Assembly: GCF_000013625.1 (NCBI RefSeq)
Contig: NC_009659.1
Coordinates: 3,224,001-3,288,000 of the forward strand
DNA from: Janthinobacterium sp. Marseille
Lineage (GTDB): Bacteria > Pseudomonadota > Gammaproteobacteria > Burkholderiales > Burkholderiaceae_D
Direction: 5' to 3'
Length of the DNA stretch: 64,000 nt
The translations under genes were made by a program, and so were the position numbers. Below the pieces are notes generated by a model. The model worked only from the letters and a program-made list of their open reading frames with translations, did not search any database and was not told where the DNA came from. This document shows positions 1-64,000 of this stretch, piece by piece; the stretch's first letter is position 1; every line of letters starts with the position of its first letter.

Positions 1-42
1 GCGAACATTGCCTTTTTCACAAACAAATATGACAAAACACGC

Positions 43-714
43 ATGAGGCAGTTGTTACTCGATTTACCCGCCGAAAAACCGCAAACGCTGGATAGCTTCG
101 TGGTCGGCACCAACGCCGAACTGGCGCAGTTGCTGCAACGCCTGGCCGCCGGCCAGCCGAATGGCCTGGATGAACGCTTCGTCTACCTGTGGGGCGAGGC
201 CGGTGCCGGCAAAACCCACTTGCTGCGCGCGATGGCCGAAACGCCACATGCGCGCTATCTGGATAGTGATGCCGGTACGGACGACTTCCTATACGACAGC
301 GCGACCACCCTTTACCTGCTCGACGATAGCCACAAACTGACGCCGGACGCGCAAATCGCCGCCTTCGCGCTGTTTAACCAGGTGCGCGAACAAGGCGGCT
401 GCCTGCTGGCAGCCGGCAACGCCGCACCGGCCAGCCTTACCGTGCGGGAAGATTTGCGTACCCGTTTCGGCTGGGGCCTGATCTATCAGGTGCATGGCCT
501 GAGCGACGATGAAAAAATCGCCGCCCTCACGCATGCGGCCGGCGCGCGCGGACTGACGCTGTCGCCCGGCGTGTTACCCTATCTCATTACGCATTTTGCG
601 CGCGATATGCGCTCTTTATCGGCGATGCTGGACGCCCTCGACCAATATTCACTGGAAACCAAACGCCCGATTACCCTGCCCTTGCTGCGCGAGTTGCTGC
701 AGCGACAGGATTAA
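43..714 (+). CDS. hda: DnaA regulatory inactivator Hda
   Basis: This is a DnaA-like AAA+ ATPase without the DNA-binding domain. Known members bind the DNA-loaded sliding clamp and stimulate hydrolysis of DnaA-ATP, preventing re-initiation. The N-terminus (MRQLLLDL) fits the clamp-binding peptide of the family, followed by a Walker A motif GEAGAGKT at residues 51-58 and a Walker B LLDD near 92-95. At 223 aa it has the usual length and ends before any DnaA domain IV. The frame is open to the window edge upstream, so the start rests on family similarity; I see no strong ribosome site. It heads a run of + strand genes ending with folK. Confidence 0.93.
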   Translation: MRQLLLDLPAEKPQTLDSFVVGTNAELAQLLQRLAAGQPNGLDERFVYLWGEAGAGKTHLLRAMAETPHARYLDSDAGTDDFLYDSATTLYLLDDSHKLTPDAQIAAFALFNQVREQGGCLLAAGNAAPASLTVREDLRTRFGWGLIYQVHGLSDDEKIAALTHAAGARGLTLSPGVLPYLITHFARDMRSLSAMLDALDQYSLETKRPITLPLLRELLQRQD

Positions 715-733
715 CAAATTCCGAAGCATATTC

Positions 734-1408
734 ATGACAAACCTGGCTTTATTTGACCTCGACCATACGCTGATCCCGCTCGACTCCGATTATGAATGGG
801 GTCAATTCCTGTCCCGCACCGGCGCGGTGGATCGCGAAGCTTTTGCCAAACGCAATGCCGAATTCTTTGCGCAATATCAAAATGGCACGTTGGATCCGCA
901 GGAATACCTGGAATTCGCGCTCGGCACACTGGCGCAATTCCCGCGCAGCCAGCTCGACGTCTGGCACCAGGCGTTCATGGATGAAGTCATCCATCCGGTC
1001 CTGCTGCCAGCGGCCCGTGATTTATTGAAAAAACACCAGGATGCTGGCGACCTGGTGGCCATCGTCACCGCCACCAACCGCTTCGTCACCGCGCCTATCG
1101 CACAGGCGCTGAATGTCGAGCATTTGCTGGCTGCCGAGCCGGAACTCAAGCCGGATGGCAGCCTGACCGGAAAACTAGTTGGCATTCCAACCTCAGGCGC
1201 GGGTAAAATTGCACATACCAATGCGTGGCTGGCCGCGCGCGGCCTTACATTAAAGGATTTCGAACGCAGCTATTTCTATAGCGACTCGCAAGCCGATATT
1301 CCCTTGTTGTCCATCGTCACTCACCCGATTGCAACCAACCCCAACGCCTTGCTGACTGCGCATGCTCAAGCGCAGGGCTGGCCGATCATCAATCTCTTCA
1401 ATGATTAA
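734..1408 (+). CDS. HAD-superfamily subfamily IB hydrolase (SerB-like phosphatase)
   Basis: This 224-aa protein starts with the HAD nucleophile motif LFDLDHTL (DxD at residues 8 and 10) and has a late SDSQADIPLL acidic motif, so it is a magnesium-dependent phosphatase of the IB (phosphoserine-phosphatase-like) group. The true substrate cannot be read from sequence. I chose the ATG at 734 rather than upstream in-frame starts because the catalytic motif lies directly after it. The gene lies 19 bp after hda, and its stop codon overlaps the start of pcnB, so it is probably co-transcribed with both. Confidence 0.88.
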   Translation: MTNLALFDLDHTLIPLDSDYEWGQFLSRTGAVDREAFAKRNAEFFAQYQNGTLDPQEYLEFALGTLAQFPRSQLDVWHQAFMDEVIHPVLLPAARDLLKKHQDAGDLVAIVTATNRFVTAPIAQALNVEHLLAAEPELKPDGSLTGKLVGIPTSGAGKIAHTNAWLAARGLTLKDFERSYFYSDSQADIPLLSIVTHPIATNPNALLTAHAQAQGWPIINLFND

Positions 1409-2768
1409 AAAGCTTATCCGTCGCATCCTCGGCACCAAACAAAAAACCGGCGATACCACTCAGCCCGTCGTATTGACTGCGAAAGAACATCGCATCGATC
1501 CAAAGCTGGTATCCGCCAATGCCGTACGCGTCACCAGCACCCTGCAACAGGCCGGCTTCAAAGCCTTCCTGGTCGGTGGTGCCGTGCGCGATTTGCTGCT
1601 GGGTGTGAAACCGAAGGATTTTGATATCGCCACCAATGCGACACCGGAACAAGTCAAACGCCTGTTCCGGCGCGCTTTCATCATCGGCAAACGTTTCCAG
1701 ATCGTGCATGTGATGTTCGGCCAGGATTTGCTCGAAGTCACCACCTTCCGTGGCGCCTCGACCGAGGCCGCACCAAAAGATGAGCATGGCCGCGTACTGC
1801 GTGACAATACCTTCGGCGAACAGCATGAAGATGCCCTGCGTCGCGATTTCACCATCAATGCGATGTACTACGATCCGGCCACGCAAACCGTACTGGATTA
1901 TCACGGTGGCATGGCCGATATCCGCAACAAGACCTTGCGCATCATCGGGGTGCCGGAAGCACGTTACCGCGAAGATCCGGTGCGTATGCTGCGCGTCGTG
2001 CGCTTCGCCGCCAAACTGAATTTCTCCATCGATCCTGACACCAGCGCACCTATCCGCGTGATGGCCCCGCTGATCAATAATGTGCCGGCCGCACGCGTGT
2101 TCGATGAAATGCTGAAGCTGCTGATGAGCGGCTCCGCCCTCGCCTGCCTGCAACAACTGCGCAAGGAAGGTTTGCATCACGGCTTGCTGCCTTTGCTGGA
2201 CGTCGTGCTTGAACAACCGTTGGGTGAAAAGTTTGTGCGCCTCGCTTTGGCCAGCACCGATGAACGCGTCAAACAAGGCAAACCGGTCTCACCCGGCTTC
2301 CTGTTTGCTTCGCTGCTGTGGCATCAGGTCCTGGAAAAATGGAAGGCCTACCAGGCGGCAGGTGAATATCCGATTCCGGCCTTGCACCTGGCGGCCGATG
2401 ATGTGTTGAACACGCAAACCGACAAGCTCGCACTGCAACGCAAGATCGCATCCGATATGCGCGATATCTGGGCGATGCAGCCGCGCTTCGAACGCCGTAT
2501 CGGCAAGTCGCCGTACAAGCTGCTCGAACACTTGCGCATGCGTGCCGGCTACGACTTCCTGTTGCTGCGTTGCGCGTCCGGTGAAATCGATAGCGAAATC
2601 GGTGAATGGTGGACCGCCTTCATGGAAGCAGACGGCCCGGGACGCGAAGCCTTGCTGGCGAAGAAACCTGGCAGCACCGCTGAAGCTGCACCTGCCAAGA
2701 AACGACCACGTCGTCGTCGTTCACGCTCGACCGGTGGTGGCGCCGGCGGCACCACCAAAGCCGAATGA
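1401..2768 (+). CDS. pcnB: Poly(A) polymerase I
   Basis: This 455-aa enzyme adds 3' poly(A) tails to RNA and thereby promotes decay. The nucleotidyltransferase core is clear: GGAVRDLLLG, then the catalytic DFDIATNA, then RRDFTINAM and REDPVRMLRVVRFAAKL. The last feature and the basic tail (KKRPRRRRSRS) separate PcnB from CCA-adding enzymes. The ATG at 1401 overlaps the preceding HAD gene stop by 8 bp, which supports translational coupling. The 3' end overlaps folK by 4 bp (ATGA). The gene order pcnB-folK is common in proteobacteria. Confidence 0.94.
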   Translation: MIKKLIRRILGTKQKTGDTTQPVVLTAKEHRIDPKLVSANAVRVTSTLQQAGFKAFLVGGAVRDLLLGVKPKDFDIATNATPEQVKRLFRRAFIIGKRFQIVHVMFGQDLLEVTTFRGASTEAAPKDEHGRVLRDNTFGEQHEDALRRDFTINAMYYDPATQTVLDYHGGMADIRNKTLRIIGVPEARYREDPVRMLRVVRFAAKLNFSIDPDTSAPIRVMAPLINNVPAARVFDEMLKLLMSGSALACLQQLRKEGLHHGLLPLLDVVLEQPLGEKFVRLALASTDERVKQGKPVSPGFLFASLLWHQVLEKWKAYQAAGEYPIPALHLAADDVLNTQTDKLALQRKIASDMRDIWAMQPRFERRIGKSPYKLLEHLRMRAGYDFLLLRCASGEIDSEIGEWWTAFMEADGPGREALLAKKPGSTAEAAPAKKRPRRRRSRSTGGGAGGTTKAE

Positions 2769-3247
2769 CCGCAGTCACAGCCTACATAGCCATAGGCTCG
2801 AATCTCGGCGATGCCCGGGATCATGTCTTGTACGCCTTGCGTCAGCTGGATCAGCTCGCGTCCACTCGCCTGCTCGCGCAGTCCTCGCTGTTTCGTACCG
2901 CACCGATAGATTCCAGCGGCGACGATTACATCAATGCGGTTGCATCTGTCAGCACCAGCCTGTCAGCCGAAGAATTGCTGCGGGCTTTGCTGGCGCTGGA
3001 ACAGACACGCGGCCGTGAACGCCCTTACTTCAACGCACCGCGCACGCTGGATCTTGACCTGCTGCTGTATGGTGACGCGGTAATCAACACCGACACACTG
3101 ACCGTGCCGCATCCACGCATGACCAGCCGCGCCTTCGTATTAATTCCATTGCTGCAAATCGATCCCTTCGTGCAGATCCCGGGACTGGGGGCAGCACATC
3201 AATTTGCACCGGCGGTAGCGGATCAGGCCATTAGCAAGCTGGCCTGA
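2765..3247 (+). CDS. folK: 2-amino-4-hydroxy-6-hydroxymethyldihydropteridine pyrophosphokinase
   Basis: FolK transfers pyrophosphate from ATP to the hydroxymethyl pterin in folate synthesis. The 160-aa protein begins AYIAIGSNLGD, carries the family signature PRTLDLDLLLYG and then HPRM, and has the usual length. The start codon overlaps the pcnB stop codon (ATGA), so the two genes are translationally coupled. The pathway product would feed dihydropteroate synthase, which is not in this window. Confidence 0.95.
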   Translation: MTAVTAYIAIGSNLGDARDHVLYALRQLDQLASTRLLAQSSLFRTAPIDSSGDDYINAVASVSTSLSAEELLRALLALEQTRGRERPYFNAPRTLDLDLLLYGDAVINTDTLTVPHPRMTSRAFVLIPLLQIDPFVQIPGLGAAHQFAPAVADQAISKLA

Positions 3248-3309
3248 TATCTTTATCCGCATCCCCAGCGCCACATTCACATACTGATTACTCCATCCAC
3301 GAGGCCAGC

Positions 3310-3657
3310 ATGCAAATACCTGTAATCGTCCAAACCGTCGGCTTGCTGACGCTGTCGAATATTTTCATGACAGTGGCCTGGTACGGCCATCTCAAAGGAC
3401 TGGCATCCAAACCATGGTGGATCGCCGCATTGATCAGCTGGGGCATCGCCCTGTTCGAGTACCTGCTGCAAGTACCTGCCAATCGCATAGGCTATACCCA
3501 GTTCAGTCTGGCCCAACTGAAAATTATGCAAGAAGCGATTACACTCACGGTGTTCGTGCCATTTGCCATCGTCTTTATGGACCAGCCCTTCAAGCTGGAT
3601 TATGTCTGGGCCGCACTCTGTTTGGTCGGAGCGGTTTATTTCATCTTCCGCACCTGA
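3310..3657 (+). CDS. DMT-type small membrane protein (DUF486 family)
   Basis: This 115-aa protein is almost entirely hydrophobic, with about four transmembrane segments. It starts with MQIPVIVQTVGLLTLSNIFM and contains WYGHLKG and a conserved E in FEYLLQVPANRIGY. This pattern matches the DUF486 branch of the drug/metabolite transporter superfamily. No substrate is known for the family. It sits between folK and the deoxynucleoside kinase with 62 and 55 bp gaps, so it may have its own promoter or belong to the same transcript. Confidence 0.8.
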   Translation: MQIPVIVQTVGLLTLSNIFMTVAWYGHLKGLASKPWWIAALISWGIALFEYLLQVPANRIGYTQFSLAQLKIMQEAITLTVFVPFAIVFMDQPFKLDYVWAALCLVGAVYFIFRT

Positions 3658-3712
3658 TGCTGTCTGCAATGCCCCGCAACATCGCTTATAGAAACGGCCA
3701 AGAAAAGATCTT

Positions 3713-4354
3713 ATGGATTTAGATAAATACAAATACATCGTCGTCGAAGGTGCCATCGGTGCCGGCAAGACCACGCTTGCACGCAAGCTCGCAGCGCAAC
3801 TCGGTGCACAAACCTTGCTGGAACTGCCGGAAGAAAATCCCTTCCTCGAAAAGTTCTACCGCGATGCCGCGCGCTACGCCTTGCCGACACAAATGTTTTT
3901 CCTGCTGCAACGCATGAATCAGCTGCGCGATTTGGCGCAACCGGATTTATTTGATGCGCGCATCGTGTCCGACTTCCTGCTCGATAAAGACCCTATCTTT
4001 GCGCGCCTGACGCTGAGCGATGATGAACTCGCGCTCTACCAGCAACTGTATGATCACCTGCGCCCGCAAGCACCGTTGCCGGACCTCGTCATCTACCTGC
4101 AGGCTGAACCGCAAACCCTGATCGATCGCATCAAAAAGCGCGGCATCCCGATGGAAGCCGGCATTTCCGAAAACTATATGCACCGCCTGTGCGAAAGCTA
4201 TAGCCGCATCTTTTACGAATACGACACGGCACCGCTGCTGATCGTCAACACCGAACATTTGAACCCGATTGATAATGATGAAGACTTTGCGTTGTTGTTG
4301 ACACGCATTGCCAGCATGCGCGGAAAACGCGAATTTTTTAGCCGTGGAGAATAA
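3713..4354 (+). CDS. Deoxynucleoside kinase family protein
   Basis: This 213-aa protein has the P-loop [11 protein letters not shown] at residues 11-21 and the later [14 protein letters not shown] and [10 protein letters not shown] features of the deoxyadenosine/deoxyguanosine kinase family. Such enzymes phosphorylate salvaged deoxynucleosides. The precise base preference cannot be deduced. It is followed after 2 bp by panB, so the two are very likely co-transcribed, an arrangement also seen in other betaproteobacteria. Confidence 0.88.
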
Positions 4355-4356
4355 GC

Positions 4357-5175
4357 ATGTCCAGCTATTTGCAAGAAGCACGTACCAAAGCCGTAACGAT
4401 TCCATCCCTGCTCGCAATGAAAGAGCGCGGTGAAAAAATCACCATGCTGACCGCCTACGATGCCAGCTTTGCGTCGATGATGGATACCTGCGGTGTAGAG
4501 ATGATATTGATAGGCGATTCACTGGGTATGGTTTGCCAGGGGCATAACTCCACCTTGCCGGTAACCATAGAAGACGTCGCTTATCACACTGCCTGCGTGG
4601 CCCGCGGTTCCAAGACAGCGTTCGTCATGTCCGACATGCCATTCGGTTCCTATGCAACCAAGGAAGAAGCCTTCAAAAATGCTGTCAAGCTGGTACAGGC
4701 CGGTGCCCAAATGGTCAAGATAGAAGGCGGCGCATGGATGGCGGACACCGTACGCTTTTTGACCGAACGTGCGATCCCGGTTATGGTGCATCTGGGCCTG
4801 ACGCCGCAATTCGTACACCAGTTTGGTGGTTACAAAGTGCAGGGCAAGACAGCCGAAGCGGCTGAAAAAATGAAAAGCGAGGCACTGCTGCTACAGGAAG
4901 CCGGCGCCGACATGTTATTACTGGAAGCCATTCCCGCCTCGCTCGGCAAAGAACTTACAGAACTGGTCAAGATGCCGACTATCGGCATCGGTGCGGGTCC
5001 TGATTGCTCCGGCCAGGTATTGGTATTGCACGACTACATCAATGTCTTCCCCGGCAAGAAAGCGCGCTTCGTGCGCAACTTCATGGAAGGCCAGACCAGC
5101 ATAGAAGGTGCCACGCGCGCCTATGTTGCCGCCGTCAAGGATGGTTCATTTCCAGCCCCGGAACACTGCTTCTGA
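4357..5175 (+). CDS. panB: 3-methyl-2-oxobutanoate hydroxymethyltransferase
   Basis: PanB makes ketopantoate from alpha-ketoisovalerate and methylene-tetrahydrofolate, the first committed step of pantothenate synthesis. The 272-aa protein shows the family pattern: [17 protein letters not shown], the metal-binding and catalytic EGG, and [17 protein letters not shown]. The length is normal. No panC follows; the transcript ends at an intrinsic terminator just downstream. Confidence 0.96.
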
Positions 5176-5180
5176 AAATA

Positions 5181-5213
5181 AAAAAAGCCTGTTCGTAGTG
5201 AACAGGCTTTTTT
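5181..5213. terminator. Bidirectional intrinsic terminator between panB and ypfJ-like gene
   Basis: A perfect 9-bp stem (AGCCTGTTC / GAACAGGCT) with a 5-base loop is flanked by an A run on the left and a T run on the right. It lies between two convergent genes and can end transcription from both sides. Confidence 0.92.
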
Positions 5214-5232
5214 ATATTGGCTGGCGTTTTGC

Positions 5233-6096
5233 TTACAGCTGTTGTGCCGCAAAAGTATTGCAATCATTCAGTTGACCACGCTGTATGCCACGCTGGAACC
5301 AGCGCACCCGCTGCGCCGAAGTACCATGTGTGAATGAGTCGGGCACCACCACACCCTGTGACTGTTTTTGCAAGGCATCGTCACCGATTGCGCTGGCGGC
5401 TTTCAGTGCACTTTCCACATCACCGTCTTCCAGGATGCTGCGTGCCTGGTTCGCATGGTAAGCCCATACTCCGGCAAAGCAATCCGCCTGTAACTCAACC
5501 TTCACGGATAAGGCATTTGCCTGCTTCTGTGTACCACCACGGCGCGCCTGGTCAACCTTGTCCATAATGCCGCTGATGTGTTGTACATGATGACCAACCT
5601 CATGAGCGATCACATAGGCTTGCGCAAAATTACTGGAGACGCGGAAGCGGTCCCGCATGGTCTGGAAGAACTCCAGGTCGATATATACCTTTTGATCGCC
5701 CGGGCAGTAGAAAGGTCCGGCCGCCGTATCACCGGTACCGCAGGCGGTCGGCGTCTGGCCGGAAAACAATACCAGTTTCGGTTTGATATAAGACGCGCCG
5801 CTGTCACGGAAAATCGGGGTCCATACATCTTCGGTGTCAGCCAGTACCGTCGCGACAAAGCGTGCGGTCTGGTCATCCGCCGGCGGCCGTTGCGCCGGTG
5901 CCTGCTGCGATTGCAACTGGCCGGGACCACCGCTGAGCAGACTGATGATGGTGGCCGGGTTGATACCGAGGAAGTAGGAACCGAGCAAGGCGATCACGAT
6001 AGTGCCTATGCCTATCGAGCGACCGCCAAAACCGCCGCCGCCACTACCGCGCCTGTCTTCTACATTGTCGCTTTCGCGATTGCCTTCCCATTTCAT
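5233..6096 (-). CDS. ypfJ: YpfJ-family neutral zinc metallopeptidase (membrane anchored)
   Basis: This 287-aa protein has a Gly-rich basic N-terminus, one transmembrane helix (about residues 29-46, IGIGTIVIALLGSYFLG) and a catalytic HEVGHH zinc motif inside AYVIAHEVGHHVQ, then ELQADCFAGVWA. These are the signatures of the putative neutral zinc metallopeptidase family (YpfJ). The catalytic domain would face the periplasm. Substrates are unknown for the family. It is convergent with panB and lies downstream of the carbonic anhydrase gene on the same strand. Confidence 0.88.
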   Translation of the reverse strand: MKWEGNRESDNVEDRRGSGGGGFGGRSIGIGTIVIALLGSYFLGINPATIISLLSGGPGQLQSQQAPAQRPPADDQTARFVATVLADTEDVWTPIFRDSGASYIKPKLVLFSGQTPTACGTGDTAAGPFYCPGDQKVYIDLEFFQTMRDRFRVSSNFAQAYVIAHEVGHHVQHISGIMDKVDQARRGGTQKQANALSVKVELQADCFAGVWAYHANQARSILEDGDVESALKAASAIGDDALQKQSQGVVVPDSFTHGTSAQRVRWFQRGIQRGQLNDCNTFAAQQL

Positions 6097-6152
6097 GCGG
6101 CCTCCCGGCTGACGCTAATGATGTTGTAGTAAATAAAGCGTGTTCCGCTAGC

Positions 6153-6821
6153 TTAGCGTTTTTCCAGTTGCTCGTAACGGGCAAAACTGTTTTTCAGTTT
6201 TTCGTCTGCAGCATCCGGGCTATTAATCGTCACGTTCAGATCATTCAGCAAACCGTCTTTCAAACCATATACCCAACCATGTACCGTCAGTTCCTGGCCG
6301 TTTTCCCAGGCATCCTGCACGATAGTGGTACGGCAAACGTTTGCGACTTGCTCAATCACATTCAGCTCGCACAGGCGATCATGCTGGGCCTGGGTCGGCA
6401 AGGCATCGCCCAGATAACGGCCATGCTTTTGATGTACATCCTGCACGTGGCGCAGCCAGTTATCGGCCAGCCCGACACGACGTCCCGTCATCGCAGCGTG
6501 TACGCCCGAGCAGCCATAGTGACCGCAAACGATCACATGCTTGACGCGCAATACATCAATCGCAAACTGCAGCACGGACAGGCAATTCAAATCCGAATGC
6601 GCAACTACATTGGCGATATTGCGATGGACGAATAATTCGCCCGGTTGCAGGTCGACGATCTCATTCGCCGGGACGCGGCTGTCGGAGCAGCCTATCCATA
6701 AATATTCAGGAGATTGCTGGGCGGCAAGTTTGGCGAAGAACTCCGGATCTTGCGCCACCATTGCTGCTGCCCAATTACGGTTTTTCTGAAACAGTTGTTC
6801 CAATTCGAGTGGTTTGGTCAT
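6153..6821 (-). CDS. can: Beta-class carbonic anhydrase
   Basis: This 222-aa enzyme interconverts CO2 and bicarbonate. The zinc and catalytic residues are visible in CSDSRVPANEI (Cys, Asp, Arg) and in HYGCSGV (His, Cys), which define the beta class of the E. coli Can type. The length matches. It is probably cytoplasmic, as no signal peptide is present. The 128 bp upstream hold no recognisable gene. Confidence 0.94.
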   Translation of the reverse strand: MTKPLELEQLFQKNRNWAAAMVAQDPEFFAKLAAQQSPEYLWIGCSDSRVPANEIVDLQPGELFVHRNIANVVAHSDLNCLSVLQFAIDVLRVKHVIVCGHYGCSGVHAAMTGRRVGLADNWLRHVQDVHQKHGRYLGDALPTQAQHDRLCELNVIEQVANVCRTTIVQDAWENGQELTVHGWVYGLKDGLLNDLNVTINSPDAADEKLKNSFARYEQLEKR

Positions 6822-6949
6822 CTTTTTCTATCATGCTGCGGATTCACTACGCCGACGGCGTATCCGTGGTGGCTGCCATTTTATCCGGATTTGGCGGCGC
6901 AGGATAAAGAGCATCACGCTAACAATTGCAAGCGGCTTGCCCATTACCT

Positions 6950-7537
6950 TCATTGTTCAGACAGTAGCTGCCGTTTGAGTTTGTCATCGACCGGCTTGTT
7001 GCCCAGCCAGATACGCAAAACCGCATTGTAGAAAGCCGCATCAGCCACCGGCTCAAGCAGGCGTTTACCGTTGAGCTGCACGGTCATGCCGGTGCCGGGC
7101 GACCAGTCCACTTGCAGCGCATCGCCTTCCTTCAATTTTTCAACAGACGCAAACATCGCATTGAATTTCGCGATCGGGGCGGCCAGCACAGCACGTTCTG
7201 TCGCTTCCGTATTCTGTTCTATGCCGGTACTAAACGCCTTGGCAAATTCATCGCTGGCAACATCGCGCAGCATGACTATACTCACGCGACGTGCACCGGG
7301 TGCGGCCAATACTTCGGCAGTCGTGTTTTTCTTTTCCGGCAGGTACAAGGCCACTACATAGACTTTGAATATCAGCTTGCTGCGGATACCGGCACCATTC
7401 AGGCGCAAGTCCTGGTTTGCCACGCGTACGCTGTCATCCAGCTTGACACCCGCCAATTCGAGCGCAGCAGCATGAGGGGAGAAAAACAGGGCGCTGCATA
7501 TGGCCAAGATGCCGCCGAGAGCCTGGAACGGTTTCAT
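6950..7537 (-). CDS. Exported chalcone-isomerase-like protein
   Basis: From the ATG at 7537 the protein is 195 aa and starts with a signal peptide (MKPFQALGGILAICSALFF, cleavage probably after AAA). The mature part (LAGVKLDDSVRVANQDLRLNGAGIRSK, then KVYVVALYLPEK) matches the bacterial chalcone-isomerase-like domain family, found in the periplasm and of unknown role; catalysis is not implied. A longer upstream reading frame exists, but the signal peptide fixes this start. The dnaJ terminator lies 57 bp upstream, so it has its own promoter. Confidence 0.8.
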   Translation of the reverse strand: MKPFQALGGILAICSALFFSPHAAALELAGVKLDDSVRVANQDLRLNGAGIRSKLIFKVYVVALYLPEKKNTTAEVLAAPGARRVSIVMLRDVASDEFAKAFSTGIEQNTEATERAVLAAPIAKFNAMFASVEKLKEGDALQVDWSPGTGMTVQLNGKRLLEPVADAAFYNAVLRIWLGNKPVDDKLKRQLLSEQ

Positions 7538-7593
7538 GCTGCCTCCAATGGTGGTTGTGGAACCAGCATAGGAGCTTGTGGCCCCGCAATCAA

Positions 7594-7624
7594 CAAAAAA
7601 AAAACCGGTCGAATAATCGACCGG
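7594..7624 (-). terminator. Intrinsic terminator downstream of dnaJ
   Basis: Read on the minus strand this is a perfect CCGGTCGA / TCGACCGG type stem followed by a run of ten T. It lies 24 bp past the dnaJ stop codon and ends the dnaJ transcript. Confidence 0.93.
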
Positions 7625-7647
7625 CATTTGGCTGGAATCAGGGACGC

Positions 7648-8772
7648 TTACTCAAAAAATTCCTTGACCTTGTCTTTCCATGACTTGGTTTGCGGGCTGT
7701 GCTTGGAACCACCTTCTATCGTCAGCTGCTCAAACTCGCGCATCAACTCTTTCTGGCGTTCGGTCAGGGTGACAGGTGTTTCCACAATCACGTGGCAGAA
7801 CAGGTCGCCGGCATAGCCGGAACGTACACCCTTGATCCCTTTGCTGCGCAGGCGGAAAGTCTTGCCCGACTGCGTACCTTCAGGAATCGTGAACGAAGCC
7901 TTGCCGTTCAGTGTCGGCACTTCGATTTCACCGCCCAATGCCGCTTTGGCGAACGAGATCGGAATCTCGCAATGCAGATCGTCGCCATCGCGCTGGAACA
8001 TCGGGTGCTGCTTGATGCGGATTTCCACATACAGGTCGCCCGGCGGGCCACCATTCATGCCCGGTTCGCCGTTGCCGGACGAACGAATGCGCATGCCGTC
8101 ATCAATACCGGACGGGATTTTGACTTCCAGTGTCTTGTTGCGCTTGATCTTGCCCGCGCCGCTACAGGTACCGCAAGGCGATGGATTGATCTTGCCGCTA
8201 CCGTGGCATTTCGGACAGGTTTGCAGCACGCTGAAGAAGCCTTGCTGCATGCGGACCTGGCCATGACCACCGCAAGTCGTACAGTTAACCGGTGAAGTGC
8301 CCGGCTTGGCACCGCTGCCGTCACAGGTTTCGCAGTTGTCCCACGATGGTACGCGTATCGTCGTGTCGTAACCGTGTGCCGCCTGTTCCAGCGTGATTTC
8401 CAGGTTGTAGCGCAAATCAGCACCGCGATATACCTGCGGGCCGCCACGGCCACCGCGACCACCACCGGCCTGGCCGAAGATGTCACCAAAGATATCGCCG
8501 AAGGCATCGGCAAAACCACCACCGCCTCCGCCACCACCCATATTCGGATCCACGCCGGCATGGCCATAGCGGTCATACGCGTCGCGTTTTTGCGGATCGG
8601 ACAACATCTCGTAGGCTTCTTTTGCCTCTTTGAATTTATCTTCCGCGCCCTTGCTGTCCGGATTGCGATCCGGATGGTGTTTCATTGCAAGCTTGCGATA
8701 CGCCTTCTTGATTTCCTCGTCGGAAGCACTCTTCCCTACACCAAGAATTTCGTAAAAATCACGTTTTGCCAT
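7648..8772 (-). CDS. dnaJ: Chaperone protein DnaJ
   Basis: DnaJ is the Hsp40 co-chaperone that delivers clients to DnaK and triggers its ATPase. The 374-aa protein has the J domain with HPD (in [10 protein letters not shown]), a Gly/Phe-rich linker with [10 protein letters not shown], four zinc-binding repeats ([32 protein letters not shown]) and a C-terminal substrate domain. All key parts are intact. It is downstream of dnaK, separated by 172 bp that hold several inverted repeats. Confidence 0.98.
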
Positions 8773-8805
8773 TTTGTAGGCGCCTTGTTCTATCTAAACT
8801 AAAAC

Positions 8806-8844
8806 GCCGAATCGACGGTTTTTTTAAGAACCATTCGACCCGGC
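8806..8844 (-). repeat. Imperfect inverted repeat upstream of dnaJ
   Basis: Left arm 8806-8820 and right arm 8829-8844 are complementary with a few mismatches and enclose an A/T-rich loop. The structure lies about 35 bp before the dnaJ start codon, in its leader. Confidence 0.6.
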
Positions 8845-8879
8845 GAGTCTGCACAGTACAGACGATGGCAAACGCTGGA

Positions 8880-8933
8880 CACTTCAAGACAGCAATCTGA
8901 AGTGCCAAGCGGTGTCATACATCCGACCGCTTG
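8880..8933 (-). repeat. Two tandem hairpins in the dnaK-dnaJ gap
   Basis: Two perfect inverted repeats lie side by side: CACTTCA at 8880-8886 with TGAAGTG at 8898-8904, and CAAGCGGT at 8906-8913 with ACCGCTTG at 8926-8933. They begin 12 bp after the dnaK stop codon. No T run follows, so they look like mRNA-stabilising or processing structures more than a simple terminator. Confidence 0.75.
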
Positions 8934-8944
8934 ACCATTAAAAA

Positions 8945-10897
8945 TTACTTGTCTTTCACTTCTTTGAAGTCAGCATCCACTACATCGTCTTGCTGTGGTT
9001 TGCTGTCAGCGTGGCTGTGGCCGGCATCACCTGCACCAGCATCACCACCGGCTGCGCCTGCTGCCTGCTGCGCTTGCATATCGGCGTACATTTTTTCGCC
9101 GAGTTTTTGCGCTGCAGTAGTCACGGCTGCGGATTTTTCATCGATGGCGGCCTTGTCGCTGCCTTTCAATGCTTCTTCCAGTTCAGCAATCGCTGCTTCA
9201 ATTTTTTCCTTCTCGCCGGCTTCCAGCTTGTCGCCGTATTCGGTCAAGGCTTTACGCGTCGAATGCACCAGTGCATCGCCCTGGTTATGTGCTTCTGCCA
9301 GTTCTTTCAGGCGTTTGTCTTCTTCTGCATTGGCTTCTGCATCCTGCACCATCTTTTGAATTTCTTCTTCGGTCAAACCGGAGTTTGCCTTGATGGTGAT
9401 CTTGTTTTCCTTACCGGTTGCCTTGTCTTTCGCGCCGACATGCAAGATACCGTTGGCATCGATGTCGAAGGTCACTTCAATTTGCGGCGTGCCACGTGCT
9501 GATGGTGGAATGCCTTCCAGATTGAATTCGCCCAGCGCCTTGTTACCAACTGCCATCTCACGTTCACCCTGGAACACTTTGATGGTCACTGCAGGCTGAT
9601 TGTCGTCAGCAGTCGAAAACACCTGGCTAAACTTGGTCGGGATGGTGGTGTTCTTTTGGATCATCTTGGTCATCACACCGCCGAGGGTTTCAATACCCAG
9701 CGACAATGGAGTCACGTCGAGCAACAACAGATCTTTACGATCACCGGACAGAACCGAACCTTGAATAGCAGCACCGACAGCAACTGCTTCATCCGGATTC
9801 ACGTCTTTACGTGGATCTTTGCCGAAGAAGTCTTTTACGGTTTCCTGTACTTTAGGCATACGGGTCATACCACCGACCAGGATGATGTCATCGATGTCGG
9901 AAACCTTGACGCCTGCATCCTTGATAGCGGTGCGGCATGGTTCGATGGTTTTCGAGATCAGCTCTTCAACCAGCGATTCCAGTTTTGCACGCGTGATTTT
10001 CAAGTTCAAATGCACAGGTGCGCCGTTCGCCATCGCGATGTACGGTTCGTTGATTTCAGTTTGTTGCGACGACGACAGTTCGATCTTCGCGCGCTCAGCC
10101 GATGCTTTGATACGTTGCAGTGCAATCGCATCCTTGCTCAGGTCAAGGCCGTTGATTTTCTTGAATTCGTCGATGATGTAATCGATGATGCGTTGATCGA
10201 AATCTTCACCGCCAAGGAAGGTGTCGCCATTGGTCGACAGCACTTCGAATTGCATTTCACCGTCCACGTCCGCGATCTCGATGATCGAGATATCAAAGGT
10301 ACCGCCGCCCAGATCGTACACGGCGATCTTGCGGTCACCCTTGCCGCCTTTGTCGAGGCCGAAGGCCAGCGCAGCTGCGGTTGGTTCGTTGATGATGCGC
10401 TTGACATCCAGACCGGCGATACGGCCTGCGTCCTTGGTTGCCTGGCGTTGTGCATCGTTGAAGTAAGCCGGAACCGTGATGACGGCTTCGGTCACTTCTT
10501 CGCCGAGGTAATCTTCAGCGGTTTTTTTCATTTTGCGCAGGATTTCTGCGGAAATTTGCTGTGCTGCCAGCTTTTTGTCGCGCACGGAAATCCATGCGTC
10601 GCCGTTGTCGGCTTTGACGATTTGATACGGCATCATGCCGATATCTTTCTGCACTTCTTTTTCGTCGAATTTACGGCCGATCAAACGCTTGACTGCGTAC
10701 AGCGTGTTTTTTGGATTGGTGACTGCCTGGCGCTTGGCCGGCGCACCGACCAGGATTTCGCCGTCTTCCTGATATGCGATCACGGAGGGCGTAGTACGCG
10801 CACCTTCCGAGTTTTCGATAACTTTCGGCTTGCCACCTTCCATGATTGCTACGCAGGAGTTGGTCGTACCTAAGTCAATACCGATAATTTTGCCCAT
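8945..10897 (-). CDS. dnaK: Chaperone protein DnaK (Hsp70)
   Basis: This 650-aa ATPase folds and protects client proteins with DnaJ and GrpE. The nucleotide-binding domain shows [13 protein letters not shown], the conserved [10 protein letters not shown], and VGGMTRMP, followed by the linker-like [14 protein letters not shown] and the substrate-binding domain. The C-terminal tail is Ala/Gly/Asp-rich and ends with a [10 protein letters not shown] motif, typical of proteobacterial DnaK. A probable sigma-32 promoter lies directly after grpE, so dnaK can be transcribed from both the grpE and its own promoter. Confidence 0.99.
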
Positions 10898-10958
10898 GAT
10901 GGAATTTCCCTTAATGTCTGTGATGCGAAACTGTTAAATACAAAATTTGTTAACGTCA

Positions 10959-10986
10959 ATATGTGGCGTAAACAGATGCTTTCAAG
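10959..10986 (-). promoter_or_regulatory. Probable sigma-32 promoter of dnaK
   Basis: On the minus strand a CTTGAAA box (10980-10986) is followed after 13 bases by CCACATAT (10959-10966), one mismatch from the heat-shock minus-10 consensus CCCCATNT. The minus-35 box abuts the grpE stop codon. Confidence 0.7.
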
Positions 10987-11526
10987 TTATTTTTCTTGTG
11001 CAACCGTTACCAGCGCTGGACGCAACAAGCGATCTGCAATCAGATAGCCCTTTTGCAGCGTATTGACGACTGTGTTTGGTTCCTGGTCTGCAGGAACCAG
11101 CGACATCGCCTGGTGCTTCATTGGATCCAGTTTGTCGCCCTGCTGTGGTTTGATTTCCAGCAGGCGATTCTTCTCGAAAGCAGCGTTGAGCTGTTTCAAG
11201 GTCATTTCCACGCCTTCCTTCAGCGATTCGACGGAAGGTGTTTCTACTTGCAATGCCATTTCCAGGCTGTCTTTCACCGGCAGCAGCATTTCGGCAAAGC
11301 CTTCAATCGCGAATTTGTGCGCACGGGTCACATCTTCCTGGGCGCGGCGACGGAAATTCTCGACTTCGGCTTTTGCACGCAAGAATGAGTCCTGCAATTC
11401 CTGTACGAGCAATTGGGACGCCGCGAGCTGCTCCTCCAGGGTGGGAGTAGTAGCAGAAGCCGCCTCAGCCGTTACCGGATCTTCGATCGACGCTGCTTGC
11501 TCAGCGTATTTATCTTGGTCTTGCAT
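10987..11526 (-). CDS. grpE: Nucleotide exchange factor GrpE
   Basis: GrpE releases ADP from DnaK. From the ATG at 11526 ([10 protein letters not shown]) the protein is 179 aa, with an acidic N-terminus, a long helical region ([18 protein letters not shown]) and the C-terminal beta domain containing [12 protein letters not shown] and [16 protein letters not shown], which are family signatures. An upstream in-frame start at 11583 is disfavoured because it lies within the promoter region. It is the first gene of grpE-dnaK-dnaJ. Confidence 0.97.
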
Positions 11527-11581
11527 GAAAAAATCTCCAACAATCAATGAGTTATGACAAAAAATGCCAATGCGACAGTGC

Positions 11582-11609
11582 ACATGGGGTTATCCCACAC
11601 TATTTCAAG
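11582..11609 (-). promoter_or_regulatory. Sigma-32 heat-shock promoter of grpE
   Basis: The minus strand reads CTTGAAA (11603-11609), a 13-base spacer and CCCCATGT (11582-11589). This is a full match to the sigma-32 consensus CTTGAAA-N11-15-CCCCATNT, 56 bp upstream of the grpE start codon. Confidence 0.9.
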
Positions 11610-11736
11610 GGGTATTCCTGCGGACTTAGCAAAAATTCACGAAACGCGATGATAAGCGCAGTAGCGGTGTCGTTGTTACAAAATTTCCCTGTTCATGGGA
11701 TGGCATTTTTCCCGGAGCGGACTAGGCTGTAATCAG

Positions 11737-11756
11737 GTGGCGGTATTTACCGCCAC
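11737..11756. repeat. Perfect 9-bp inverted repeat upstream of a small ORF
   Basis: Arms GTGGCGGTA and TACCGCCAC are separated by 2 bases. The palindrome sits about 20 bp before the 26-codon ORF at 11778 and has no T run, so it could be an operator or a 5' hairpin in the mRNA. Confidence 0.7.
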
Positions 11757-11777
11757 TGCTGCCGACAGGAGCCAGCC

Positions 11778-11858
11778 ATGAAACTGCCGCTTATTTCCAT
11801 GTCGATCCTTGCCTATACCGCCATTGCGACTACGGTTATTTGTTATACGACATTGTAA
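11778..11858 (+). CDS. Possible 26-aa hydrophobic small protein
   Basis: The reading frame encodes a 26-residue peptide, Met-Lys followed by an almost wholly hydrophobic stretch (MKLPLISMSILAYTAIATT and six more residues) that could span a membrane once. A ribosome-binding sequence GACAGGAG lies 8 bases before the ATG, and a perfect palindrome precedes it. It is the only gene candidate on the + strand in the grpE-hemH gap (11527-11988). No family is recognised, and it may be noise. Confidence 0.4.
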   Translation: MKLPLISMSILAYTAIATTVICYTTL

Positions 11859-11964
11859 AACAATGCGCCAAGCACTTAGCAGTCGCAGCAGGGCAAAAGC
11901 GCGTGAAAGCTGCTTTTACCCTCGATAAATGGGGTTTTATTGCAAAAAATCAAGGTTTTCCATA

Positions 11965-11990
11965 TAAAAAGGCCCGTCTGGGCCATTTTT
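11965..11990. terminator. Intrinsic terminator at the hemH end
   Basis: Stem GGCCC / GGGCC with loop GTCT or AGAC (11971-11984) is flanked by A-rich sequence on the left and ATTTTTATT on the right. It can end hemH on the minus strand and any transcript from the small ORF on the plus strand. Confidence 0.85.
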
Positions 11991-13095
11991 ATTGGTCCGC
12001 CCCCAGGCGCCTGGCCTCTTCGCGCGAAATATGTGCCTGCTGCTCCTGCTCTTCGCGCAGCGAAGGTGGAACGATAGTCGGCCAGCCGATCAAGTGCAAC
12101 TCCGTAATTTCCGCCATTGCCTTGATCCACGCATCGTCTTCGTTCAGGCAGCCGATATAGTTGAAGTCTTTGCCACCGGCGCTCATGAAGTCGTGCCGCG
12201 CTTCCATCGCGATTTCTTCCAGGGTTTCCAGGCAATCGCTGGTGAACCCCGGACAAATCACGTCGACCCGGCCTATACCTTCTTTCGCCAGCTTTTGCAG
12301 CGTCGGTGCGGTATAGGGTTGCAGCCATTCCGCCTTGCCGAAGCGCGACTGGAAAGTGACCATGTATTGCTCCTGCGTCAGCTCCAATTCCTTGGCCAGC
12401 AAGCGCGCGGTTTTATGGCATTCGCAATGATAGGGGTCACCCAGCGTCAGTGTGCGTTTGGGCACACCGTGGAAACTCATGACCAGCTTGTCCGGCCGCC
12501 CGGCCATATCCCAATGCGCCTGCACCGATTTACGCAAGGCGCGGATGTAGGCATCGTGGTCGTGGTAATGCTTGATGAAGCGCAACTCGGGCACATTACG
12601 TTCCTGCGTGTAATGACTGAATACGGCGTCGAAGATGGATGCCGTCGTCGTGCCGGAATACTGCGGGTACGCCGGCAGGAACAGGATGCGTTCACAGCCG
12701 TCAGCTTTCAACTGGCGCAGCACATCCGGCAGTGCCGGTTGGCCATAGCGCATCGCATACACCACTTTGACTTTATGACCGCGTTCGCCGAGGTAACCGT
12801 TCAGCAATTTGGCCTGCTTCTCGGTATGCACCTTCAGCGGTGAGCCTTCATTGCTCCAGATCGATGCATATTTCTTGGCCGACTGTCCCGAGCGGAAAGG
12901 CAGGATGACCAGGTGCAGGATGAACCACCAGATGGCGCGCGGTATTTCCACTACGCGCGGATCGGATAAAAACTGCTTGAGGTAACGCCTTACCGCAGAA
13001 GTGGTGGGTGCATCCGGGGTGCCGAGGTTGACCAGCACAACGGCAGTTTTCGGCGTACTGCCATGGATATACGGCGGTTCAGTTCTAAAGGACAT
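11989..13095 (-). CDS. hemH: Ferrochelatase
   Basis: HemH inserts ferrous iron into protoporphyrin IX, the last step of haem synthesis. The 368-aa protein has [11 protein letters not shown] at the start, the catalytic-region [11 protein letters not shown] with its essential His, and [15 protein letters not shown] near the C-terminus. The length matches proteobacterial enzymes. The stop codon lies within the terminator structure. It stands alone between the small ORF and recN. Confidence 0.96.
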
Positions 13096-13158
13096 GAGCT
13101 CTCAATATTATTGGTCTTATGGGAAGCGATGCCGTGGCATCGCATGAATAAGCTTAGC

Positions 13159-14805
13159 TCAGTTTGCCAGCAATTCGCGTGCGTGCGAACGTGTGGTGGC
13201 AGTGATTTCCAGGCCACCCAGCATACGGGCAATTTCCTCTACGCGTGCATTGCTATCGAGTGCATCGATAGATGACACGGTTTTGCCATTGCTGCTTTGC
13301 TTGCTGACCTGAAAATGCTGGTTGGCTTGGCTCGCTACTTGCGGCAAATGGGTAACACACAATACCTGACGATCCTGCCCGAGGCGACGCAAGAGACGAC
13401 CGACAACTTCCGCCACGCCGCCGCCAATACCGCTGTCAACTTCATCGAAAATCAGTGTAGGCGTCGCCGTCGCGCTTGAAGTAATGACAGAAATCGCCAG
13501 CGCAATACGCGCCAGTTCACCACCGGATGCAACCTTGGCCAGCGGCCGCGGCGTGGTACCGGCATGCGCCGCCACCATGAATTCAATTTGCTCCAGGCCA
13601 TATGACGCCGGTTCGCAAGGTTGCAAGGCAATCGCAAATTTACCGCCGGTCATGCTGAGTTCCTGCATCGCGGCAGTTACTGCATCACCCAGCGCCTTGG
13701 CAGCTTTGCTGCGCGCCTTCGTGAGTTTTTGCGCTGCGCTGGTGTAAGCGGCTTTCAGTTTTTCTTCCTGCGCGCGCAAGGCATCGAGGTCGCTGGCATC
13801 AGCCAGTTGCTTCAATTGCGCCGACAAGGTTTCGAGTTCCTGCGGCAAATCGTCAGCAGCAACACGGAATTTACGTGAAGCCGAATGGATATTTTCCAGT
13901 CGCACTTCGACCTCGCGCAGGCGCGCCGGATCAAGCTCGACCCGGCTCAGGTAATCGTTGAGTGCATAGACCGCTTCCTGCAATTGGATGCGCGCCGGTT
14001 CCAATGCGTCCAGTACCGGCTGCAAACCCGCGTCGAGATCGACCAGCTTACCGATGCGGGTATTGAGCGAAGACAGTTGCGACAGCATGGGGGTGTCGGC
14101 TTCGGAAATCAGGTTCAGCGCTTCCTGCGCACCTTCGATCAGGCTGGCCGCGTGCGACAGGCGGCTGTGTTCATTGCTGATGTCGGTCCACTCACCCGGC
14201 TTGACTGCGAGTTTTTCCAGCTCGCCGACTTGCCACTCCAGGCGCTCGCGTTCCAGCAATACATTTTTCGCATTGGTTTCGAATTCTTCCCTTTGCCGTG
14301 CCAGTGCGCGCCAGGTTTTATATGCGGCGGCAACCGCCTTGACCTCATCCTGCAAACCGGCCTGGTTATCCAGCAGCACACGCTGTGCATCGGTTTTCAA
14401 TAGCGACTGGTGTGCATGCTGGCCGTGGATATCGACCAGTTTCTCACCCAGCTCACGCAATTGCGTTGCGGTGGCGACGATACCATTGATAAAGGCTTTG
14501 GAACGGCCCGTGTTGTCGATTACGCGACGCAGCAAGGCACCGCCATCTTCATTGCTGAATTCGTTTTCCGCCAGCCATGCATCCAGTTCCGCACTGGCGG
14601 AAAACTCGGCGGTGATATCGGCTTTGGCGGCACCCTCGCGCACGACGCTGGCATCACCCCGACCGCCAAGCGCCAGGGCCAGCGCATCAATCAGGATGGA
14701 TTTACCGGCTCCGGTTTCGCCGGTAAACACCGAGAAACCGGGTGCAAATTCCAGTTCGATGGCATCGACAATGACAAAATCACGGATGGAGAGCGTGCGC
14801 AGCAT
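13159..14805 (-). CDS. recN: DNA repair protein RecN
   Basis: RecN is an SMC-like ATPase for double-strand-break repair. The 548-aa protein starts MLRTLSIRDFVIVDAIELEF, has Walker A GETGAGKSIL near residue 30, a long coiled-coil middle, a signature ASGGELARIALAI, Walker B TLIFDEVDSGIGG and CVTHLPQVASQA. These features are diagnostic. I see no clear SOS box in the 130-bp gap before nadK. Confidence 0.96.
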   Translation of the reverse strand: MLRTLSIRDFVIVDAIELEFAPGFSVFTGETGAGKSILIDALALALGGRGDASVVREGAAKADITAEFSASAELDAWLAENEFSNEDGGALLRRVIDNTGRSKAFINGIVATATQLRELGEKLVDIHGQHAHQSLLKTDAQRVLLDNQAGLQDEVKAVAAAYKTWRALARQREEFETNAKNVLLERERLEWQVGELEKLAVKPGEWTDISNEHSRLSHAASLIEGAQEALNLISEADTPMLSQLSSLNTRIGKLVDLDAGLQPVLDALEPARIQLQEAVYALNDYLSRVELDPARLREVEVRLENIHSASRKFRVAADDLPQELETLSAQLKQLADASDLDALRAQEEKLKAAYTSAAQKLTKARSKAAKALGDAVTAAMQELSMTGGKFAIALQPCEPASYGLEQIEFMVAAHAGTTPRPLAKVASGGELARIALAISVITSSATATPTLIFDEVDSGIGGGVAEVVGRLLRRLGQDRQVLCVTHLPQVASQANQHFQVSKQSSNGKTVSSIDALDSNARVEEIARMLGGLEITATTRSHARELLAN

Positions 14806-14935
14806 GGGGATAGTGCGTTCCAGTTCATGCGTCCCGGTCGCAATGCACTACAGGCGGATGCGACAGACAGACGTTAAATTCAAGTGATTCAGGGGATAAG
14901 CGCTCGCAGGCTATCGCCGCACAACGCCTACCGTT

Positions 14936-15853
14936 TTATTTTAAGCGACCTTCTACCGAAGGATATTCATTCCAATGCAGCTTTTCGCGCAGGGTATCGT
15001 AATAATTCCAGCCCTCCGGATGCAGGAAGGTAATCGTATGTTCGGAACGCTGTACGGTAATACGGTCGTGCTTGAGCAGGCGCGCCACCGATTGCATATC
15101 GAAATTGACACTGGCGTTACGTCCGCTCATGACTTCGATCACGATCACGCTGCTGTCCGGCACGACGATAGGACGATTCGACAAGGCATGGGGGGCAATC
15201 GGCACCAGTCCGATACCTGTCAGGCTAGGATGCAAAATCGGGCCACCGGCCGATAAGGCATACGCACTGGAACCGGTAGGTGTCGCCACGATCAAGCCGT
15301 CGGAACGCTGGTTGTACATGAAATGACCATCGACTTCGACGCGCAACTCAACCATGCCGGCACCTGAACCGCGCGACAGGACCACATCGTTGAAAGCCAA
15401 CGTGCTATACATCGGCTCGCCTTCGCGTTCTATCGAACCTTTCAACAGGGTGCGTTGCTCGGAACGGACTTTGCCGCTCAACATTTCCTTGAGCAGCGGC
15501 ATCATCTGGTCCAGCGAAATATCGGTCATAAAACCGAGACGCCCCTGGTTTACCCCGATCAAGGGCACATTGTAGGGTGCCAGTTGGCGCGCAATGCCCA
15601 GCATGGTGCCGTCGCCACCGACTACAATGGCGGCATCCGCGCACTCACCGATTTCCGGCAAGGTCATCGAATCGTAATCAGTCAAAGAGAAATTAAGGGC
15701 GGTTTCCGCCTCGAAAATGACTTTGCGGCCGGTACTGCCCAGGCAGTCGGCGATATCCGTCAACGATTTCGCAATTCCGCCGGCCATATGTTTGCCGACG
15801 ATAGCGATCGTATTAAAACTGGATGGGTGTGGTGAGTGTGGGGTAAGCGACAT
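14936..15853 (-). CDS. nadK: NAD kinase
   Basis: This 305-aa enzyme phosphorylates NAD to NADP. The GGDGT motif ([13 protein letters not shown]), the [11 protein letters not shown] segment and the second glycine-rich [21 protein letters not shown] are clear. The gene is divergent from the HAD hydrolase at 15931. In many betaproteobacteria nadK lies divergent from hrcA and next to recN; here a HAD gene is inserted between nadK and hrcA. Confidence 0.96.
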
Positions 15854-15930
15854 GCTGCAGATTAGACCATAATTTGTCCTTCTCTTGCACTATGCAACGC
15901 ATCATCCACGTAATTGATTGTGAATCCACC

Positions 15931-16647
15931 ATGACGCTTCAGCCAACCCCGCATTCCCCCCATCATCCAATCAAGGCCGTCCTGTTCGACCTGGATGACA
16001 CCTTGTGGCATTTGGCCCCGACCCTGGTCAGGGCGGAAGCCATCTTGTATGACTGGCTGAACATCCATATCCCGGGCGTGACGCAACGCTTCAGCAATGA
16101 GGAATTGCGCGAATTGCGCATGGAATTGCTGCCCACTGATCCACAGTTTCAATTCAATGTATGGGCTTTGCGCCATGCCGCGCTGACGCGCGCCTGCCAT
16201 TTAACGAGTGAAAACAAGGATCTGGTCGACCAGGCGATGGCCGTTTTTTCCGTTGCACGCAATGCCGTCCAGCCGTTTGACGACGTAGCACCGGTTCTCG
16301 GCAGCCTGAATGAACGCTATAAGGTGGGTTCGGTTTCCAACGGTTTTGCCGATCTCGGCGAAATCGGCCTGGCACCGCATTTCAAGGTGTCGATCGCAGC
16401 ACATCAATTCGGTAGCGCGAAACCGGGCGCCGAAATTTTCCATGCCGCCTGCGCCGCGCTGGCCGTCGAACCGCATGAAGCAATTTACGTCGGTGATGAT
16501 CCGAAACTGGATATCCAGGGTGCGCAAAATGCCGGCCTGCGCGCGGTATGGATGAACCGTTTTAAGCACACGCTGCCGGACCATATCGTGCCGGACGCGA
16601 GTTGCACCAATTTATATGAGCTCGATGCCTGGCTAAAGCGCGCATAA
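15931..16647 (+). CDS. HAD-superfamily subfamily IA hydrolase
   Basis: This 238-aa protein has the nucleophile motif [11 protein letters not shown] near residue 17, [27 protein letters not shown] with the conserved Lys, and [21 protein letters not shown]. This is the IA group (YjjG or phosphoglycolate-phosphatase-like). The substrate is not deducible. An in-frame ATG at 15892 is possible, but 15931 places the catalytic motif at a usual distance. It ends 82 bp before hrcA. Confidence 0.85.
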
Positions 16648-16691
16648 TGGCAAGAGCACCCGCCAAATCCAGCGGATGCAGGCGCACACTC

Positions 16692-16720
16692 TTGCCGCGT
16701 GGCATGGGCACTCATACAAT
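16692..16720 (+). promoter_or_regulatory. Possible hrcA promoter giving a very short leader
   Basis: TTGCCG (16692-16697), a 17-base spacer and TACAAT (16715-16720) form a plausible sigma-70 promoter. Transcription would start only about 3 bases before the hrcA ATG at 16730, and no ribosome-binding sequence is visible. Confidence 0.4.
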
Positions 16721-16729
16721 AGCGATACT

Positions 16730-17758
16730 ATGCAACTCGATAACCGTGCACAAACCCTGCTGAAAGCCCTGGTCGAACGCTATATTGCGGATGGCCAGCC
16801 GGTGGGCTCGCGCGAGCTTTCCAAGATATCGGGACTGGACCTGTCGCCCGCCACCATCCGCAACATCATGGCGGACCTGGAAGAGATGGGCTTTGTCGCC
16901 AGCCCGCATACCTCTGCCGGCCGGGTCCCGACACCGCGCGGCTATCGCGTCTTCGTCGATACGCTGCTGACTGTGCAATCCATCGATGAAAGCGCGCTTG
17001 AATCGAAGTTGCAGACTTCTCTGCAAACCGGCTCTTCGCAAAAAATCATTTCGAATGCGGCGCAAATCCTGTCTTCGCTGTCGGAGTTCGCCGGCATCGT
17101 CATGACGCCGCGGCATGAATCCGTATTCCAACAAATCGACTTCCTGCGCCTGTCGGAAAAGCGCATCCTGCTGGTCATCGTCAGCCCAAGTGGCGACGTA
17201 CAAAACCGCCTGCTGCTGACCGATGTCGATTACTCGCCGAGCCAATTGATACAGGCTGCAAACTACATCAACCAGAATTATGGCGGCCTCAGCTTCGACG
17301 AAGTAAGGATACGTTTGCAAGGTGAATTGAAGCAATTGCGCGACGATATGACGCGCCTGATGCAGGCGGCGGTCGAAGCCGGCAGCGATGCGATGAATGA
17401 CAATAGCGATGACGTCGTCATTTCCGGCGAACGCAATTTGCTCAGCGTCAGCGATCTGTCTTCGAATATGGTGTCACTGCGCCAGCTGTTTGACCTGTTC
17501 GAACAAAAAACCAGCCTGATGCAATTGCTGGATGTCTCGAACAAGGCGACCGGCGTACAAATCTTTATCGGCGGCGAATCCAATCTGGTGCCGATGGACC
17601 AGATGAGCGTGGTGACTTCGCCCTATACCGTCAACGGCAAGGTAGTTGGCACCCTGGGTGTCATCGGCCCGACCCGCATGGCGTATGAACGCGTGATCCC
17701 TATCGTCGACATTACTGCCAAGCTGCTATCGAACGCACTCAGCCACTCTTCCAGCTAA
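16730..17758 (+). CDS. hrcA: Heat-inducible transcriptional repressor HrcA
   Basis: HrcA binds CIRCE operators and represses groESL-type heat-shock genes. From ATG 16730 the protein is 342 aa: winged-helix N-terminus ([20 protein letters not shown], then [17 protein letters not shown] and TSAGRVPT), an insert, and C-terminal [15 protein letters not shown]. All are family signatures. No CIRCE element is visible in this window, so its target is elsewhere; grpE-dnaK here carry sigma-32 promoters instead. An upstream in-frame ATG at 16676 lacks family support. Confidence 0.95.
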
Positions 17759-17777
17759 ATCAACGCTGCTGAAAACA

Positions 17778-17816
17778 CAAAAACCATGCTGGCCGCAAAG
17801 CCAGCATGGTTTTTTA
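17778..17816. terminator. Bidirectional terminator between hrcA and fur
   Basis: An 11-bp perfect stem (17783-17793 with 17800-17810) is flanked by A residues on the left and six T on the right. It separates convergent hrcA and fur. Confidence 0.92.
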
Positions 17817-17831
17817 TTGGGTGTTACCGTC

Positions 17832-18269
17832 TTATTTTTTGGCTTTTTGGCAATTTTTGCAGTGACCGTACAAGGCCAGTGCATGATCGGCAATTTCAAA
17901 GCCGTGCTCTTCAGCGATACGGACCTGGCGTTTTTCAATTTCCGCATCGAAAAACTCTTCCACTTTGCCGCAGTCGAGGCAAACCAGATGGTCATGGTGC
18001 GAGCCTTCGTTCAATTCGAATACGGCTTTGCCGGTTTCGAAATGGTTACGCTGCAGCAAGCCGGCTTGTTCGAACTGCGTCAAAACGCGGTACACGGTTG
18101 CCAGTCCGACATCCAGATTGTCGGCCAGTAACATCTTGTAGACGTCTTCCGCACTCAGGTGGCGCACTTCGGCTGTCTGGAAAATATCGAGGATTTTCAG
18201 ACGTGGCAGGGTCGCTTTGAGACCGCTGGCTTTTAACTCGGATGGATTGTTCGGCATGTTCTTGCTCAT
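17832..18269 (-). CDS. fur: Ferric uptake regulator Fur
   Basis: Fur represses iron-acquisition genes when bound to Fe2+. From ATG 18269 it is 145 aa: the winged helix ([31 protein letters not shown]), the metal site [16 protein letters not shown] and a second CxxC pair near the end (GHCKNC). A shorter start at 18257 (MPNNPSEL) is possible. It is divergent from bamE/omlA, an arrangement frequent in betaproteobacteria. Confidence 0.96.
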
Positions 18270-18333
18270 ATTAAGGATATCTGCCTTATCATATAGTGTT
18301 TTCGTACAATTGCTCAATCCCTTGAGACCCCAT

Positions 18334-19017
18334 ATGCAAATGCTGCCCCGTCATTCTAATCGCGCCCCGGTTCTCGCTGGTACTTTTTGCCTCTTATTGG
18401 CAAGCGTACTCACAGGCTGCGCGTCGAAAAATCCGCTGATAGACGAACCGGCACCGTTAGCCGCCGCCAAACCGGCTGCGAAACCTGCCGCCAAGCCGAC
18501 ACCAGTCGAGGTTCAGGCCAGCGCAGAAAAAGTCGCTGCAGATACAGCAGTTGCGGCAGAAGCACCGGCTGTCGCTGCTGCGCCTGCTGCCGAGGCCGCA
18601 CAAGCCGCTGCAGCTGAAGCCAAACCTGTAGCTACGGTAGCCGCCGCACCAGCCGCCACCAGCGGCGTACAAGTCAAACGCGAAAAACGCTTCCTCGGCA
18701 TTTTCTCGCCTTACCGTCCGGATATCCAGCAAGGCAACTTCGTCTCGCAGGAAATGGTCGCCCAGTTGAAAGAAGGCATGACGCAAGACCAGGTCATCTT
18801 CCTACTCGGCACACCTTTGCTGACCGATGTATTCCACGGCGATCGCTGGGACTATGCTTTCCGCATGCAAAAAGGTAATGGCGAAATCACCAGCAGCCGC
18901 GTCACGGTCCACTTCAAGGATAAGCTGGTCTCGTCCTTCGAAGGCGGTGGTGACCTGCCGACTGAAAAAGACTACCTGGCGCGTATCGCCGACAAAGCCA
19001 AAGCAGCAAACAAATAA
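18334..19017 (+). CDS. bamE: Outer membrane assembly lipoprotein BamE (OmlA/SmpA), with Ala-rich insert
   Basis: BamE is a lipoprotein of the BAM complex that inserts outer-membrane barrels. From ATG 18334 the protein is 227 aa: a lipoprotein signal with lipobox LTGC, then about 80 residues rich in Ala, Pro and Lys ([12 protein letters not shown] and similar), then the conserved BamE fold ([35 protein letters not shown]). Most BamE proteins have only a short linker after the acylated Cys. It is divergent from fur and precedes dapB by 18 bp. Confidence 0.92.
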
Positions 19018-19035
19018 TCAACAGAATCTGAACAC

Positions 19036-19842
19036 ATGAATCAACTGAAAATCGCGGTAGCGGGTGCGTCCGGCCGCATGGGCCATATGCTGATCGAAAC
19101 CATCCTGGAAGCACAGGATGCCACGCTCACAGGTGCACTGGATATCGCCGCATCACCAGCCGTAGGCAGTGATGCCGCCGCCTTCCTCGGCAAACCTGCC
19201 GGCGTCCTGATCGAATCCGATTTCGCCAAGGGCCTCGCCAATTCCGAATTCCTGATTGACTTCACACGCCCTGAAGGCACCCTGCAGCACCTCGAGTACT
19301 GCGCCGCGCACAATATCAAGATGATCATCGGTACCACCGGTTTTGATGCTGCCGGCAAAGCCGCCATCGCCGCCGCCGCTGAAAAGACCGCGATCATGTT
19401 TGCGCCGAATATGAGCGTAGGCGTCAACGTCACGATGAAACTGCTGGAAATGGCCGCAAAGAATTTCTCCGAAGGCTATGACATCGAAATCATAGAAGCC
19501 CACCACCGTCACAAGGTCGATGCACCATCCGGCACTGCGATCAAAATGGGTGAAGTGATTGCCGGTGCTCTCGGCAAGGAATTGAACGATGTCGCGGTAT
19601 GGGCACGCGAAGGTGTGACCGGCGCGCGCGATCCATCGTCGATCGGCTTTGCCACCGTACGCGGCGGCGATATCATCGGCGACCACACCGTGCTGTTTGC
19701 CGGCATCGGTGAGCGTATAGAGATTTCACACAAATCGTCCAGCCGCGTCAGCTACGCCCACGGCAGCCTTCGCGCCGCACGCTTCCTGGCCGACAAAAAA
19801 ACCGGCTTGTACGACATGCAGGACGTACTCGGTTTGCGCTGA
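19036..19842 (+). CDS. dapB: 4-hydroxy-tetrahydrodipicolinate reductase
   Basis: DapB reduces the dihydrodipicolinate precursor in lysine and peptidoglycan precursor synthesis. The 268-aa protein has the Rossmann start [12 protein letters not shown], the DFTRPEGT motif, the catalytic [15 protein letters not shown] and a C-terminal [11 protein letters not shown]. The length is normal. It is likely co-transcribed with bamE (18-bp gap). Confidence 0.97.
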
Positions 19843-19882
19843 TCGCAGACACAACCATCACTGACAGACTCGGATCGACACC

Positions 19883-20575
19883 ATGAATTCAACAGCAGCA
19901 GATCAGGGCCTCGGACTCGCGCATTACTGGGCACAAGGTGATGCGGTATCGCATTCGGTTGCCTATGTGCTGCTGATCATGTCTATCCTCAGCTGGTATT
20001 ACATCCTCTCCAAGGCCTGGAGTTCGTGGCGCATCCGCAAAAGCGCGGCAGCACTCGACGGCTTCTGGCAAGCACCGACGCTGACCGATGCCATCGCAAC
20101 GATCAGGCGCAGCGATAGCGAAAACGTCTATACGCCGCTGGCTGCGCAAAGCGTGGAAGCAGCCAATATCAAACCGCATGCGAATTCACTCAACGCCAAT
20201 ACCGATCCCGGCGAACTGATTACGCGTACCCTGCGCCAGGAAATCAATCGCGTTTCCTCGCGCCTCGAAACCGGCCTGACACTGCTCGCTTCAGTTGGCT
20301 CGACCGCACCGTTTATCGGCCTGTTCGGCACCGTCTGGGGGATTTACCATGCGCTGGTCGCGGTCTCTTCATCCGGCACGATACAAATCGACAAGGTAGC
20401 CGGCCCGGTCGGCGAAGCACTGATCATGACAGCACTCGGCCTGGCCGTGGCGATCCCGGCAGTGCTGGCCTATAACGCCTTCACCCGCGTCAATCGCGTC
20501 ACACTGGCTGAACTCGATGCCTTTGCCCACGATTTGCACGCCTACCTGACTACCGGCGCACGCGTCGGCAAGTAA
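19883..20575 (+). CDS. exbB: MotA/TolQ/ExbB proton-channel family protein
   Basis: This 230-aa inner-membrane protein has three hydrophobic segments (about residues 27-45, 130-150 and 175-195) and the family core ASVGSTAPFIGLFGTVWGI, followed by GPVGEALIMTALGLAVAIPA. With ExbD it forms a proton-driven motor that energises TonB or a related partner. No tonB or tolA is next to it, so assignment to ExbB over TolQ rests on the paired exbD and overall similarity. Confidence 0.9.
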   Translation: MNSTAADQGLGLAHYWAQGDAVSHSVAYVLLIMSILSWYYILSKAWSSWRIRKSAAALDGFWQAPTLTDAIATIRRSDSENVYTPLAAQSVEAANIKPHANSLNANTDPGELITRTLRQEINRVSSRLETGLTLLASVGSTAPFIGLFGTVWGIYHALVAVSSSGTIQIDKVAGPVGEALIMTALGLAVAIPAVLAYNAFTRVNRVTLAELDAFAHDLHAYLTTGARVGK

Positions 20576-20592
20576 GCCAACCGGGAGACCAT

Positions 20593-21021
20593 ATGGCATT
20601 CGGCGGATTCAACGACAAGCAGCAAGCCGGTCCGATGGCGGACATCAATGTCACGCCTATGGTGGACGTCATGCTGGTGCTGCTGGTGATTTTCATCATC
20701 ACCGCACCTTTGTTCACGCATGCAATCAAACTCGACCTGCCAAGCGCGCAGTCGGCACCAGCACCGACCGAACCGACCACGATTTCACTCTCCATCAATG
20801 GCGCCGGTGCAGTATTCTGGAACAACGATGCCGTGACGCTGGACGACCTCAACACCAGGCTGGCCACCGCGGCCAAACAACAGCCGCAACCACAGGTGCA
20901 ATTGCGCGCCGACAAGGGCACGCGCTATGAAGTCATTGCGCAAGTGATGGCATCTGCGCAAGGCAATGGCATCACCAAGCTGGGCTTTGTGACCGAAACA
21001 CCGCAATCCACCAAGAAATAA
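20593..21021 (+). CDS. exbD: ExbD/TolR family biopolymer transport protein
   Basis: This 142-aa protein has one N-terminal transmembrane helix preceded by the family signature MADINVTPMVDVML, with the proton-relay Asp in the segment, and a periplasmic domain of about 100 residues. It follows exbB by 17 bp and would join it in the motor complex. The barstar gene begins 4 bp after it, an unusual companion. Confidence 0.92.
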   Translation: MAFGGFNDKQQAGPMADINVTPMVDVMLVLLVIFIITAPLFTHAIKLDLPSAQSAPAPTEPTTISLSINGAGAVFWNNDAVTLDDLNTRLATAAKQQPQPQVQLRADKGTRYEVIAQVMASAQGNGITKLGFVTETPQSTKK

Positions 21022-21025
21022 ATCC

Positions 21026-21352
21026 ATGGCTGTCGTTCATTTAAACGGTGCAAGCATCACCGACTGGCCATCCTTTCACAGCGCCTGCAAGACTGCTTTC
21101 GGTTTCCCGGATTTTTACGGCGACAATATGGATGCCTGGGTCGATTGCATGAGTTATTTGCGCGATGAAGACGGCATGACGAAATTCCGCCTCAAGCCGG
21201 CAGAAAAACTCCAGATCATCGTCGATCATGCAGACATCCTGCAGAAAAAAGCCCCGGACATCCTGGAAGATGTCGCCTTCTGCATAGAAACAATCAACGA
21301 GCGCTACGCCGATTACGGCGAAAATGCGGCGCTGGAACTCAAACTGGCCTAG
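21026..21352 (+). CDS. Barstar-family ribonuclease inhibitor
   Basis: This 108-aa protein has the barstar fold signature: HLNGASITDWPSFHSAC, then GFPDFYGDNMDAWVDCM, with the conserved FYG.N..AW motif. Known barstar inhibits the RNase barnase in the cytoplasm. No barnase-like RNase is next to it. It starts 4 bp after exbD, so it is probably translated from the same mRNA. Its real partner is unknown. Confidence 0.88.
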   Translation: MAVVHLNGASITDWPSFHSACKTAFGFPDFYGDNMDAWVDCMSYLRDEDGMTKFRLKPAEKLQIIVDHADILQKKAPDILEDVAFCIETINERYADYGENAALELKLA

Positions 21353-21394
21353 TTTGCGGTCAATTGGCGCCCTCTCTGCGCGCCATCCAGGTGG

Positions 21395-24089
<2,695 letters not shown>

Positions 24090-24141
24090 TCGCAGTCCAA
24101 TTTGAAGTATCGTTGACGTAATAACTGACGCAGGATTATTC

Positions 24142-24666
24142 ATGTTTAAAAACCGCCGTCTTCTTACCCTGGTGCTGGCTTCGACCCTCTTGCTGTCTGC
24201 CTGCGGCTTCAAGCTGCGCGGCACCATCCTCGGGGGTGACCTGCCGTTCAAGTCGATCTATATCGCAGCAGCGGAAACATCTACGCTGGGTAGTGAGTTG
24301 CGCCGTTATATCCGCGGCAGCGGCGAACTGGAAATCAAGCAAAGACCGGAAGATGCGGAAGCCATCCTGGATATCGTCAGTGAAACCCGCAACAGGGTCA
24401 TCCTGTCCCTGAATAGCCAGGGTCGCGTGCGTGAATATGTGCTTTACTACCACGTCACGGTACGCGTACGTAACAATGCCGGTATCGAATACATGTCACC
24501 GACCACGATTACGCTGAAACGCGACCTCAGCTATAACGAAGCGCAAGTACTGGCGAAGGAAGCGGAAGAAGTAATGCTGTACCGCGACATGCAATCCGAT
24601 CTGGTACAACAGATCCTGCGCCGTATCGCCGCCATCAAGCCGGTGGACAATGCAACTGCGAATTGA
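24142..24666 (+). CDS. lptE: LPS-assembly lipoprotein LptE
   Basis: LptE is the lipoprotein plug of the LptD translocon that places lipopolysaccharide on the cell surface. The 174-aa protein has a lipoprotein signal with lipobox LLSAC at about residue 22, then GFKLRG, typical of the family, and the YNEAQVLAKEAEEVMLYRDM helix near the C-terminus. It follows leuS by 52 bp and overlaps holA by 17 bp, the usual order. Confidence 0.94.
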   Translation: MFKNRRLLTLVLASTLLLSACGFKLRGTILGGDLPFKSIYIAAAETSTLGSELRRYIRGSGELEIKQRPEDAEAILDIVSETRNRVILSLNSQGRVREYVLYYHVTVRVRNNAGIEYMSPTTITLKRDLSYNEAQVLAKEAEEVMLYRDMQSDLVQQILRRIAAIKPVDNATAN

Positions 24667-25666
24667 TGCGCTCGACGCTCATCTGAACAAGCCGCTGGCC
24701 GGCTTGTATGTCATCACGAGCGATGAGCATTTGCTGGCACTGGAAGCGGCCGACAAGATACGCAAGGCGGCGCGCGCGCAGGCGTATTCGGAACGCGAAG
24801 TATTGGTGGTTGACCGCAGTTTCAAATGGGGCGAATTGCTGGCCGCCAATCAGTCGCAATCACTGTTCGGCGACAAGAAATTGATCGAGCTGCGCATCCC
24901 TACCGGCAAACCGGGCAAGGATGGCGGCAAGGCACTGCAGGATTATGCAGCTTCACTGAGCCCCGACAATGTCACGCTGATAACGCTGCCCAAACTCGAT
25001 TGGGCCACGCAAAAAGCAGCCTGGGTTACCAGCCTGCAGCAAGCCAGTGTGTATATCGACATCCCGCTGATCGAACGCGCGCAATTACCGGCCTGGCTCG
25101 GCGTGCGCCTGGCCGCACAGCGCCAAAGCGCGAATCGGGAATGCCTGGATTTCATCGCGGATCGGGTGGAAGGCAATTTGCTGGCCGCCCATCAGGAAAT
25201 CCAGAAACTGGCATTGCTGTATCCGGAAGGCCCTTTGAGCTTCGAGCAAATCCACGACGCGGTACTGAATGTCGCGCGCTACGATGTCTTCAAGCTGAAT
25301 GAAGCGATGTTGAGCGGTGATACCACCCGCCTGGTACGTATGCTGGAAGGTTTGAAAGGCGAAGGCGAAGCCTTGCCACTGGTGCTATGGGCGGTGGCTG
25401 AAGAAGTGCGCACCTTGCTCAAGCTGAAAGCCGGCGTGGCGCAAGGACGTCCTTTGAGTCAGTTAACAAAAGAATATCGTATCTGGGGCCCGCGCGAACG
25501 CCTGGTCGAACCGGCACTGCGCCGCCTTAAACTGGCGACGCTGGAAGACGCGCTGCAAGAAGCCGCACAAATCGATAAGATGGTAAAAGGTTTGCGCGCC
25601 AAACAGTTTTCCGGCGACGCCTGGGATGCCATGCTGCAACTGGGCCTGAAGATAGCCCGCGGCTAG
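24650..25666 (+). CDS. holA: DNA polymerase III subunit delta
   Basis: HolA is the clamp-loader wrench subunit. The 338-aa protein shows the N-terminal GLYVITSDEHLLALEAADKI segment, the middle region GKDGGKALQDYAASL, and the C-terminal collar domain with RLVRMLEGLKGEGEALPLVLW. Length and domain order match the family. Its ATG lies inside the lptE coding end, suggesting translational coupling. Confidence 0.95.
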   Translation: MQLRIDALDAHLNKPLAGLYVITSDEHLLALEAADKIRKAARAQAYSEREVLVVDRSFKWGELLAANQSQSLFGDKKLIELRIPTGKPGKDGGKALQDYAASLSPDNVTLITLPKLDWATQKAAWVTSLQQASVYIDIPLIERAQLPAWLGVRLAAQRQSANRECLDFIADRVEGNLLAAHQEIQKLALLYPEGPLSFEQIHDAVLNVARYDVFKLNEAMLSGDTTRLVRMLEGLKGEGEALPLVLWAVAEEVRTLLKLKAGVAQGRPLSQLTKEYRIWGPRERLVEPALRRLKLATLEDALQEAAQIDKMVKGLRAKQFSGDAWDAMLQLGLKIARG

Positions 25667-25762
25667 TTTGCAGCTGTCACGCCTTGCAATACCCGTTCAT
25701 ACGCGCCATATAAATTATTCAGGTTTTAATATCAATCGTCACACCAACCATTCCTTAGCAAA

Positions 25763-27028
25763 ATGGATATCAAGCAATACATGAAAGAAGTCGGTCAACG
25801 GGCACGCAAGGCATCGCGTGCCATGGCCAAGGCTGACACTGCTGCCAAGAACCAGGCTTTGCTCTTCATCGCTGCAGCGATACGACGCGAAGCCGATGCC
25901 TTGCGCGCGGCCAATCAGCTCGACCTGGAAGCAGCCCGCGCCGGTGGCCTGGCTCCCGCCCTGCTCGATCGCCTGACGCTGTCCGACAAAGCCATCGCCA
26001 CCATGGCCGAAGGCCTGGAGCAAATCGTTGCCTTGCCTGATCCGATTGGTGAAATCTCGAATATGAAATACCGGCCGACCGGCATCCAGGTCGGCCAGAT
26101 GCGCGTCCCGCTGGGCGTGATCGGCATCATTTACGAAGCGCGTCCGAATGTAACGGTCGATGCGGCCGGCTTGTGCATCAAGAGCGGCAATGCCACCATC
26201 CTGCGCGGCGGTTCCGAAGCCATCCATTGCAACCAGGCCTTGGCGAAACTGGTCAACGAAGGCCTGGCGGCAGCCGGCTTGCCGGCCGATGCAGTGCAAA
26301 TCGTCGAAACCACGGACCGTGCCGCAGTTGGTGAACTGATCACCATGCCGCAATACGTTGACGTCATCGTGCCGCGCGGCGGCAAGGGCCTGATCGAACG
26401 CCTGATGCGTGAAGCCACCGTGCCTATGATCAAGCACCTGGACGGGATTTGCCACGTCTATATCGACGACAAGGCCGACCTCAAAAAAGCGTTGGATATT
26501 TGCTTCAACGCGAAGTGCCATCGCTACGGCACCTGCAACACCATGGAAACACTATTGGTGGCACGCAGTGTCGCTGCTACCGTCTTGCCTGAACTCGCCA
26601 AACTGTACGCAACGAAAGAAGTCGAGTTGCGCGGCGACGATGAAGCGCGCGCCATCCTGCAAGGCTATCCGCACCTCGCCAGCGCGACGGAAGAAGACTG
26701 GAGCACCGAATACCTGGCCGCGATCCTGTCGGTCAAAATCGTCGGCAGCCTGGATGAAGCCATTGATCACATCAATACCTATTCATCGCAACACACTGAC
26801 GCTATCGTGACTGAAGATTACACCCGTGCGATGCGCTTCCTGCGTGAAGTCGATTCAGCATCGGTGATGATCAATGCATCGACGCGCTTTGCCGATGGCT
26901 TTGAATATGGCCTGGGTGCGGAAATCGGCATTTCCAACGACAAGCTGCATGCACGCGGACCTGTGGGGCTGGATGGATTGACGTCGCTGAAGTACGTGGT
27001 GTTCGGGCATGGGGAAGTGCGTGCTTAA
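25763..27028 (+). CDS. proA: Gamma-glutamyl phosphate reductase
   Basis: ProA reduces gamma-glutamyl phosphate to the semialdehyde in proline synthesis. The 421-aa protein is a member of the aldehyde dehydrogenase fold with the family pieces [16 protein letters not shown], the catalytic Cys in CNTMET, and the C-terminal [16 protein letters not shown]. The length is right. proB is not adjacent. The 96-bp upstream gap suggests its own promoter. Confidence 0.97.
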
Positions 27029-27081
27029 TGCCGTGCAAAATACGCATTTGATATCCCACCTAGATTAAGCAGGAAAATCAC

Positions 27082-27501
27082 ATGCTCTGGATTAAATCGC
27101 TGCACATCGTATTCGTCATCTCCTGGTTCGCCGGCCTGTTTTACCTGCCGCGCATCTTCGTCAACCTGGCGATGGAGACCGATGCTACAGCGACGACGCG
27201 CCTGCTGCTGATGGCGCGCAAGCTGTACCGCTTCACCACCATCCTGGCGGTACCGGCGGTATTGTTCGGCGTGGGACTGCTGTTTTACGGCTTCGGCCAG
27301 GGCCCCGGCAACGGCTGGCTGCATGCGAAAGTTGTGCTGGTGATTTTGGTCATCGGTTACCAGCATGCCTGCAACTCCTTGCTGAAAAAATTCGAACACG
27401 GCGTCAATAAACGCAGCCATACATGGTTCCGCTGGTTCAATGAAGTGCCTATCGTCCTGCTGCTCGCCATCGTGATCCTGGTCGTGGTCAAACCGTTTTA
27501 A
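27082..27501 (+). CDS. hemJ: HemJ/CopD-type membrane protein
   Basis: This 139-aa protein has four transmembrane helices and the HemJ signature LHIVFVISWFAGLFYLPRIF with conserved His, then ARKLYRF and a C-terminal RWFNEVP. In organisms lacking HemG and HemY, HemJ oxidises protoporphyrinogen IX. Whether this is the sole such enzyme here cannot be judged. hemH lies 14 kb away. It follows proA by 53 bp and precedes the DsbA-fold gene by 18 bp. Confidence 0.85.
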   Translation: MLWIKSLHIVFVISWFAGLFYLPRIFVNLAMETDATATTRLLLMARKLYRFTTILAVPAVLFGVGLLFYGFGQGPGNGWLHAKVVLVILVIGYQHACNSLLKKFEHGVNKRSHTWFRWFNEVPIVLLLAIVILVVVKPF

Positions 27502-27519
27502 ACATTTTTCGGAGCCTTC

Positions 27520-28122
27520 ATGGCCAAGATCTGCGAATACTATTTTGCGCCCCAATCACCGTGGGCATACTTCGGCCATGCGCGCCTGATCGCACTGGCA
27601 AAGCAATACGATGTGCAAATCGACATGAAGCCCATCGATTTGCCCAAGCTGTTCAGCGTCTCCGGTGGTTTGCCCTTGGCGAAACGACCACCGCAACGCC
27701 AGGCCTATCGCCTGGTCGAGCTCAAGCGCTGGAGCGCCCACCTCGGCTTGCCGCTGAACCTGCAACCAAAGTTTTCACCTGCTTCCGGTGACGCCGCATC
27801 CAAACTGATCATCGCCACCAAGTTTGCGCATGGCACGGATGCAGCGCTGGAATTGACCAGCTCCATCATGCATGCCTTCTGGGCCGATGATAAAAACATC
27901 ATGGATGCAGATACGCTGGCCGGATTGGCAAGTGCAGCCGGTCATGACGGTGCTGCGTTGGTGAAAGCATCAGAAACCACCAGCGTACAGAATGAGTACG
28001 AACAATTCACCAACGATGCGATGGCCGCCAGTGTCTTCGGCGCACCGTGGTATATCGTCGATGGCGAAGCCTTCTGGGGCCAGGATCGGCTGGAGTTCGT
28101 GGAACGCGCATTCCAGAAGTAA
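27520..28122 (+). CDS. DsbA-fold 2-hydroxychromene-2-carboxylate isomerase-like protein
   Basis: This 200-aa protein begins ICEYYFAPQSPWAYFGHARL; the SPWAY segment replaces the CxxC of disulphide oxidoreductases and is the hallmark of the HCCA isomerase/kappa glutathione transferase group. The C-terminus VFGAPWYIVDGEAFWGQDRL contains the conserved cis-Pro-like and WGQDR motifs. It probably uses glutathione, but the substrate is not deducible. It is followed by an intrinsic terminator. Confidence 0.85.
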   Translation: MAKICEYYFAPQSPWAYFGHARLIALAKQYDVQIDMKPIDLPKLFSVSGGLPLAKRPPQRQAYRLVELKRWSAHLGLPLNLQPKFSPASGDAASKLIIATKFAHGTDAALELTSSIMHAFWADDKNIMDADTLAGLASAAGHDGAALVKASETTSVQNEYEQFTNDAMAASVFGAPWYIVDGEAFWGQDRLEFVERAFQK

Positions 28123-28165
28123 ATGCAGCAACGCAGTATTTGGCAACACCAGTAGCAACAAGCTT

Positions 28166-28209
28166 CGCGCGACGCATCACCATGATGTGGTCGCGCGTCT
28201 ATTTTTATA
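28166..28209 (+). terminator. Intrinsic terminator after the DsbA-fold gene
   Basis: CGCGCGAC (28166-28173) pairs with GTCGCGCG (28190-28197), with an inner CATCA/TGATG pairing and a following TCTATTTTTAT. It separates the HCCA-isomerase-like gene from the RNA methyltransferase gene. Confidence 0.85.
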
Positions 28210-28229
28210 ACGGATAAAGGGTTCCCCAT

Positions 28230-29450
28230 ATGTCTTCATCACATTCTTATTTTTGCCCATGCCCGCGCGGCCTGGAAATCGCCCTCGCTGAAGAACTCAA
28301 CGAAATCGCCCTGCTCGATAAAACCCTGAAGGTACACACGCAGGTACCGGGCGGCGTGCATTGCTCGGGCACCTTGCAGGATGCTTATCGCATCAACCTG
28401 CATTCACGCATCGCCTCGCGCGTACTGATGCGCATGGCACATGCCAGCTACACCACGGAAAACGATATTTATGACCTGACACTGGCGCAAGCCTGGGAAG
28501 ACTGGTTTGAAGTCGACCACACGATACGCATCGACGTTACTGCCATCAAATCGCCATTGCGCAGCCTGGAATTCACCACGCTGAAGATCAAGGATGCGAT
28601 CTGCGACCGTTTCCGCGACATCTACAACCGTCGTCCTTCGGTCGATACCAAGATGCCGGACATGCGCATCGTCGGCTTCCTCGATGCCCGCACTTTCACG
28701 CTCTACCTGGATACATCCGGTGAAGCCCTGTTCAAGCGTGGCTGGCGTATGGAAACCGGCGATGCACCGCTGCGCGAAAACCTGGCGGCCGGGCTGTTGC
28801 GCACTTCAGGCTGGAAGCCCGGCATGACCCTGTTCGATCCTATGTGCGGTTCCGGCACCATCCTCGCCGAAGCGGCGCAAATGCTGGCCGGCATCCCGCC
28901 TGGCTTGCATCGTGATTTCGCGTTTGAAAAATTTGCCGGTTTCAGCAAAGCAGAATGGGCAGCGATCAAAGCCAGCGTCAAGCCGAATCCATTACCGGCT
29001 GAACCGACCATCTTTGGCAGCGATATCTCGGGCGATATGGTGGCAATGACGCGTAACAACCTGAACAAGGCCGGCATACGCTTCGAAGTCCCGCTCAAGC
29101 AAATTGAAGCGCAGGAAGTCAAAGCGCCTAGCGAAACGCCAGGCGTCCTGCTGACCAATCCCCCTTACGGCGAACGTATCGGCGTACGTGGCGACAGCAC
29201 GGTGGAAGCCGATGATATGGCGAAGGAATTCTTCAGCGCCTTTGGTACCACGCTCAAGCAACGCTTCGCCGGCTGGAAAGTCTTCCTGTTCACCGCCGAC
29301 CTCGGTTTGCCGAAACTGCTGCGCTTGAAAGAAGCGCGTAAAACGCCTTTCTTCAACGGCGCACTGGAATGCCGCCTGTTCCGTTTCGACATGGTGGCCG
29401 GCTTCAATCGCCGTGAACAAGCGATCCCGAAGACCGAGCCAAAACAATAA
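28230..29450 (+). CDS. THUMP-domain class I SAM-dependent RNA methyltransferase (RlmL N-terminal type)
   Basis: This 406-aa protein has an N-terminal ferredoxin-like/THUMP part (CPRGLEIALAEELNEI), a Rossmann methyltransferase with FDPMCGSGTILAEAA, and the catalytic NPPYGERIGV. It matches the first half of E. coli RlmL (23S rRNA m2G2445) and the YpsC family, without the RlmK half. N2-guanine methylation of rRNA is therefore likely. Confidence 0.92.
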   Translation: MSSSHSYFCPCPRGLEIALAEELNEIALLDKTLKVHTQVPGGVHCSGTLQDAYRINLHSRIASRVLMRMAHASYTTENDIYDLTLAQAWEDWFEVDHTIRIDVTAIKSPLRSLEFTTLKIKDAICDRFRDIYNRRPSVDTKMPDMRIVGFLDARTFTLYLDTSGEALFKRGWRMETGDAPLRENLAAGLLRTSGWKPGMTLFDPMCGSGTILAEAAQMLAGIPPGLHRDFAFEKFAGFSKAEWAAIKASVKPNPLPAEPTIFGSDISGDMVAMTRNNLNKAGIRFEVPLKQIEAQEVKAPSETPGVLLTNPPYGERIGVRGDSTVEADDMAKEFFSAFGTTLKQRFAGWKVFLFTADLGLPKLLRLKEARKTPFFNGALECRLFRFDMVAGFNRREQAIPKTEPKQ

Positions 29451-29462
29451 AGCTACTGAAGT

Positions 29463-29486
29463 CTCCTGACAGTATGCTGTCAGGAG
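29463..29486 (+). repeat. Perfect 10-bp inverted repeat after the methyltransferase gene
   Basis: CTCCTGACAG and CTGTCAGGAG with a 4-base loop lie 12 bp past the stop codon. No T run follows, so it may stabilise the 3' end or act as a weak terminator. Confidence 0.75.
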
Positions 29487-29535
29487 CACCCGCGCATAAT
29501 GCTCCCTGCCATTTGGCATTTCATGCGAGGACATC

Positions 29536-29910
29536 ATGCAAACAAAAATAAACTGGTTCGAAATTCCTTCCAACGACTTTGCACGCGCCACACGTTTTTA
29601 CGAAACACTGTTTGACACCACACTTCGGATAGAAGGTGCAACTGCCGACCTGATGCAGATGGCCATCTTTACCAGTCCTGACGGCGATACCTGCGGCTGT
29701 ATAACGCACAGCGAACATCAAAAACCCAGCAGCAACGGCACCATGGTTTACCTGGATGCAGGAGCATCCATCGATACCGTCATACAACGCATCACACCTG
29801 CCGGTGGCAAAGTATATGTACCGAAGACACAGTTGCCGGATGACATAGGTTATATGGCGCATTTCGTCGATACCGAAGGCAATCTGATCGGCCTGCACGC
29901 CATGCACTAA
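29536..29910 (+). CDS. VOC (glyoxalase/bleomycin resistance) family protein
   Basis: This 124-aa protein has two beta-alpha-beta-beta-beta half repeats, starting INWFEIPSNDFARATRFYETLF and ending with GYMAHFVDTEGNLIGLH. This is the vicinal oxygen chelate fold of the single-domain type. The function is unknown. The next gene encodes a WYL regulator, a common pairing in proteobacteria. Confidence 0.88.
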   Translation: MQTKINWFEIPSNDFARATRFYETLFDTTLRIEGATADLMQMAIFTSPDGDTCGCITHSEHQKPSSNGTMVYLDAGASIDTVIQRITPAGGKVYVPKTQLPDDIGYMAHFVDTEGNLIGLHAMH

Positions 29911-30050
29911 ACCTGAATCATCAGGATCACGGGCAACTGGACGCTGGCGCAAGCATTTGTCAAAATGAAGCGCCTGACGTCCCCTTGCCCGGCCTTCCTG
30001 CCACTGGAGTATCCGTATGCTGCAGCCCCTACTGATTAGCAAGAAAAACC

Positions 30051-30740
30051 ATGCGCCGCGCTGAACGCCTGTTCCAGATCGCGCAATATTTGCGTGGCCG
30101 CAGGCTGACCACAGCCTTGCAATTATCGGAATGGCTATATGTCTCCGAGCGGACGATTTATCGTGATATCCGTGACCTGTCCCTGTCAGGAGTACCCATC
30201 GAAGGCGAAGCCGGGGTTGGCTATCGGGTCAAGGCCGGCTTCGATTTACAGCCTTTGATGTTTTCCAGCGATGAGATAGAAGCATTGGTGGCCGGCATGC
30301 GCATGGTGCAAGCCTGGGGCGGACCGCAACTGGCGGCCTCCGGTGCCGCCGCATTGGCCAAGATCACGCTCGCGCTGCCGCGTGAAAAACGCGACTTCGT
30401 CGAAGCCACGCCTCTGTTCGCACCTGATTTCCATATCGAAGCCTGTCACGGTGAACGGCTGGAGAATATACGCCAGGCGATAGGCAAGCAAAACAAACTG
30501 CGGCTCGATTACATCGATGCCAAACAGCAAGCCAGCTGCCGCACGATCTGGCCGCTGGCCCTGTATTTCTGGGGCAGCGGCTGGTCTATTGCCGCCTGGT
30601 GCGAAACCCGTAGCGATTTCCGTTCCTTCCGCCTCGACCGTGTACAGGCACTGGCCGATGGCGGCCCCTACGCCGGCGTCAGCGGGCGTCGACTGGCCGA
30701 TTTTGTGCGCGCCATGAAACGCGAGATGAGCTGCAACTGA
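30051..30740 (+). CDS. YafY-family transcriptional regulator (HTH_11 plus WYL)
   Basis: This 229-aa protein begins with a winged helix (RAERLFQIAQYLRGRRLTTA, LYVSERTIYRDIRDLSLSGV) and ends with a WYL-type ligand-binding region (RTIWPLALYFWGSGWSIAAW, then FRSFRLDRV). Such proteins usually regulate a neighbouring gene; the VOC gene 140 bp upstream is the likely target. Ligand unknown. Confidence 0.88.
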   Translation: MRRAERLFQIAQYLRGRRLTTALQLSEWLYVSERTIYRDIRDLSLSGVPIEGEAGVGYRVKAGFDLQPLMFSSDEIEALVAGMRMVQAWGGPQLAASGAAALAKITLALPREKRDFVEATPLFAPDFHIEACHGERLENIRQAIGKQNKLRLDYIDAKQQASCRTIWPLALYFWGSGWSIAAWCETRSDFRSFRLDRVQALADGGPYAGVSGRRLADFVRAMKREMSCN

Positions 30741-30851
30741 AGCTGCCCCATCCGCGCCCTCTTTCAATACGACAACAAGCGTTTACAGCCGCCGTCAGCG
30801 CGCCCGGCTTGATTGGGCTATGCTTTTCCTTTTGCCACGCAGGAGCATCCC

Positions 30852-32324
30852 ATGTCGCATAGCGCCGCCTTACAGTTAAAAGACCCCACCATCCTGCGTA
30901 ATCACGCATACATCAACGGGGCATGGGTAACGGGCAAGGCCAGCTTCGATGTCAACAATCCGGCGGATGGCAGCAAAATTACCGATGTGCCCAACCTGGG
31001 CGCACAGGAAACCGAACAAGCGATACAAGCCGCGCATGCAGCCTTCCCTGCCTGGGCCGCCAAAACCGGCAAGGAGCGCGCCGGTATCATGCGCATATGG
31101 TTCGATCTCATCATCGCGAATGCGGATGACCTCGCTGCACTCATGACGGCAGAGCAAGGCAAACCCCTGATCGAATCGCGGGGCGAAGTGATTTACGGTG
31201 CCAGCTTTATCGAATGGTTTGCCGAAGAAGCCAAACGCGTCAGTGGCGATGTGATGGCATCCACCTGGAGCGATAAACGCACGGTCACCATCAAGCAGCC
31301 TATAGGCGTGTGCGCATCGATCACGCCATGGAATTTTCCGATCGCAATGATTACACGCAAGGTTGCACCGGCGATTGCCGCCGGGTGCACCATCGTGATC
31401 AAGCCGGCCGAGCAAACCCCGTTGTCGGCATTGGCAATTGCAGAACTGGCGCACCGTGCCGGTATTCCTCCTGGCGTTATCAATGTCGTAACCTCAGATT
31501 CCGACCAATCAATCGCGGTCGGAAAAGTCCTGTGTTCCAGCCCTATCGTGCGCCATGTATCGTTCACCGGCTCGACGCCAGTGGGCCGCATCCTAATGGA
31601 ACAATGCGCGCCTACCGTGAAGAAGATCGGCCTGGAACTCGGCGGCCACGCGCCCTTCATCGTCTTCGATGATGCCGATCTCGATGCGGCTGTTGTCGGA
31701 GCCTTGCAATCGAAGTATCGCAATGCCGGACAAACCTGCGTCTGCACCAACCGCTTCTATGTACATGAATCAATTTACGATACCTTCGTGCAAAAACTCG
31801 GCGCAGGTGCGGCAAAAATCAAGGTCGGCAACGGCGTTGAACAGGGCGTATTGCAAGGACCACTGATCGATGCACAAGCGGTGAAGAAAGTGGAACAGCA
31901 TGTCAGCGATGCCGTGAGCAAGGGGGCGAAGGTCATCACCGGCGGCAAGCAGCATGCATTGGGCGGTTATTTTTACGAACCTACCGTGCTGTCGAATATC
32001 AGCCCCGACATGCTGATCATGCATGAAGAAACCTTCGGCCCGGTTGCCGCCGTCATCAAATTCAAAACAGAAGATGAGGCAGTTGCCGCCGCCAACGATA
32101 CCGACTTCGGCCTGGCCAGTTACTTCTACTCTCGTGATATAGGCCGTGTCTGGCGCGTTGCCGAAAAACTCGAATACGGCATGGTCGGCATCAACACCGG
32201 CCTGATTTCGAATGAAGTCGCGCCCTTTGGCGGCGTCAAGCAATCAGGCCTGGGCCGTGAAGGTTCGAAATACGGAATAGAAGAGTATCTGGAAATCAAA
32301 TACCTGTGCATGGGCGGGATCTGA
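30852..32324 (+). CDS. gabD: Succinate-semialdehyde dehydrogenase, NADP type
   Basis: This 490-aa aldehyde dehydrogenase converts succinate semialdehyde to succinate. It shows the family PIGVCASITPWNFPIAMITR, the catalytic Glu in LELGGHAPFIV and catalytic Cys in NAGQTCVCTNRF, and a GabD-like C-terminus (KQSGLGREGSKYGIEEYLE). ATG 30852 has an AGGAG ribosome site. No gabT is adjacent, so it may serve polyamine, GABA or tyrosine-type catabolism. Confidence 0.9.
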   Translation: MSHSAALQLKDPTILRNHAYINGAWVTGKASFDVNNPADGSKITDVPNLGAQETEQAIQAAHAAFPAWAAKTGKERAGIMRIWFDLIIANADDLAALMTAEQGKPLIESRGEVIYGASFIEWFAEEAKRVSGDVMASTWSDKRTVTIKQPIGVCASITPWNFPIAMITRKVAPAIAAGCTIVIKPAEQTPLSALAIAELAHRAGIPPGVINVVTSDSDQSIAVGKVLCSSPIVRHVSFTGSTPVGRILMEQCAPTVKKIGLELGGHAPFIVFDDADLDAAVVGALQSKYRNAGQTCVCTNRFYVHESIYDTFVQKLGAGAAKIKVGNGVEQGVLQGPLIDAQAVKKVEQHVSDAVSKGAKVITGGKQHALGGYFYEPTVLSNISPDMLIMHEETFGPVAAVIKFKTEDEAVAAANDTDFGLASYFYSRDIGRVWRVAEKLEYGMVGINTGLISNEVAPFGGVKQSGLGREGSKYGIEEYLEIKYLCMGGI

Positions 32325-32388
32325 TCACTCCCCTTAAACCGTAACGCATCGGCCACACGAATCCGGCAAGCAGAAAAGAATAATACCG

Positions 32389-33657
32389 ATGTCAGAAACA
32401 AATGAAGTAAAGACCGCACCGCTGACCGCAGTGGTGATCAATAGCAGCGCGCTGGCTATCATGCTGGCGCTGCTATCCATGCTCGGCCCGTTTTCGATAG
32501 ACACCTATCTGCCGGCCTTCCCGAACATCCAGGCCTCGCTGGATGCCAGCGCACTCGAAGTGCAGCAAACCCTGACCGCCTACCTGTTCTCCTTCGCCGT
32601 CATGATCCTGTGGCATGGCGCCTTGTCGGATGCCTTCGGGCGACGCAATATCATCCTGGTTTCGCTCGCCGTGTTTGCAGTAGCAACGCTCGCCTGCGCC
32701 GCCGTACACAGCATTGAATACCTATGGGTCTTCCGCATGCTGCAAGGGATTTCTGCCGGTGCCGGCGTCGTGATCGGACGTGCCATCATCCGCGACCTGT
32801 ATGCCGGTTCGGCTGCGGAACGTTTGCTGTCGCTGGTCACGATGATATTTTCCATCGCACCGGCGATTGCACCGATACTCGGTGGCTGGATCGTCAAGCA
32901 CAGCAACTGGCGCAACATCTTCCTCGCACTATTCGCCTATGCGGTGCTGCTGCTGATTTATTGCTACAAGCGTTTGCCTGAATCCTTGCCACCGGAAAAA
33001 CGCCAGCCTTTCAATCCACACTTCCTGTATCACAGCTACAAGCGTGTGTTTCGTTCGCCGCTGTTCCATTTGAAAGGCGGGACAGTTGCCTTCAACTTTG
33101 CCGGCATGTTCCTGTACGTGGCGGCAGCACCGGTTTTCCTGGTCCAGCATCTGGGACTCGGACCGGACCAGTTCGGCTGGCAATTCATTCCTACCGTGGC
33201 GGGTATCTTTTGCGGTGCGCTGGCGGCGAATCGCCTGGCCGGGAACATCCCGATTTCGCGTCAGGTCCTGATCGGTTTTGTCTTCCTGATCGGTGCCGGT
33301 ATCTTCAACGTAACTTACCATGCGCTGTTTCCGCCTGCCTTACCATGGTCGGTCGCACCCTTATTCTTTTATACCTTTGGCATGTCCATGGTGGCACCGG
33401 GTGCGACGCTATTGGTATTGGATTTGTTTCCGAACATCCGCGGCACTGTCGCTTCCTGCCAATCCTTCACGCTGACGCTGCTTGGCGCCCTGGTTGCAGG
33501 TGTCATCGCACCGGCGCTATCGCATTCTCCGCTGGCGCTGGCGGCCGGCCAGATGATATTTACGCTGATCGCACTGAGCCTGTGGCTGGGCGGCCGTAGC
33601 TACCGTCGCTTCCTTGATGCACGCCAGGAACCGAATGCGTGGGAAACCGTCGAGTAA
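32389..33657 (+). CDS. Bcr/CflA-family multidrug efflux MFS transporter
   Basis: This 422-aa protein has about 12 transmembrane helices. The early GPFSIDTYLPAFPNI and the GALSDAFGRRNIILVSL loop (motif A) followed by RMLQGISAGAGVVIGRAIIR are typical of the Bcr/CflA drug-proton antiporters (bicyclomycin, chloramphenicol). The substrate is not predictable. It follows gabD by 64 bp and is convergent with the diguanylate cyclase gene. Confidence 0.92.
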   Translation: MSETNEVKTAPLTAVVINSSALAIMLALLSMLGPFSIDTYLPAFPNIQASLDASALEVQQTLTAYLFSFAVMILWHGALSDAFGRRNIILVSLAVFAVATLACAAVHSIEYLWVFRMLQGISAGAGVVIGRAIIRDLYAGSAAERLLSLVTMIFSIAPAIAPILGGWIVKHSNWRNIFLALFAYAVLLLIYCYKRLPESLPPEKRQPFNPHFLYHSYKRVFRSPLFHLKGGTVAFNFAGMFLYVAAAPVFLVQHLGLGPDQFGWQFIPTVAGIFCGALAANRLAGNIPISRQVLIGFVFLIGAGIFNVTYHALFPPALPWSVAPLFFYTFGMSMVAPGATLLVLDLFPNIRGTVASCQSFTLTLLGALVAGVIAPALSHSPLALAAGQMIFTLIALSLWLGGRSYRRFLDARQEPNAWETVE

Positions 33658-33673
33658 TGCAGGGGCTTTCCAG

Positions 33674-35833
33674 CTAGACCGCAACCGCGCGATTCTTGCC
33701 CTTCTTTTTCGCCGCGTACATGGCGCCGTCCGCCAGCGTAATGAGTTGTTCGGGCGTCGTATGGTCTTCCGGCCAGTGCATCGCGATGCCTATGCTGGCA
33801 GAGATAGTTACCGTGGCAGCAGTCAAGGTAAATGGCTGTTGCAAGGTATGCAGAATTTTGTCGGCGACATCCATCGCATCGCTATCGCCATTGAGCATTT
33901 CCAGCACGATGACAAATTCATCGCCGGCCAGTCGTGCGACGGTATCGGTGGTGCGCACCGCACCCAGCAGGCGCTGTGCAATCGTGCGTAACAGCTCGTC
34001 GCCGGCCTCATGACCGTAGCCGTCATTCACCCCTTTGAAACCGTCCAGGTCGAGGAATAGAACGGCCAAAGGCTTGCCAAGGCGTGCGGCACGTGCGATC
34101 GACTCCGGCAATCTCTGTATCAGGGCGCGGCGATTCGGCAAATCGGTGAGCGGATCTTTCAGTGCCATGCCCATCAGTGATGCCTGCAGTAATTTTCTTT
34201 CGGTGATGTCATGCAGGAAGGCGATGAACAGATAACCGTTGCGACGCGCCACGCAAGCCACCGCCAGCTCAATCGGAAACTCCTTGCCATCGCGGCGCAA
34301 GGCGCTCAGTTCCACCCGCCGGTTGATGATATTGCTTTCACCCGTCAGCAGGAAATGCTGGAGATCCCGTTCATAACCATCGCGTAGCGTCGGCGGCACG
34401 ATCAATTCCGCCAAGGGCTGACCGACCGCTTCCTTGTGCGTCCAACCCAGCAAATGTTCCGCCTGTTCATTCCAGTCGACGATGATGCCGTCCTGGTCCA
34501 TCGAAATGAAAGCGTCATTCGCATTTTGCAGTGTCGCGCGCAGCTCGGCTTCACTCTCCTGCAGACGCTCCTGGATCGCCAGTTGCTGTTGCAAGGCATC
34601 TTCCAGTGCCTGCGCCTTTTGCTCTATCTCTTGCGTGCGTTCCTGCACCAGGTGTTCCAGGTTTTCATTCAGGGCGCGCAACTTGCCCACATGTTGCTGC
34701 TCGCGCCCCACCATGTCAGCCAGGGTCAGAGACAGCAAATGCACTTCGTGATAACCATCGATCACCGGAATCGCCGTGCCCGTACCTTCCTTGCGCTGCG
34801 TAATCGCTGCACTCAAGTCATCCAGCGGTCGTGCCAGTTGTCGCGCCAGCGCGACCGCTATCAAGGCCAGCAAGAGACCGAGCGCGGCACCTACCCACAA
34901 AACCTGTTGCTGTAACTCACGAAAATCCGCCAACGCGATTTCTTCCGGCTGCCGGATCAGGACGGCCCATTTCAATGATGGATGTCCTGCGCGTGCACCG
35001 GTCTGCGAATAGCCGGTCAGGTAGCGCCGTCCATCCGGCCATTTTTCCGCAATCGCCCCGGTGCTGCCGGTATGCGCGAGGTCCAGGCTGGTCGTCGTGA
35101 TCGTGCTTTCTTCGAGGTAATCCGGTCCCAACATCACCATGCCGTCGTTGCGCACCACGATGACTTCAACCATATATTGTCGGTCCGCCGGTACCAGCAA
35201 GCTATTTGCAATCCCCCGTGCCCAGTTCCAACTCAGGTGTATGCCCAGTACCCCGCGATAACTGCCGTCGCTGCGCGTGACCGGCAAGGCGACGTCGACA
35301 AAGCGCCAGCGCTCTTCCGACTCCGGCAATTTATCTTCGAGCAATACAGCAGGATGGTAATCACCGATAAATACCTGCTGCGCGCCGCCCTGGAACCAGG
35401 GGCGTTTACTAACGTCAACTCCTTCGAGCAAACCGCCAGAAGCGGAAACCACAATGCCTTTGGGATCGGTCAAACCGATCCATGCGTAATCAGGGAAATT
35501 TTTATGGACGTTGTCGAATACCCGCCGCATCTCGGCAGGGTTTTGTGCGTCGCGCACGGGCACCAGGTCGGCGATCACTTGCGCGTGATCTATCATGCGA
35601 CCCATGCCGCGATCCAGCGAATCGCGCATTTGCCACGATAATTGTTGCAGGCGTTCGTGCGCTTGTTGCTTGGCGTAGGTGGCGGCGAAATGATCGATCA
35701 GCACCAGCAAAGTGAGCATGGTAACGATCACAGTTGCGCACACACCTATCGTCACCAAGGTGGCAAGTCGCAAGCGCTCCGGCGTTTTTGGTCGCATTCG
35801 AGGTCCCGTGGCTACTGCATTGGTAGCATGCAT
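33674..35833 (-). CDS. Membrane diguanylate cyclase with extracytoplasmic Cache, PAS and GGDEF domains
   Basis: This 719-aa protein has a transmembrane helix near residues 24-49, a periplasmic dCache-type sensor to about 305, a second helix (VGAALGLLLALIAVALA) with a HAMP-like continuation, a coiled coil, a PAS domain (ANDAFISMDQDGIIVDWNEQ) and a C-terminal GGDEF domain. The active-site motif is AGDEF, a functional variant in known cyclases, preceded by an RTTD product-inhibition site, so it should make c-di-GMP. No EAL domain is present. The start is uncertain: an alternative ATG lies at 35800. Confidence 0.9.
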   Translation of the reverse strand: MHATNAVATGPRMRPKTPERLRLATLVTIGVCATVIVTMLTLLVLIDHFAATYAKQQAHERLQQLSWQMRDSLDRGMGRMIDHAQVIADLVPVRDAQNPAEMRRVFDNVHKNFPDYAWIGLTDPKGIVVSASGGLLEGVDVSKRPWFQGGAQQVFIGDYHPAVLLEDKLPESEERWRFVDVALPVTRSDGSYRGVLGIHLSWNWARGIANSLLVPADRQYMVEVIVVRNDGMVMLGPDYLEESTITTTSLDLAHTGSTGAIAEKWPDGRRYLTGYSQTGARAGHPSLKWAVLIRQPEEIALADFRELQQQVLWVGAALGLLLALIAVALARQLARPLDDLSAAITQRKEGTGTAIPVIDGYHEVHLLSLTLADMVGREQQHVGKLRALNENLEHLVQERTQEIEQKAQALEDALQQQLAIQERLQESEAELRATLQNANDAFISMDQDGIIVDWNEQAEHLLGWTHKEAVGQPLAELIVPPTLRDGYERDLQHFLLTGESNIINRRVELSALRRDGKEFPIELAVACVARRNGYLFIAFLHDITERKLLQASLMGMALKDPLTDLPNRRALIQRLPESIARAARLGKPLAVLFLDLDGFKGVNDGYGHEAGDELLRTIAQRLLGAVRTTDTVARLAGDEFVIVLEMLNGDSDAMDVADKILHTLQQPFTLTAATVTISASIGIAMHWPEDHTTPEQLITLADGAMYAAKKKGKNRAVAV

Positions 35834-35995
35834 CTTTTAGATGCACTGGTGCTTTAATAGTTTTATGGAAAGATTTCTTTTTGTGAAAAATTTCTTTAAT
35901 ACCAAGCAAATACCATGACGGCTCGCAACTACTTTAAACGCAGTTTGCAGATGAATGCGAATTTTATAAGCTGAATTAAAGGGGAAAAGCGGAAA

Positions 35996-37762
35996 TCAGT
36001 ACAAATCGCGCAACACTTCCTGCAGCATTTCGGGTGCCAGTGGTTTATGCAGGATACGTAAATTCGCATTGGCAATGCTGCTAATGCTCTCGACCGACGT
36101 GTCACCGGTGATCACCACCGCCGGAATCAGGTAGCCGCTGGCTTGCCGCACTGCCTGCACCACGTCGATACCACTGACATTTTCCGCCAGGCGGAAATCG
36201 CTCAGGATCAGGTCAAACGCCATACCGGATGCCGCCTGATAAGTCTTCACTGCCTGCAAGGCTGCTCCCAGCGACGCCACTGCCACTACCTGGTGTCCCC
36301 AAGATGACAGCAGTAAGCGCATGCTATCCAGCACATTCGCATCGTCATCTATCACCAGGATGTTTTTCGCGGCAGCGAGAAGTACCGATGCAGCCAGCGG
36401 CGCCGTGCTCACGGTGGCCACCCTCGGTGCCAGCGGCAACCAGATCGAAAAGACCGAACCGCGCCCCGGGATGGAATGCAAACCTATCCTCAGTTTCAAC
36501 AAATCGGCCGTGCGCTTGACGATAGCCAGCCCCAGTCCCAGCCCGTGTTCCCTACGCCGCGCCGCATTGCCGATCTGGTAAAACTCGCTGAAGATCAATT
36601 GCGACTGCTCGGCCGCAATGCCGATCCCGGTATCCAGCACTTGTACTTCGATAAAAGCACCACGCCGACGCGCCCCGACCAACACCTTGCCACTCTCGGT
36701 GTAACGCAAGGCATTCGATACAAAATTCGCCAATATGCTGTGCAGCAAGGCACGATCGGTTTGTACCAGCACTGCCGTCGGCCTGACGATGAAGCGCAGT
36801 TTTTGCTCGACGGCGACGGCTGAAAATTGCTGGTCTATCGTTTCCAGTAAATCCTGCAAATCAAACACTTCGCGTTTAACCTTGACCGCGCCGGCATCCA
36901 GCTTTGAAATATCGAGCAACACATCCAGCAATTGCACCAAACCCTTCAGCGCTGCCTGCAGCTTGCCGGCAATATTTCCCACCTCTTCAGCACGTACCGT
37001 CGGTGCATTGCACAACGCGCGCAAGGTGGCGATATACAAACCGAGTGCATGCGTAGGCTGGCGCAAATCATGGCTGGCCGCCGCCAGGAATTGCGACTTC
37101 GAACGACTGGCCGATTCGGCCCTTTCCTTCTCTTGCCGCAGTTGTGCGATCAGTTGCGTATTCTCAAAGCGCAGCGATACCGCTTCGCGCACCGTGCGAT
37201 GCACATTCCGGCTATACGCCAGGTTCACGCCGAGCAAGAACAGCGAGAGCAGGGCCAGTACGGAAAACAGCGGCCCGCCATAGGCAAAGCAGCGCACGGC
37301 AAACGGCAGTACCGTCGGCAATGCAAATGCGTAATAGGCAGGTGGAAACGAAGATTGTGATGCAACCGAACCGCCCGTCATGCCGGCCAGCAGTATGCAA
37401 ATGAATACCGTGATCACGGTGTTTTCAGGCGTAAAGAAAAAGATGCCGATGGAACCCCACAGGCAACCGGACAATCCGGCGAACAGTGTATAGGTCCACG
37501 CGCGCCGCGCTGCCTGATCCGGGCCATGCACAATCCGCAGGTCGCGCCGCACGATCACGATACGGAGAGAAGTCAGTACGAAGATAGCCGCCGCCCACGG
37601 CAATAGCACGCTGTGCGGCAGCTCACCCCACAGCAAGTAAACCGACAGCACGACCACCGCGAAATTGCCAAAAAAAATAGGCGTCGCCTGCCGGTACAAG
37701 ACATTCACCAGCTCGCTGAAGATGCGCGCTTCAACAGCAGGTGCCGCGGAATGATCGTTCAT
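35996..37762 (-). CDS. Hybrid sensor histidine kinase with N-terminal membrane domain
   Basis: From ATG 37762 (MNDHSAAPA) the protein is 588 aa; a start at 37777 is also possible. About six hydrophobic segments fill residues 25-195, followed by a coiled coil, a HisKA domain with the phosphoacceptor His in AASHDLRQPTHAL, an ATPase domain (FVSNALRYT, DTGIGI, GLGLGLAIVKR) and a C-terminal receiver (VIDDD, with the phospho-Asp in LILSDFRLAE). It is divergent from the LuxR-type regulator at 37886, so they probably form one system. The signal is unknown. Confidence 0.9.
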   Translation of the reverse strand: MNDHSAAPAVEARIFSELVNVLYRQATPIFFGNFAVVVLSVYLLWGELPHSVLLPWAAAIFVLTSLRIVIVRRDLRIVHGPDQAARRAWTYTLFAGLSGCLWGSIGIFFFTPENTVITVFICILLAGMTGGSVASQSSFPPAYYAFALPTVLPFAVRCFAYGGPLFSVLALLSLFLLGVNLAYSRNVHRTVREAVSLRFENTQLIAQLRQEKERAESASRSKSQFLAAASHDLRQPTHALGLYIATLRALCNAPTVRAEEVGNIAGKLQAALKGLVQLLDVLLDISKLDAGAVKVKREVFDLQDLLETIDQQFSAVAVEQKLRFIVRPTAVLVQTDRALLHSILANFVSNALRYTESGKVLVGARRRGAFIEVQVLDTGIGIAAEQSQLIFSEFYQIGNAARRREHGLGLGLAIVKRTADLLKLRIGLHSIPGRGSVFSIWLPLAPRVATVSTAPLAASVLLAAAKNILVIDDDANVLDSMRLLLSSWGHQVVAVASLGAALQAVKTYQAASGMAFDLILSDFRLAENVSGIDVVQAVRQASGYLIPAVVITGDTSVESISSIANANLRILHKPLAPEMLQEVLRDLY

Positions 37763-37885
37763 GAATGTTTCGCCCAAAACATAGAAAATGGGGTCGCTAC
37801 CGCCCCGCAGTGTAATATCTCGCTATTATTACCATGTGACAATAGTTCCAGCGGCAATTATTCCAGCATCCCCGTATCCAGCGCC

Positions 37886-38497
37886 ATGACGAAAATCGTA
37901 ATCGCAGAAGATCACACCCTGATCCGGGAAGGATTACGATCCCTGATGGCACATGTCGCGGGAATGGAGATCGTCGCCGACACCGGCAGTGGCGCGCAGG
38001 TGGAAGAACTCCTGCAGCAGACCCCGACCGATTTGCTCCTGCTCGACCTCGATTTACCCGGCTGCCACGGCATCACCCTCACCGCCCGCATCAAACAAAG
38101 CCACCCGCATATCAAAATCCTGATCCTGACCGGTTCGACCGATCACAACAGCGTGCGCCAGGCTTTTGCCGCCGGCGCGGATGGTTATCTGCTCAAACTG
38201 GAAGACAGCAGCGAATTGCTGGAAGCGATCCCGACCGTGCTGGATAACCGGCGCTACGTCAGCAAATTGCTGGGACCACTGACCCACTTCCAGGATAGCG
38301 AAGATCAAGCCGTCACACCGCGCGAACAACAAATCCTGAAACTGGTCGCTGCCGGCAAGTCATCACAGGAAATTGCCGATACGCTTGAACTGAGCGTCTT
38401 CACCGTACGCAAGCACAAGCAAAACCTGATGGCCAAACTATCATTGCACAACGCAGTTGAACTGACGCGTTATGCGATGCATCAGGGCCTGCTGTAA
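37886..38497 (+). CDS. LuxR/NarL-type response regulator
   Basis: This 203-aa protein has a receiver domain (IVIAEDHTLIREGL, phospho-Asp in LLLDLDLPG, a Lys in YLLKLED) and a LuxR-type helix-turn-helix (TPREQQILKLVAAGKSSQEI, LSVFTVRKHKQNLMAKL). It is divergent from the hybrid kinase with a 123-bp intergenic region that probably carries both promoters. A longer frame starting at 37613 lies over the kinase gene and lacks support. Confidence 0.92.
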   Translation: MTKIVIAEDHTLIREGLRSLMAHVAGMEIVADTGSGAQVEELLQQTPTDLLLLDLDLPGCHGITLTARIKQSHPHIKILILTGSTDHNSVRQAFAAGADGYLLKLEDSSELLEAIPTVLDNRRYVSKLLGPLTHFQDSEDQAVTPREQQILKLVAAGKSSQEIADTLELSVFTVRKHKQNLMAKLSLHNAVELTRYAMHQGLL

Positions 38498-38505
38498 ATC
38501 GCCTA

Positions 38506-39855
38506 TCAAAATTGTGTCTGCACACCGACGCTGAAGATATTGCGTGAGTAATTGCTGTAACCGATATTCGATGGATTATCGATCTGCGTATATTGCGCCC
38601 GCACCACCATATTGCGCCCCGCCCATGAACTGATGTCCCACAGGCTGGTCAGGCTGGCGGTCTTTTGCGTATCTTCGCGTGCCGGGAAGAAGAAGCTGCC
38701 TTCGTCATACTTCACCTTGGAATAACTATAGTTACCGACTACCGTCCATTGCGGGTTGATGCGATAGGCAGCGAACACACTAGGCCCGTCCAGGCGACGC
38801 GAGTACACCGCGGCATCGGCATGCTCACGCTGCACATTGTAGTCAGCACCTGCCTGTAAATCAGGCTGCACTTGCGCGACCACTCCCACACTGCCGAGCA
38901 CACCATCTGCGTTTCTGTTGTGATCCAGATGCACAGTACGGTTGATGTATCCAAGCGAACCTGTCAGCGACCAGGTGGGATTCAAGTTGCGCGAAAAACG
39001 TGCGATCACACCTGGTGTCGTTTCATTCATGCGATTCGCCTGCCGCGAAAAACCGATATTCGGCTGTATGCTGGCGCTCCAGCTTTTATCGCGATAAATG
39101 AACGCGGCAGACAGCGACATATATTCATTATTGAAGTCGGACGTATCGAAGTATGCATTCCCCAGCAATACACCCTGGTACAGCACTGACCAGTGCTCAT
39201 TCAGCGGCACCAGATAACTGCCGGTCAGGCTACCACTGGCACCCCATGAAGAACGCGGCATCGCATCGGGCGACAAAATGAAATTGCCCGGGAAACCGCC
39301 AACAGTCGCCGGGACTATATTCGACACAGGGCCACCGTTGATATTGCTGTCATGTACCAGGCCCGCATAGAACTCCAGCGACCAGGGCTTACCCGATGCC
39401 TGGCGTGCGAATGCGGCGGGGTCATCACGCCCCAGTTGCTCGATCAGGTTATTCATCTGGGTCGATACCTGTCCTGCTGGCAGCAAAGGCAAGGTTTCCT
39501 TGTATAGCTGCGCTGCTTCATCCCTGCGATCCAGCGCAACCAGGATAGCCGCCAGCTCGACCCGTGGATTGGCTTCTGCCGGCTTTAAAGCGATCACGCG
39601 CTGGTAGTAGGCAATTGCCGTATCCGTACGCTGCAGGGATGCATTACAGCGCGCCAGTACATACAGGCGATCAGCATCCACACTGTTTGCAGGTGTATCT
39701 GCCAGCAGTGCACATGCCATATCCGGCCTGCCGTTTTCCTGCATCAAACGCGCTACCAGTAATTCACTGCGGCTATCGACGACAGTCGGCGTGGCGTAAG
39801 CCACGGAAGAAGAAAACATCAATGCAACTGCAGCCGAACGAAGAATGTAATTCAT
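38506..39855 (-). CDS. Slam-type outer-membrane translocon (TPR plus DUF560 barrel)
   Basis: From ATG 39855 the protein is 449 aa. A signal peptide (cleavage after AYA, residue 21) is followed by TPR-like helices at about 33-125 (DADRLYVLARCNASLQ, TAIAYYQRVIALKP, DEAAQLYKETL) and, from about residue 158, a beta-barrel of alternating polar and aromatic strands. The first strand contains HDSNINGG, close to the D-x-N-x-N signature of the surface lipoprotein assembly modifier (Slam, DUF560) family, and the chain ends in Phe, as barrel proteins do. Slam proteins move TbpB-like cargo across the outer membrane. The gene for a protein with a TbpB-like barrel lies 37 bp upstream on the same strand, the expected cargo arrangement. 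Family membership is inferred from pattern, not from a search. Confidence 0.8.
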   Translation of the reverse strand: MNYILRSAAVALMFSSSVAYATPTVVDSRSELLVARLMQENGRPDMACALLADTPANSVDADRLYVLARCNASLQRTDTAIAYYQRVIALKPAEANPRVELAAILVALDRRDEAAQLYKETLPLLPAGQVSTQMNNLIEQLGRDDPAAFARQASGKPWSLEFYAGLVHDSNINGGPVSNIVPATVGGFPGNFILSPDAMPRSSWGASGSLTGSYLVPLNEHWSVLYQGVLLGNAYFDTSDFNNEYMSLSAAFIYRDKSWSASIQPNIGFSRQANRMNETTPGVIARFSRNLNPTWSLTGSLGYINRTVHLDHNRNADGVLGSVGVVAQVQPDLQAGADYNVQREHADAAVYSRRLDGPSVFAAYRINPQWTVVGNYSYSKVKYDEGSFFFPAREDTQKTASLTSLWDISSWAGRNMVVRAQYTQIDNPSNIGYSNYSRNIFSVGVQTQF

Positions 39856-39892
39856 GGGTGAAGTAGGCTTGAAAAAAAGGAAGGTCATGAGA

Positions 39893-41782
39893 TCAACGTG
39901 TAGCGGCAAAACTACCACCACCGCTTACGCTATTCGTCGTCATATCCCAGGAGCCCTTGACTGCGTTGGCGGCCGGGCCAAAGAACTGTCCGTTTCTGAT
40001 AAAGCCATTCATGGCTGCACCGTTGTACGTACCACTCATGCCGCCACCCACATATCCGCCGATGTAAGCGACACTATTAAAGCTCGCACTGCCTTTGTTA
40101 TTGTCGAACTGCACATTGCCGCCTATCGGTGTGCCATTGCCTATGTTGGCAAAGTTGACGTTCATGCTCAGGTTGGCACCCACAGCCGAATTGTCACTCA
40201 GGGTTCCGGTCATGCGGCCATTGAAAGTCGCATTCAGGTTGGTCGGAAAATTCGCACGCGGTGTGACCACTGTGTAATCAGCGCCGACTGTCACCGCGTT
40301 TGCCAACGTAATATTGTTCGCATTGCTCGATGCAGCAATGGCGGCTGCCTGTGCGGCAGCTAATGCAGCCTGTATTGCAGTGAGCCCTCCGGCTGTTATA
40401 CCGGCTATACCCGTTGCTACAACGGCAGTCCCACCAGGCGGAGTGACGATCTGCTCCACCGCCTTATTCGCACCCAGGATAGGAGCATCGCTTTTCACCG
40501 GTGCTGTGGTCTGCCCGACAGGTGGATTAATTGAACCGATTTTTGCTATCAACTGATCGAGTTCTGCCTGGCTCAATTTGCCTTTGCTGTAGGCCGTCAG
40601 CAACTCCATGAAATCAGCCGAAGTTTTCTTGTCATCGGAAACAACAGTGAGAGATGGTTTACTGATGCCCTCTATCATCCCTGCAGTCTGGGCCACACCA
40701 AGTTCACCCCAAGGCAAGCTTGGTATATCGGAAAATTTACCTCCTGATTTAACCGCCAGTTCCTGCAGCTTGGCGGCAATCATCGCGAATTGTGCACGCG
40801 TCATCGTTGCATCCAGCACGGGTGTGGTGCCACTACTGGACGAGAAGACACCTGCTTCCAGCAGCTTTTGATACTTCTCCTGCGCGGTACTTGCAGGACT
40901 GGCTGGCGTAGTCGCTGGCAAACTGGTTTGCTTGGTCGGTAAAATTTGTTTTGGCTGTTCCAGTGCCGGCTTCTCAACTTGCCTGATCTCTTCCTTCAAT
41001 TGCTGCTGTTGCGTTTTCTCCATCAGCTTTTGTTGTTCCAGTTGCTGCGTCAGTAGCAATTGCTTTTGCTGTTCCAGCGTCGGCTTCTCCACCTGCTTGA
41101 TTTGTTCTTTTGCCTGCTCAGGTTGAACTTGCTCAAGCTGCTTCTTTTGCTCCAATTGCTGCGTCAGTAGCAATTGCTTCCGCTGTTCTGGCGTCAGCGT
41201 CTCAGTCTTCTTGATTTCTTCCTTAAGCTGCTCTTGCTGCTGCAAAGTCTTGGACGGCAACTTTTGCTGTTCCATTGTCAGCTGTTCAGTTTTCTTCACT
41301 TGTTCCGGCACAGCCTGTTGCTGCGTCATTTCAGACTGCGGTGCTGACATCAATTGCCTGCGCTGCTCCAGTGTTAACTCCTGCGGCTGAGGTTGCAGTG
41401 CGACTTCCTGCTGCTTGGTCTGCGACTGCATGTAGCCCAGGATCTGCTGTCTTTCCTCCGGCGTATACGTCTTGCTCAACAAGATGTCCCGCCCTGCAGG
41501 CGTGAGATTCTTCAGCAGATTCGTGATACGCAACAATGCGCTGTCAGATAAAGGTATCGGCGTCCGCTGACCACCTGACTGCTGTCCTCCTTGTTGTCCA
41601 GGAGGCTGCTTCTGCATGGCCCGACCCAAATCCACATCGATACCTTGCACATCTTGCGCTTGTACCGGCTCTACATGAGTGGCTACGAGTGTCAACAAAA
41701 CAGAGGCAGCACAACTCAGCACCCATGACTGCCGTACCGGTGTAAGCAGGCTGTACTTATATATAGAGGTAAATGATTGCAT
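39893..41782 (-). CDS. Secreted repeat protein with SLH-like module and C-terminal TbpB-like barrel (candidate Slam cargo)
   Basis: From ATG 41782 (ribosome site AGGGAG) the protein is 629 aa. A long signal peptide ends at about residue 42 (VQA); no convincing lipobox is present. Residues about 125-290 are Gln/Glu/Lys-rich repeats with units such as TLEQQKQLLLTQQLEQ, predicted to be helical. Residues about 300-375 resemble an SLH module (LLEAGVFS, ATMTRAQFAMIAAKLQEL, FSDIP, AGMIEGIS). An Ala/Gly hydrophobic helix lies near 455-488. The last ~110 residues are Gly/Asn-rich beta strands with FNGRMTGTL, GGGMSGTYNGAAM and GQFFGPAANAVKGSWDM, resembling the TbpB barrel, where the motif is F-Y-G-P-x-A-x-E-x-G-G. 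It precedes the Slam-like gene in a probable operon. Confidence 0.75.
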   Translation of the reverse strand: MQSFTSIYKYSLLTPVRQSWVLSCAASVLLTLVATHVEPVQAQDVQGIDVDLGRAMQKQPPGQQGGQQSGGQRTPIPLSDSALLRITNLLKNLTPAGRDILLSKTYTPEERQQILGYMQSQTKQQEVALQPQPQELTLEQRRQLMSAPQSEMTQQQAVPEQVKKTEQLTMEQQKLPSKTLQQQEQLKEEIKKTETLTPEQRKQLLLTQQLEQKKQLEQVQPEQAKEQIKQVEKPTLEQQKQLLLTQQLEQQKLMEKTQQQQLKEEIRQVEKPALEQPKQILPTKQTSLPATTPASPASTAQEKYQKLLEAGVFSSSSGTTPVLDATMTRAQFAMIAAKLQELAVKSGGKFSDIPSLPWGELGVAQTAGMIEGISKPSLTVVSDDKKTSADFMELLTAYSKGKLSQAELDQLIAKIGSINPPVGQTTAPVKSDAPILGANKAVEQIVTPPGGTAVVATGIAGITAGGLTAIQAALAAAQAAAIAASSNANNITLANAVTVGADYTVVTPRANFPTNLNATFNGRMTGTLSDNSAVGANLSMNVNFANIGNGTPIGGNVQFDNNKGSASFNSVAYIGGYVGGGMSGTYNGAAMNGFIRNGQFFGPAANAVKGSWDMTTNSVSGGGSFAATR

Positions 41783-41860
41783 GTGCTTCTCCCTGGGCAC
41801 GCCGTATATATAGAGACGGCTAATGGCGGCGAGAATATCAATGGGCTTGCCGGGAGTAAA

Positions 41861-41876
41861 TACTGCAAATGCAGTA
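41861..41876. repeat. Palindrome upstream of the Slam cargo gene
   Basis: Arms TACTGC and GCAGTA are separated by 4 bases, about 80 bp before the start codon at 41782. It is a candidate operator. The intergenic region 41783-42085 otherwise shows only AT-rich promoter-like sequence for the two divergent genes. Confidence 0.5.
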
Positions 41877-42085
41877 GTCGAAGCGAATAAACGCAGTCAG
41901 GAAGGCGCAAAATTCATCACGAATTCTTAACGCTATTCTCACGATAAAACATGGTTTTTCACTCTGAAAATGATTTCAAAATATTTGTGTAATCGCGTCA
42001 ACCGCATTAATCGGCTGGCGTTATATACGTACGAACTGATTAAGCAGTTCGCACAATTTCCTAATACTTTAGAGAGAGCACTCAA

Positions 42086-42307
42086 ATGAACAAATTAATC
42101 GCTGCCCTGGTTGCTGGTCTGTTTGCCTCCACCGTTTTTGCACAAGCCGCTGCTCCAGCACCTGCTGCTGCTCCAGCTCCTGTAGCTGCCAAAACCGAAG
42201 CAAAAACCGCAGCTAAAGCACCAAAAGCACACGCCAAGAAACACAAAAAATCGACCAAGAAAGCAAAAGCAGCTGCACCAGCAGCAGCTCCAGCTGAAGC
42301 CAAGTAA
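42086..42307 (+). CDS. Small secreted Ala/Lys-rich protein
   Basis: This 73-aa protein has a signal peptide (MNKLIAALVAGLFASTVFA, cleavage after FAQA or so) and a low-complexity mature part of Ala, Pro and Lys with AKKHKKSTKKAKA. It resembles acid-shock or basic periplasmic proteins only in composition; I do not recognise a family. A GAGAGAG ribosome site precedes the ATG, and two terminators follow. Codon use is consistent with real translation. Confidence 0.75.
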   Translation: MNKLIAALVAGLFASTVFAQAAAPAPAAAPAPVAAKTEAKTAAKAPKAHAKKHKKSTKKAKAAAPAAAPAEAK

Positions 42308-42319
42308 TTCGCGGTAATT

Positions 42320-42348
42320 AAAAAAGACAGGCATCGCCTGTCTTTTTT
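42320..42348 (+). terminator. Intrinsic terminator of the small secreted protein gene
   Basis: A GACAGGC / GCCTGTC stem with a 3-base loop, A run before and T run after, begins 13 bp past the stop codon. Confidence 0.92.
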
Positions 42349-42350
42349 CT

Positions 42351-42386
42351 TGCCTGGTCAGACCGGATACTGACCAGGCATTTTTA
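42351..42386 (+). terminator. Second tandem terminator
   Basis: An 11-bp perfect stem (42351-42361 with 42370-42380) is followed by five T. It directly follows the first terminator and lies before the convergent gamma-glutamyltransferase gene, so it may serve as a backup. Confidence 0.85.
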
Positions 42387-42414
42387 TTGGCGCTTTACTT
42401 CATGCGCCCGCAGT

Positions 42415-44109
42415 TTAAACACCCAAAGCCCTGCCATCGCTGCGCGGATCATGCGCACCGGAGAAAGTCCCTGTCTTCTGGTCGATCACGATCGCACCCG
42501 GATGACCTGCCAATGGACTTTGTGCCGGAATCACACTCATCTCGTGACCACGTCGTGCCAGTTCCTGGAATACCTGGTCGCCGGCATCTTTTTCCAGTTT
42601 CAGCGAATCACGCGTATCCGAAAAAGTTTTACCCAGCAAGAAGCGTGGCCGCGACAAGGCCGTCAACGGATCCATACCGTAATCGATCATGCGCGTCAGG
42701 ATGGCTGACAAGGTTTGCGGCTGCCCATCCGCACCTTGCGTACCGTACAGGATGTGCGGTTTGTCATTCTTCAGATACATGCCCGGATTCAAGGTGTGGA
42801 ACGGACGCTTGCCTGCTTCCAGTACATTCGGCACACCCGGTTTCAGGCTGAATGAAGCACCGCGGTTATGCCACAGGATGCCGGTATCACCCGCCATCAC
42901 GCCACTACCCCAGTCGAAGTACACGGTTTCCAACATCGAGACCGAATTGCCTTGCGAATCGGTGGCACCGATGTAGACCGTGTCGCCATGTTTATAGACG
43001 TGCGGCCATGGCATCGCCTGGTCCATCTTGATGCTGCCGGCCCACTGGTCGAGATTGGCCTTGGATAGCAACTTCGCCGATGGCATATTGACGAACTCTG
43101 GATCGGCGACAAACTGGTTGCGATCAATGAAAGCGCGTTTTACCGCTTCCACCACGACGTGATAATAGTCGGCACTGCCTTCCGGAATTTTCTTCAGGTC
43201 GAAGCGATCCAATATACCCATGATTTCCAGCGTCGTGATGCCCTGGGTAGGCGGCTGGTTGGCCAGCAAGACACCGCCGCGATAAGCGACGCGCAAAGGC
43301 GGCTCGATACGTGCCTGGGTTTTTGCCAGGTCGGCTGCGGTCAATGGTGAACCGGCTTCTTTCAAACCTTTGGCTATGCGTTCCGCCAGCTTGCCGTCAT
43401 AGAAATCGCGGTAACCGCGTACCGCCAGCATTTCCAGCGTATCGGCCAGTTGCTGCTGCTTGAACATTTGTCCGACTTCCGGCACCTTGCCGTCTATCAT
43501 GAAGTTGCTGGCGAGGGCCGGCAGGTCGGCCATTTCCTTTTGCCGGAAATCCATCCAGAAACGTTCTGAAGGCGAAACCGGAAAACCATTGCGTGCAAAG
43601 CCGATCGCCGGCTTCAGCAATTCAGCCCAGCTCTTGGTACCGGCCAGTTCATTCTTGCTGATGTCGAAGGCTTTGCCGAGTGTATCCACATTGGCGGCAG
43701 TCGTCAGCATGGAGCCGGGCCCGCGTACCGGGATTGCGCCGCTGTATTGCGGCAGTACACCAGGTGCCTGGCCGATACCGGACAGGGTCCGGACCTTGCC
43801 ATTGCGATCGCTGATGATCATGAAAGCATCGCCGCCAAAGCTGGCGAAATGCGGATAGGTGACACTCAGGCAGCTGGCGATGGCAATCGCAGCTTCAATC
43901 GCATTGCCGCCGGATTTCAATACTTCCAGGCCGGCGTTGGTAGCCAGTTCATGCGGGCTGGTGACCATACCCTTGGTTGAGGTTGCCAGCACGCTCTTCG
44001 GCTTGGCTTCCAGCGCCATCGACATTGGCGCAATCGAACTCAGTGCCATTGCACCTGAAGCCGATAAAAAGTCTCTTCTCGTCATATCGTGAAAATTTTT
44101 GTTTTTCAT
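42415..44109 (-). CDS. Gamma-glutamyltransferase family protein, Tat-exported
   Basis: This 564-aa protein starts with a twin-arginine signal (MTRRDFLSASGAMALSS). The GGT fold is visible: GGNAIEAAIAIASCLSVTYP with FGGDAFMII, and the autoprocessing Thr in HGDTVYIGATDSQGNSVS, followed by FDWGSGVMAGDTGILWHNRG. It hydrolyses or transfers gamma-glutamyl groups in the periplasm if typical; the real substrate may differ. A start at 44085 is also possible. It lies after a terminator, so is probably transcribed from its own promoter, downstream of a second paralogue at 46235. Confidence 0.88.
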   Translation of the reverse strand: MKNKNFHDMTRRDFLSASGAMALSSIAPMSMALEAKPKSVLATSTKGMVTSPHELATNAGLEVLKSGGNAIEAAIAIASCLSVTYPHFASFGGDAFMIISDRNGKVRTLSGIGQAPGVLPQYSGAIPVRGPGSMLTTAANVDTLGKAFDISKNELAGTKSWAELLKPAIGFARNGFPVSPSERFWMDFRQKEMADLPALASNFMIDGKVPEVGQMFKQQQLADTLEMLAVRGYRDFYDGKLAERIAKGLKEAGSPLTAADLAKTQARIEPPLRVAYRGGVLLANQPPTQGITTLEIMGILDRFDLKKIPEGSADYYHVVVEAVKRAFIDRNQFVADPEFVNMPSAKLLSKANLDQWAGSIKMDQAMPWPHVYKHGDTVYIGATDSQGNSVSMLETVYFDWGSGVMAGDTGILWHNRGASFSLKPGVPNVLEAGKRPFHTLNPGMYLKNDKPHILYGTQGADGQPQTLSAILTRMIDYGMDPLTALSRPRFLLGKTFSDTRDSLKLEKDAGDQVFQELARRGHEMSVIPAQSPLAGHPGAIVIDQKTGTFSGAHDPRSDGRALGV

Positions 44110-44261
44110 GTGTCTTCTCCTTTTAGTTTTTTATAACTGAGGCAAGACACGCACCAACAACAAACCCCACAGCAATTGATGCGAGCTCGCCTTTCCGGGC
44201 AATGCATACAACGGTACAAGCAGCTATACCATAGCAAGCTTTAGTGCTGCGTGGACATAAG

Positions 44262-44296
44262 AAAACGCCACCCGGTTCAATCTGAAGGGGTGGCGC
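44262..44296 (-). terminator. Intrinsic terminator after the DUF1097 gene
   Basis: On the minus strand CGCCACCC (44288-44295) pairs with GGGTGGCG (44266-44273), followed by a short T run. It separates the DUF1097 gene from the Tat-exported GGT gene. The remaining 44110-44261 holds no recognised feature. Confidence 0.75.
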
Positions 44297-44310
44297 TTTG
44301 AACAAAAGGC

Positions 44311-44862
44311 TTAAACCTTATGCTGTGCCTGCTGGCCTTGCTTGGCAGCCGGGAAGGTATTTTCCAGCGGTACATGACGATGCGAGAAGTTAGCGGTGAT
44401 CCATGCATACACAGGACCAATCGCATTCATCAGGATCGCTATGCCCAGTGCGGACAATGGATCCTTCGGGGTAGGACCGAAGCCGCCGAACATGGTGGCA
44501 AAGAAGGTCGCGAAGCCGAAGAACATGCCTGGCACGAAGTTGAGGCCGGGTACGCGTGCCAGCATGATCATGCCGGTATTCAGGAAGAACAGGATGATCA
44601 TTTCTGCGATAACCAGATTGGTCCCGGAGAAATTCTTCGCTGCGATGCCAAAACCGGTGACGACCAGGAAGCCGGTGATCGAACCGATTGGCAAGGTCGG
44701 CCAGATGCGTTTCAGGTTGGAAGCGGTTGGACCACCCATTGCAAACGTACCTGCCCAGCTGATAAAGATTGCCCAGACTGGCAAGTGCCATGGCAACTGG
44801 ACCATGAGGACGGTGGTAACTGCGAGTAATGATGCAACAACTGCGTGTGGTGGCTTTTTCAT
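44311..44862 (-). CDS. DUF1097 family membrane protein
   Basis: This 183-aa protein has about five transmembrane segments, with conserved-looking pieces WAIFISWAGTFAMGGP and PGLNFVPGMFFGFATFFATM. This matches the DUF1097 family of inner-membrane proteins of unknown function, often near catabolic genes. A transport or sensor role for the metabolite of the neighbouring amidohydrolase and GGT genes is inferred. It follows the amidohydrolase by 31 bp with a clear ribosome site. Confidence 0.75.
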   Translation of the reverse strand: MKKPPHAVVASLLAVTTVLMVQLPWHLPVWAIFISWAGTFAMGGPTASNLKRIWPTLPIGSITGFLVVTGFGIAAKNFSGTNLVIAEMIILFFLNTGMIMLARVPGLNFVPGMFFGFATFFATMFGGFGPTPKDPLSALGIAILMNAIGPVYAWITANFSHRHVPLENTFPAAKQGQQAQHKV

Positions 44863-44893
44863 GTTTGTCTCCTGATTTGTAAATTAAATATAG

Positions 44894-46210
44894 TTATTTC
44901 GCTGCAGCGGTTTCGCAGACATGGCCTTTGGTGCCATGGTCTTGCGCGCCGCAACAGCCGTGGCGATGGATTTCCGCTTTGTGATGGGTGACGACGGTGA
45001 TCTTGCCGCGTTTGATTACCCACGAACGGGCCGGGATATCGAGCAATGCATCGGCAACCTGATAGGTATCGAGAATCACCAGGTCAGCCTGCTTGCCTAC
45101 TGCAACACCGTAATTGGCGCCGATGCCGATGGAACGTGCGGCATTGGTGGTACCCATATCGAGGATCGCTGCCTGATGCGCAGGAGTACCGAAGGACACT
45201 GCATGCGCCAGCATATTGCCGATCACCAGCATGTCGGCTTTACCGAAAGGTGTAAATGCATTGCGGATATTGTTCGACGAGTACGCGACGTTGACACCTG
45301 CTTCATGCAGCGAACGTACCGGTGTCAAACCACGACGGCGATTCTTGGTATCGTTGCGGCCACCGAGATAGAGATCGGTCGCAGGCAAGGTAACGATGCT
45401 GATATCTGCTTTGCGCAACAATTCAATAATCGGTTTCAACTCATCCGGATCAAGTGAACCAAGGCTGGTTACGTGCCCCATCGAGACGCGGCCTTGATAG
45501 CCGGTATCTATGGTTTTTTGCGCAACGTAAGCGGTTGCGGCAAAACGCTGATCGCTGGCATCGTCGGAGAAATCCGCGTGCAGATCGATAGGAGCATCAT
45601 GCTTGGCAGCCATATCGAACACGATGTCGATATGACGCTTGGTATCGTCCCAGGTCAGCTCGTTGTATGGACAACCACCGACCACGTCGGCACCCAGCTG
45701 CATGGATTTTTCCATCAGGTCGGTAGTACCTGGTGATTTGATGATGCCTTCCTGTGGGAAAGCAACGATCTGGATATCCATCAGGTCTTTGTATTCGTCG
45801 CGCAACTCGACCAGTGTTTCCACACCGATCAGGCCCTGGATCAAGTCTACGTCCGGATGAGCGCGCAGGGCGACTGTACCGTTTTTCACGGCCATATCCA
45901 GCACCTGGCGTGAACGCTCGAGTACATCCTTGCGCTCCTGTTTGCTTTTCAGGATACCGGTGACGCGGATCGCTTCTTCCAGCGTACCCAACACCGGCGG
46001 CAAGCGTCGGTGCAGGAAAGCTTTTTCCAAATGCATATGCGGCTCGACCATGCCGGGAATAACGGCACGACCTTCTGCATCGATTGCTTCTTTTGCCGAG
46101 GCTTCAAGACCTTCTTCTATGGCAGCAATCTTCCCATCCTTGATACCAATGTCCATCAGTGGTTTGTCATCCCACACGCGAACATTGTGTATTAACAAGT
46201 CCATCTCCAT
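44894..46210 (-). CDS. Cytosine-deaminase-like amidohydrolase
   Basis: From ATG 46210, 6 bases after AGGAG, the protein is 438 aa. It has the metal motif PHMHLEKAF (HxH), DLHADFSDD (third His), GHVTSLGSLD (fourth His) and a NAFTPFGKADML segment, the layout of CodA-like amidohydrolases. Where CodA has its catalytic Asp (GHDDVFDP), this protein has SSNNIRNA, so the expected Asp is Asn. The last 30 residues are His/Cys-rich (HRHGCCGAQDHG). The substrate is therefore uncertain. It lies between the two GGT-type genes and is co-transcribed with the upstream one. Confidence 0.82.
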   Translation of the reverse strand: MEMDLLIHNVRVWDDKPLMDIGIKDGKIAAIEEGLEASAKEAIDAEGRAVIPGMVEPHMHLEKAFLHRRLPPVLGTLEEAIRVTGILKSKQERKDVLERSRQVLDMAVKNGTVALRAHPDVDLIQGLIGVETLVELRDEYKDLMDIQIVAFPQEGIIKSPGTTDLMEKSMQLGADVVGGCPYNELTWDDTKRHIDIVFDMAAKHDAPIDLHADFSDDASDQRFAATAYVAQKTIDTGYQGRVSMGHVTSLGSLDPDELKPIIELLRKADISIVTLPATDLYLGGRNDTKNRRRGLTPVRSLHEAGVNVAYSSNNIRNAFTPFGKADMLVIGNMLAHAVSFGTPAHQAAILDMGTTNAARSIGIGANYGVAVGKQADLVILDTYQVADALLDIPARSWVIKRGKITVVTHHKAEIHRHGCCGAQDHGTKGHVCETAAAK

Positions 46211-46234
46211 AACCATCTCCTCTGGATGAAACAA

Positions 46235-47827
46235 CTAAAAACCTAATGCAATCCCTTCGCCGCGCGGATCTGCTCCGCCTTCAAAGAACGGGGACCAAGG
46301 TCCCGGCAAACGAATCGCCTGCGCCGTACCCATGCGTGGGAACGGCCACTGGGCCGGTTCCACCGGATGACCCTGTTCGCGCAATGCGTCAAAGGTCGCT
46401 TCCGGTGCCGCCGATTCCAGCAATAATTTATTCGAGGTATCGCCCCATGAGCGGCCATACAGCACGCGCGGTGCATCGATCGCTTCCTGCACATTGAGGC
46501 CGAAATCGACCACGCGGGTCGCCACCGAGGTCTGTGTTTGCGGCTGTACTTCACCACCTTGCGTGCCGTAAACCATGTATGGCTTGCCATCCTTGAACAG
46601 CATGCCCGACATCAGCGTCGACGCACTTTGCTTACCTGGTTTGAGTACATTCGGATGCTCCGGGTTCAGCGAAAAGAACGCGCCGCGGTTTTGCATCAAG
46701 ACGCCGGAACCAGGATCGGTAACGCAAGAACCGAAATCGAAGTACAGGCTCTGCACCAGGCCGACTGCATTACCGTATTTATCGGCAATGCTGATAAAGG
46801 TTGTATCGCTGCCGCCCGGACGGTTTTCATGCGTACGTCTGGTATCGGCCAGCCACTCGGCACGTTCGGCATTCGCCAGTGCCGGGTCGAGCAATTTCTC
46901 AATTGGAATATCCGAGAATTCGGGATCTGTCAGGTACTGGTCGCGTTTATTGAACGCCCACTTGATCGCCTGGATCATCGCGTTGTAGTACTCGGGCGAA
47001 TTGGAATCCAGTCCCGACAGGTCGATACCGTTCAGGAAGTTCAGGATCATCAGGCCCGCAATACCTTGCGATGGCGGCGGCACCTGGAAGGCCTGGAAGC
47101 CACGGTAGTTGGTCGAAATCGGCTTCACCCATTTCGCATGGTAGTTCTGGAAATCCTCTACGCTCAACAAACCACCCTGGCTCTTCAGGTAAGACACGAT
47201 CGATTTTGCGGTTTCTTCGTAGAAGTAACGCGGACCGTGCTGCGCGATGTTTTCCAGGGTCTTGGCCAAAGCCGGTTGTTGCAGGCGTTCGCCGGGTTGA
47301 TAGGCATTACCGTCTTTCAGGAAGATGCCGGCCGAGCCGGGGTCTTTACGGAAATCTTCGGTATCGTCGCTGATCCAGCGGCTGATATCCTGGGTCACGG
47401 CCACACCTTCGCTGGCATAGCGAATTGCCGGTGCCAGCAGGCGCGTCAGCGGCATGGTGCCGAAACGCTCATGGGCCAATGCCCAGCTATCGATAGCGCC
47501 CGGCACGGTAATCGCCGATTGCGGACCGCGGTTCGGAATCGCATCCATGCCGCGGTAAGTGTCCAGTGTGATGTCTTTGCCGCAGGTGCCGCTGCCATTC
47601 AGCGCGGACAGGGTATTGGATTTGGCGTCGTGGATCATCCAGAACGCATCGCCGCCTATGCCTATCATGTGCGGCAAGACCACGCTCATGGTGGCGGCCG
47701 CGCAGATCGCAGCGTCCACCGCCGTACCGCCTTCTTTCAGCACATCCAGTGCCGCACCGGTCGCCAGGTAATGGGCGGTGGCGACCATGCCGTGTTCGGC
47801 ATAACTGACTGGGCGGGTGGTTCTCAT
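46235..47827 (-). CDS. Gamma-glutamyltransferase family protein, cytoplasmic
   Basis: From ATG 47827 (GGAG 5 bases upstream) the protein is 530 aa, without a signal peptide. The GGT core is present: GGTAVDAAICAAATMSVVLP with GIGGDAFWMI, and the nucleophile Thr in GSDTTFISIADKYGNAVG, followed by FGSCVTDPGSGVLMQNRG. It is a paralogue of the gene at 42415 and of normal length. A start at 47851 is possible but lacks a ribosome site. It heads the probable operon with the amidohydrolase and DUF1097 genes. Confidence 0.87.
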   Translation of the reverse strand: MRTTRPVSYAEHGMVATAHYLATGAALDVLKEGGTAVDAAICAAATMSVVLPHMIGIGGDAFWMIHDAKSNTLSALNGSGTCGKDITLDTYRGMDAIPNRGPQSAITVPGAIDSWALAHERFGTMPLTRLLAPAIRYASEGVAVTQDISRWISDDTEDFRKDPGSAGIFLKDGNAYQPGERLQQPALAKTLENIAQHGPRYFYEETAKSIVSYLKSQGGLLSVEDFQNYHAKWVKPISTNYRGFQAFQVPPPSQGIAGLMILNFLNGIDLSGLDSNSPEYYNAMIQAIKWAFNKRDQYLTDPEFSDIPIEKLLDPALANAERAEWLADTRRTHENRPGGSDTTFISIADKYGNAVGLVQSLYFDFGSCVTDPGSGVLMQNRGAFFSLNPEHPNVLKPGKQSASTLMSGMLFKDGKPYMVYGTQGGEVQPQTQTSVATRVVDFGLNVQEAIDAPRVLYGRSWGDTSNKLLLESAAPEATFDALREQGHPVEPAQWPFPRMGTAQAIRLPGPWSPFFEGGADPRGEGIALGF

Positions 47828-47907
47828 CATTTCTCCAGGAATCGGGTTCATGGAAGATGAGCATAGGGATCAATTGCCCGGGAGGGAATCGGGATTGCCT
47901 GATTCGA

Positions 47908-47927
47908 ATCTAGGGATTTTCCTAGAT
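47908..47927. promoter_or_regulatory. Inverted repeat in front of the GGT operon
   Basis: ATCTAGG and CCTAGAT are spaced by 6 bases, and a GATTCGAATC palindrome (47901-47910) overlaps it. They lie in the 119-bp gap between the NarL-type regulator and the GGT gene and are candidate binding sites for that regulator. Confidence 0.5.
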
Positions 47928-47946
47928 GCCCGGACAAGCTCACAGA

Positions 47947-48591
47947 TCAATCGTAACCCTCATTGATCAAACCGTGTTTCAAAGCGTAATACACGAGGCT
48001 GGCGGTGGTGGAAGCTTCCATTTTTTGTAAAACGGCCGCCTTGTGGGTGCTGATGGTTTTATTGCTGAGGGATAATATTTTTGCAATATCGTTGACCGAA
48101 TGTCCTTCGACCAGCATGCTGAAAATCTGGAATTCACGCGCCGTCAGCTTGGTATGCGGCAAGTCGGTTTCCGGCTTGTGCAATTGCTTGATCAGCTTGG
48201 CGGAAATCTCCGGTGAAACGAAGGTACCGCCCTCCGCCACCTTGCGGATGCCTTCGATCAGCTGGCTGGATGCCGTATTTTTCGTGATATAGCCGGAAGC
48301 GCCGGCGCGCATCGCCTGCACCGCGTACTGGCTTTCCTGATGCATGCTCAGCACCAGGATGGGCAAGTCCGGCTTGATTGCATTGATTTGCTGGATCAGG
48401 GCGATCCCGCTTCTGCCCGGCATCGACATATCCAGCACCAGCACATCGACTTGCAGCGAACGCAGTTTTTGCAACACCTCTTCGCCGTTCGATGCCTCAC
48501 CGGCCACCGCCATATTCGACACGAAAGAAATGATTTGCTTCAGGCCGTCACGAATGATGGCGTGATCATCGGCAATCAATATTTGAATCAT
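47947..48591 (-). CDS. NarL/LuxR-type response regulator
   Basis: This 214-aa protein has a receiver (ILIADDHAIIRDGL, phospho-Asp in VLVLDMSMPG, Lys in YITKNT) and a LuxR-type helix-turn-helix (LTAREFQIFSMLVEGHSVND, LSNKTISTHKAAVLQKM). It overlaps the kinase gene by 4 bp, so the two are co-transcribed. Its likely target is the GGT-amidohydrolase operon directly downstream. Confidence 0.93.
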   Translation of the reverse strand: MIQILIADDHAIIRDGLKQIISFVSNMAVAGEASNGEEVLQKLRSLQVDVLVLDMSMPGRSGIALIQQINAIKPDLPILVLSMHQESQYAVQAMRAGASGYITKNTASSQLIEGIRKVAEGGTFVSPEISAKLIKQLHKPETDLPHTKLTAREFQIFSMLVEGHSVNDIAKILSLSNKTISTHKAAVLQKMEASTTASLVYYALKHGLINEGYD

Positions 48592-49652
48592 TTTCTTTCC
48601 CCCGCATGCGCGGCATTGGTCTTTGGAATACGCACTTCGATACTGGTACCGGAACCGGCACGGCTCTGGATCTTCAGCTTGCCACCCAGCATGAAAGCGC
48701 GCTCACGCATGCCGAGCAAACCCAGGCTGTCATGGCGTGACACGGAACTGTCTATGCCTTTGCCATTATCGGTAATTTTCAGCGTAATAAAATCTTTTGT
48801 TTCTTTCAGCGCCACACCCACCAGCGTAGCCTGGCTATGCCGGCTCACATTCGTCAACGATTCCTGCAGTATGCGGAAAATGGCGGTACTGGCTTCACGG
48901 CTGAAAGCCAGCGGCGTGGACGGCAAACTCAATTCATACGCAATCGCACTGCGCTCGGAAAAAGATTCCAGCAACCAGTCCATCGCCGGCAATAAACCCA
49001 GCTCATCCAGGATTAGCGGGCGCAAATCAGCCGCGATGCGTTGTACCGACTCTACGGTCGAGTCGGCAATTTTCTTTAAACCGGAAACACTCTTGAGCCA
49101 TTCATCGTCGTGCATCTCATGCTGGGTTTCTATCACGCTCAGGCCAATACGGATGGCGGTCAGCGATTGCCCCAGTTCATCATGCAGCTCGCGTGAAATG
49201 CGCGTACGCTCTTCTTCGCGCACCACTTGCAGGTAAGCAGACAACTCACGCAACTGCGTGCGTGATGCCAGCAATTCCTGCTCCGCCATTTTGCGGTCGG
49301 TAATATCGCGTGAAATGCCGGTGGTGCCTATCACTTCACCCTGTTCATTGCGGATAGGCGTCTTGATCGTGTCGTACCAGCGCAAAGTTCCGTCTTCGGT
49401 ATGACGCCATTCTTCATAGCGCAGGCGTTCGCCCTGTTCCATGACGCGCTTGTCGGTATCGATATAGACATTGCCCCACTCTTCCGGCCAGACCTCGGCC
49501 GGCGTCTTGTGCAGGATTTCACTTTCCGGCAGGCGACAAGCGGCGATGAATGCTTCATTTACAAGGATGTAACGCGAATCCTTATCCTTCAACCAGGCCT
49601 GGTCGGGAATATTGTTCAGGATCGCTTTTTGCAATTCATCATCCTTGCTCAT
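48588..49652 (-). CDS. PAS sensor histidine kinase (HisKA_3 type)
   Basis: This 354-aa soluble protein has a PAS domain (YILVNEAFIAACRLPESEIL, then WYDTIKTPIRNEQGEVIGTTGI) and a HisKA_3 domain with the phospho-His in ISRELHDELGQSLTAIRIGL, then an ATPase domain with TDNGKGID and LGLLGMRERAFMLGG. No transmembrane segment is seen, so it senses a cytoplasmic signal. It partners the adjacent regulator. Confidence 0.93.
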   Translation of the reverse strand: MSKDDELQKAILNNIPDQAWLKDKDSRYILVNEAFIAACRLPESEILHKTPAEVWPEEWGNVYIDTDKRVMEQGERLRYEEWRHTEDGTLRWYDTIKTPIRNEQGEVIGTTGISRDITDRKMAEQELLASRTQLRELSAYLQVVREEERTRISRELHDELGQSLTAIRIGLSVIETQHEMHDDEWLKSVSGLKKIADSTVESVQRIAADLRPLILDELGLLPAMDWLLESFSERSAIAYELSLPSTPLAFSREASTAIFRILQESLTNVSRHSQATLVGVALKETKDFITLKITDNGKGIDSSVSRHDSLGLLGMRERAFMLGGKLKIQSRAGSGTSIEVRIPKTNAAHAGERK

Positions 49653-49694
49653 CGTGCACCTCGTTTACCAATTCGATAGTCATGAGTATGCCGC

Positions 49695-51101
49695 TCAGTT
49701 GCCGGCCTGCACAGCAAGATCTTTCAGCAAGCGCTGGAATTCCGGCGACTCATGCAGCAGCGTGGTCGCTGCCGACCTTAACTCCCTGACGGTTTTCTTC
49801 GGCAGGTACAAGGAAGTCGGCACATTCAGCAAATCCATCCGCTCTTCTTCGTTCGTCATATTCTTCAGCGAAACATTGATGTAATAGACGGATGGCGCTT
49901 TTGTATGATTTTGCTCCGCACGCAAACGCCCCGCTTCCTGCCAGCGTTCAATCGACGACTGCATTGCCAGTTCCGTTTCCTGCGTATAGCGTGCAATCGG
50001 AATATCACTGATCGCCCGGATCACATCCCGGAAACCAGGCACATCGGCACTCTGGTCTATCGTATTTTCCGGATTGTTTTGCGCATTCACAACGACCAGT
50101 ACCAGCTTCTCCATTTCATCGAGGCGAAAATCCTGTCGGACTTCTTCACTGCCGACCAGCGCTTCCATATCCAGGATGCTGCGTATGCTGAGATTGTCAG
50201 ACAAACCGCCATCGAGCAAATGAATATACGGCCGCTTGATCGGATCCAGGTAGCTGAACAATTCTTTCGCGCGGGTCCGCGATACCGCGGCAATACGTCC
50301 GCGTTTATTATTATCGGCAGCTGCCAGCAAGGTATCAGGCACATGGAAATCGCAGGTACCGGCGTAATTCCACAAGGTAATCGGGGAAAACAATAAAGGC
50401 ACGGCACTGGATGCCGCAACCGCCCGCGAAATCGGGAAACGGTTCAGGTCGGAACACAGGAAATCGAAAGTTTCCTGGATAAAATCGAAGCGCGCACCGG
50501 AAGACATATCGGTCGCACTAATGATGGTCAACGGTCCCTTGCGCTTCTTGCTGGCCAGGTCGGAGAAAGTCTTTTTATCAAACAGGACTTCATCCAATTG
50601 CTCTTCCAGCAAATCGGAGCGCCCGAAGCGCGGTGAAGTCAGGCGCCACTGGTTCGAAAAGGAAATAATGCGACTGACTATCTTGTCCTGGAAATCCAGG
50701 TTCAGAAAACGGTCATTGAAACTCGGGAACACGTCCTCGCCATGCAAGCCGTAGTAAGCAGCGAGGATCGAGCCACCGGACACGCCATAGACCAAATCGA
50801 CTTCATCGAACAAACGCCTGTTCTTGCCATCCTGAACGAACTTATTACGCGCCAGTTCTTCCAGTACGCCATAACCCAAAGCGGCGGAACGTGCCCCGCC
50901 GCCGGAAAACAACACCACCATGAAAATCTTGCTGTCGCCCGGTGCCAGGTCTATCGACTTGATGGTGTAGCCGTGGTCGGGCTTGTATTCGCTCAGCGGC
51001 TCATTGATGTTGTACTGCACCAGGCTGCCACAACCCGCCAATAAGGCGGTCATTGCAAGTAAGGACGCCGTACGCCACAGGCGGGAACGTTTAATTATCA
51101 T
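49695..51101 (-). CDS. Patatin-like phospholipase lipoprotein
   Basis: From ATG 51101 it is 468 aa. A lipoprotein signal with lipobox LLAGC (Cys 24) is followed by the oxyanion motif SGGGARSAALG (66-76), the nucleophile elbow GVSGGS (Ser 108) and the catalytic DGG in LLDGGLSDN. This is the patatin catalytic dyad. It should be a membrane-anchored acyl hydrolase facing the periplasm or surface. An upstream start at 51158 would spoil the signal peptide. It follows the kinase gene region but has no clear functional link. Confidence 0.88.
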   Translation of the reverse strand: MIIKRSRLWRTASLLAMTALLAGCGSLVQYNINEPLSEYKPDHGYTIKSIDLAPGDSKIFMVVLFSGGGARSAALGYGVLEELARNKFVQDGKNRRLFDEVDLVYGVSGGSILAAYYGLHGEDVFPSFNDRFLNLDFQDKIVSRIISFSNQWRLTSPRFGRSDLLEEQLDEVLFDKKTFSDLASKKRKGPLTIISATDMSSGARFDFIQETFDFLCSDLNRFPISRAVAASSAVPLLFSPITLWNYAGTCDFHVPDTLLAAADNNKRGRIAAVSRTRAKELFSYLDPIKRPYIHLLDGGLSDNLSIRSILDMEALVGSEEVRQDFRLDEMEKLVLVVVNAQNNPENTIDQSADVPGFRDVIRAISDIPIARYTQETELAMQSSIERWQEAGRLRAEQNHTKAPSVYYINVSLKNMTNEEERMDLLNVPTSLYLPKKTVRELRSAATTLLHESPEFQRLLKDLAVQAGN

Positions 51102-51240
51102 TATTTTTACGCATTGCTTGGCTGGAAGTGCCGGGATATCCGGGGAGATGATCCGCATTATATCGGTGGATGCGCGGTGGATGCGCGATGGATGCAGCTG
51201 GCGGTCAGGGCCGGCAACAAGCAGCTAAAAAGCCGGACAT

Positions 51241-51267
51241 AAAAAAGGCCCGACCAAAGGCCGGGCC
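51241..51267 (-). terminator. Intrinsic terminator after the universal stress gene
   Basis: On the minus strand GGCCCG (51262-51267 complement) pairs with CGGGCC (51247-51252 complement), followed by six T. It lies about 80 bp past the usp stop codon. Confidence 0.85.
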
Positions 51268-51345
51268 AAGAGATTCAGCTTGAGGACTGATCTCGATACA
51301 CACTCGTTTCCTGCGCTGCCGCTAGTGCCGGCGGCGCCTGCTGGA

Positions 51346-51774
51346 CTAATACACTTCGCTGATATCGCAACGCCCGTCACTGCCTATGAGCTGACGCAAC
51401 TGGCTGCCGACCGAACCGAGGCCGATATTTTGAAAAATGCTCTTATGCTTGGGCACGACAATCTGGTCGCAGTGATGCTCACGTGCGAATTGCGCGATGC
51501 TTTCCGCCTTGTGCCCGATCACGATACGTTCCTGATGTGGAATACCTGCGGCATCCAGTTTCTCTATCATCGGCTGCAGGATTTGCATGCCGTTTTCCTG
51601 ATGGAATTCATCGATCTGCCTGCGCCCGACGAAACGCGTGACGAATTTTGAAATAGGCATTTGTACGTTCAACAGGAACAAGGTGACCGGCTGCGTGCGA
51701 TAACGCTCGATCACATGTTTGATCGCACATTCGATATCGCTACTGTCATTGATTGGAACCAGAACGGTATTCAT
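51346..51774 (-). CDS. Universal stress protein family protein
   Basis: From ATG 51774, with GAGGAG 7 bases upstream, it is 142 aa: NTVLVPINDSSDIECAIKHV at the start and a C-terminal VVPKHKSIFQNIGLGSVGSQL. The usual ATP-binding pattern G-x2-G-x9-G-S is partly degenerate here (the first glycines are missing), so nucleotide binding is uncertain. It starts 29 bp after the terC stop codon and is probably in the same operon. Confidence 0.8.
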   Translation of the reverse strand: MNTVLVPINDSSDIECAIKHVIERYRTQPVTLFLLNVQMPISKFVTRFVGRRQIDEFHQENGMQILQPMIEKLDAAGIPHQERIVIGHKAESIAQFAREHHCDQIVVPKHKSIFQNIGLGSVGSQLRQLIGSDGRCDISEVY

Positions 51775-51802
51775 TTTCAGTCTCCTCGATAGTGGGCTGT
51801 AA

Positions 51803-52495
51803 TCAGGCTTCGGTAGACAGGGCTGGTGCCTGGCGCGCGGCAAGCAATTTGCCAAAGCCGATGACAATCAGCACACCGAGGATAGGCAATGCGATTTCCA
51901 GGTAGTGTGCATTCGCGATGAAACCCTTGAGTGCCGGATCTTCCACTGCCATTTCACCGGCGACATAACCGAGCAAGCCTGCACCCAGTGTCACGATGAT
52001 AGGGAAACGTTCCATCAGGCGCATCAACATCGCGCTACCGAACAGGATCAGGGGGATGGTGATGACCATACCGACGAACAACAGACCCATATGACCATTG
52101 GCGGCACCGGCCATGCCGAGCACATTGTCGAGGCTCATTACGATGTCGGCGATGATGATGGTTTTAACCGCGCCCCAGAAGTTATCGCTGGCGTTCAGTT
52201 CGGCGTTTTCATCTTCCGGTATCAGCAGCTTGATGCCTATCCACAGCAACAGGATGGCACCGACGACTTCAACGTAGGGAATGGTCAGCAGGTAGGAGGC
52301 AATTGCGGTCAGCCCGGTCATCAGCAGGACAATTGCAACCGTGCCGATCAGGAAGGCATTGCGCTGGTCTTTGGGGGGAAGCGAACGGCAGGCCAATGCA
52401 ATGATCACTGCATTGTCGCCACTCAAAAGGATGTTGATGATGACGATCTGGAAGAGCGCCACCCACATGGTCGAATCACTTAGCGTTGCTAGCAT
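51803..52495 (-). CDS. TerC family integral membrane protein
   Basis: This 230-aa protein has seven or so transmembrane helices with conserved acidic residues in the membrane: IINILLSGDNAVIIALACRS and ADIVMSLDNVLGMAGA, both family signatures. TerC/YjbE-type proteins are implicated in metal (manganese) export or tellurite resistance. I see no yybP-ykoY-like structure in the short upstream gap, so metal control cannot be claimed. Confidence 0.92.
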   Translation of the reverse strand: MLATLSDSTMWVALFQIVIINILLSGDNAVIIALACRSLPPKDQRNAFLIGTVAIVLLMTGLTAIASYLLTIPYVEVVGAILLLWIGIKLLIPEDENAELNASDNFWGAVKTIIIADIVMSLDNVLGMAGAANGHMGLLFVGMVITIPLILFGSAMLMRLMERFPIIVTLGAGLLGYVAGEMAVEDPALKGFIANAHYLEIALPILGVLIVIGFGKLLAARQAPALSTEA

Positions 52496-52620
52496 TTCTG
52501 TCTCCGTTTATGGTTATTGTGAAAGCAATTCCATAGTAGAGATCAGCGCTTACGCTGTACTTTCGCGAACATTACAGGCAGCTTTCGCGAATATTACAAA
52601 ATCCTTACAGTTACTAATAA

Positions 52621-54033
52621 CTAGGCACTTACCGGCGTGTCAGGAAAGGTAACGGTGAAGGTATTGCCGACGCCGTCGATATCGTCTTCCAGTGTAATCC
52701 GCGCATTGTGCAGGGTTGCGATCTCATGCACGATTGCCAGACCGAGGCCGCTACCCTCTTCATGATTACCGAGCAAACGATGGAAGCGTTCAAAAATACG
52801 CTGCCGCTCATCGATGGGAATACGGGTACCGTCATCACTGACAACCAGGTGCGCACCTTCTTCATCCTTATGCACCCTTACCGTCACTCGCCCGCCGGAT
52901 GGCGTGTAGCGGATCGCATTGTCGACCAGATTATTGATCATCTCGGTAACACGCGCCGCTTCACCATTCAGCAGCACGGTTTGCTCGGCAGTTTCGAAGC
53001 CCAGGTCGATCTGCTTTTTATATGCCAGCGGCACCCACTCCTGCGCGGTGCGCAAAGCCAGCTGGTTCAAATCGAAAGGCGCGAAATTGACGGCAACATT
53101 GTTTGGTTCATTGCGCGCCAGCGACAGCAATTGCGACACCAGGCGCGACAGCCGTTCGGCGCTGGTGTAAAGATGGCCGAGTGCGCGTTTCACCTGGACC
53201 GGATCCGTTTCACGCAAGGCCAGTTCGGCATGCGCTTTCAGACCCGCCACCGGGGTGCGCAACTGATGTGCGGTATCGGCAATGAAGCGCCCCTGGAAAC
53301 CCAGTACGCCATCAACACGTGTCATCAAATCATTAACCGCACCAACCAGCGGCTCGACCTCACCCGGCACATTGTCGGCAGCGATAGGACTGAGGTCCAG
53401 GTGTGAACGCATCGCCAACTCCTGCTGCAACTTCCTCAAGGGTGACAGGCCGTGCGCAACGCCGCGCCAGATCAGGATGCCGGCAATCAGGATCAGCAAC
53501 ACCTGCGGCAGGATGAGCTGGATCAACAATGCGCGTTCATGCCGGTCGCGCTTGACCTGCGTCTCGGCGATCTGGATCATCACCGCTTCTGCAGGTGGCT
53601 CCAGCAAAGGCTTACCGCGCAACAGCGCGATGCGTACATCCTGTCCCTGCAGGATGCCATCGTAGTAGGCGGTTTCCCTGCCACTTTTTATCGTTTGATG
53701 CGCTGGCAGGTTGGGATCACCGGCAATCAGCTTGCCGTCTGTCGTATGGATCGCGTAATACACCTGGTCTTCCTTATCCAGCAACAGGGTGCGCTCCGCA
53801 TCCGGCGACAGGTCAAAACCCAGTTGTCCATCCTTCCGCGTCACGTGCAGCAACATCTCGCGTGCAATTTCATTCAACTCGACGTCATACACATCGTTGG
53901 CGATATGACGCACGACAAAATAGCTGCCGACAATATCGATCAGGAGGATAAGGGAGAGTGGAACCAGGACCAGGCGCAGCAGGCGGCTGCGCAGGCTTGG
54001 ATTGAGCTTACTGCTCCTGGCGTTCGGCTTCAC
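52621..54033 (-). CDS. OmpR-partner sensor histidine kinase (QseC/TctE type), GTG start
   Basis: No ATG lies near the expected N-terminus; a GTG at 54033 gives a 470-aa protein starting VKPNARSSKLNPS, overlapping the regulator gene by 26 bp. It has a transmembrane helix (LVLVPLSLILLIDIVGSYF), a periplasmic region, a second helix near residues 160-180 (QVLLILIAGILIWRG), then HisKA with ADTAHQLRTPVAGLKAH, and an ATPase with NLVDNAIRYTPSGG and EGSGLGLAIVHEI. Longer in-frame starts lie deep in the regulator gene. Signal unknown. Confidence 0.85.
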   Translation of the reverse strand: MKPNARSSKLNPSLRSRLLRLVLVPLSLILLIDIVGSYFVVRHIANDVYDVELNEIAREMLLHVTRKDGQLGFDLSPDAERTLLLDKEDQVYYAIHTTDGKLIAGDPNLPAHQTIKSGRETAYYDGILQGQDVRIALLRGKPLLEPPAEAVMIQIAETQVKRDRHERALLIQLILPQVLLILIAGILIWRGVAHGLSPLRKLQQELAMRSHLDLSPIAADNVPGEVEPLVGAVNDLMTRVDGVLGFQGRFIADTAHQLRTPVAGLKAHAELALRETDPVQVKRALGHLYTSAERLSRLVSQLLSLARNEPNNVAVNFAPFDLNQLALRTAQEWVPLAYKKQIDLGFETAEQTVLLNGEAARVTEMINNLVDNAIRYTPSGGRVTVRVHKDEEGAHLVVSDDGTRIPIDERQRIFERFHRLLGNHEEGSGLGLAIVHEIATLHNARITLEDDIDGVGNTFTVTFPDTPVSA

Positions 54034-54697
54034 CGGATTTTTCCAGCAGATAACCCATGCCGCGCACGGTACGGATATTGATGTTGTAGGGTTCCAGCTT
54101 CTTGCGGGTGCGGTGCACATACACTTCAATCGCATTGCTGCCGCCGTCGTCCCCCCAGCCAAACAGGCGGTCTATCATTTGTTCCTTGGTGACGACCTGC
54201 CCCTGGCGCGACAGCAATACTTCAAATACCGCCAGTTCACGCACCGAAAGTTCTACCGGCTGGTCGTTATAAAACAGGCGATGTGCTTCGAGGTCGAAAC
54301 GCAAACCACCGTGCGTCAGCATCTTGCCCGCATCGAACTGTCCACGCCGTATCAAGGCTCTGACCCGCGCTTCAAACTCCGGCAAGTCAAATGGTTTGGT
54401 CATGTAATCATCGGCGCCCAGGTCAAGCCCGGCCACCCTGTCATCAAGCGTGTCGCGCGCAGTCAGGATCAACACCGGCAGGCGCGATTTGCGTTCGCGC
54501 AAACGACGCAGCACCGCCAGGCCATCCATTTTCGGCAGGGAGATATCCAGCAGCAACAAGGCATATATATCGTTAGCCAATGCGCGGTGTGCATCCTCAC
54601 CATTATCGACATGGTCGACCGAGTAACCGGCCTGGGTCAGCGCCCGGGTCAGCGCAGCAGCCAATACTGCATCATCTTCGACGATCAAAATACGCAT
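54008..54697 (-). CDS. OmpR-family response regulator
   Basis: From ATG 54697 it is 229 aa: a receiver (MRILIVEDDAVLAAAL, phospho-Asp in LLLDISLPKMDG, Lys in YMTKPFD) and a winged-helix output domain (LSVRELAVFEVLLSRQGQVV, SNAIEVYVHRTRKKL). It overlaps its kinase gene, and the two form a QseBC or TctDE-like system. Confidence 0.94.
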   Translation of the reverse strand: MRILIVEDDAVLAAALTRALTQAGYSVDHVDNGEDAHRALANDIYALLLLDISLPKMDGLAVLRRLRERKSRLPVLILTARDTLDDRVAGLDLGADDYMTKPFDLPEFEARVRALIRRGQFDAGKMLTHGGLRFDLEAHRLFYNDQPVELSVRELAVFEVLLSRQGQVVTKEQMIDRLFGWGDDGGSNAIEVYVHRTRKKLEPYNINIRTVRGMGYLLEKSGEAERQEQ

Positions 54698-54909
54698 GTA
54701 AGCTTCCGTGGCTTTTTTCCACACAACTGAAAACGATGACAACTGTAATTAAAACTGTGCATGCATTCTACGCAGGCTTCTAAAAACTTGGCAAACCGGA
54801 ATCCTCATAAAAAGCCGAATAAGTAGCAGGCTTAGGATAAATGAGACAAATGGCAAGACTATGCATTACGCTATCCCCACAACGCTGACTCCATCGAAAG
54901 GCTGCCATC

Positions 54910-56247
54910 ATGTCCGGACATATTCTCAGCAGTACGCGCACCCGTTACACCCTTGCCTTGTTGGCATGCGTTATCTGCGCAAGTGCTGCCGCAGCCGATG
55001 TCGGCCACTTCCCCGACGCTGCTGCCAGCGATCCGGCCAGGCTGGGCTGGATGGTTGGCTCACCGCCGCCAGCCGATCGCATACTACGCTTTGAAGATGG
55101 CAGCTATTTTCAATTCCCGGCGATGCGCTGGAGCGTATCCAACTTCCGCCAGTTGATGCCAACCATGAATGTCTCGCGCGGCTTGTCGGCACCGGCCGCC
55201 TTGCCGTATGCATTGCGCAGCGATCTGGACGATGTGCGTTTCATGCCGATCAATGGCAAGCAGACGATGACGTGGAAGGAATCGCTGCCCGCCAATTACA
55301 CCGACGGCATCGTCGTCCTGCACAAGGGCAGCATCGTCTATGAACGTTACTTCGGCGTGCTGAAGGCGGACGGCCAGCATGGCGCCATGTCAGTCACCAA
55401 ATCCGTGGTCGGCACCCTGGGTGCAATGCTGGTCGCAGAAGGACGTATCGACGCCGGCAAACGCGTCGCTGATTATGTACCAGAACTCGCGCAATCCGCC
55501 TTTGGCAATGCCACCATACGACAAGTGCTGGATATGACTACCGGCCTGAAGTACAGCGAAGACTATGCTGATCCGAATGCCGAAGTCTGGGCCCACGCAC
55601 AAGCCGGCAATCCACTCCCCAAACCCAGGGACTACACCGGTCCGCGCAGCTATTATGAATTCCTGCAAACCGTGCAGCCACAAGGTCGGCATGGCGAGGC
55701 CTTCGGCTATAAAACCGTGAACACCGATGTGCTTGGCTGGGTGATTGCACGTGTCACCGGACGCAATGTGGCTGAGCTGCTGTCTGAACGCATCTGGCGT
55801 CGCCTCGGGGCCGAACAGGATGCTTATTTCACCGTCGATTCGATCGGGACGCCCTTTGCCGGCGGCGGTTTGAATACCGGCTTGCGCGACCTCGCACGCT
55901 TTGGGGAAATGCTGCGCAACAACGGCCGCTACAACGGCCAGCAAATCGTGCCGAAAGCAGTGGTAGACGATATCCGCCGCGGCGGCGATAAGGAAGCCTT
56001 TGCCAAGGCGAACTACAGCCTGTTGCCGGGCTGGAGCTATCGCAATATGTGGTGGGTCACGCACAATGAAGACGGTGCTTACACGGCACGCGGCGTGCAT
56101 GGTCAAACCATCTATATCGATCCAAAGGCGGAAATGGTGATCGTGCGATTTGCATCAAATCCGGTAGCCGGCAATGCCGCCAACGATCCGACTTCGCTGC
56201 CGGCCTACCATGCGCTGGCACAACACCTGCTCGCCCGCGCACGCTGA
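54910..56247 (+). CDS. Serine hydrolase, beta-lactamase class C family
   Basis: This 445-aa protein has a signal peptide (TLALLACVICASAAAA), the nucleophile motif SVTK in GAMSVTKSVVGTL at about residue 159, YKTVNTDVLGWVIARVTG and a late HGQTIYIDP. This is the class C beta-lactamase/penicillin-binding esterase fold. Its role (esterase, peptidase) is not known, and antibiotic resistance should not be assumed. It is divergent from the two-component system by 212 bp. Confidence 0.88.
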   Translation: MSGHILSSTRTRYTLALLACVICASAAAADVGHFPDAAASDPARLGWMVGSPPPADRILRFEDGSYFQFPAMRWSVSNFRQLMPTMNVSRGLSAPAALPYALRSDLDDVRFMPINGKQTMTWKESLPANYTDGIVVLHKGSIVYERYFGVLKADGQHGAMSVTKSVVGTLGAMLVAEGRIDAGKRVADYVPELAQSAFGNATIRQVLDMTTGLKYSEDYADPNAEVWAHAQAGNPLPKPRDYTGPRSYYEFLQTVQPQGRHGEAFGYKTVNTDVLGWVIARVTGRNVAELLSERIWRRLGAEQDAYFTVDSIGTPFAGGGLNTGLRDLARFGEMLRNNGRYNGQQIVPKAVVDDIRRGGDKEAFAKANYSLLPGWSYRNMWWVTHNEDGAYTARGVHGQTIYIDPKAEMVIVRFASNPVAGNAANDPTSLPAYHALAQHLLARAR

Positions 56248-56387
56248 TAAATAGTTCTCGATGGCGCATGGTGTAACATGCGTCACCGCATCGTGGTGCA
56301 AGCGATAACAGGCAGACAAGAAGTCCTTTGTCTTTTGCCCGCACACTATTCCCTGTGCCACGACATTTCTCCTTTTAGAACAGCACG

Positions 56388-57443
56388 ATGACCAGTCCCA
56401 GCGCAAAAGCAGCAACCGCCAAACCGATTAGCGAAGCAGCCATAAGCGCCGCTGAAGGGCATTTGCGTAACGTACTGGCGTTGGCGATTGAACATACCGC
56501 CGCGCATGCTGCACTCGTGGTGACAGACACACGTAGCGAGCTTGCACTGGTATTAGGCGAAGCATATCGACGCTGCCTGCCGGATGCACGGTTCATCGAC
56601 TTTGATAGCGTTGCTCCGGAAACCGTACTCGCCGCTTTTGCTGAACTTGAAGCAAATGACCTGGTGGTATTGATCCAATCCACCAACTTCCGCCTCGAAG
56701 CTTTCCGCATCCGCGTCGAACTCTTCAAGCGTTCCCTCAAGGTCATAGAACATCCGCATCTGTCGCGCATGACCGGCGAGCAAGCGCAGCATTACATTGC
56801 ATCCCTTGCCTACGATCCGGACTATTACCGTGGTGTCGGACAAGCCCTGAAGCTGCGTATCGACCAGGCGAGTCGCGGTGTGCTGGAAAGTGGTGGCGAG
56901 CGTTTGATATTTGCCTCGCCTTTCGAACCGGCCAAACTGAATATCGGCGATTACAGTGCGATGAATAATGTCGGCGGTCAATTCCCGATAGGTGAAGTCT
57001 TCACCGAAGCGCAAGACCTGGAAGCGGTCAATGGCCGCGTCAAGATTTTCGTTTTTGGCGATACCGCATTCCGGGTCAACAAGCCGGAACATCCGATTAC
57101 CCTCGTCATTGAAAAAGGTCGCGTGGCGGATGTGATTGATTCAACACCGGCATTCAACGAAGTGCTCGCCAATATCCGTGCCGACGAAGGCGAAGTCTGG
57201 TTACGGGAACTGGGCTTTGGCATGAACCGCGCTTTTTCGCGGGAACGCCTGGTCGATGACATCGGCACCTATGAGCGCATGTGCGGCATCCATTTATCGC
57301 TGGGCGCCAAGCACGGTGTCTACAACAAGGCCCTCATCAGGCGTGCTACAGCACGCTATCACGTGGATGTGTTTGCAGTGACGGATGCAGTTTATCTGGA
57401 TGATGAACTGGTTTATAGCGAAGGTGCGTGGCAAGCCGCATAG
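56388..57443 (+). CDS. Aminopeptidase T (M29)-like protein
   Basis: This 351-aa protein has the M29-like segments GGQFPIGEVFTEAQDLEAVN, ELGFGMNRAF and GIHLSLGAKHGVYN in the expected order. Typical M29 enzymes are cobalt- or zinc-dependent aminopeptidases with Glu/His/Asp ligands, partly visible here (GEVFTE, ELGFGMN, HLSLG). Sequence identity to classic members appears low, so activity is uncertain. Confidence 0.65.
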   Translation: MTSPSAKAATAKPISEAAISAAEGHLRNVLALAIEHTAAHAALVVTDTRSELALVLGEAYRRCLPDARFIDFDSVAPETVLAAFAELEANDLVVLIQSTNFRLEAFRIRVELFKRSLKVIEHPHLSRMTGEQAQHYIASLAYDPDYYRGVGQALKLRIDQASRGVLESGGERLIFASPFEPAKLNIGDYSAMNNVGGQFPIGEVFTEAQDLEAVNGRVKIFVFGDTAFRVNKPEHPITLVIEKGRVADVIDSTPAFNEVLANIRADEGEVWLRELGFGMNRAFSRERLVDDIGTYERMCGIHLSLGAKHGVYNKALIRRATARYHVDVFAVTDAVYLDDELVYSEGAWQAA

Positions 57444-57467
57444 GCCGCCACCATCTGCACAGCCGCA

Positions 57468-57503
57468 TAAAAAAACGGACCTGCGTCAGCAAGTCCGTTT
57501 TCG
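57468..57503. terminator. Bidirectional terminator between the M29-like gene and ohr
   Basis: AACGGAC (57474-57480) pairs with GTCCGTT (57493-57499), with A run left and T run right. It serves the convergent genes on both sides. Confidence 0.85.
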
Positions 57504-57533
57504 ATACAACGCTTTTAAATTAACTTATTTCAA

Positions 57534-57959
57534 TCACACCAAGGTCAGCGTAACGTCGATGTTGCCGCGGGTCGCATTCGAGTACGGGCAAACGATATGC
57601 GCTTTATCGACCAGGCTTTGTGCAACTGCACGATCCAGGCCTGGCAGGTTGATTTGCAATTCCACTTCAATGCCGAAACCGGTCGGGATCTGGCCGATGC
57701 CGACATTACCCTGTACCGATGCATCTGCCGGGAAGGCGATTTTTTCGCGCGCAGAGACGAACTTCATCGCACCCAGAAAACAAGCCGAGTAACCGGCGGC
57801 AAACAATTGTTCCGGATTCGTGACGGCACCACCGGCACCACCGAGTTCTTTCGGTGTACCCAGTTTGATATCCAATACGCCATCGGATGAAACGGCACGG
57901 CCGTCACGGCCACCTGTTGCAGTTGCGTGAGCGCGGTAAAGGACTTTTTCGATCGACAT
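57534..57959 (-). CDS. ohr: Organic hydroperoxide resistance protein Ohr
   Basis: From ATG 57959, 7 bases after AGGAG, it is 141 aa. Ohr is a thiol peroxidase that reduces organic peroxides; the two reactive cysteines are in [11 protein letters not shown] and [11 protein letters not shown]. The length and the [18 protein letters not shown] motif match the family. It is transcribed toward the M29-like gene and is controlled, by inference, by the adjacent ohrR. Confidence 0.95.
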
Positions 57960-58058
57960 GGTCATTCTCCTGAAGGTTGATTCATTTAAGAAATTCAGCG
58001 ATTTAAATTGGACGGTTCGCTGCATACCGAAACTACCAAACAAAAATTACAAACACAT

Positions 58059-58073
58059 TAATTGCAAGCTATT
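58059..58073 (-). promoter_or_regulatory. Candidate OhrR operator at ohr
   Basis: A 15-bp sequence TAATTGCAAGCTATT here recurs exactly at 58626-58640 before ohrR. It lies about 100 bp before the ohr start codon. OhrR operators in relatives are AT-rich with a similar TTGCAA core. Confidence 0.65.
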
Positions 58074-58142
58074 AAATAGCGCACTACTTAAATACAAATA
58101 TTAATGGGACATTTATACCACTTGCCCCATCGCTTTTAAAAC

Positions 58143-58598
58143 CTAGCCACCGGCCGCCAGCTTGCTGCGCAATGTAACCAATTGCTCTTTCATTGCCACG
58201 ACTTCATCCAGGCTACAGGCAGTCGCACACAATACTTCACCCTGCATTTCCAGCGCTTTACTGCGCAAGGCATCGCCGCTTTTGGTCAGCGTAATAATGA
58301 CCTGGCGCTCGTCATTGGCCGCACGTACTCGTGTAATCAATTCCGCCGCTTCCATGCGTTTGAGCAAAGGTGTCAGGGTAGCCGAATCAAGAAACAACCG
58401 CTCCCCAATATCCGACACCGTCAACTCATCCTGCTCCCACAACACCATCATCACCAGATATTGCGAATAGGTCAGACCCAACCTTGGCAAGAGCTTGCGA
58501 TAGACCTTGCTCATCGCCAATGAAGTCGAGTACAGCGCAAAGCAAAGCTGGTTATCCAGCCGCGGAGCGTTGTCGGGTTTTGTGGATTTCGATTTCAT
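58143..58598 (-). CDS. ohrR: Organic-peroxide-sensing regulator OhrR (MarR family)
   Basis: From ATG 58598 it is 151 aa: a winged-helix MarR protein with the peroxide-sensing Cys 19 in [31 protein letters not shown], and a second Cys pair near the C-terminus ([10 protein letters not shown]), which suggests the two-Cys class. It follows the same strand as ohr with 183 bp between them, and a shared operator sequence is found before both genes. Confidence 0.92.
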
Positions 58599-58625
58599 GG
58601 AAAGGATAATACATAGTGTGCTATT

Positions 58626-58640
58626 TAATTGCAAGCTATT
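58626..58640 (-). promoter_or_regulatory. Candidate OhrR operator at ohrR
   Basis: This is the second exact copy of TAATTGCAAGCTATT, 28 bp before the ohrR start codon, consistent with autoregulation. Confidence 0.65.
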
Positions 58641-58836
58641 TTTTAAAATAATGTTGCAGGCGCACCACCCTCACCGGCAAACCCGGGCCGAACCTGTCGA
58701 AATGCATAAATTATCCGGAATACGCTGGCATGGATGGCTGCACGGTACAATACGCCCCGCAACTGCTCAGCCAGGTCATATTTGGCTTTACCTCAGGGCA
58801 AGCACGCATTTAATTTCCCGTACATAAGAATCCAGC

Positions 58837-59553
58837 ATGACCGATCACACAGCCGACGACGGCAAAAAGCCCCTCTTTTACGATCCGACCGAACACCGCA
58901 TCCGCAGCTTCGTCACGCGTGCTGGTCGCCTGTCGACAGCCCAGGCACGCGCTATCGAAGAGCTCGGGCCGCAATTTTTCATACCGTATGCGAAAGCGCC
59001 ACTGGATAGTGAGCAGGCATTTGGCCGCAATGCTCCGACAATTTTTGAAATCGGCTTCGGCATGGGCGAGACCACGGCAAAGATCGCCGCCGGCATGCCG
59101 GAAAAGAATTTCATTGGTGTCGAAGTGCATACGCCCGGCGTGGGCAGCCTGCTGAAACTGATAGGTGAACAGGGCTTAAGCAATCTGCGCATCATCCAGC
59201 ATGATGCATTTGAAGTGCTGACGAATATGATAGAGCCGGAATCGCTGGCCGGTGTGCATGTGTTCTTCCCGGATCCATGGCACAAGGCGCGTCATAACAA
59301 GCGTCGCCTGATCCAGCCGCCGCTGGTAGCCCTGCTGTCATCGCGCATCAAAAAAGGTGGCTACCTGCATTGTGCAACCGACTGGCAGGAATATGCGGAG
59401 CAAATGCTGGAAGTATTGGGCGGTGAGCCGAGCTTGCAAAACACTGCGGAAGGCTATGCGCCGCGGCCGGACTATCGGCCTGTTACCAAGTTTGAAAACC
59501 GTGGTTTGAAGTTGGGCCACGGCGTGTGGGATTTGGTATTCGAGAAAAAGTAA
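58837..59553 (+). CDS. trmB: tRNA (guanine-N7-)-methyltransferase
   Basis: TrmB methylates G46 of tRNAs. The 238-aa protein has the SAM motif [16 protein letters not shown], the segment [15 protein letters not shown] and the family signature [17 protein letters not shown]. The start at 58837 and the length match the family. It is convergent with recQ, with a 13-bp gap. Confidence 0.97.
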
Positions 59554-59562
59554 ATTCCCGAG

Positions 59563-59591
59563 GGCCTTAATCCATCTCTGCGATTAAGGCC
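59563..59591. repeat. Inverted repeat over the recQ 3' end
   Basis: GGCCTTAAT (59563-59571) and ATTAAGGCC (59583-59591) flank an 11-base loop. The structure overlaps the recQ stop codon and may act as a terminator-like hairpin for the convergent trmB and recQ genes. Confidence 0.6.
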
Positions 59592-61390
59592 ACGATATCC
59601 GCGCCGTAAGTCTCCAGCTTCTTTTCACCTACGCCGCTGACACCACGCAAATCATCGAGTGACGCCGGTTGCGCCTTGGCGATTTCGCGCATGGTCGCAT
59701 CATGGAAGATGACATAAGCAGGCACATTGTGCTTGCGCGCCGTCTCCATCCGCCACCAGCGTAATTTCTCGAACACAGCCTGTTCCGCCGTCGACAAATC
59801 GGTTTCAACAAACCCCTTCGGCTTGCTACTGGAACGCTTGGACTTGAGCGGTTTTTGGTACTCACGCAATTGTACTTTTTCGCCGCCCTTCAGGACCGGA
59901 CGCGCTGCTTCCGTCAGCTTGAGCGCACCGTAAGACTCATGGTCGACACTGACCAAACCCAATGCGATCGACTGACGCAAAATGGCGCGCCATTCCGCTT
60001 CGCTGCGATCCGAGCCGATACCGAAGGTGGACACCTCTTCATGCTGCCATTGCTTGATCTTGTCTGAATCCACTCCACGCAATACATCGAGTACATGCAT
60101 TGCGCCAAAGCGTTGGCCGACACGGTAAATCGTAGACAGCAATTTCTGCACTTCGACAGTGGCATCAAAAGAACGCGGCGGATTCAGGCAGGTATCGCAA
60201 TTGCCGCATGGCGTAGACGCCTGGCCGAAATAATCCAGCAGTCGTGCGCGCCGACAATACAGCGTTTCACACAAACCCAGCATCGCATCCAGCTTGACGC
60301 TTTGCACCCGTTTGAAAGTTTCGTCCGCTTCCGATTCATCTATCATGCGGCGCTGCTGCACCACATCCTGCAAGCCGTAAGCCATCCATGCATTGGCCGC
60401 GCCACCATCACGTCCGGCACGACCGGTTTCCTGGTAATAGCCTTCTATGCTTTTCGGCAAATCCAGATGTGCGACAAAGCGGACGTCAGGTTTATCTATA
60501 CCCATGCCGAAAGCAATGGTCGCCACCATGACAATGCTTTCTTCACGCAGGAAGCGCGCCTGGTTTTTACTGCGCGTCGCGAACTCCATACCGGCGTGGT
60601 AAGGCAAGGCCGTAATGCCATTTTCATTGAGGAACTCGGCAGTCTCTTCGACTTTTTTGCGCGACAGGCAATACACAATGCCGGCGTCGCCCGGATGTTC
60701 GCTTTCGATAAAATCCAGCACCTGTTTGCGACCGTTCGCCTTTTCCACAATCTGGTAACGGATATTGGGGCGGTCAAAGGATGAAACAAACATGCGTGCA
60801 TCATCGAGTTGCAAACGATGCGCAATCTCGGCACGGGTCTGGTGATCCGCAGTCGCTGTCAATGCAATGCGCGGCACCTGCGGGAAGCGCTCGTGCAAGA
60901 CCGACAGGCGTATATATTCGGGGCGGAAGTCATGCCCCCATTGCGATACGCAATGCGCTTCGTCAATCGCAAACAAGGCGATTTTGGTGGTTTCCAGCAT
61001 GTCCAGGCAACGCGGTGTCATCAGGCGTTCCGGTGCCACATACAACAGGTCAAGGTCACCGCTGCGCAAGCGTCTTTCTATGCGTACCGATTCTTCAAAA
61101 CTTTGTGTGGAATTCAGGAAGGCGGCACGTACACCGACTTCGGCCAGCGCATCGACCTGATCCTGCATGAGGGCAATCAACGGCGAAATCACGACGCCGA
61201 CACCATCGCGCAGCAAGGCGGGAATCTGATAGCACAGCGACTTGCCGCCGCCAGTCGGCATCAATACCAATGCATCGCCGCCGCGCGCGACCACATCCAC
61301 GATCTCGGCTTGCTCACCGCGAAACGATGAGTAGCCGAAGACTGTTTCCAGGATATGCAGCGCTTGCGCGCCGAGCTCAGGCTTGCTCAT
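59567..61390 (-). CDS. recQ: ATP-dependent DNA helicase RecQ
   Basis: This 607-aa helicase unwinds DNA in recombination and repair. It shows Walker [19 protein letters not shown] in [20 protein letters not shown], helicase motif VI ([10 protein letters not shown]), a zinc-binding RecQ-Ct domain ([19 protein letters not shown]) and a C-terminal HRDC domain ([15 protein letters not shown]). All domains are intact. Confidence 0.97.
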
Positions 61391-61399
61391 TGTTGCCGT

Positions 61400-62233
61400 T
61401 TAATCCGCCCACACAACCCAGCCGTAGTAGGCACTCAACAAGACGAACAGGCCAAACACGATGCGGTAATAGGCAAAGAAGGTGAAGTCATGGGTACTGA
61501 TGTAACGCAGCAACCAGCGCACGCACAGGAAAGCCGAAACGAAAGCAGCGAAGCCACCAAGTCCGAACAAAGGGATGTCCGCCATGGACAACAATGCGCG
61601 ATCTTTATAGACGGAATACACGGTGGCACCCATCAACGTCGGAATCGCGAGGAAGAATGAGAATTCAGTCGCCGCCTTGCGCGACAAACCAAAGAACATG
61701 CCGCCTATGATGCTGGCGCCGGAACGGCTGGTACCCGGGATCAGTGCGAATGCCTGCGCGCAACCGACCTTCAGTGCGTCAAGCATGGTCATGTCATCCA
61801 CGGTCTCGACACGGGCGACGAAATCCGTATTGCGATTACGTTTTTCTATCCACAGGATGATGAAGCCGCCGACGATAAAGGCAATCGCCACGGGAACCGG
61901 GGCGAATAGTTTTTCCTTGATCTTGCTGGCGAACACCAGACCCAGCAACGCTGCCGGCAGGAAGGCGATAATAATATTCAATGCGAATTTTTGCGCTTTG
62001 CGCTCAGTCAGCAAACCGCCCAGCACCGCTGCAATCTTGGCGCGGTATTCCCACACCACGGCCAGCATCGCGCCGGTCTGGATCGCAATTTCAAAAACCT
62101 TGACCTTGGGTCCGGTGAAGTCCAGCAGGCTGCCCGCAAGAATTAAATGTCCGGTCGATGAAATCGGCAAAAACTCCGTAAAGCCTTCGACGATGCCCAT
62201 GATGATGGCTTTGAGCGCGAGAATTGGATCCAT
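61400..62233 (-). CDS. uppP: Undecaprenyl-diphosphatase UppP (BacA)
   Basis: From ATG 62233 the protein is 277 aa with about eight transmembrane helices. It recycles undecaprenyl pyrophosphate to the lipid carrier for peptidoglycan synthesis; known members give bacitracin resistance when overexpressed. The motif [15 protein letters not shown] and [14 protein letters not shown] with the catalytic residues are present. Longer upstream reading lacks family support. It starts 9 bp before recQ ends on the same strand, so operonic. Confidence 0.96.
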
Positions 62234-62470
62234 GGCGATGTGTTCAATATGAGGGGGTAATAAAAAACCCGCCGGTTGTGACGCCGTACGGGTTACAACG
62301 TATGCGCTGTGCTGCCAGCAATGCGGCACTTCAGTCAGCGCGATCGTGCAGGCTCAAAGGTTACCACGAGACCGCATGCCGCTGTTCTGATTTTGCTCTG
62401 CAAACAGAAGCTGTCGCAGGGCTGTTGCCGCACTGGAAGCCGCTCCGTCCAGACGCACTAACGCTCCGAC

Positions 62471-62737
62471 TCAGGCCGCAGTCAATCGTTCCAATGTCAT
62501 TAAATAAATCATCGCCTCGGCGCGCGAGTTGCCGCACATTTCCGCTTGTGGCTGCAAGCCGCCACACACGGCAGGTCGTTCCGGCTGGCCGAAGATGCGG
62601 CACAGATTGTCTTCATCCAGCTGCACGCAGCGCACGCCGGCCGGCTTGCCATTCGGCATGCCGGGGATCGCCGACGATATCGACGGCGCGGTGCAGCAGG
62701 CACCGCAATCGGTGCGACAACTCAAGACATTAGTCAT
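62471..62737 (-). CDS. YkgJ-family cysteine cluster protein
   Basis: From ATG 62737 it is 88 aa and begins [15 protein letters not shown], the CX3CX2CC cluster of the YkgJ family, with further Cys in [14 protein letters not shown] and AVCGG and in EMCGNSR. Such proteins likely bind an iron-sulphur or zinc cluster; function unknown. A longer frame extending upstream to 62998 has no recognisable extra domain and is probably not used. Confidence 0.85.
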
Positions 62738-63115
62738 TCGACAATTTTTCGGATGAAGATGGAAGACAGGCGCGATTTTACCGGGAAGCGCGGAAATCAC
62801 CGCTTTTATGGTGCAAAAGCCATTTGCCGCCACAAATCGGCCCCCGAATCTGCTCGCAGGCTTGACGCTTGCAGGGTGGGCGCTTACATTACGGATGCCC
62901 GGCAATGAAGCCATTGCCCAAGCGCAGCACAGTGCCGCAAACACTGACCACGTCGTGACCGCAGCCTCCCCTGGAATGCTCAAGTCCATTCGCTTCATTG
63001 ACAGCGCTCTGCGCCATCAATGTTGCGCCTGTTTTCGACTATCTGAATGCGGCCGGACGCCTGTCATTTGATAAAATGCCTGTTTTTCTTATTTAGCTAT
63101 TCTAGAGCCAACAAA
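62738..63115. other. 378-bp intergenic region without a recognised gene
   Basis: Between the YkgJ-type gene and the PCMT-family gene I find no ORF with family features, no tRNA and no strong hairpin. It should contain the divergent promoters of the two genes. Confidence 0.5.
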
Positions 63116-63766
63116 ATGAACATCGAAAAAGCCCGTTTCAACATGATCGAACAGCAAATTCGTCCTTGGGATGTGCTCGATCTGGACGTCCTCGAATTAT
63201 TGGTTGTAGTAAAGCGCGAAGCATTCGTGCCGCTCGCTTACCGTGCACTGGCCTTTGCCGATAGCGAAATCCCGCTGCCGCATGGCGAAAGCATGATGAC
63301 GCCAAAACTCGAAGCCCGCATCATGCAGGAACTGGCCGTCAAGAAACACGAAAACGTCCTCGAAATCGGTGCCGGTTCCGGTTATATGGCAGCACTGCTG
63401 GCGCACAAGGCGCGTCACGTGACCACCGTTGAAATCGAACCTGAATTGAAAGCGCTGGCAGAAAAGAACCTGGCCGACTATGGCGTCAGCAATGCCACGG
63501 TTGAACTGGGTGATGGCGTGCAAGGCTGGGGCGACGCAAACTATGACGTTATCGTCGTATCTGGTTCCGTACCGAGCGTACCGGAAGCATTGCTGGCGAA
63601 TCTCAAAGTCGGTGGCCGCCTGCTGGCCGTCGTCGGTGCCGCACCTGCGATGACAGCACAAATCATCACACGTACATCTGATGTGGCTTTCAGCACTGTC
63701 GGCTTGTTTGAAACATTGCTCAAGCCGCTGCGTAACGCACCTGTGCCATCACAGTTCAAGTTCTAA
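63116..63766 (+). CDS. Protein-L-isoaspartate O-methyltransferase family protein
   Basis: From ATG 63116 the protein is 216 aa: FNMIEQQIRPWDVLDLDVLELL, the SAM-binding VLEIGAGSGYMAALLA and a VELGDGVQGW segment. This is the PCMT fold, but of the subgroup found beside rhodanese and tolC genes, and its activity on isoaspartate is not assured. It is followed after 9 bp by the rhodanese gene, so they form an operon. Confidence 0.85.
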   Translation: MNIEKARFNMIEQQIRPWDVLDLDVLELLVVVKREAFVPLAYRALAFADSEIPLPHGESMMTPKLEARIMQELAVKKHENVLEIGAGSGYMAALLAHKARHVTTVEIEPELKALAEKNLADYGVSNATVELGDGVQGWGDANYDVIVVSGSVPSVPEALLANLKVGGRLLAVVGAAPAMTAQIITRTSDVAFSTVGLFETLLKPLRNAPVPSQFKF

Positions 63767-63775
63767 GGAATTGCA

Positions 63776-64000
63776 ATGCAACACTTGACCGCGCCGGAAC
63801 TGGCAGCGTTGATCGCGACACCGGAAGGTGCCGCCCCCTATCTGCTCGACGTGCGCGAGCCGTGGGAATATCAAACCTGCAAAATCGAAGGCTCGGTCTC
63901 GATTCCGATGAATACCATTCCCGGCCAGCTCGAACAGCTGGACCGGAATGCCCCTATCGTTTGCATCTGTCATCACGGCGCACGCAGCCTGCGTGTAGCG
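63776..64000 (+). CDS. Rhodanese-domain protein (cut by window edge)
   Basis: The frame starts MQHLTAPELAALI and runs 75 codons to the window end. It has LLDVREPWEY and the active-site loop CHHGARSL, with the catalytic Cys, typical of single-domain rhodanese proteins. A ribosome site AAGGAA precedes the ATG. The C-terminus is missing only because the window ends. Confidence 0.88.
   Translation, partial: MQHLTAPELAALIATPEGAAPYLLDVREPWEYQTCKIEGSVSIPMNTIPGQLEQLDRNAPIVCICHHGARSLRVA

Follow-up and report, generated by a model that had tools for sequence, protein, structure and literature searches.

A candidate type 11 secretion (Slam) gene pair in Janthinobacterium sp. Marseille with a predicted modular cargo lacking a strict lipobox

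The 64,000-nucleotide stretch of Janthinobacterium sp. Marseille DNA analysed here (the window; NC_009659.1, positions 3,224,001 to 3,288,000) carries two adjacent genes which raise the question of whether a Slam-like outer-membrane protein exports a non-lipidated partner and, if so, how such a partner might stay at the cell surface. A preliminary description had placed both genes on the same strand 37 nt apart and had quoted one motif from each product, all of which was confirmed on the sequence: the putative type 11 secretion system (T11SS) cargo gene (39893..41782, 629 aa) lies 5' of the Slam-like gene (38506..39855, 449 aa counted from the ATG at 39855) on the minus strand, the cargo stop and the Slam ATG are separated by 37 nt, and the motifs were found at Slam residue 168 (HDSNING) and cargo residue 598 (GQFFGPAANAVKGSW). 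Earlier GTG starts for both genes are present in the list of open reading frames; the promoter scan gave 0 promoter-like sites against 3.0 expected, and there were 7 terminator-like sites against 3.8 expected, figures that carry no weight in what follows. The parts of both proteins described below are likewise on the minus strand. In our judgement these neighbours very likely constitute a type 11 secretion (Slam) pair, which would export a non-lipidated, modular surface protein.

The product of the Slam-like gene matched PF04575 (DUF560, SlipAM) at 50.1 bits, above the cut-off of 22 and over profile positions 1-288 of 288, so the claim of a DUF560 protein was not refuted. This match covers residues 158-449 (38509..39384), with HDSNING just inside its start, and is preceded by a TPR N-domain in which TPR_19 scored 28.9 bits (cut-off 25) and the Slam-specific model TPR_Slam (PF24575) 17.9 bits, under its cut-off of 35.2. 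As its family match indicates, the protein is a full-length Slam/DUF560 (T11SS) outer-membrane protein, with the TPR domain followed by a barrel. It is a divergent one, since in BLASTP it was 23% identical to the Slam at L003 across 370 residues and had a single 38-residue segment in common with that at L002 (among the relatives, these two scored highest against PF04575). No other PF04575 match was found in the 4,110,251-base genome, and PF04575 was found in 23 of 148 related genomes, 20 of them over the cut-off.

The full-length model of the cargo was poor (mean pLDDT 44.7) and a shorter construct was therefore modelled, in which the last 120 residues of the cargo were predicted as an eight-stranded barrel with pLDDT mostly 82-93. 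A PDB search gave 27 matches at E <= 1e-3, all of them TbpB, fHbp or NHBA, and we predict that the cargo C-terminus (residues 508-629, 39896..40261) is a barrel of this TbpB/fHbp/NHBA type, the preliminary description having proposed a TbpB barrel. TbpB_B_D (PF01298) matched 24/24 members of the cargo family at E <= 10 (best 1.1e-6) and is present in the precomputed annotation of P0019 and P0024, while the window protein itself scored 13.7 against it, under the cut-off of 26, and was missed by the TbpB_B_D search of genomes. Repeating the protein search with the family profile gave one more, short protein (P0025). Before the barrel lie an Ala/Gly-rich, partly helical linker assigned from model and sequence (residues 445-500, 40283..40450), and a helix and low-confidence coil in which no handle domain was recognised, the model being of low confidence there. 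The DUF560 match and the barrel model together support the reading of a translocon with a non-lipidated TbpB-barrel cargo.

Slam1 of Neisseria in proteoliposomes is reported to move unfolded TbpB, with Skp as holdase, and a C-terminal specificity motif read by Slam has been proposed for TbpB (PMC9090332). By analogy with TbpB, the window barrel may address the cargo to Slam: Sec would take the cargo across the inner membrane, the protein would be kept unfolded in the periplasm, and the Slam channel would recognise the C-terminal eight-stranded barrel and move the cargo through the outer membrane, with the barrel folding outside.

The adjacency of the two genes is conserved in relatives. The closest named relatives are Herminiimonas contaminans, Herminiimonas sp. 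KBW02 and H. fonticola, and the organism had rightly been called Oxalobacteraceae-like. Of 93 pattern matches obtained when contigs were scanned with this family's profile, 6 encode relatives, and a Slam homologue was found directly 3' of the barrel gene on the same strand at 6/6 loci (E 1e-285 to 2.5e-5), namely three from Herminiimonas, two from Herbaspirillum and one from Emcibacter (a MAG, with the weakest Slam match). Within the genus the cargo was found in 4 of 13 genomes and a Slam orthologue (at least 83% identity) in the same four, although these counts overlap with those of the loci because three of the four genomes are the Herminiimonas loci. Slam matches in G001 and G003 were weak and partial only. 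In G001 both flanks are retained (window 33613-38475 and 41821-44109 align to stretches of L067 that lie about 50 bases from each other), showing that the intervening block of two genes and short flanks is absent. G005, which belongs to the same genus, encodes a different DUF560 protein and, downstream of it, a FecR-domain protein. We consider the pair to be beyond chance on account of the full-length PF04575 match, the barrel and its conserved adjacency to Slam.

Some barrel genes of the family had no Slam found nearby, which bears on whether this cargo depends on its neighbour. Seven of the 13 TbpB_B_D-positive related genomes were among the PF04575 matches and 6 were not; a Slam profile made in this analysis recovered a Slam approximately 2 kb away in one of those six (G115, L074), indicating that the PF04575 family search can miss Slams, and found none in the 7-10 kb surrounding the other 5 barrel genes, all of which belong to the window's family. 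Across the order, the barrel search matched 5 of 399 genomes (G000 at 1.7e-64, the next at 8.6e-8), and an HMM of the window family's barrel matched at 4 of 30 Slam loci (L001, L008, L009 and L013; short flanks). FecR-type neighbours of other Slams were tried as homologous barrels but this found no support, as hhalign against the barrel of the window's family gave a probability of 0.2% using seven C-termini (L031, L038, L040, L043, L044, L048 and L045, the last FecR-like by eye only); L039, L041, L046 and L049 stood outside this comparison, and L049 was the only FecR-type neighbour with a TbpB_B_D match (E 3.4e-4). For a sigma/FecR/TonB-receptor/TbpB-like/Slam gene group of Lysobacter, FecR is described as a regulator with a gene of its own and not as a cargo part (PMC11233812).

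It is thus conceivable that the barrel protein gets to the surface, or remains periplasmic, by another route and that the adjacent Slam serves something else. The family barrel genes with no Slam found nearby favour this, as does the precedent of NHBA, a lipoprotein unlike the window cargo, whose exposure on the E. coli surface is reported not to be substantially influenced by Slam1 (PMC5500766); as NHBA has the nearest fold, this calls for caution over Slam-dependence. We nevertheless regard such a route as rather unlikely, given that Slam directly follows the barrel gene at all six loci, that both genes are absent together in G001 and that no second PF04575 match was found in the genome.

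If Slam exports the cargo, as we think very likely, the rest of the chain must be considered. Residues 1-42 (41657..41782) are a putative Sec signal peptide whose n-region is long and whose cleavage site was placed by eye; the single Cys (residue 24) precedes the hydrophobic stretch and fits a loose lipobox pattern only. Besides the window protein, P0002 and P0018 fit this loose pattern; the strict lipobox consensus fitted 0/24 family members in a pattern test, by which alone lipidation was judged, and 9 of the 24 have no Cys within the first 60 residues. Lacking a lipobox, the cargo is not expected to be held by lipid. A short helical module follows (residues 78-126, 41405..41551), with three helices in the full-length model and pLDDT blocks of 76-86 over residues 81-120.

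Beyond this module is a Q/E/K-rich repeat region (residues 129-290, 40913..41398; 27% Q) with a period of 38 aa: self-identity of residues 129-295 reached 0.37 at lag 38 and no other lag of 8-59 rose above 0.22, and a 114-nt direct DNA repeat matches the protein period. Between the window protein and the near-identical P0002 there are 13 substitutions, and P0002 lacks exactly residues 199-236, a single 38-aa unit (41075..41188 by protein comparison). These Q-rich repeats may form a stalk of variable length.

Residues 294-360 (40703..40903) form an SLH-like module, and comparing profiles with solved structures bears out the earlier remark that the N-terminal half is SLH-like. The family profile (A1) matched SpaA SLH structures (6cwr and others) with whole-sequence E of 1.2e-10 to 2.5e-10 (next match 0.21), the best single SLH stretch (i-Evalue 1.3e-6) aligning through the GVFS...TRAE motif, and the segment of one relative gave E 1.9e-8 (next match 0.077). 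The window protein has TRAQ at residue 328 in place of the SLH TRAE, with TRAQ/TRAE-like residues in 20 of the 24 family members. Pfam SLH was found in 2 of the 24 at E <= 10 (best 0.001), with no match in the window protein and none in its genome at E <= 1. By sequence, this segment of the cargo is homologous to SLH. Residues 361-400 (40583..40702) are possibly the remainder of a second unit (alignment judged by eye, low-confidence model), giving about two units at most by sequence in a region modelled with low confidence (pLDDT 31-55). SpaA of Paenibacillus alvei is a Gram-positive S-layer protein with three SLH repeats, whereas the window protein has about one and a half to two units in a predicted T11SS cargo; NHBA is not known to have an SLH module. 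Most of the SLH part is missing from P0020-P0022 and from the Herbaspirillum loci, which shows that it is not needed for Slam pairing.

The SLH-like module would probably bind a cell-surface or matrix polysaccharide and keep the exported protein at the surface, where it would serve as an adhesin or matrix protein that needs no lipid, but we put forward SLH-based anchoring of the cargo only tentatively. The genome has one polysaccharide pyruvyl transferase (PF04230), encoded elsewhere, which is not specific evidence for an SLH ligand. SLH domains of some Gram-negative outer-membrane proteins, for example OmpM, bind peptidoglycan, and the same export pair could therefore have another topology in which the SLH-like N-half sits on peptidoglycan in the periplasm, the Q/K/E-rich repeats span the periplasm and the barrel lies outside, making the protein an envelope-spanning tether. 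The SLH homology and the missing strict lipobox would suit such a tether, but it is unlikely, as two Herbaspirillum relatives have the barrel beside Slam with most of the SLH part missing and the published Slam model, as reported, exports the whole chain (PMC9090332).

Returning to the Slam pair with a surface-retained cargo, its expression may be under local control. Next to the pair lie a LuxR/NarL-type response regulator (37886..38497, plus strand; Response_reg and GerE) and a hybrid histidine kinase (35996..37762, minus strand; HisKA, HATPase_c and Response_reg), and a kinase and LuxR-type regulator were found at 5/5 Oxalobacteraceae loci with the cargo family, in another gene order in Herbaspirillum rhizosphaerae. 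No kinase or regulator match was found on the 3.2-kb Emcibacter contig or at the G005 locus (L031). A kinase orthologue (at least 72% identity; next best 39%) was present in 5 of the 13 genus genomes, these being the four with the pair and G001, although kinship within the genus makes such counts weaker as evidence. Among the five loci, only the three from Herminiimonas matched the diguanylate cyclase and gamma-glutamyltransferase neighbours. Expression of the cargo and its Slam is probably set by the kinase and regulator linked to them.

These two were among six neighbours scanned, the others being a GGDEF protein, a gamma-glutamyltransferase, a DUF1097 protein and an amidohydrolase, and none of the six is an iron or heme gene. 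The barrel fold is common to TbpB and hemophilins and could point to a metal or heme piracy protein of either kind, but this is very unlikely given those neighbours and the failure to recognise a handle domain (in a low-confidence model), and iron piracy was set aside on these grounds. The same two findings do not establish the suggestion of the preliminary description that the cargo could be a surface-anchored adhesin or display scaffold and not an iron-piracy protein. That the DUF560 protein is instead a PgaA/EpsL-like polysaccharide exporter beside a matrix protein, as a weak EpsL match and the inclusion of some PgaA homologues within DUF560 (PMC8406197) might suggest, is extremely improbable and was rejected, since EpsL scored 34.7 bits against a cut-off of 275 and the gene has a full-length DUF560 match and is paired with a barrel protein.

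Grossman 2021 (PMC8406197) and Grossman 2025 (PMC12282271) defined the T11SS together with its non-lipidated cargo and some ten architectures of cargo proteins, and the pair described here, which in our reading is a Slam with its exported cargo, can be set beside two of the systems described there. It resembles HrpB-HrpC and the hemophilins (PMC8406197) in having a DUF560 protein gene beside that of a protein which is not lipidated and ends in an eight-stranded barrel, but differs in its divergent Slam and in its cargo, which is 629 aa long, has no recognised handle and carries both a Q-rich repeat stalk and an SLH-like module. With Pls-like and 'disordered N-terminus' cargo (PMC12282271), one Pls-like member of which has had its export demonstrated (Grossman 2025), it shares a long N-half, repeat-rich or disordered, that precedes the barrel, but those groups are mostly lipoproteins (173/193 and 196/204) and have a beta-strand pedestal. 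Related T11SS cargo often has a lipid anchor or an iron-grabbing part where the window cargo has the Q-rich stalk and SLH-like module. The main texts of PMC8406197 and PMC12282271 do not mention SLH, S-layer, Herminiimonas or FecR, nor does that of PMC12282271 mention glutamine, the six Burkholderiales names searched for are not mentioned in Hooda 2017 (PMC5449769), and among the main texts searched no paper was found joining T11SS with S-layer homology or SLH with TbpB. As SLH, S-layer and Herminiimonas are absent from the main texts of both T11SS surveys, a predicted T11SS cargo in which the export barrel is joined to both a stalk of Q-rich repeats and an SLH-like module appears to be new with respect to them. 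The fuller proposal, of an SLH module that replaces the lipid by binding surface polysaccharide or bridging to peptidoglycan, on a stalk that changes in 38-residue steps and with a dedicated two-component system beside the pair, is speculative but possible.

All seven T11SS outer-membrane proteins counted as verified by experiment ahead of the 2025 survey fall within that survey's animal-associated cluster 1 (PMC12282271), whereas the window pair sits in the Herminiimonas/Herbaspirillum lineage. The pair offers a testable case of how non-lipidated cargo might stay at the surface and of how wide a range of unrelated N-terminal modules the barrel can carry, with the question of which part of such a protein may serve Slam and which retention.

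A gene for a FecR-domain protein adjoins the Slam gene at ten loci (L031, L038, L039, L040, L041, L043, L044, L046, L048 and L049), all of them around PF04575 (Slam/DUF560) matches in other genomes of the window's order, with L031 coming from the window's own genus. The FecR family, PF04773, scored above its cut-off in all ten of these neighbours, which had been selected by eye for scanning, leaving out those in L042, L045, L047, L050 and others. The FecR-domain gene lies immediately 3' of the Slam gene in nine of these loci and upstream of it in L049, the only one of the ten with an additional match to TbpB_B_D, the cargo barrel family. Word searches of two surveys of T11SS (Grossman 2021, PMC8406197; Grossman 2025, PMC12282271) did not find FecR in the main text of either. 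The FecR-domain neighbours of Slam could represent an undescribed class of T11SS cargo.

Within the window's family, a CHASE2-adenylate cyclase gene (L037:6315-8189) adjoins a Slam-like gene which falls under the PF04575 cut-off (22 bits), yet matches the Slam profile built in this analysis. In other genera of the family, five loci (L069-L073) have TbpB_B_D matches with no Slam found in the surrounding 7-10 kb; by eye, the L070 and L071 proteins have a lipoprotein-like start, and a very long frame resembling a two-partner-secretion adhesin adjoins at L071 and L072. A genome of the window's genus (G001, locus L067) carries orthologues of the window's hybrid histidine kinase (35996-37762, minus strand) and LuxR/NarL-type response regulator (37886-38497, plus strand), and the export pair is absent from the corresponding site.

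Glycosyltransferase family 41 genes, three of the four with TPR matches, were present at three FecR-type Slam loci (L031:7908-10109, L038:8183-10279 and L040:1056-3245) and at one Slam locus outside those ten (L042:1352-3613). Because HMW1C is a member of this family, these loci resemble HMW1A-B-C, but with Slam replacing HMW1B, and their T11SS cargo is possibly glycosylated.
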